This document shows, in pieces, positions 1 through 27,146 of a stretch of DNA of 27,146 nt. The notes beneath the pieces were generated by a model. It worked only from the letters and a program-made list of their open reading frames with translations, made no database searches and had not been told where the DNA came from. The DNA is from a virus, in the IMG/VR virus record IMGVR_UViG_3300017708_002303, positions 1 to 27,146 of that record, one strand, 5' to 3'. How positions within the stretch are numbered: the first letter of the stretch is position 1; each line of letters begins with the position of its first letter. A program made the position numbers and the translations under genes.

Positions 1-3000
1 ATGGAACATTGTAAGTTCCCCTCATATTTGCTCCACCACCAAAAGTTGTTTTCTCAAAGAATGCTTTTCCAAAACCACTATTAACACTTCTATCAATACC
101 ATTTTTTGACATGTCAATTTTAATCTTGTAGAAGTCTGCGCCAAACGGGTTTGACTCAGTCACTTCATTAAGATTGTGTGTATTATTGATTCTTCTCAAT
201 GACACACCATTAAATTCATATTTCCTTACATTATCATTTTGAGAGTGATTGGTAACTTTTGTATTGTCAATACCTCTGGTAATACCAGTCAAGGAGTTTG
301 CTGAAATGCCTGTGTATGAAATTATTTCATCACCCATCCTGATATAACCAGGATTTGTGGATGCAACACTAACACCTTCAAACTTAACCAAGTTTGCCGT
401 GGTTCCAACAGAAATACTTCCTGTTTCACTACTACTATAATCTACAGATAGACTTGTAGGTGTTATATTGGTATTAACATTTAAAATATTGACAATGTTA
501 CCACCCGAATACATACCATGGTTTTTTTGAGAAACTATGATGTGAAGACCATCATTAACCACAGTGACTGGTGATACTAGAGACACACCAGTAATTGGGT
601 TTCTAGTGTGGTCAAGTGCAGTTGTGACACCACTACTATTCTGATATTTCAGAATAGCCGTATTGGAACTGGTAGTAAACTCTCCCTGAACATCAGTGAT
701 ATTCAGTTCATTATTACCAAAGATGGTCGAGATAGAAACTTTAATACCTTCACCAAGTCCCGATCCAATTGTGATCGGTGCGATAATGTCACCTATCTGA
801 TAACCTCTTCCTCCATCAACAATCGTAGCTCCAAGAGCAACTCCATTTTTGATGAAGAAGTTAGCGGTAGCATTGATACCATGACCAGTAATGGATGTCA
901 TAGCCACACCAGTATATTCAAATTCACCAGAGGATGGAGTATACCCAACACCAGCATTAGTGATGTTTAGTTTTCCTGGTGCAGCTGATCCACCATATCC
1001 AACAAATCTACCAGACGCTCCAGTTTCATCCTGAGTAATTAGTTGACCATCTAACAACCCAACATCAGCAACTGTGGTTCCAAGACCCACTCTGATGGTT
1101 TTAGACTCAATAACAAGTGAATTATTTGGAATGACTTCTAAATCTTGTGGGAGAGGTGGATTGAATAACTGAACGGAACCATTAGGAACAAATTCAGCTC
1201 TAAACAGTTGGAAGGTAAGATCTTCATACTGAGATGGTGTCCAAGTAGAAGCATTCTGTGACTTAAACAATGAACCCAATAGTCTCTGTGTAGAAACAAC
1301 AACCTGGCCAGATTCTGCACCTAATGTTGAAACGTCAGAATCACCCAATCTTGAAATCCATACTCTATACTCGGTGGAGTTGGAGAGGATGATAATTGCA
1401 TATTCTCTCTGACCATTTAGATACACAGGAGATTCAAATGTGAACTTAGTAGCAACACTAGCATCATTTGAGATAGTAATCTCATCAGGTGTTTTCTCTA
1501 CAGTAGAGAATGGAAGAACTGTTTGACTTGGAGTTCCCAGTTCAACTTCACGAATTTCAATTGTAACTGGTGTATCAAACTCAGTTGGTTTTTCTTGGAA
1601 GAATAGATCAAGAGACGTGATGTAAATCCCTGTTTCATCATCAACAATAAAGGTTTGTGCCAGAGGGTCCTTATACTCACCAGTTAATCTTGAAGATGTT
1701 CCAACTGCATTCAGCTGATCTGGAGAAATTAGAGTATCAGCAGATGCGTCACCACTAATCGTTCTTGTTTCGGGAGTAGCATCTTGAGTAGATACTCTTG
1801 CGTTTCTCAAGGATAGTGTTGTTTGTTCAGTAGTATCCTGATCACCCCTTGAGAAGAAAATATCTTCGGCAGAGGTAGTAACTGTACCAGGAATTTTACT
1901 ATTGATATCACTACTAGTGAGTCTCAATACTGATCTACCAGTTTCAAAGGTAGGAGCTGAAGGATCATCGGAACTTGGAACTCTATAAGAACCAATCAGT
2001 GTGCCAATTCTGTCAGTGATAAGTCTTCTTGAGGTAACTTTAGCTTCTGCTCCACTGCTAGCTCCCTTAAGTATCATTTCCTCAGCAATGTATCCTGAAT
2101 ATTCAACTTCACTTTGATCAGCTAAAGAAGCCATATCGACATTCAATACAGTCGTTGTTTCTGTATAACTATCGGGAAGTTGTTCACGAGAAGCAGTAGT
2201 TGTAGATACATTAATACTACCAAATTCAACACTATTAGTAGTACCCGTTGAAGAAATATATGGGTTTTCGTTATAAAAGTCAGTAGCCTCGTTATATGGA
2301 CCATACTTATGATTGGCGGAAGCAACTCTGAACGAAATCTCTGGTTCTATAGACTCACTGGACCCACTATTGTCTTCTCCTGTTGTAGATGGATCATAGT
2401 CTTCACCCATGACACCATTAACAAGCTCTCCGACTTCAAATGTGCCAGAGACCATTTCAATTTCAATTAGTTTAGGTACACAATACTTATTAACATCAAC
2501 ATTATCGAAGAAAGCATAAACCTCAGTGAATGGTTTCAGACTTCTAGCCGTAAATGTAATATTACGAGATCTCATAAACTGAATGACTTCACGACTAACA
2601 ACTCTGTCTCCGAATGATTGCTTATCAATCTCTTCAGTTATTGATTGTTGAATACCTGTTCTTCTTTGACTGAGCTCAACACCAGCAGAACTATCAAGTT
2701 GGATACTTGTGTCTGTGGTTACTTCTTCAACCCGGAAAGTTGATGGAGCACCATTATTTTTTGCAATGTGCCATTCAATTCTTTCAGGAGTAGCGTCAAA
2801 CAACTCACGGAATTCAGCCTCTGTACCAGATCTAAATGTGCTGTTTATATCTTCATGAAGTCTCGTATTTAAATCGAGTGAAACATCAACACCTGTGGTT
2901 TCCCAAGAGTTCCAGACAACTGATGCTGTACCAGATCTTGCTCCATCATCAGCAGTCTTAATCTCAGCTCGTATAGCTTCAGCTACACCTTGGAATGAAC

Positions 3001-6000
3001 CTTCCATCATGATATCTCTCGCCTTCATTTGATTGACATCAACCCAGGTATCAACAGTTGGTTCAAAGGAAATATTACCTTGCCAGAAACGTACAAGGAA
3101 AGGAGTGACACTTTCAGACCTCGTAGCAAATCCTTGGCTGAGCCAAGGGTCTGATGTTTCATTATAATCAAGAGTGATCATTTGGCCAGATCTTTTCACC
3201 CCAGTTCCAAGAATATCAGCATATCTACTGTCTTGATTAGTTTTTGTTGTTGTTCCAATACCAGCAATAGTTGTGTTTCCGACAACCATATCTACTGAAG
3301 TGGTATAGTGAGAAGGTCTTAAAGTACCATGTGTTTTATCGATAGAATTCTTAGCACCAATACTAACATTTTGAGACTTGAGACTTAAGAAGTTATCAAC
3401 AAAGATACCAGATTTGAATCTGTTCAAACCATTAGCGTCTGGAACAAACTGATTGATAGTCCTTGTCTCTAACTGATTCAATGAAGTATAATACTCAAGA
3501 TTTTTGATTCTTTGTTCTAATTTAGAGATATCAGTCATTTGATATCTCTTATGTTTGATAAAGGTAGTCCTTACATCACTAGCGTCAAAAGTATAAGCTG
3601 GAACATAACAATCAGCTATATTCATTGCTCCGTTAACACCTTTTGGTGATACTGGGTTGTCAGCTGGAGAACCTTTCTTAATTTGGAAAATGCCATTTTT
3701 ATCAAGATAGATTCTATCAATTCTTGGGAGATAATAATTATAATCTACTGTAATTGACTCATTGGAAGCCAAAACATTCTTAGAACTATGTTGACCCCCA
3801 TTGAAAGTTCTACCAAAAAATTCTAATGGTGACCTAGTATTTGCAGTATCTACAGAGAAAGATGAAACTCTAGGACGACCATCAACTATATCAGTAAGTC
3901 TGACACCAGAAATAGTATTGATTTCTGTTTTATAATCAAAATCTCTATAAGAATTACATACTGTAATATCACCAGTATCGGAAGTATTGTAAGATGTTGA
4001 TATGAAATAAACTCTCAATCTTGTATTGGGTACACCTACACCATCTCTTCTTCTGATTCTAGAATAATCATAGATTGACTTTCTCTGACCACTGAAGAAG
4101 TCAAAATCAGAAGATATATTCTTGCTTCCAATGACAACATTTAAAGCAACAGCACTAACTCCAGATTTTTGGAAATTAACTACTTCATTTGGTTGGAATT
4201 TGGAAAGATTCTCGTAAACAAAATTAATTGAGGTATCTGATCTCTTATCAACATAAATTGCTCTTGCTCCACTTATTGATCCGATGACTTCTTCACCAAG
4301 AATCAAATCATTTGTGGTGTTAGTTGGTCCATTCATACTACCAACAGTCATTGAAGGAGATTCTGGATCTGAATCCGAACCATTACCAGCAAAGATACCG
4401 TAGATCAAAATAACATCTGGTTCGTTGAGAGAAATGACTTTATCTTGAACTCTTGTTCCATATGGATAAGTACCATAAGTTAAACCATCATTGAGAGTGG
4501 TTCCCCCAATACCAGAACCAGAATCATTTGAATTTCTTATTACAATATTTTTTGCAAGATTCTTGGTTTTGATCTTCGGAGTGATATTAGTCTTACGAAG
4601 TGTTGTGATTAATTTGCAGTCACCATCATTGGCAATACCACTAAGTGTAAGTTGAGTATTGCCAGAATCGAATGTGAATTTATCAGATGTAAGAACTTCT
4701 ATTTCTCCAGCATCATTAATTAAACTATATCTTTCTTCATCAAAAGATAAGAACACTTCATTAGTATCAGCATTGACAGCTCCAGTGGAACCGTCAGTGA
4801 CTGTTACATCAAACTGTTTTCTAATTATCAAATCAGATTCTGTAATATCTACATTGGAAATTAATTTTCTTGGGAAAATTGAAAAAAGAGACTCATTATC
4901 CGCCAAGTTATCATTTTTTGAAGTGGGAGTTGTCTGAGATTCAACCACTTTCAAATTTGTGACACCGATGTTACGATCTGGAACTCCACCATCAATAAAT
5001 CCTGTAACAGTTTCAACACCAACAACATTTATAAAATTTGTATTTACACTAGATACTCTCAAAAGAGTTGATAAAGTTAAATTTGAATCAGAATATTGAA
5101 TTAAATTTCCAGTTGTTACGATACCGGGGAACGAAAGTGATGGATTTGTAATTGTAGAAACACCAGTAACTACATCCCCTTTGGTAATAGATGCAATACC
5201 AATAGTGACAGCATCAGTTGGAATCAAATCAGCTGTGAATGTCCCAGCAGTACCTACAATACCATAAACTGATTGAACATCAGAAGTTTCATAGTTTGTA
5301 ATATTGGTAATAGTTCTATTTGTGGAATCTAAACCATCAAAGGTAATTCTTTCACCAGTTGAGAACTGACCTTTAACATCGTAAACAGTAGCTGCTGTTC
5401 CAGTGTTTACATCATATCTGATAAAACCAGAGGCCCCACTAGAACTACCCTCAATAAATGTTGGAGTGGTTAGGTCAATTTCTTCATTAATTGTTATTTC
5501 GGTATATGTCTGTACATCATATAATGATAATTCCCACTTATTAATATTTTTATTGGTAGCATCATAAGAACCAGATTCTAAAGAGAAATCATAAATTCTA
5601 GCAACACCAATTTCATCACCAGCAAGATCAGTTCTAGCGGATCCAACTCTTTGACTTCTCAAACTTAAAGTATTTGTGTTGTCAAATCCAATAGTTGGTG
5701 ATCCAGAAACGTTATTGACTGTAAATGTTGGTCCAAAACCAAAAGTGATGGATTTTCCTTTAACATCTCTAGTTGTTCTTGCTTTTGGAGAATCCAAGAA
5801 GGTTGAACCAAGGGTTTCTATAGGATATCCTCTAACATACGCCTTTCCAGGTCCAATTTTATAGACCATAAGGTCTTCAGAAGGTGTCTGTCCACTTGTA
5901 GTGGTCTGATTCTGATTATAGATACCTCTATTTCCGTATCCGCTATTTAAACTCTCTCTGACAGTCGTTACAAATTCTTTTACATAATAATGACCTGATT

Positions 6001-6916
6001 CATCAAATGTTCTTGTTGCTAATTCATCTGCAAGAATATTGTACTCAGTTCCAGTATTGGTTTCTCTTAGACGACCATTTTGAACTTCTGCTAATTGAAC
6101 GAAATTTTGATCATTAAAATCATTTTTTTCTTTTTTAGCTAAAAATGCAGTAATTTCGAGTCTATCAGCACCAGGTGCAGTAAAATTAGTGAAATTTCTA
6201 GCATTATCATTCAATGTTGGATCAACATCAGCCGAAATCAAAGTTTCGGTAACATTTAAACCAACTCTATAACTAGGTTTATTGTTATATTGATCAAGAA
6301 TGAGGATTTGATCTTCCACATCAACAAAAAATCCTCTGAGGAAGTAAACACCATTACTTAAGGCAAAGGCAGAACCAGTAGCGTTGGCGTTTTCGTTTAA
6401 AGTCCTAGCAAAACCTTCTCCAGAAGCAATAAATGTTGAAGCATAATTAATATTATCAGAAGTTAGAAGAACTTCATTATCTGAGAAAGTTTGAGTAGAA
6501 TTGTCAGATGTATTTGACTCATGATAGTCAACATATATTGTACAAACATCTCTCTCAGACTCTATATCAGTAATATATGTAACTACTTTAGCAGTTACTC
6601 CAGAAGATGCACCAGTTATTTTTTTACCAACCAACTGGTTGAGGTAAAGATCAATAGGAATACCTAAAAATTCAGAATTAATCTGAATTCCATAAAAATT
6701 GGGCAGATAAGTCAACTGGCCAGGAATAACCTTGGCTCCTTCTTTGAAGAAGTGAGTCCCCATATCTTCAATTTGATTTTGAAGGATGGATTGGAGATTA
6801 TTTAACTCCCTTGCCTGGACTGGGTAAGCTGGCTTAAAAAGAACTTTATAATAGTTACTCTGCGGATCAAAGTCGTCAAAATAAGGAGCAACGTTGAGGT
6901 TAGTTTCCTGTGGCAT
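1..6916 (-). CDS. Very large DUF4815-type virion structural protein (3' end beyond window)
   Basis: The frame starts at ATG 6914-6916, ten bases after the gp8 stop, and I read it open to position 2, giving at least 2305 residues; the C-terminus lies outside the window. The N-terminus (YYKVLFKP, then VQARELNNLQSILQNQ, then FFKEGAKVIPG, about residues 22-67) matches my memory of DUF4815, a domain of cyanomyovirus structural proteins. A short heptad-like stretch (DISKLEQRIKNLEYYTSL, about 1127-1145) suggests a trimeric coiled coil. Beyond residue 1970 there are two G-x-GY beta repeats, an NHGMYSG module (about 2130) and an IRMGDE...RG...H module (2190-2237), all also present in the gp7-type protein. 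By position it is probably a peripheral baseplate or fibre-connecting protein assembled after gp8. I see no enzymatic motif. The upstream ribosome site is weak (AAGAAATC), so coupling to gp8 is likely. Exact role is inferred. Confidence 0.85.
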   Translation of the reverse strand, partial: MPQETNLNVAPYFDDFDPQSNYYKVLFKPAYPVQARELNNLQSILQNQIEDMGTHFFKEGAKVIPGQLTYLPNFYGIQINSEFLGIPIDLYLNQLVGKKITGASSGVTAKVVTYITDIESERDVCTIYVDYHESNTSDNSTQTFSDNEVLLTSDNINYASTFIASGEGFARTLNENANATGSAFALSNGVYFLRGFFVDVEDQILILDQYNNKPSYRVGLNVTETLISADVDPTLNDNARNFTNFTAPGADRLEITAFLAKKEKNDFNDQNFVQLAEVQNGRLRETNTGTEYNILADELATRTFDESGHYYVKEFVTTVRESLNSGYGNRGIYNQNQTTTSGQTPSEDLMVYKIGPGKAYVRGYPIETLGSTFLDSPKARTTRDVKGKSITFGFGPTFTVNNVSGSPTIGFDNTNTLSLRSQRVGSARTDLAGDEIGVARIYDFSLESGSYDATNKNINKWELSLYDVQTYTEITINEEIDLTTPTFIEGSSSGASGFIRYDVNTGTAATVYDVKGQFSTGERITFDGLDSTNRTITNITNYETSDVQSVYGIVGTAGTFTADLIPTDAVTIGIASITKGDVVTGVSTITNPSLSFPGIVTTGNLIQYSDSNLTLSTLLRVSSVNTNFINVVGVETVTGFIDGGVPDRNIGVTNLKVVESQTTPTSKNDNLADNESLFSIFPRKLISNVDITESDLIIRKQFDVTVTDGSTGAVNADTNEVFLSFDEERYSLINDAGEIEVLTSDKFTFDSGNTQLTLSGIANDGDCKLITTLRKTNITPKIKTKNLAKNIVIRNSNDSGSGIGGTTLNDGLTYGTYPYGTRVQDKVISLNEPDVILIYGIFAGNGSDSDPESPSMTVGSMNGPTNTTNDLILGEEVIGSISGARAIYVDKRSDTSINFVYENLSKFQPNEVVNFQKSGVSAVALNVVIGSKNISSDFDFFSGQRKSIYDYSRIRRRDGVGVPNTRLRVYFISTSYNTSDTGDITVCNSYRDFDYKTEINTISGVRLTDIVDGRPRVSSFSVDTANTRSPLEFFGRTFNGGQHSSKNVLASNESITVDYNYYLPRIDRIYLDKNGIFQIKKGSPADNPVSPKGVNGAMNIADCYVPAYTFDASDVRTTFIKHKRYQMTDISKLEQRIKNLEYYTSLNQLETRTINQFVPDANGLNRFKSGIFVDNFLSLKSQNVSIGAKNSIDKTHGTLRPSHYTTSVDMVVGNTTIAGIGTTTKTNQDSRYADILGTGVKRSGQMITLDYNETSDPWLSQGFATRSESVTPFLVRFWQGNISFEPTVDTWVDVNQMKARDIMMEGSFQGVAEAIRAEIKTADDGARSGTASVVWNSWETTGVDVSLDLNTRLHEDINSTFRSGTEAEFRELFDATPERIEWHIAKNNGAPSTFRVEEVTTDTSIQLDSSAGVELSQRRTGIQQSITEEIDKQSFGDRVVSREVIQFMRSRNITFTARSLKPFTEVYAFFDNVDVNKYCVPKLIEIEMVSGTFEVGELVNGVMGEDYDPSTTGEDNSGSSESIEPEISFRVASANHKYGPYNEATDFYNENPYISSTGTTNSVEFGSINVSTTTASREQLPDSYTETTTVLNVDMASLADQSEVEYSGYIAEEMILKGASSGAEAKVTSRRLITDRIGTLIGSYRVPSSDDPSAPTFETGRSVLRLTSSDINSKIPGTVTTSAEDIFFSRGDQDTTEQTTLSLRNARVSTQDATPETRTISGDASADTLISPDQLNAVGTSSRLTGEYKDPLAQTFIVDDETGIYITSLDLFFQEKPTEFDTPVTIEIREVELGTPSQTVLPFSTVEKTPDEITISNDASVATKFTFESPVYLNGQREYAIIILSNSTEYRVWISRLGDSDVSTLGAESGQVVVSTQRLLGSLFKSQNASTWTPSQYEDLTFQLFRAEFVPNGSVQLFNPPLPQDLEVIPNNSLVIESKTIRVGLGTTVADVGLLDGQLITQDETGASGRFVGYGGSAAPGKLNITNAGVGYTPSSGEFEYTGVAMTSITGHGINATANFFIKNGVALGATIVDGGRGYQIGDIIAPITIGSGLGEGIKVSISTIFGNNELNITDVQGEFTTSSNTAILKYQNSSGVTTALDHTRNPITGVSLVSPVTVVNDGLHIIVSQKNHGMYSGGNIVNILNVNTNITPTSLSVDYSSSETGSISVGTTANLVKFEGVSVASTNPGYIRMGDEIISYTGISANSLTGITRGIDNTKVTNHSQNDNVRKYEFNGVSLRRINNTHNLNEVTESNPFGADFYKIKIDMSKNGIDRSVNSGFGKAFFEKTTFGGGANMRGTYNVP

Positions 6917-6925
6917 GATTTCTTA

Positions 6926-8485
6926 TTAAAATTGCAAGATGATCTTTACGTCTTCTTTCTGGGATGAAGATCTTGTGACAGAAGGTCTATTGTCAACGTA
7001 GATAGTATTTCCAGAATATTTGTTCACTTCTGGTTGTGCAACACCAGAAGTGAAACTTTGACCCAAGTAATATGTCCTATTATTTATTACCGTAGATATA
7101 CCTGTAAAAGTAGTTTCAATCCCGAGAGTGATTGAACCACCTACAACATTAAAGGATCCACTAACACCAATATCAGCTGTAAATCTATTAGCTCTAAATC
7201 CGTAAATTGGATTTGAATCTAAAGAACCATCACTATTGAAACCTGCCGTTGTTCTATCTTGCCAAACTTTTAAGACTCCAGTAGTTGAATCATAGGAAAC
7301 AACTCTACCAACAGCTGTTGAACCCACACCAATAGATTGGTTCACATATGAGTCGGGTGTAAAGACAGCTGAACTATATCCAATACCAGAAAGTTTCAAA
7401 GCAGTGACTGCACTAGCTTTATCAATATTTAAAAGAGAAGATGAATTATATGACTGTGGATTTTCAACTAATCCAACTCTTGAAAATTGGTTTCCAGTAA
7501 TGTAATCTGGATTATTGGTGTCATTTTCAAATCTAGCATATGTCAGAACATTAAATGCACCTAGTTCTCTATAAATGTCATAACCATGACCCCCATTTGG
7601 AGGAACAATTATATTAAAAACAGGTGGTGTGGTTCCAGCTGGAAGACCACCAGAGATAACATCAAGTGTTCCGAAGGTGTATCCCGAACCACCAGAAGAA
7701 ATAGTGACAGATTCAATCTTTGAATCGTTATTCACAACTACAGTGGCTTCTGCACCACTACCATCACCAACAATTGGTACTCTTGTATAAGTAATATTGG
7801 CTGTTCCTAACCCAACACCACGATTTCTTATGGTCACAATTTTAAGTTGACCACTTGTGGAAGCGTTTTGTCTTACAGATACATTATCACTACTAACATC
7901 ATACCAATCTGATGGTACTGGAATGTATTCTGTAGAATCAAATTTGATCGCTTGACTTGGTTTGATAGTATAAAGATATTTCCAAATATATCCATCACCA
8001 CTTGAACCAGCAGCTCTTGGTTCTAAGTCTGTAAATGTAGGCTCGTCAAGAGAAGGACTACCTTGGAAATTATTTTCAGGATTTGCGTTGTTGAATAGAC
8101 AAATATAAACTCTATAATCAGAGTTCATCACATAGTAGTTTGCGTCATAAATGTCAAAAGAACCAGATGGGAGAGACTGTTTATCTCTACTGATATCATT
8201 TCTCCACATGTCATAAGTTATACCAGATGACCAAGTATTTTTTCTAATTACTTGACTAACATCTGAAGTATTGATCTTTTTCAATGCCAACATCGTATCC
8301 CAATAGTCATTAGACTCATTGAGATTGTCTTTTGGTGAAGGTGGATTAGTGTCCCAATCAGACTGATAACTAGTCGCGTTTGGGAGCCCAATAAATGCGT
8401 AATAAGAATTTGTGGAGGACTGAATACCTGCCACAAAGTTTTTAGCATTCAGAATACGAAGTTGATCAGTAATTATCGCTGCCAT
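6926..8485 (-). CDS. 8: Baseplate wedge subunit gp8, enlarged
   Basis: This 519-aa protein is a gp8 homologue, a wedge component that binds gp7 and gp10 in T4. From memory of T4 gp8, two blocks match well: GDGYIWKYLYTIKPS (residues 163-177) followed by TEYIPVP against T4 GDGYVWEYLFEIPP...NEYIVVP, and the C-terminus YVDNRP...KEDVKIILQF against T4 YMENRPP...EEINILFTF. T4 gp8 is about 334 residues, so this version carries roughly 185 extra, mainly in about 205-300 and 360-470. The first insertion contains Gly-rich beta repeats (VTIRNRGVGLG, then VTISSGGSGYTFG) of the kind seen in the neighbouring giant protein. The start codon ATG at 8485 lies 20 bases downstream of a late-promoter-like TATAAATA. 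The next gene begins 9 bases after the stop. Confidence 0.93.
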   Translation of the reverse strand: MAAIITDQLRILNAKNFVAGIQSSTNSYYAFIGLPNATSYQSDWDTNPPSPKDNLNESNDYWDTMLALKKINTSDVSQVIRKNTWSSGITYDMWRNDISRDKQSLPSGSFDIYDANYYVMNSDYRVYICLFNNANPENNFQGSPSLDEPTFTDLEPRAAGSSGDGYIWKYLYTIKPSQAIKFDSTEYIPVPSDWYDVSSDNVSVRQNASTSGQLKIVTIRNRGVGLGTANITYTRVPIVGDGSGAEATVVVNNDSKIESVTISSGGSGYTFGTLDVISGGLPAGTTPPVFNIIVPPNGGHGYDIYRELGAFNVLTYARFENDTNNPDYITGNQFSRVGLVENPQSYNSSSLLNIDKASAVTALKLSGIGYSSAVFTPDSYVNQSIGVGSTAVGRVVSYDSTTGVLKVWQDRTTAGFNSDGSLDSNPIYGFRANRFTADIGVSGSFNVVGGSITLGIETTFTGISTVINNRTYYLGQSFTSGVAQPEVNKYSGNTIYVDNRPSVTRSSSQKEDVKIILQF

Positions 8486-8504
8486 TTTATTAGGACTTTT
8501 TTGT

Positions 8505-8512
8505 TATTTATA
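8505..8512 (-). promoter_or_regulatory. T4-type late promoter (TATAAATA) upstream of gp8
   Basis: The minus strand reads TATAAATA exactly, the T4 late-promoter consensus recognised by gp55-programmed RNA polymerase. It sits in the 34-bp gap between the fibre gene stop and the gp8 start, about 20 bases upstream of ATG, a normal distance for a T4 late promoter with a short leader. It implies gp8 and the DUF4815-type gene can be transcribed without read-through from the 12-kb gp7 gene. Function is inferred from motif and position. Confidence 0.7.
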
Positions 8513-8519
8513 GGTATAA

Positions 8520-8834
8520 TTAGATAGTATTTGGATAGACTACTATAGTACTACCCATTCCAGCATGTGATGTACACTGATAGTACAGTGTATTGGGAGC
8601 ATCAAATGGAATTTCAAATCTCAATGTTCCATTTGATACGGCATTGTTGGTAACACCACTATTATAAGCGCTGCCACCTGCAGATTGTCTAATCTCAAAT
8701 GGATGAGCACCCATTGAATTTACAAACTCATAAACTCTACCTCTTGCGAGGTATAAAATTGGGTCATTGGTTGTTTGTGTGAGTCCAATCCCAGTGAATG
8801 TATAATCACTAGTACCATTAGCACCCAAAGTCCA
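8520..8834 (-). other. Cupredoxin-like C-terminal domain of the fibre protein
   Basis: These bases encode residues about 501-604 of the 604-aa fibre protein. Candidate copper ligands are H544 in AHPFEI and the C-terminal cluster C587-x2-H590-x2-M593 in YYQCTSHAGMG, matching the order His, Cys, His, Met of blue-copper proteins. In plastocyanin and pseudoazurin the axial Met is eight residues after the Cys; here Met is at +6 and +8 is Ser, so axial ligation may differ or be lost. The hydrophobic alternation before the Cys (LRFEIPFDAPNTLYYQC) fits a cupredoxin beta strand. The fold assignment is motif-based, and metal binding is inferred. Confidence 0.55.
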
Positions 8835-10334
8835 CTTACCATCTGTTAATTCTGAACCATCACCAGTATATGACGTAGCAGAAACAATACCAGATACAGT
8901 TACACCATAACCAGTGGTTTCAAGTTTTTTGGAGTTGTCATAATAAAGATCTACAGAACCATTTTCAGTAGCAACGATATATTCTTCAGCTCCTGATGCA
9001 TTTGTCCAAGAGTTTGTAGATCCACCTCTTAAATTAATTCCACCAGTATTACTAATAATTCTGAAAGCAAGAGTATCTTGATAAATTTCAGAAGTATGAA
9101 ACTTTAATCTATCATCACTAGATCCAGAACTCAACGCAAGTACAATATTTGCCGCATTTAAATTAATATCACCAGAGAATGTAGAAATACCAGTAATACT
9201 AGCACCAGTACCAACATTAAGGTTATCAGAATAAACTGTTGCCCACTTGGTACTATTTGAACCTAAGTTATATGTTGAATCAGCTTTTGGTATTATGTTT
9301 TTGAAATAGCTAGGATCTCCAAATCTAACATCTTCGAGAAGATCTGCACCACCATTATACCTACCGTATATTGATATACCATCAGTGACATTATATCTAA
9401 TCGCAGGACTGGATCCACTCGATGGAGAAAATCTAATATCAAATTGTGATGAGGAATTTCCTAGTGTAAGGGAACCAGTACCAGTTTCAAGATTAGTGCT
9501 ATCTATATTCCCAGTAATATCAACCCCACCAGTGACAGTTACACCAGAACCAGTGGTTTCAAATTTCTTGGCGTTGTCGTAGTAGAGTTCTACTGAACCG
9601 TTTGTAACAAATTTTGCTAGAGTTTCATTACTACCTGTGCCACCTCTAATGTTTACAGTATCGTCAACATCTAAGTTAATATTATCATCTGAATCAATAG
9701 TAAGCACCCCAACACTTACAATTCTATTAAAACCACTGTGATAGATTTCAAAATCATTACCTGCACCCAACAGAATTTTATCACTATCACCAAAGAGAGC
9801 ACTAGAAGCGAAAGAAACATTACCAGTGAATGTAGAAACACCAGAAACAACTAAGGTATTGGATCTCACATTTGATGTGTTTCCCGAACCAGAACTAGAT
9901 GCAATTGTTGTAACACCAGTTGGACCAGTTGTGACGGTAATATTTGCACCTGCATCAATAAAAGTTGCAATTCCTGTTAAGTTTGCCCCACTAACAGCAG
10001 GAAGAGTTCCCACCAATGCTGATGATGAAAGATTAGTTAAATTGACACCAGATCCACTGAAACTACTAGCGGTTACTACACCACTAACATTTATCCTATC
10101 AGTATCAATGTCTGCTGTTCCAATACCAGTAATTGTAACGGATCCAGTAGAACCACTAACAATAATATTGTCACCAGCTGTGATACTGGTAACAGGTGTT
10201 GATACTGTGGATCCATTGCCGATGGCGGCATAGACTTCATTGAAATTGGAGTTGATTTTTACAGCACCCGCTAACAAACTGTCACCAGATCCGTCATTCG
10301 GGTTTGTACCCGTGCTAATTCCTAGTTTGGCCAT
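8520..10334 (-). CDS. Baseplate-attached fibre protein with gp9/gp10-like N-terminus and cupredoxin-like C-terminus
   Basis: This 604-aa protein begins with NDGSGDSLLAGAVKINSNFN (residues 12-31) followed by EVYAAIG. From memory this resembles the attachment segment at the N-termini of T4 gp9 and gp10 (GDYLRKGGIKINENFDELY), so it probably docks on gp7/gp8 as a fibre. The middle is Gly/Ser/Thr-rich beta sequence with fibre motifs: VTASSFSGSGVNLTNL (88-102), LGAGNDFEIYH (189-199), YNLGSNSTKWATVYSDNL (355-372), and a repeated NGSVELYYDN..KKFETT block (245-269 and 458-482). The last 100 residues form a different module with H544, C587, H590 and M593, resembling a type-1 copper centre (YYQCTSHAGM). 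It lies between gp7 and gp8, unlike T4. A TCTAAATA late motif precedes it. Receptor-binding versus structural role cannot be decided. Confidence 0.82.
   Translation of the reverse strand: MAKLGISTGTNPNDGSGDSLLAGAVKINSNFNEVYAAIGNGSTVSTPVTSITAGDNIIVSGSTGSVTITGIGTADIDTDRINVSGVVTASSFSGSGVNLTNLSSSALVGTLPAVSGANLTGIATFIDAGANITVTTGPTGVTTIASSSGSGNTSNVRSNTLVVSGVSTFTGNVSFASSALFGDSDKILLGAGNDFEIYHSGFNRIVSVGVLTIDSDDNINLDVDDTVNIRGGTGSNETLAKFVTNGSVELYYDNAKKFETTGSGVTVTGGVDITGNIDSTNLETGTGSLTLGNSSSQFDIRFSPSSGSSPAIRYNVTDGISIYGRYNGGADLLEDVRFGDPSYFKNIIPKADSTYNLGSNSTKWATVYSDNLNVGTGASITGISTFSGDINLNAANIVLALSSGSSDDRLKFHTSEIYQDTLAFRIISNTGGINLRGGSTNSWTNASGAEEYIVATENGSVDLYYDNSKKLETTGYGVTVSGIVSATSYTGDGSELTDGKWTLGANGTSDYTFTGIGLTQTTNDPILYLARGRVYEFVNSMGAHPFEIRQSAGGSAYNSGVTNNAVSNGTLRFEIPFDAPNTLYYQCTSHAGMGSTIVVYPNTI
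8889..8963 (-). repeat. Fibre-internal repeat, copy 2 (NGSVDLYYDN...)
   Basis: This segment encodes residues 458-482 (NGSVDLYYDNSKKLETTGYG and onward) of the fibre protein. It is a near-copy, in protein and DNA, of the segment at 9528-9602. Most differences between copies are single-base substitutions, many at third codon positions. Confidence 0.8.
9528..9602 (-). repeat. Fibre-internal repeat, copy 1 (NGSVELYYDN...)
   Basis: This segment encodes residues 245-269 (NGSVELYYDNAKKFETTGSG and onward), the partner of the copy at 8889-8963. I recognise the pattern NGxVELYYDNxKKxETT as common in marine phage tail fibres. Such repeats are plausible sites for recombination that swaps or lengthens the shaft. 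Confidence 0.8.
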
Positions 10335-10360
10335 TACACTTACAGATTCTCCCGTTTAGT

Positions 10361-10368
10361 TATTTAGA
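10361..10368 (-). promoter_or_regulatory. Candidate late promoter (TCTAAATA) upstream of the fibre gene
   Basis: The minus strand reads TCTAAATA in the 35-bp gap between the gp7-type gene stop and the fibre start codon, 26 bases upstream of ATG 10334. It differs from TATAAATA at one position; CTAAATA-type variants resemble late motifs reported for T4-like cyanophages. The position parallels the exact motif upstream of gp8. Confidence 0.5.
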
Positions 10369-10369
10369 A

Positions 10370-13300
10370 TTAAATTTCAATATAGTTAACGAACTTCAGT
10401 GGATTGGTTCTTTGAACAATTCCAGCTGTTGAAATGCCAACATATCCGTCGAAGTTGTAAGAGTCAAACTCTTTGGGAATCGATCTAGCATTTAGACCAA
10501 TTCTTCCCCAACTGAATTTACCAAAATTGAATGAAGATGAAATACCACCAGTAAATACTTCAATCAATTGTGAATCATAAGTGAATAATGTAGAATCAAA
10601 TGAGATATCAGTTCCTGAGAAAGTTACAGTGCTCAATCCAGAAACATTACAGAATACTCGTTTTACTACCGTAGTACCAATACCAACTACTTGAGTAGTG
10701 ATTGTTTGGTGATCCCTAACCATCCAGACATTGTCAGCAAAGGTAGTTGTAATACCAATAGTTTTTGAACGATCATTTGTAACTGATTCTATCGTTCCAC
10801 TTCCAATACCAGTATTGAATGTGGTGAAGAAATCACCTGTTGAAATTCCACTAACAGTAATTGCTGTTCCAACATAACCACTATCTCTAAGGAATGAACC
10901 CTGATCAATAAAGAGATCAAAGATCACTCTATTATCACTACTTCCAATAGTTGTAGTTCCAAAACCAACAATTGTTCCGAAATCACCCTCGTAGGACAAT
11001 ACATCAATTTCTTCTTTCTTAATTGTTGGTGGTCCAAATAGAACCATAGGAACCTGTGAACCAGTGTATCCGACACCACCATTGGTAATGGTGACTGATG
11101 TGACTTTACCAGATGAGATGGAAGCCGTTGCTGTTGCAATTGTGGAAACACCAAGTGTAGATCCAATTGTGACTGTGGGTGCTACAGTATATCCAAGACC
11201 ATCGTTAGTGATTGAAATACTGGAGATAGTTCCAGCAATCGATACAATAGCCGTACCAGAAGCTCCAACAATATTATTTTGTGATGTGATTGTGATGGAA
11301 TCTTGGAAATCTCTAACTTGAGATTCATTATTGGAATCAAAGAGAGGTCTTAGACTATCAACATAAACTTCTGTAGAACCAAGACCAACAGGTTGAATCA
11401 GATAAGAAGTTGGATATATTTGAGGTTCATAGCTAATTCTATTTTTACCAACAACCTTTCCATTAATAAACTTGTCAACTGTTTGTTTACACCATGTCAC
11501 AGGTCTCAAGACACTTCTGTCACTTGTAATTCCAGGTCCTTGATAAACATTAGTTTCAACCGAATCAAGGGTATTGATACCAGTTACAGTTCTGATATCT
11601 TCATCGAAGATGGTGCCTTGGGTAGGTGGAAGATTATCAATATTGAGGTTGTCGCCGACTTTTATTGTTTCAATAACATTGGTAAAGACAACATCAACAT
11701 CTCCATTACCCTTGTAGAAGAGAACTTTGGAAGTGTCTCCAATCTTTGGAGGTTCGGAAAACTCTACAGTACTACCACCAGTAAACACATAACCTTTACC
11801 AGGTTCTTGAAGTATATCATTGATTATAATAATGAGCGTTTGATCAACTTCAACTTTTGAACCAGGGCCAGCTTGAATAGAAATAGCCTCACTGTTTAAA
11901 TTCAATCTGAAATCTCTTGTAGACCCATCAAACAAATCATCAAACTTGTCAAGAACTTGTAATTGACCAACAGACCAGCCACTAAAATTATCAGTAAATA
12001 CTCTATCAACACTAATTTGAAATTCTTCAAATGATACTGATGTATCAGTTGGTATTCCAGTAGTTCCTCCGATAGGAACAGTCAATATTTCACCTTCACC
12101 ATAAGCATATCCACCATACCTAAACTCAAAGTCAATAACGCTAGATCCTTGACCAACAACAATATTAACTGTTGCACTTTTTCCAACCCCAGTGACACTA
12201 GAAGAACTGTATTGGACAGGAATGTTAAAGTATGGAAGTGGATCATCAAACAATACTTCTGGTAGATTAGTTCCAGTGTAACCAGTTCCTGGGTTGGTGA
12301 TAGCAACACTAACGATGTTACCACCACTGATTGATGCAGTTCCGATAAAGTGGAGACTTGGTTCCCCATCAGTCTGAACACCAACATTAACAACTGTTTG
12401 AATACCAGATCTATATCCAGAACCACTATTAGCAATACTCACGGCAGTGATTGTACCAGCGGCGGAAACTGAGACAGTTCCTCCAGCGGCTACCAATGGT
12501 TGATATCCAAATCCACTAACTGTGCCAGCCGAAACTATTAGACCACCAATTGGAATATTACTATCATTTGGATCATGTCCATTGCTGATACCAATACCAC
12601 TGAATCTTACCGTTGATACACCTGCGGATTCTTCAATATCGTAAATTCCATCACCAACCACAGCTCCTTTAGGAACTTGGAAAATATTATTGATAAGGAT
12701 GATACCATTATCTGTTGAATAACCAACAGTGTTATTATCGTCATATTTTAAAGTGAAGCTAGTGTTGATTCCATTAAAATCATGTGATACATCATCAAAA
12801 ACAATATTGTTTAAATATGTTTCATTTGGAGAATTTATAGCAGATCTTCTCATGAAAGTTCTACCTTGGAAACTAGAAGAAGTTGTAATACCAGTCCAAT
12901 CTCTAGAATCAGGATCTGCAGCTGATGTAGTGCTTAATGGTCTATTGCCATGTGGTGCCGAAGCGAAGTTGATGGTATTTCCAACAATATTATAATTACC
13001 AGAAATTTTAGTAATCAGAGAACCATTAGAGTGTTCTTCAAGAGTAGAACCAAGTTGAGCTCTTCTACAACCAAATCTTGTTGAACCAGCAATACCAACA
13101 TCGGTGAGAATGATATATTCATCACCAATTCTAATAATGTCTTGAGATGCAAATGATGTTATGCCGGTTACATCAAATACTGTATCAAATACTATATTTT
13201 GATCTAGGTTTGTTGTGACCGCAGTTCCAGTAACAGGAGCTTGAATTCTATTATCAACAGCTACTAACGCTTTCGCATTTTGATTAATAGCAGTAAATAC

Positions 13301-16300
13301 ATGAGAGTTACCAATACCAAGAGAATTAATTGAAAAAGTTTCTGGAACTAATCTATTAGCTTTCTCTGATGTATCAGTAAACTTCAATCTAGCATCATCG
13401 ATTTTAACAACATAAAGTTCATTGGGAAGTTTATCAGTTAAACCAATACCAGAAACTGTTGTTGATGCAATACCAACAGTCATTGTTGTTCCAGTTCCAG
13501 CATGTGTATAAAGAATCTTTTCACCAGTTACGAAGAAGTGATTTGGAATCGAAATGGTTCCATCAGTGACATTGACAATATCGGAGTCACTTCCATCAAA
13601 ATCTCTCTCAAACATATCGAGTCCATCGTGTTTGAGACCAAATTTTGTAAGAAGATCAAGTTTTGTTCCTCTATATGTACCTTTATTGGAAGAAACAAAT
13701 ACATTACTATGATTTATTTGATTGGTATTGCTATTACCATCAAAGGTCTTAAAGTCAATACCAAAAGTTCTAACTTCTACATTGGCACTTGCAATTGGTG
13801 TATAAGTTAAGTTAATATTTGAACCAACAGAAGTAACTCCAACTGAACCAAGAGTGGAGGAACCCGTTATGACATTTGCGTAATCAGTAATATTTTGATT
13901 TGTTGATGAATTACAAATAACACATTCAAACATCTCATAGTCATTATTTGTTGTGTCAGTGACAACAACTACATTATATGATGCACTGAATGGATCAATA
14001 TATGTTGAAATAGCAACAGCACTTGGTGAACCAGATGATCCAATTGAAGTGAAAGTAGATTTCAATGTGGAAACATTCATTTCAAAGTTTCCAGCAGTTG
14101 TTCCAATACCAGAGAAAACAGTCAATGAAGTCTGAGCCTCATGTGTGGCAGCATTGTCTGGAATGAAGTTAATCTTCACAAGACCACTATCAATGAAAGA
14201 ACGATAAGTTCCAAGAGAACCACTAGAATTTGTTAGAGGACTGGTGTGAACATCACCATATTCTACATTATATACATTTGTACCATCATGAATAACATTC
14301 ATCTCAACAGCATGATATTCACCAGAGTTGATACCAGCCTGAGCCTCAACCATGGTTAAAACTTTAGCTGCTCTATTTGTTGTTGGGAAAGAAGCAATTG
14401 TTGTCTCAGATCCAGGAATAGTTACTTGACTACTAGTGAAATCAACAATATCTCCTATTTGTGTAGATCCAATACCAGTGATACTATCAAGAAGACTGAT
14501 AGATACACTTGATACATCATATGAATTAAATTCAAACTTAACTGGGTTGAATGTCAAATCCCATTTATCACCACTTATCAAATAATCATAGAAACCAAGT
14601 CTTGGATATGTTTCAACAGTAGCATATTCATTTACATATCCAGTTATGCTATCTTGAAGTATATTTACGATACTAAACTGTCTTTCGTCAGTATAAACAT
14701 CATCTTTCGCGAAAGTGAATACTTTATTGAAGACGAAGTTAAGATCATAGGACGATACATCTTCAAAAGGTTCAGCTCTCTCATTACTATTAAAGTATAC
14801 GCTAATATCATCAATTGAGAGAACTCTGTTTCCAATTGATTGGAAATAATCAGTGAGAATTTTATTCTCAAAGAAAATTTCATTAGAAACCATTTTACCA
14901 TTAACAAATTGAGTTCCCTCAGAAACAAAGTCAAAGTCATAAACACAATTTAAGTCACCCTCTCCGATAATATCAACAATAATTTCAATATTAGAATCAG
15001 ATGGTCTGACAATGGCGTCACCCTCATCAGTTTCTTCACTTACCAATTGATAATCAGCAAATTTAGCAAAACCAGAAGTGTGATTGAGATCACTGACTGG
15101 TCCTTCCCATTCTTGATATGGAACTCCACTAGAAAGTGAATAGGAGAACTTTTGATAATATTCATTATTAGGAATAACTTGAAGATTGTCATTCAAAAAT
15201 CCAACATTATCCTGCCAACCACGAATAACTGTAGCTCCAACACCAGTTGTAATTTCAGCGTTGAAATCGAGTTTATTAACAACAACAGCTTGAGTTTTGG
15301 AACTTCCACCTTTAATGACTGATCCTACTGGGAACTCCTTAGGCGTTTTTACTTTGATCTGTTCAAAATCACCTCTCCAATATTCAACAACACCAGTTAG
15401 TTCATCAAACAATCCACTAGTGACTGTTTCCCCAATTAAAAAGTCATTAGTCTTCATAGAGACATCAAATATTGGGAAGTGAGTCTCAGGGATAGCCCTA
15501 CCTGCATTTCCTATCTGAACTGTACCTGGGGTCTCACCAACCTCAAGTACACTAGACAAACTATATTCAATATATGCTCCAGAACCACCAATTTGTGGAA
15601 GTATTGCAGTTACGAGAAAAAGAGTGTAATCGTGGTCTACAGAATTGTAACCAACTCCATTGGAACCAGTTCCAATGTTGACATTTTCAACTAAGATTTT
15701 CTCACCAACAACAAATGGAAACTCTCTAGATGTACTAAACGTTTGATCCAGATATAATCTTACAGTTTTGGTAGAGTTATCATATGACATTGTGGAAATC
15801 CCCACACCATTTGTGTTTCGTGTTGGGATAATTTTAGGTTTAATATCATACATTCCAGTGGTGTTGTTCAAGATTGTCACTTTGGTATCACCAAGCTTAT
15901 AACGAAGATCAACTTCAGGGAGAATTTTATTAGTATAACCATCAATAACAACAAGTTTTGCTGGTATTAGATAATTTCTTCCAAAAGAACTAATACCAAT
16001 TGACTCGAAGGAGTTGAGTGATTTCATCTCCAGAACTTCTGGAAGATTAGCTACAGGTCTTAGAGTTTCATCGGTTGGGTAATCAAATCCAATGTTGTAA
16101 GAATCAAATCTACTTCTAAGGATTTTACCAATTTTATTACTTTTTGGCTCAAGAATTGAATCAGTACCAATACCACTGATAACATTACTAATTTTGGGTA
16201 TTCTGGAATAGTTGACACCAGGGTAGGTCAAATCAACTTTAGCAATTCCACCATATGCTACATTTGAATTAGTAATGTAAGAAGAAACAGAGTTTGATTT

Positions 16301-19300
16301 TGTATAAGTTGTCGCCTCTGGTTCTTTTAACAATTGATAGGAGAATGTGGTAGAACTAGTTCCAGTAACTCTATATTCTCCATCAAGTTTACTTAATTCT
16401 ATATTAATTTGATTAGATGGTGAGAAAGAACCTTCATCAATGACAATACCAGTTTTTGATTCAAAGTTGAAATCTTTATTAACTGGGATAAATTTATAAT
16501 ACAGTCTATCAGGAACATCATTAGTAACTTCAATTGTAAGATTTGCAGTCGAAGTGATACCAACTGATCCAGAGGAAGTAACCTCGAAAGACTTATCTTC
16601 TTTCTTTCCGGTTGTTGAAAATTCTTTATTAAATTTTTCATCAAGATAAACACTCATCTTGAAAGCTGGGTAACTCACGCCATTAGAAAGGAAAGAAAGT
16701 GATGAGTCACTCAAATCAAATTTAAGATTATTATTTTTTCTGGACACGACAAGAGGATTAATCTTTGAAATTGTGCCACCATCTCCCCCAGAAGTGAGAT
16801 CAATGAAACTCGGTTCTTCCTTATTGATTTCAAACTTTTCAGAAACAAGTTTAATTTTATTCTTATCAAATGGGACAACATAATACATCTTATTATCAAC
16901 TAGACCACCAGTTGAATCATCAGAAGTATGAATGACTTTATCACCAACAACAAAATTATGATTTGCTATGGTAATTAAATTTGATTGAATATTAACATTC
17001 TCAGAAGTAAATCCAATTGGATTGAATACAATTCTTCTATTGTAATCATTATATCTTACATCAATAACTTGTTCAGTATTTGGTTTGACCGTTATCTTTA
17101 CATCATCATCTACCAAAAGGCCATGTGTTGAAGCCGTAGATACAGTTACGACATTGGTGTTAACACTTCCTCTGAGAACATCAATTCTAGATGTTTTGAG
17201 ACTATGATAGTCACCAGTTCCGACACTATTGAAGTAGAAGAGACCACTTGTAGTTCCAACTCCAACATATTCGCCTGTGAGGGTTGAAAGACCAACCTTA
17301 TGGGATGAAATACCAATCAAATTTTTGTCAATTGGAGTAGCATATAAAGTATCATACTCAGTTAAATTTACATAACCATTAGATGTAAAACCATTCCAAA
17401 CTTGAAGAGATGATCCACTATTAGTGGAATAGTCAACTCTCTCATTGAATTTTAGACCATGATTTTTATAATAGATTGCCTGTGTTGGGATAAAGATTGA
17501 AGATGCACCAACACCTGGATTTCTAAATGTTACTACAGTGCCAACACCATTACCTGATGTTGTACCAACACCAACAGATTCTGAAGGATCAAAGTAAAAC
17601 TCATCATTAACTCTGAAATACTTTTCAGTGGTAATTGACCCTACATTAATTGTAAACTTTCTAGGATTTTCAAAAAGAATGGATCTATTAGTATGAGCAA
17701 TTCCAACTGTACCCTCTACTGCTCTGAGAACACGAATTCTTTCTGCTTCACTATCAATATTCAAAACTTTTACTTTCTCAGTTCCAATTCCGAGAATATC
17801 ATTTGGTCTTATGAATGGATAACCGAGAAGTCCAGAAGCATAGAAATATGTGGTAAATCCAGTGACAGATGTAGAACCAATACCTAATGTAACTACAAAA
17901 GTTTCAGTTCTGACACCAATTTGATAATTACTGTCAAAATTCTTATAATATGAAGAAAGGTTATTAACATTAACACGATCTCTATTCTTGAGATTGTGTG
18001 GTTGAGTGGAAAATCCAATAAATTTATTTTGATTAGAAATCTTAGTAAATTCAATATTTGTAATATCAGTAGAATCAACAGTTATCGTGTCAATTTCTTT
18101 ACCTTCAACATGAGAAACTTTAGCTTGAGCACTAGTTTCTATTCCATCTTGTTCAGACTCAAATACCAATCTATCATTAACTTGATAATTGCGACCACCA
18201 GTAAAAATTCCAATCTCATTCAGAGAACCAAGAGAGGACCCCGTTATATTAATTGTTTGTTTCTTAATTTTATTTGAATCAAAGATATAATCATATCCAC
18301 TGAATGTATTATTAGTATTATAAGTTGATGTATTTCTGAACCACTTATCAGATTGAATATCATAATCTACTTGATTAGATGTACTCTTATAGTTAAACTC
18401 ATTTCTCTTAGCATAGAAAGAGTTTCCAATGATATATGGGAACGATGGTCTTTTGTAGTTCTTAAAGGGTCCAGAACCGTCTACAATAGTGTTGAAAGTA
18501 GAGAAATAAGCATATATACCCTCAGGATAATCGGGGGTTACACAGAACCTTCCATTGTGAACATCCAGATCACCAACATTAGTAAATTTATAATCCTCAA
18601 TAAAGAAACCTTCAGGGAATATACTAAGTGATGGTCTATTTGTAGTATCCACAGACAATTCATATCCAGACTTTATTTGTTTAATAATTCCACCGTCTGG
18701 ATCTGTGTAACCATATGGACCATATATTGGAGAACCATCATAAGCCCATCCAAGAATTGGTGAGTGTGATGTATTGGAAACTTCCAACCCATTAATTCTT
18801 TCTAAATCTTGTATTCCATAGAATTTCTCACCACTATTAAGGAGAACATAGGTGTTCTCTCTTAAACTTCTAGGTGCATAGATATGACAATATTGAGTGC
18901 TATCTCCACTAATATTTTCTTCAACAATTCCATCATCATTAGTAATTTTTTCAAAGTTTCTAGAGAAAAGATTTATATTCCATTCATTGACATCAAATTC
19001 CACTACGGCATTAGTACCTGGGTTTTGAACTGTGATAGTAGTTTGACTATCAATATGATTCAAACCAGAATTAATTATTTTGACCTCAGTTAATTTTCCA
19101 TCATTGATAATTGGAGTTAATTTGGTAAATTTTCCAGGACCATTAATAATCAAGTTTGGTGGAGAAATGTAACCACCACCAGTATTGGTAATAACCACAT
19201 CAACTAGTCTACCATTATTAATAACAGGTTGAACTTGAGCTAAATTGCCACCCTCAAATGAAAAATCAGGTTGTCTATTAAAGTTGAGAATGTCCGATGT

Positions 19301-22300
19301 GCCATACCCATTACCTTCATTTGTCAGGTCAATGGAATCAATAGATCCTCTAAATGCTGGTTGAATTTGACACTGAAAACTCTGACCAGAACGACTGTCT
19401 ATACCAGTAACACCATCAATAGTAACTATGATGGGTTTATAGTTGAAAGTTCCCTCACCAATACTCTCAATATCAACAACAATGTCTCTACTGAAGAAAT
19501 ATTTCAAATTGGTATTACCAACACCGACCTCACTTAGTGAGAACGTATCATTATCAATCTTTCTTACATAATAATCCTTTGATTCTACAATACCAGATAT
19601 TGAACTTGATCCAGCAGTATATCTAATAATTTCTCCGGTTTTGTACCCATGATTTTTGATATCAAAACTATTTGAAGCAGTCGAAATACCAGATGATACA
19701 ATCTTTCTTTTCTTATTCTTATAACCAGAACCGGGACTAGTAACAACAATACTACTTACAACATTTTTTTTCTCAACAGTCTTAATACTCTGAATACCAA
19801 GTCCATAATTAACAAGATCTACAGTATTGATACCAACTTGAGAATCAGTCGTATTGTTATGAAGTGTTATGGTTAAATTATCAACAACATTTACAAAATA
19901 GGAAGAATTTGTAGATAGGCCACTGACACCTTTCATTCCCCTTGAGTTATAAATTATTTCCTCATCTTGTCTAAATTTGTGGAATGTGCTGAATCCAATT
20001 TCATCAGTTGTAAGATTGATATTTCCGTTAACTTCTGTATTAATATTAACTTCATAAACATCTTCAATGAGGTTTGCTACAGCTTGAGCGTCTTTGTCAG
20101 GATTACCACCACTGATACTAACTATTGGTGTGGTCTTAAAATCAAAACCACCATCAATGATGTCAATTCTTTCAAGATTACCTTCAACTGCGACTGTTCC
20201 AGTTGCACCAGTACCTACCAAATCACTAATGACAAACTCTGGAGGATTAATTACATCATATCCGAAACCACCACCTGTTACCGTTAATCCTTTTATTGGT
20301 CCATAGAAAACTGAATCATCTGATTTGTAGTTGAGAATTTCAACACCATTGATGAACATCCCATTGTAACCAGGTGCAGTTATGAAGTTTCCAGCTCCTT
20401 CATCAACTGTTTTTGTAAACTCTCTGAAAATACCTTGTGGTTCAAGAGGTTTCTGATAGAAATTATAATAAGTGAATTTATTATCAACTACTGTTCCAGA
20501 AAAAGTTACATATTTGTCCTGAAATAAATTAGCTCTACTTCTTGATAATTTTATTGAAGTATCATTGTATTTTCTTACATAGTAAACAGCCTCATCCAAA
20601 CCTTCAAATTTACTTATCGTAGTGTAGCTTGAAGAATCAAACTCATTAGTTGTATCAGTTGTAATTCTTCCTGCGGAATAAAAGATAGCATCACCAGTAT
20701 AGAAACCGTGATTGGTTCCAAAATCAATAATATCTGTACCAGCAGATGAAGCCGAACCAGAGAATTCTAATGTTTTATTATATGGGTCAAGTGGTGTGTT
20801 TTCATAAACTGGGATTGAATTCGATGCGACAATAATTTCTCCATCAAAGTTGGAATATGTGTCTTGTACATTCGCAATATACTTTTCAAGAAAATTATAA
20901 TTTGGAGATGATGTTTTAATAATTTGATTTTCAAACTTCCAGGTATTATCAACTTTTATTTTAATAGAAGCCTTGATAACGAAACTTTTTTCAGAAGTAA
21001 CTCTTGTAATTACACCATTGACAGTATTGTCAAAATTATCAGATAATACAATTCTGTATCCAGGACTCATATGATGATTATCATATGTGTTAATAGAGTA
21101 CTTATTCTCAAGAACATCAGTTATTTCAACAGATAAAATATTGTAATAAGATTTTGTATTGTTTATCCATTCTGATGAATTGATAGATTTATCTTCAATT
21201 CCCATAGATTGAATATTAATAATATCGTTCTTTTCGTAATTATAATTGTTTGATTCTACCTTCAACTCTTTCAAAGTTGAGGTAATCTTCACTCTTATTT
21301 CTTCACTAGTATTGATACCGACATATGCATAGGCATAGTCGTCTAATCTTATATCGGTCTTTTCAACTAATGTATTTGGAACAGGATCAACATTTAAAAA
21401 TTGATTTAAATTCTTTCCACCATAGTTAATTTCTATTTCATTACCATCAATATCAATGATTTCAAGTTTTCCAGTTTTGGGAAAACTCAGTGTTGAATCG
21501 ACATCAATGATTGTTGAACCAGATGCAACCTGTGTTAAAATCTTTGTTTTGGGATTTGATTCAAACTTTCCATATATTGAACCATTAGTATTAATATCTC
21601 TATCATACCCGAAATCAATACTAAGTTGATAATACTCCCCATTACCATAATCAACTTGAGCAGCACGAGTTATCGTTCCACGGGAACCAGTTGAATCTTG
21701 AAAAAGTGTAAGACTTTGAAGATCTAGTGGATCACCGACTTTTTTCTCTACTACAATATCTTGAGTTACACTGTATGATGCATCAGATGGTCTGAAAAGG
21801 AATTGACTCGGACGAATAATGTCAACACTCTTACCAAAAAGAGCTTTAAAAAGTATCTTATATGATAAGTCTGTTCCTTTCGTCTTATAAAAACTATCAC
21901 TATTGATGATGAAGTTCTTTTGATTTGTCTTTAAATTTCTATTACCAAATCCTGGACTAATTTGAGACTTTAATTTTCTAAAGAACTCTTGTAAAAATAA
22001 AACATTTAAATTTTGAATTACATCACCCGATGAATGATCATCTGGTATGGTAGAACTTTCAAATGTTAATCTATCTGTAACATTGGATGTATATGAACTG
22101 ATTCCACTAAATCCCCTATGGCAATTTTGGAATGTAGTATTATTCTTTGTTTCATATAATATAATCTCATCACCAATTTTGATGAGACCATTTCTATCTA
22201 AAAATCCCTCAGTATTACCTTCTACAACAATATCTTTAGCTACAGAATCAATATCATTTCTCAGTTCAGCATTAGAAACTAAATTGGTAAGGTTGTCTAT

Positions 22301-22468
22301 ATTTACATACTTGTCAATGTTTTGCAACAGATCAAGTGTGGCACCTTGAGTTTCCTGAGAAACATAATACTGTTCCAAAAATTCTGAAAGAAGAGGAAAG
22401 TCTTCTCTTATAAAAGATGGAAGTTGACTTGCAACTGTATCTTGAAATTTGACTCTATCTATTGACAT
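10370..22468 (-). CDS. 7: Giant gp7-type baseplate wedge protein (4032 aa)
   Basis: This uninterrupted 4032-aa frame sits directly after gp6, the gp7 position in T4. Residues 12-55 (QLPSFIREDFPLLSEFLEQYY) and 150-300, including SFYKTKGTDLSYKILFKALF (192-211), match by memory the C-terminal part of T4 gp7 (DSNFEAFCEAYIQYLSDGYG; DFYSTKGIEASYKFLFKVLY). T4 gp7 is about 1030 residues, so the conserved core is here at the N-terminus and some 3700 residues of other sequence follow. Those include NHG/YYV repeats (near 587, 831, 940, 1836 and 2976), G-x-GY beta repeats (730-795, 1040-1160, 3326-3410, 3740-3813), IGDE modules (98-135, 1553-1598, 3109-3155), two 'IxxxxQxPG' modules (3233-3293, 3511-3590) and a YHYH-like domain (1190-1355). 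It probably joins wedge and fibres. ATG 22468 follows the gp6 stop by 12 bases; the ribosome site is weak. Confidence 0.88.
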   Translation of the reverse strand: MSIDRVKFQDTVASQLPSFIREDFPLLSEFLEQYYVSQETQGATLDLLQNIDKYVNIDNLTNLVSNAELRNDIDSVAKDIVVEGNTEGFLDRNGLIKIGDEIILYETKNNTTFQNCHRGFSGISSYTSNVTDRLTFESSTIPDDHSSGDVIQNLNVLFLQEFFRKLKSQISPGFGNRNLKTNQKNFIINSDSFYKTKGTDLSYKILFKALFGKSVDIIRPSQFLFRPSDASYSVTQDIVVEKKVGDPLDLQSLTLFQDSTGSRGTITRAAQVDYGNGEYYQLSIDFGYDRDINTNGSIYGKFESNPKTKILTQVASGSTIIDVDSTLSFPKTGKLEIIDIDGNEIEINYGGKNLNQFLNVDPVPNTLVEKTDIRLDDYAYAYVGINTSEEIRVKITSTLKELKVESNNYNYEKNDIINIQSMGIEDKSINSSEWINNTKSYYNILSVEITDVLENKYSINTYDNHHMSPGYRIVLSDNFDNTVNGVITRVTSEKSFVIKASIKIKVDNTWKFENQIIKTSSPNYNFLEKYIANVQDTYSNFDGEIIVASNSIPVYENTPLDPYNKTLEFSGSASSAGTDIIDFGTNHGFYTGDAIFYSAGRITTDTTNEFDSSSYTTISKFEGLDEAVYYVRKYNDTSIKLSRSRANLFQDKYVTFSGTVVDNKFTYYNFYQKPLEPQGIFREFTKTVDEGAGNFITAPGYNGMFINGVEILNYKSDDSVFYGPIKGLTVTGGGFGYDVINPPEFVISDLVGTGATGTVAVEGNLERIDIIDGGFDFKTTPIVSISGGNPDKDAQAVANLIEDVYEVNINTEVNGNINLTTDEIGFSTFHKFRQDEEIIYNSRGMKGVSGLSTNSSYFVNVVDNLTITLHNNTTDSQVGINTVDLVNYGLGIQSIKTVEKKNVVSSIVVTSPGSGYKNKKRKIVSSGISTASNSFDIKNHGYKTGEIIRYTAGSSSISGIVESKDYYVRKIDNDTFSLSEVGVGNTNLKYFFSRDIVVDIESIGEGTFNYKPIIVTIDGVTGIDSRSGQSFQCQIQPAFRGSIDSIDLTNEGNGYGTSDILNFNRQPDFSFEGGNLAQVQPVINNGRLVDVVITNTGGGYISPPNLIINGPGKFTKLTPIINDGKLTEVKIINSGLNHIDSQTTITVQNPGTNAVVEFDVNEWNINLFSRNFEKITNDDGIVEENISGDSTQYCHIYAPRSLRENTYVLLNSGEKFYGIQDLERINGLEVSNTSHSPILGWAYDGSPIYGPYGYTDPDGGIIKQIKSGYELSVDTTNRPSLSIFPEGFFIEDYKFTNVGDLDVHNGRFCVTPDYPEGIYAYFSTFNTIVDGSGPFKNYKRPSFPYIIGNSFYAKRNEFNYKSTSNQVDYDIQSDKWFRNTSTYNTNNTFSGYDYIFDSNKIKKQTINITGSSLGSLNEIGIFTGGRNYQVNDRLVFESEQDGIETSAQAKVSHVEGKEIDTITVDSTDITNIEFTKISNQNKFIGFSTQPHNLKNRDRVNVNNLSSYYKNFDSNYQIGVRTETFVVTLGIGSTSVTGFTTYFYASGLLGYPFIRPNDILGIGTEKVKVLNIDSEAERIRVLRAVEGTVGIAHTNRSILFENPRKFTINVGSITTEKYFRVNDEFYFDPSESVGVGTTSGNGVGTVVTFRNPGVGASSIFIPTQAIYYKNHGLKFNERVDYSTNSGSSLQVWNGFTSNGYVNLTEYDTLYATPIDKNLIGISSHKVGLSTLTGEYVGVGTTSGLFYFNSVGTGDYHSLKTSRIDVLRGSVNTNVVTVSTASTHGLLVDDDVKITVKPNTEQVIDVRYNDYNRRIVFNPIGFTSENVNIQSNLITIANHNFVVGDKVIHTSDDSTGGLVDNKMYYVVPFDKNKIKLVSEKFEINKEEPSFIDLTSGGDGGTISKINPLVVSRKNNNLKFDLSDSSLSFLSNGVSYPAFKMSVYLDEKFNKEFSTTGKKEDKSFEVTSSGSVGITSTANLTIEVTNDVPDRLYYKFIPVNKDFNFESKTGIVIDEGSFSPSNQINIELSKLDGEYRVTGTSSTTFSYQLLKEPEATTYTKSNSVSSYITNSNVAYGGIAKVDLTYPGVNYSRIPKISNVISGIGTDSILEPKSNKIGKILRSRFDSYNIGFDYPTDETLRPVANLPEVLEMKSLNSFESIGISSFGRNYLIPAKLVVIDGYTNKILPEVDLRYKLGDTKVTILNNTTGMYDIKPKIIPTRNTNGVGISTMSYDNSTKTVRLYLDQTFSTSREFPFVVGEKILVENVNIGTGSNGVGYNSVDHDYTLFLVTAILPQIGGSGAYIEYSLSSVLEVGETPGTVQIGNAGRAIPETHFPIFDVSMKTNDFLIGETVTSGLFDELTGVVEYWRGDFEQIKVKTPKEFPVGSVIKGGSSKTQAVVVNKLDFNAEITTGVGATVIRGWQDNVGFLNDNLQVIPNNEYYQKFSYSLSSGVPYQEWEGPVSDLNHTSGFAKFADYQLVSEETDEGDAIVRPSDSNIEIIVDIIGEGDLNCVYDFDFVSEGTQFVNGKMVSNEIFFENKILTDYFQSIGNRVLSIDDISVYFNSNERAEPFEDVSSYDLNFVFNKVFTFAKDDVYTDERQFSIVNILQDSITGYVNEYATVETYPRLGFYDYLISGDKWDLTFNPVKFEFNSYDVSSVSISLLDSITGIGSTQIGDIVDFTSSQVTIPGSETTIASFPTTNRAAKVLTMVEAQAGINSGEYHAVEMNVIHDGTNVYNVEYGDVHTSPLTNSSGSLGTYRSFIDSGLVKINFIPDNAATHEAQTSLTVFSGIGTTAGNFEMNVSTLKSTFTSIGSSGSPSAVAISTYIDPFSASYNVVVVTDTTNNDYEMFECVICNSSTNQNITDYANVITGSSTLGSVGVTSVGSNINLTYTPIASANVEVRTFGIDFKTFDGNSNTNQINHSNVFVSSNKGTYRGTKLDLLTKFGLKHDGLDMFERDFDGSDSDIVNVTDGTISIPNHFFVTGEKILYTHAGTGTTMTVGIASTTVSGIGLTDKLPNELYVVKIDDARLKFTDTSEKANRLVPETFSINSLGIGNSHVFTAINQNAKALVAVDNRIQAPVTGTAVTTNLDQNIVFDTVFDVTGITSFASQDIIRIGDEYIILTDVGIAGSTRFGCRRAQLGSTLEEHSNGSLITKISGNYNIVGNTINFASAPHGNRPLSTTSAADPDSRDWTGITTSSSFQGRTFMRRSAINSPNETYLNNIVFDDVSHDFNGINTSFTLKYDDNNTVGYSTDNGIILINNIFQVPKGAVVGDGIYDIEESAGVSTVRFSGIGISNGHDPNDSNIPIGGLIVSAGTVSGFGYQPLVAAGGTVSVSAAGTITAVSIANSGSGYRSGIQTVVNVGVQTDGEPSLHFIGTASISGGNIVSVAITNPGTGYTGTNLPEVLFDDPLPYFNIPVQYSSSSVTGVGKSATVNIVVGQGSSVIDFEFRYGGYAYGEGEILTVPIGGTTGIPTDTSVSFEEFQISVDRVFTDNFSGWSVGQLQVLDKFDDLFDGSTRDFRLNLNSEAISIQAGPGSKVEVDQTLIIIINDILQEPGKGYVFTGGSTVEFSEPPKIGDTSKVLFYKGNGDVDVVFTNVIETIKVGDNLNIDNLPPTQGTIFDEDIRTVTGINTLDSVETNVYQGPGITSDRSVLRPVTWCKQTVDKFINGKVVGKNRISYEPQIYPTSYLIQPVGLGSTEVYVDSLRPLFDSNNESQVRDFQDSITITSQNNIVGASGTAIVSIAGTISSISITNDGLGYTVAPTVTIGSTLGVSTIATATASISSGKVTSVTITNGGVGYTGSQVPMVLFGPPTIKKEEIDVLSYEGDFGTIVGFGTTTIGSSDNRVIFDLFIDQGSFLRDSGYVGTAITVSGISTGDFFTTFNTGIGSGTIESVTNDRSKTIGITTTFADNVWMVRDHQTITTQVVGIGTTVVKRVFCNVSGLSTVTFSGTDISFDSTLFTYDSQLIEVFTGGISSSFNFGKFSWGRIGLNARSIPKEFDSYNFDGYVGISTAGIVQRTNPLKFVNYIEI
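11030..11265 (-). repeat. G-x-GY beta-repeat pair in the gp7-type protein, near C-terminus
   Basis: The encoded residues (about 3735-3813) hold two tandem units, ISSISITNDGLGYTVAPTV and VTSVTITNGGVGYTGSQVP, each a short strand then N-x-G-x-GYT and a proline turn. The pair closely parallels that at 12235-12535, ending in VLFGPP here and VLFDDP there, so one tandem pair has probably been duplicated within the gene. Confidence 0.75.
12235..12535 (-). repeat. G-x-GY beta-repeat cluster in the gp7-type protein, partner copy
   Basis: The encoded residues (about 3312-3412) include ITAVSIANSGSGYRSG and IVSVAITNPGTGYTGTNLPE, preceded by a shorter GTVSGFGYQP unit. Order, spacing and C-terminal ending match the pair at 11030-11265. 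I read this as an internal duplication of a beta-rich surface module. Confidence 0.75.
18420..18890 (-). other. YHYH-like domain embedded in the gp7-type protein
   Basis: Residues about 1190-1355 contain GWAYDGSPIYGPYGYTDPDG, then NGRFCVTPDYPEGIYAYF, then FPYIIGNSFYAK. From memory these are the core signatures of the YHYH family, small secreted or surface proteins of unknown function, mostly bacterial. The name-giving Tyr-His-Tyr-His is not intact: the equivalent region reads YCHIYAP. Its role on a phage baseplate is unknown. Confidence 0.7.
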
Positions 22469-22480
22469 TATTTTACAATC

Positions 22481-24505
22481 TTAGTAGGATGAACCGGATG
22501 AACCAGAACTTGCGGTCGTAGACACACTGGTTGTATTCAATCTAGAAACATTTTGATTATTTACAGATGTTCCTGTTGATGAGACGATAGAGTGCCCTCC
22601 ATCACCACGAACCAAGCTTCCACTTGAATAACTTGAAGATACGGTGTAGGTGCCACCTGATACATCACTTCCTGAAGAGATTGAATCAGAAATTGGAGTT
22701 ACATTTAACCTGGAAGGATCCATTTGTAAATAGAGGTCTTGAAGACCAATTATATCGTTTGAATAAGGACAAGCTGAAACTTCAATGAGAGGAGCACCAC
22801 GAACGACTTCTGTTGATAACACATTTAACGGATTCAAACTAATGAGTCCTTTGACATAATCAATAGTTCCGATGTTCCTCTTAACAATAACTGGCTCAGT
22901 CGGTGAGTTTAATCTAAACAAGAAAATTGTTCCTGTTCTCAAATCCGCATTTGGTGAATCACTCATGTAAACAGTTCCACTAATTCCACTTACGGTAAAA
23001 CCAGAAGTCTTAATATTGAAACCAATTTGACTCTTGATGTGAATTTGATTTCCAAATCCAATACTATACTCTACGAACTGATTTTGAGAAGGTGATAAAT
23101 CTCTTCTCATATGAATTATAGTAATGTTCGACGTAATGAATTCATTACTATCGTCAACCACTTTAATGAATTTACTATATTTAAATCTAGCCCCAAACTT
23201 ATTTAACTGAGTAGAATTAGCGTAGTTTGTGATATTATTAGTCACCGAGGTTACTACTTGTGATGACCCTGATGTTAGGTTGGAATTATAATAGACATTA
23301 GTATCAACTTCAATAAACAAATACTTCAAATCAATGATTTCTGATACAATACCAGCTACAGAGTATTTTCTAAGTTCGAGTTGAATATTTCTCTTTACCT
23401 CGTCAGATATGAAGACACCATTATATGGTTTGATACTGATAAAGACTTTTCCATATTGTGGTGGATCAGTTTCTTCCCCACCATATGCTGATACTGATTC
23501 GGTTTCGGGATAGATTCTTGGGATGAGTGTTTCAAAATCAGTTGATGTTACAGCTCTGTTTTGGGATGAATAGATGTTAGGTGCTAACTTCTTAATTGAT
23601 TCGACACTTTCAATCTCCGCTCCACCACTTGAAACACTATTAACTGTTAAACCAGAAATTCCAGAAGTAACGGTAGCACCATTTTGATCGATAAGTGATC
23701 CAATATATGTAAAACTGGAAAGATTATTTGCTACTGATCCACTACAAGACAAATAAGTAACTTCAATTTGATTTGGTTCTTCTATAGATTTACCAAACAC
23801 ACCGTCACCAAATAATAATTCATATCTCTCTGCTTCAGTTTCTCTTAAAAAATAAAGAGGTGTATCCGTATCAACACCAATTAAATTGTCATATTGTGTA
23901 TATTTTCTTGTAACGGTAGATGTGGAGGAATCTCTCACAAGTACTCTAATATTATTAGTATCGATACCAGAATTTGGTAATACAAATCTTTGATTTGGTA
24001 GAGATGAATTTACAACAAATACTGAATTTAAATATGAACCTTCACACACATTGATATCATCAAATACAGCTGTACCAGTTGAGTCAACGGGGACAGTAAT
24101 GTCCTCCATAATACAAAAAGTAAATGATTGTTTATTGAAGTTTGAAGCACTCAATGCTAGAGGACCAGCTTTGAGTGTTAGAGTTGAAACATTAGAAGAT
24201 GATACATCAACTGAAAAACTAATATTAGTTTTACTTGATTTCCTTGATCTAGGAAGATATCCAATATTTCTTGCAATCGATACAACATTTTCTCTCAGTG
24301 TCGCACTATCAAGAAACACTTCATTCGACACCATATTGGCGTTGTATGAAGAGATATATGTGTTATACGCTAATGTGTCTATGATAGCCGATAGGTTTGA
24401 TCCCTCAAAGTCATAATCCGTAAAATTAGAATTAGCTCTAAGGTAATCTTTGATGGATTGTTTAATACCATCAAAATCGACATTACTGAAATTTACTAAA
24501 GGCAT
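22481..24505 (-). CDS. 6: Baseplate wedge subunit gp6
   Basis: This 674-aa protein is close in length to T4 gp6 (about 660), the dimeric wedge protein that forms the continuous inner ring of the baseplate with gp25, gp53 and gp7. The N-terminus (VNFSNVDFDGIKQSIKDYLR, then DYDFEGSNLSAIIDTLAYNT, then SNEVFLDSATLRENVVSIAR, about residues 4-80) is typical of gp6 and the wider phage baseplate J family. The frame starts at ATG 24505, one base after the gp25 stop codon, so translation is probably coupled; AGGT lies just upstream. The last 65-70 residues are a Ser/Thr/Gly-rich low-complexity tail (for example SVSTTASSGSSGSSY at the end) that I do not recall from T4 gp6. The gp7-type gene follows after 12 bases. 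Confidence 0.93.
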   Translation of the reverse strand: MPLVNFSNVDFDGIKQSIKDYLRANSNFTDYDFEGSNLSAIIDTLAYNTYISSYNANMVSNEVFLDSATLRENVVSIARNIGYLPRSRKSSKTNISFSVDVSSSNVSTLTLKAGPLALSASNFNKQSFTFCIMEDITVPVDSTGTAVFDDINVCEGSYLNSVFVVNSSLPNQRFVLPNSGIDTNNIRVLVRDSSTSTVTRKYTQYDNLIGVDTDTPLYFLRETEAERYELLFGDGVFGKSIEEPNQIEVTYLSCSGSVANNLSSFTYIGSLIDQNGATVTSGISGLTVNSVSSGGAEIESVESIKKLAPNIYSSQNRAVTSTDFETLIPRIYPETESVSAYGGEETDPPQYGKVFISIKPYNGVFISDEVKRNIQLELRKYSVAGIVSEIIDLKYLFIEVDTNVYYNSNLTSGSSQVVTSVTNNITNYANSTQLNKFGARFKYSKFIKVVDDSNEFITSNITIIHMRRDLSPSQNQFVEYSIGFGNQIHIKSQIGFNIKTSGFTVSGISGTVYMSDSPNADLRTGTIFLFRLNSPTEPVIVKRNIGTIDYVKGLISLNPLNVLSTEVVRGAPLIEVSACPYSNDIIGLQDLYLQMDPSRLNVTPISDSISSGSDVSGGTYTVSSSYSSGSLVRGDGGHSIVSSTGTSVNNQNVSRLNTTSVSTTASSGSSGSSY

Positions 24506-24506
24506 C

Positions 24507-24908
24507 TTACCTAGTGGGTTCTAATGCGAACTGGAGTTGTTGTGTTTCTGCTTCAATACCAACAATATTATATGTAATTGTCACGTTGAACTCATGAGCG
24601 TCAATGTCAGGTGTCACGGTAACAGAGTCAATACTGACCCTTGGTTCAAAGTTACTAATCGTGTTTTTTATTTGAGTTTGAATTGCAAAAGCAGTTTGTA
24701 AATCAAAATTCTCAAATAATAATCTGTAAACTTCAGAACCTAATGCTGGATTGAATGGTCTTTCACCAGGAACTGTTAACACAAGATTACGAATAGATCT
24801 TGCAATAGCATTCTCATTGCGAAGTGCTATTAGGTCATAGTTCAGAGGATTAATCTGAAATGAAGCACTTATATCTCTGAAAGCTTTGCTAATTCTTTCT
24901 GCTGGCAC
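24507..24908 (-). CDS. 25: Baseplate wedge subunit gp25 (lysozyme-like fold, TssE family)
   Basis: This 133-aa protein equals T4 gp25 in length (132 aa). It belongs to the GPW/gp25 family, shared with TssE of type VI secretion, and initiates sheath assembly from the wedge. The family EPR motif is present as NFEPRV (E88-P89-R90) before the final beta strands. The N-terminal segment with RSIRNLVLTVPGERPF and LGSEVYRLLFENFD is also characteristic. The start is GTG at 24908 with only an A-rich upstream stretch (AAAAAAG) rather than a clear Shine-Dalgarno, so initiation may be weak; no ATG lies suitably upstream. A CATAAATA late motif lies 26 bases upstream. The gene is followed almost without gap by gp6, its direct wedge partner. 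Confidence 0.93.
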   Translation of the reverse strand: MPAERISKAFRDISASFQINPLNYDLIALRNENAIARSIRNLVLTVPGERPFNPALGSEVYRLLFENFDLQTAFAIQTQIKNTISNFEPRVSIDSVTVTPDIDAHEFNVTITYNIVGIEAETQQLQFALEPTR

Positions 24909-24933
24909 CTTTTTTGATACTACAAATCTGCTT

Positions 24934-24941
24934 TATTTATG
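24934..24941 (-). promoter_or_regulatory. Candidate late promoter (CATAAATA) upstream of gp25
   Basis: The minus strand reads CATAAATA, one base from T4 TATAAATA and consistent with the NATAAATA late motif I recall for a cyanophage. It overlaps the TAA stop of the 52-aa gene and lies 26 bases upstream of the gp25 GTG start. It would drive the gp25-gp6-gp7 block as a late unit. Confidence 0.6.
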
Positions 24942-25095
24942 TGTGTTCTGATAGAGTTTCTTGCCCACACTTACACACATGATCTGGATCACTGCAATCC
25001 TCTTCAGATTCAAACAAACCATCCTCATTTACAATCCTTTTGTTCTTTGGTGTTTGTCTATCGTTATTAATTTCTCTTAACAGATTGTCTTCCAT
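24937..25095 (-). CDS. Small acidic Cys-containing hypothetical protein (52 aa)
   Basis: The frame runs from ATG 25095 to TAA 24937, filling the gap between the 225-aa gene and gp25. The product begins MEDNLLREINNDRQTPKNKR and ends in a Cys/acidic half containing EEDCSDPDHVCKCG (residues 31-44). C34, H39, C41 and C43 could bind a metal such as zinc, but the site is small and this is a guess. The only ribosome-site hint is AAG seven bases upstream. I do not recognise the family with certainty, although small genes at this position are usual in cyanomyoviruses. Support for it being real is the clean open frame, charged composition and tight packing (23 bases after the upstream gene's stop). Confidence 0.65.
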   Translation of the reverse strand: MEDNLLREINNDRQTPKNKRIVNEDGLFESEEDCSDPDHVCKCGQETLSEHT

Positions 25096-25118
25096 TTTAC
25101 TTAGAATATAATTACTAT

Positions 25119-25796
25119 CTATGGATCATGATTGAGAGTATCCTCTTCCTTACGTTCCTTAGATGTCTTCCAGAAGTATTCATCTTCTCGTCCCATACCA
25201 AGACGTTCAAAACCATTCTCAACAGAATAGTATTGTGTTGATACTTTAAAGTCTGGTATCTTTGGATCCTCAGGTGTCAAACTGTTATCAAAGATACGCA
25301 TTCTATTATTTGGATACAATGCATACTGTCCATTCTCTAATTCAATTAGATTATGTGACTTATGTTCTGCAGGATTCTCTGATGTCGCATAATCAATTGT
25401 ATCAGGATCTTGGTGGTAGTTATCTAAGGTACAAATATATGTTCCTTTCATAATACCATGATCTCTTGTATAGAGCTCATAATCCATACTACCAATAAAC
25501 TGTTTCTGAACAGTTACTACACCATAGTCCATACAATTCCAGAACTGTAGGTTCGGTAGGTTCATATCAGGTGTTGGTGTCTCTGGATCTGATACAAAGG
25601 CACTGATTGGTAGTTTATCATACATTGCAGCATATTCAGGGAGGTATGTCTCAAAGTAAAATGCACGTCCTGGGATGGACTTACATGACACCCAGACACC
25701 CTTTACAAACTCTCCATGACCACTTTGATGGTCCGTAAGATATTCTTTCCTTACCCATACTTCAGTCGAAGGTAGATTAGCAATCAGACATGCCAT
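25119..25796 (-). CDS. Conserved hypothetical protein, cyanophage type (225 aa)
   Basis: This 225-aa protein has no signal peptide or membrane segment and no catalytic motif that I recognise. It is rich in Tyr, Asp and Pro, with five cysteines (C3, C38, one in FWNCMDYG, one in TYICTLDN and none in the charged C-terminus beyond that are clearly seen by eye). The C-terminal 25 residues are highly charged (WKTSKERKEEDTLNHDP). The start ATG 25796 has a good GAGG ribosome site eight bases upstream. It is the first gene after the terminator at 25829-25848 and precedes the 52-aa gene and gp25, so it is likely co-expressed with baseplate genes. I recall similar proteins beside gp25 in cyanomyoviruses but no assigned function. 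The cysteine count should be taken as approximate. Confidence 0.8.
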   Translation of the reverse strand: MACLIANLPSTEVWVRKEYLTDHQSGHGEFVKGVWVSCKSIPGRAFYFETYLPEYAAMYDKLPISAFVSDPETPTPDMNLPNLQFWNCMDYGVVTVQKQFIGSMDYELYTRDHGIMKGTYICTLDNYHQDPDTIDYATSENPAEHKSHNLIELENGQYALYPNNRMRIFDNSLTPEDPKIPDFKVSTQYYSVENGFERLGMGREDEYFWKTSKERKEEDTLNHDP

Positions 25797-25828
25797 ACAT
25801 GAATCCTCAGTTAATATATCTATGCATT

Positions 25829-25848
25829 AAAAAGACCCCGAAGGGTCT
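25829..25848 (-). terminator. Intrinsic terminator with UUCG tetraloop
   Basis: On the minus strand the sequence is AGACCC-TTCG-GGGTCT followed by TTTTT, a perfect six-pair stem with a stable UUCG loop and a U-tract. It lies seven bases after the stop of the 48-aa gene and 33 bases before the 225-aa gene start. It should end the transcript from the sigma70 promoter at 26857-26885. Confidence 0.9.
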
Positions 25849-25854
25849 AGTTGA

Positions 25855-26001
25855 TTATCGTCCTTGTCCCCTATATCTCTTCTTCTTATGATTGGAACTT
25901 GTAGCCGCGTATTTTGTATGTTGGCCCGATCCTTGTCGGGATTTTTTTGGTTGTGATTCAATAAACACATTACCTAACAGACTCTTCTTAACTTTAGCCA
26001 T
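25855..26001 (-). CDS. Very basic 48-aa cyanophage protein
   Basis: The frame runs from ATG 26001 to TAA 25855. The product starts MAKVKKSLLGNVFIESQPKK and ends KKKRYRGQGR, with about one third Lys or Arg and very few acidic residues, suggesting nucleic-acid or other polyanion binding. From memory nearly identical small proteins are widespread in cyanomyoviruses without assigned function. It has the best ribosome site in the window, AGGAGGT with seven-base spacing, so high expression is likely. It is co-transcribed with the glycosyltransferase gene 15 bases upstream and is followed immediately by the terminator. Role is unknown. Confidence 0.85.
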   Translation of the reverse strand: MAKVKKSLLGNVFIESQPKKSRQGSGQHTKYAATSSNHKKKRYRGQGR

Positions 26002-26008
26002 ACTCTGT

Positions 26009-26015
26009 ACCTCCT
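26009..26015 (-). promoter_or_regulatory. Strong ribosome binding site (AGGAGGT) for the 48-aa gene
   Basis: The minus strand reads AGGAGGT, fully complementary to the anti-Shine-Dalgarno core, with a seven-base spacer to ATG 26001. Its strength contrasts with the weak sites of the large baseplate genes. Confidence 0.85.
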
Positions 26016-26016
26016 A

Positions 26017-26835
26017 TTAAATAACACGCATTTTTTCATGACCCACACGAATACGAGGATCACACCAAATCTCATAACCTGCCTCGATAGCATCTAAACA
26101 GAATGAAACATCCTCTCCACACATATCTTGAACAGCTCCTGATTCAAACACCTGCATCTTCGGTGCAAACCATGGATACTTCATCTCCTTATTCTCAAAG
26201 ACACCCTTACGAATCATTACCCATCCGAAACCTGTGTAGTCTACAGTAAAAGGCTTCTTACGATTCTGAATACTATCAACCATCTCATGATTCATTACAC
26301 CACCATTGTTACGGAAGTCATCTTCTTCCAACCAATGTGCAACTGAGGTGGTTCTCCCGTCTTCTGTGGAATACCAACCAGCAGAAATCGGACGGTCTGC
26401 TCCTTCAATCTCATTACCTTCTTCATCAATTGCTGATGCAGGTAATGCTACATCACACAACTGCCAAAACTTCTCTGTGTTAAACACAATGTCACTATCA
26501 ATCCACAACTGATAGTCATATCCTAACTTACCATCCCATGGAATTTGATCAGGTCCACGAAGTACATTAGCACCTAAACACTTACAACGTGCAAAGTTTA
26601 CCATTGATGAGTAATCCTGACTGATCTGAATACTCATTCCGTTCTGTACCATGTCAAAACACAACTGAACGAAGTTCTTCATAAACGTATATGAACATCC
26701 ACGTCCTGGTAGACAAAATACAACTGTCTTCCCACGCATCCTTGCCTTGATAGCATCATAATCCCATTCAGGTGTATCTGTCTTCTTTACTCCACTCTTG
26801 GGCTTTGATGCTTTTACTGTAAATCCTTTAGCCAT
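26017..26835 (-). CDS. GT-A-fold glycosyltransferase-like protein (272 aa)
   Basis: The features are those of a GT-A (family 2-like) glycosyltransferase: LWIDSDIVF with a DxD-type metal/nucleotide-sugar motif D113-S114-D115, GWYS and GFGWVMIRKGVF segments, then GEDVSFCLDAIEAGYEIWCD (240-259) with an acidic pair E241-D242 in the usual catalytic-base region, and H266 in RVGHEK. The Lys-rich N-terminus (residues 1-20) may be an extension before the fold begins at about KTVVFCLPGRG (36-46). No membrane segment is seen. The acceptor could be host surface sugar, a virion protein or DNA; the sequence does not say. A perfect sigma70 promoter lies just upstream, leaving a leader of only about 15 bases without a clear Shine-Dalgarno. 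I recall close relatives in cyanomyoviruses. Confidence 0.8.
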   Translation of the reverse strand: MAKGFTVKASKPKSGVKKTDTPEWDYDAIKARMRGKTVVFCLPGRGCSYTFMKNFVQLCFDMVQNGMSIQISQDYSSMVNFARCKCLGANVLRGPDQIPWDGKLGYDYQLWIDSDIVFNTEKFWQLCDVALPASAIDEEGNEIEGADRPISAGWYSTEDGRTTSVAHWLEEDDFRNNGGVMNHEMVDSIQNRKKPFTVDYTGFGWVMIRKGVFENKEMKYPWFAPKMQVFESGAVQDMCGEDVSFCLDAIEAGYEIWCDPRIRVGHEKMRVI

Positions 26836-26856
26836 AAGTCTGTGTAACTCAATTCA

Positions 26857-26885
26857 ATTATAGTCTGTATATGTATCTTTGTCAA
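26857..26885 (-). promoter_or_regulatory. Perfect-consensus sigma70 promoter for the glycosyltransferase unit
   Basis: On the minus strand TTGACA (26880-26885) and TATAAT (26857-26862) are both exact and separated by 17 bases, the optimum. The predicted start of transcription near 26850 is about 15 bases upstream of ATG 26835. The TGA stop codon of the upstream 68-aa gene lies inside TTGACA. A host-type promoter of this quality in a late region suggests early expression by host RNA polymerase. Confidence 0.9.
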
Positions 26886-27088
26886 TAAGATGATTCTTCA
26901 AGATCCATGGTCGGTTTGCTCACCATCTCATATGAAAGATCATCTTCCTCATATTCAGTCTTCATTAATCCTACCATCGCCTTTAATGTCGTCCATGTCT
27001 CACTGAATCCTTCTTCAGTAATACACGAAACCACACACTCATCACGAAGGTATATGTGATAGAATTTATCTGGGGAAAATTTTTGCAT
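26882..27088 (-). CDS. Small conserved hypothetical protein (68 aa)
   Basis: The product starts MQKFSPDKFYHIYLRDECVV and is acidic, with MVGLMKTEYEEDDLSYEMV in its second half. I recall similar short proteins with an F-Y-H-I-Y-L-x-D core and a D-D-L-S-Y-E segment in cyanomyoviruses, with no known function. I chose ATG 27088; a GTG at 27091 in the same frame would add one residue, but it abuts the AGGAG ribosome site. AGGAG is only two bases from ATG, which is short. No other in-frame start exists before an upstream stop at 27137-27139. The TGA stop is part of the -35 box of the next promoter. Confidence 0.75.
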   Translation of the reverse strand: MQKFSPDKFYHIYLRDECVVSCITEEGFSETWTTLKAMVGLMKTEYEEDDLSYEMVSKPTMDLEESSY

Positions 27089-27107
27089 CACTCCTTTTTG
27101 GGGGTTC

Positions 27108-27119
27108 GTTTTATATATC
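27108..27119 (-). promoter_or_regulatory. Possible promoter element (GATATATAAAAC) upstream of the 68-aa gene
   Basis: An AT-rich block on the minus strand lies about 20 bases upstream of the start, the same distance as the TATAAATA upstream of gp8. It matches TATAAATA only partly (TATAAAAC), and no good -35 is visible, so it may be a degenerate late promoter or nothing. Confidence 0.25.
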
Positions 27120-27146
27120 GACCCTCGGCATAGATTTCAAAAAAAA

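Follow-up and report, generated by a model that had tools for sequence, protein, structure and literature searches.

The window, i.e. the whole stretch of 27,146 bases that was analysed, is an IMG/VR virus record whose genes lie mainly on the minus strand. Homologues of gp25, gp6, gp10 and gp8 are encoded in it. Its best relatives are T4-like phages infecting Synechococcus and Prochlorococcus, and the stretch represents part of a T4-like marine cyanophage genome. The locus described here comprises the following features.

26882 to 27088, minus strand: upstream gene, phrog_2626 (E=1.6e-12), ending in Ser-Ser-Tyr and a stop within the -35 hexamer
26882 to 26884, minus strand: TGA stop codon of this upstream ORF, in the -35 hexamer
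26880 to 26885, minus strand: -35 hexamer TTGACA (sequence match; columns 1 to 5 change little on the tree)
26870 to 26876, minus strand: late-promoter-like spacer element ATACATA ([AC]TANATA), one mismatch from [AC]TAAATA
26864, minus strand: start expected from T4 geometry if the spacer element were to act as a T4-type late promoter
26857 to 26862, minus strand: -10 hexamer TATAAT (sequence match)
26836 to 26850, minus strand: predicted 15-nt leader of the sigma70 transcript, followed by the ATG at 26835
26017 to 26835, minus strand: phrog_1574 gene, 272 aa (E=1e-118), with a weak likeness to glycosyltransferases (phrog_34859, E=5.6e-6)
25855 to 26001, minus strand: small basic protein, phrog_516 (47 residues given, E=1.7e-24)
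25833 to 25848, minus strand: terminator-like hairpin closing the two-gene unit of phrog_1574 and phrog_516 (looser scan only)

The start codon assigned to phrog_1574 is supported by the N-terminus MxKGFTVK, common to 24/24 aligned homologues, and the upstream phrog_2626 ORF begins with ATG 27088 or GTG 27091. For the phrog_1574 product, a Pfam search up to E 0.1 returned no family, no solved structure was matched (best E 0.92) and the AlphaFold model is of low confidence (mean pLDDT 49.8). A literature search found no paper on PSSM2_106, which is the homologue in P-SSM2, on PSSM2_105 or on T4-GC 102, and an Rfam scan of 25700-27146 gave no RNA at the gathering score. The phrog_516 gene is probably co-transcribed with phrog_1574. 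The hairpin at 25848-25833 falls below the stricter T-run cut and passes the looser scan; a strict terminator-like hairpin occurs 740-1300 nt past the phrog_1574 start codon at 39 of 89 loci, compared to 0.4% of shuffles.

The two-gene unit is located just upstream of the phrog_3704, gp25 and gp6 genes, with which the baseplate block starts. An earlier, sequence-only reading of this DNA had placed the promoter inside a late gene block; it borders the gp25/gp6 block on the upstream side instead. For phrog_3704 (25119-25796), the PHROGs name ferredoxin disagrees with the name purM in several phage records, and with no Pfam match up to E 0.1 neither name is supported. Elsewhere in the window, an ORF of 4032 aa occupies the gp7 position (10370-22468), where S-SM2 carries a gp7 gene of about 12.5 kb and Syn9 an ORF of about 18 kb. 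Late-promoter cores (ATAAATA or CTAAATA) at 24939, 10366 and 8510 on the minus strand are situated just upstream of the gp25, gp10-like and gp8-like genes.

The perfect TTGACA-N17-TATAAT reported in the sequence-only reading, which did not state the strand, is present at 26885-26857 on the minus strand. With 12/12 matching positions and a spacing of 17, it agrees with the near-consensus hexamers and the spacing of 16-18 expected of a host-type sigma70 promoter, and +1 is predicted at 26850, the usual 6 nt after the -10 hexamer. It is the sole perfect match, with spacers of 15-19, in all 27,146 bases. Dinucleotide shuffles of the window contain on average 0.07 perfect sites, and 7 of 100 shuffles hold at least one. 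A looser scan of 15000-27146 returned 56 sites compared to 56.1 expected, 26885-26857 being the only one with 12/12 matches. That the weaker sites of the region occur at chance level is the one point in favour of a chance match without function.

Perfect sites of this kind were described as rare even among strong phage promoters. Within related cyanophages they recur, so that rarity in this phage group is not supported: among the matches listed, S-SM2 has 8 perfect N17 sites, SynMITS9220M01 7, Bellamy 6, S-B05 4 and P-TIM68 2. In S-SM2, sites with at most one mismatch number 25 on the coding strand and 1 on the other, whereas a reversed-pattern control gave 0 and 1. From this count and strand bias we regard the window site as a member of a host-type promoter class carried by these genomes. 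As a separate observation, the start predicted for 5 of 125 strong sigma70 sites is situated within a terminator hairpin, between 4 and 6 nt from the 5' end of the hairpin (S-SM2 168080; SynMITS9220M01 171778 and 182980; Bellamy 185033; S-SCSM1 125583), compared to 8 of 5000 random positions. RNA starting there would miss most of the 5' arm and might escape a terminator that stops transcripts from upstream.

To compare the intergenic region in relatives, 97 upstream regions of phrog_1574 were gathered (the window, 80 IMG/VR loci and 16 phage records), of which 92 were kept after removal of 3 duplicates and 2 regions that were too short. The homologue of S-TIM5 is distant, with an extrapolated start, and was left out of the protein tree, the bootstrap of which had not settled. 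A sigma70 match of at least 10/12 with a spacing of 16-18 is retained in 87 of the 92 distinct regions and is perfect in 35; in 1840 shuffles, 5.9% reach 10 or 11 matches and none is perfect. The five regions without the promoter are L036, L087, L009 (ACG-2014f), L100 (S-CAM7) and L101 (S-TIM5). On the tree of the 87 promoters the columns of the -35 hexamer change 0, 2, 1, 1, 1 and 10 times, and positions 1, 2, 4, 5 and 6 of the -10 hexamer 0-3 times each, compared to at least 20 changes for most spacer columns. The third -10 position varies among the relatives (T 48, A 23, G 15, C 1).

With 87 of 92 orthologous starts retaining it, we take the promoter as real, in agreement with the strong host-type promoter proposed earlier. 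Judged by these alignments, it is kept by selection across the phrog_1574-bearing cyanophages. A functionless chance match is contradicted by this conservation, by the lack of any perfect site in the 1840 shuffles and by the genome-wide strand bias in relatives, and we consider it extremely improbable.

As read before, the TGA stop of the upstream gene (26884-26882) is embedded in the -35 hexamer, and this overlap recurs: of the 87 promoters, 84 have a TGA within the hexamer, and for 62 of these it is the stop codon of an ORF with 30 codons or more. Ser-Tyr or Ser-His ends 55 of the 62 ORFs, with differing serine codons, and 52 of the 62 cluster with the phrog_2626-like ORF of the window. A few of the remaining ones may be spurious, for example that of S-SM2 with 38 codons, where the annotated upstream gene stops 15 nt before the promoter. 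Four ORFs ending in the -35 hexamer form another family (L096, L103, also L065 and L086). Two of them, in L096 and L103, are 2OG-Fe(II) oxygenases (phrog_81; P-SSM2 and S-8S53) whose annotated ends are the same TGA. A different gene thus precedes the promoter at these loci, an oxygenase in place of phrog_2626, yet the TGA in the hexamer and with it the junction are unchanged, a pattern reminiscent of a recombination junction at the promoter. At other sigma70 sites a stop overlap is found in 19 of 120 cases, compared to 62 of 84 here; it is a recurrent economy and not unique.

On the downstream side, the leader of about 15 bases given in the sequence-only reading is borne out by the predicted +1 at 26850 and the ATG at 26835. 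The further suggestion of a near-leaderless first gene fits this short distance in the window and is otherwise doubtful. Leaderless mRNAs have the start codon at or within a few nucleotides of the 5' end, whereas a predicted 15 nt precede it here; the predicted leader measures 15-23 nt in 84 of 87 relatives, most commonly 17 (32/87). Shine-Dalgarno-like stretches are common as well: AAGG, AGGA, GGAG or GAGG is found between the -10 hexamer and the ATG in 58 of 87. In 52 of the 58 it begins between +1 and +7 of the transcript predicted from the sigma70 site, and in 41 it lies 12 or 13 nt from the ATG. The only remnant in the window is GAG at +1 to +3 (26850-26848). Folding of the leader revealed nothing unusual (z -0.09 and 0.43), and an unusual leader structure was rejected on these values.

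In the Syn9 transcriptome of Doron et al. from 2016, host-like promoters were reportedly assigned to middle genes, which makes the early transcript start implied by the sequence-only reading doubtful. Syn9 itself shows no annotated phrog_1574 homologue by name between 50001 and 100000, and it is not among the best 60 of 103 related records in either of two listings. The combination of an early promoter and a near-leaderless first gene could draw on the host-type sequence, on the predicted 15-nt leader and on sigma70-like motifs that precede homologues of early genes in S-PM2 and Syn9, as described in passages of a 2010 review (PMC2984593). Against this stand the leader lengths and the purine-rich Shine-Dalgarno-like stretches of the relatives together with the reported middle timing in Syn9, and we regard this combination as decidedly unlikely.

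The sigma70 part of the site is, on the evidence of related genomes, ordinary; nested in its spacer is a conserved late-promoter-like element that the earlier reading had missed. TANATA is found in the spacer of 81 of the 87 phrog_1574 promoters and absent from 6. The same motif occurs in 3 of 120 other sigma70 sites from five related genomes, and 5.7% of the shuffled spacers contain it. The background sites were selected more strictly (at least 11/12, spacing 17); at matched criteria the numbers are 57 of 61 and 3 of 120. A+T richness is ruled out as the cause, as only 2 of 59 background spacers with an A+T content of at least 0.6 contain TANATA. The offset of the element to the -10 hexamer is -12 in 54 relatives, -14 in 10, -15 in 9, -11 in 5 and -13 in 3, so that the register varies although the element itself is retained. 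Since the TANATA columns are invariant by selection of the sites, the informative positions are confined to the third base, the flank and the columns at a fixed offset. The third base is A in 28, C in 26, T in 23 and G in 4 promoters with at least 23 changes on the tree, and the preceding base is A or C in 81/81 relatives and A in the window. In summary, -35, spacing, -10, stop overlap and [AC]TANATA are all conserved.

The flanking base is that of true late sites. In 471 upstream regions of the five genomes, [AC]TAAATA was observed 97 times compared to 18.2 in shuffles, whereas [GT]TAAATA remained at the shuffled level (16 and 16.9); [AC]TACATA, the form of the window, occurred 21 times compared to 8.2. 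The exact core TAAATA is present in 28 of 87 phrog_1574 spacers, in contrast to 81 of 81 upstream regions of gp25. Among cultured relatives, P-TIM68 carries the exact core, whereas S-SM2 and Bellamy share TACATA with the window. For selected structural genes, most of them picked for having the core in S-SM2, 65 gene-genome pairs comprised 50 with TAAATA, 3 with a variant core alone and 12 with none. Upstream of phrog_3704, TAAATA was found in 20 of 41 cases, TAGATA in 8 and TACATA in 4; judging from this gene, relaxed late cores may be common at non-structural genes. With its third base free in comparison to gp25, the spacer element lacks the constraint typical of standard late promoters, and as the window carries TACATA instead of the T4-type core TAAATA we do not count it among the T4-type late promoters.

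The nested layout is not unique. In two pattern scans of viral_contigs, at least 135 of 141 sites among the matches listed are not beside phrog_1574, and with a permuted control pattern this applies to at least 121 of 122; these counts are no measure of relative frequency.

Two alternatives draw on the free third base. The locus could be a plain host-sigma70 promoter, probably of the middle phase, with TANATA read by a factor other than gp55 or acting via DNA shape. The contrast to gp25, the deviation of the window copy from the late consensus and the fact that the sigma70 part alone accounts for the perfect hexamers speak for it; other sigma70 promoters of the same genomes, however, manage without TANATA even when A+T-rich, and the A or C before the element is as at true late sites. 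We consider this a possible explanation, though hardly the probable one. A further reading, in which [AC]TANATA marks an undescribed or modified middle-to-late cyanophage factor read inside the sigma70 spacer, so that one 29-bp site passes from host to phage specificity, follows from the same free base and appears unlikely.

Enrichment over the background, the shifting register and the A/C flank favour a late-type element. Whether it would work like a T4-type late promoter is, on these patterns, evenly balanced. In T4, the late promoter TATAAATA occupies -13 to -6, which would place the corresponding start in the window at 26864. The reading we put forward, and to which we give an even chance, is a mid-to-late relay: a host-sigma70 promoter, probably of the middle phase, with a nested late-like element. 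The compact sigma70 promoter would drive the two-gene unit of phrog_1574 and phrog_516. Before late transcription, host RNA polymerase with its main sigma factor would use the -35 and -10 hexamers and start at about 26850. Synthesis of gp55, gp33 and the gp45 clamp, all three annotated in S-SM2, would then shift use to the spacer element, with a start at about 26864, some 14 nt upstream. The sigma70 and late holoenzymes would overlap on the same DNA and exclude each other, resulting in a hand-over rather than a sum. We infer the RNA start at either place, the reading of the spacer element by gp55 and the timing from sequence patterns.

Such a relay could also affect translation. The late-like transcript, about 14 nt longer at its 5' end, would carry the purine stretch inside the leader and not at its very end. 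It could therefore be better translated than the sigma70 mRNA.

Taken together, the alignments describe a promoter that is real, conserved, compact and located at a module border. Middle-phase and late-phase transcription may both be served by this single short piece of DNA. Within about 50 bp it would hold two types of promoter and a stop codon, and in relatives a ribosome site as well. The timing of middle genes in T4-like cyanophages without MotA and AsiA is called unclear in passages of the 2010 review (PMC2984593). The conserved 29-bp site, combining a perfect host promoter with a late-like element, offers a small and directly testable model of the middle-gene switch.

Several known systems resemble parts of this arrangement. 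Host-type (sigma70/RpoD) promoters of cyanophages share the TTGACA-N17-TATAAT sequence, the genomes and the strand bias; elsewhere, however, the TANATA spacer is rare and the stop overlap less frequent, as counted above. The cyanophage T4-type late promoter is given as NATAAATA for S-PM2 and Syn9 in the review (PMC2984593). The spacer element resembles it in the A or C before the core and in the retained TA.ATA, and at about 40 nt from the start codon it lies within the 23-59 nt found for late promoters of structural genes. It differs in the free third base, in the TACATA of the window and in its position inside a sigma70 spacer. A third resemblance is to overlapping promoters. According to the same passages (PMC2984593), cyanophages are reported without motA and asi homologues, middle transcription in RB49 is believed to rely on early and late promoters that overlap, and this scheme has also been proposed for S-PM2 and seems to apply to Syn9, while some S-PM2 genes expected to be middle gave no middle profile by Q-PCR. 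Our locus resembles RB49 and S-PM2 in that a sigma70 promoter and a candidate late element precede one gene, in a phage group reported there to be without MotA and AsiA. Its sigma70 part is clear, and the late core, exact in some relatives, is one mismatch away in the window. A possible difference is that the late-like element is here contained within the 17-nt spacer of a single promoter and conserved at one locus.
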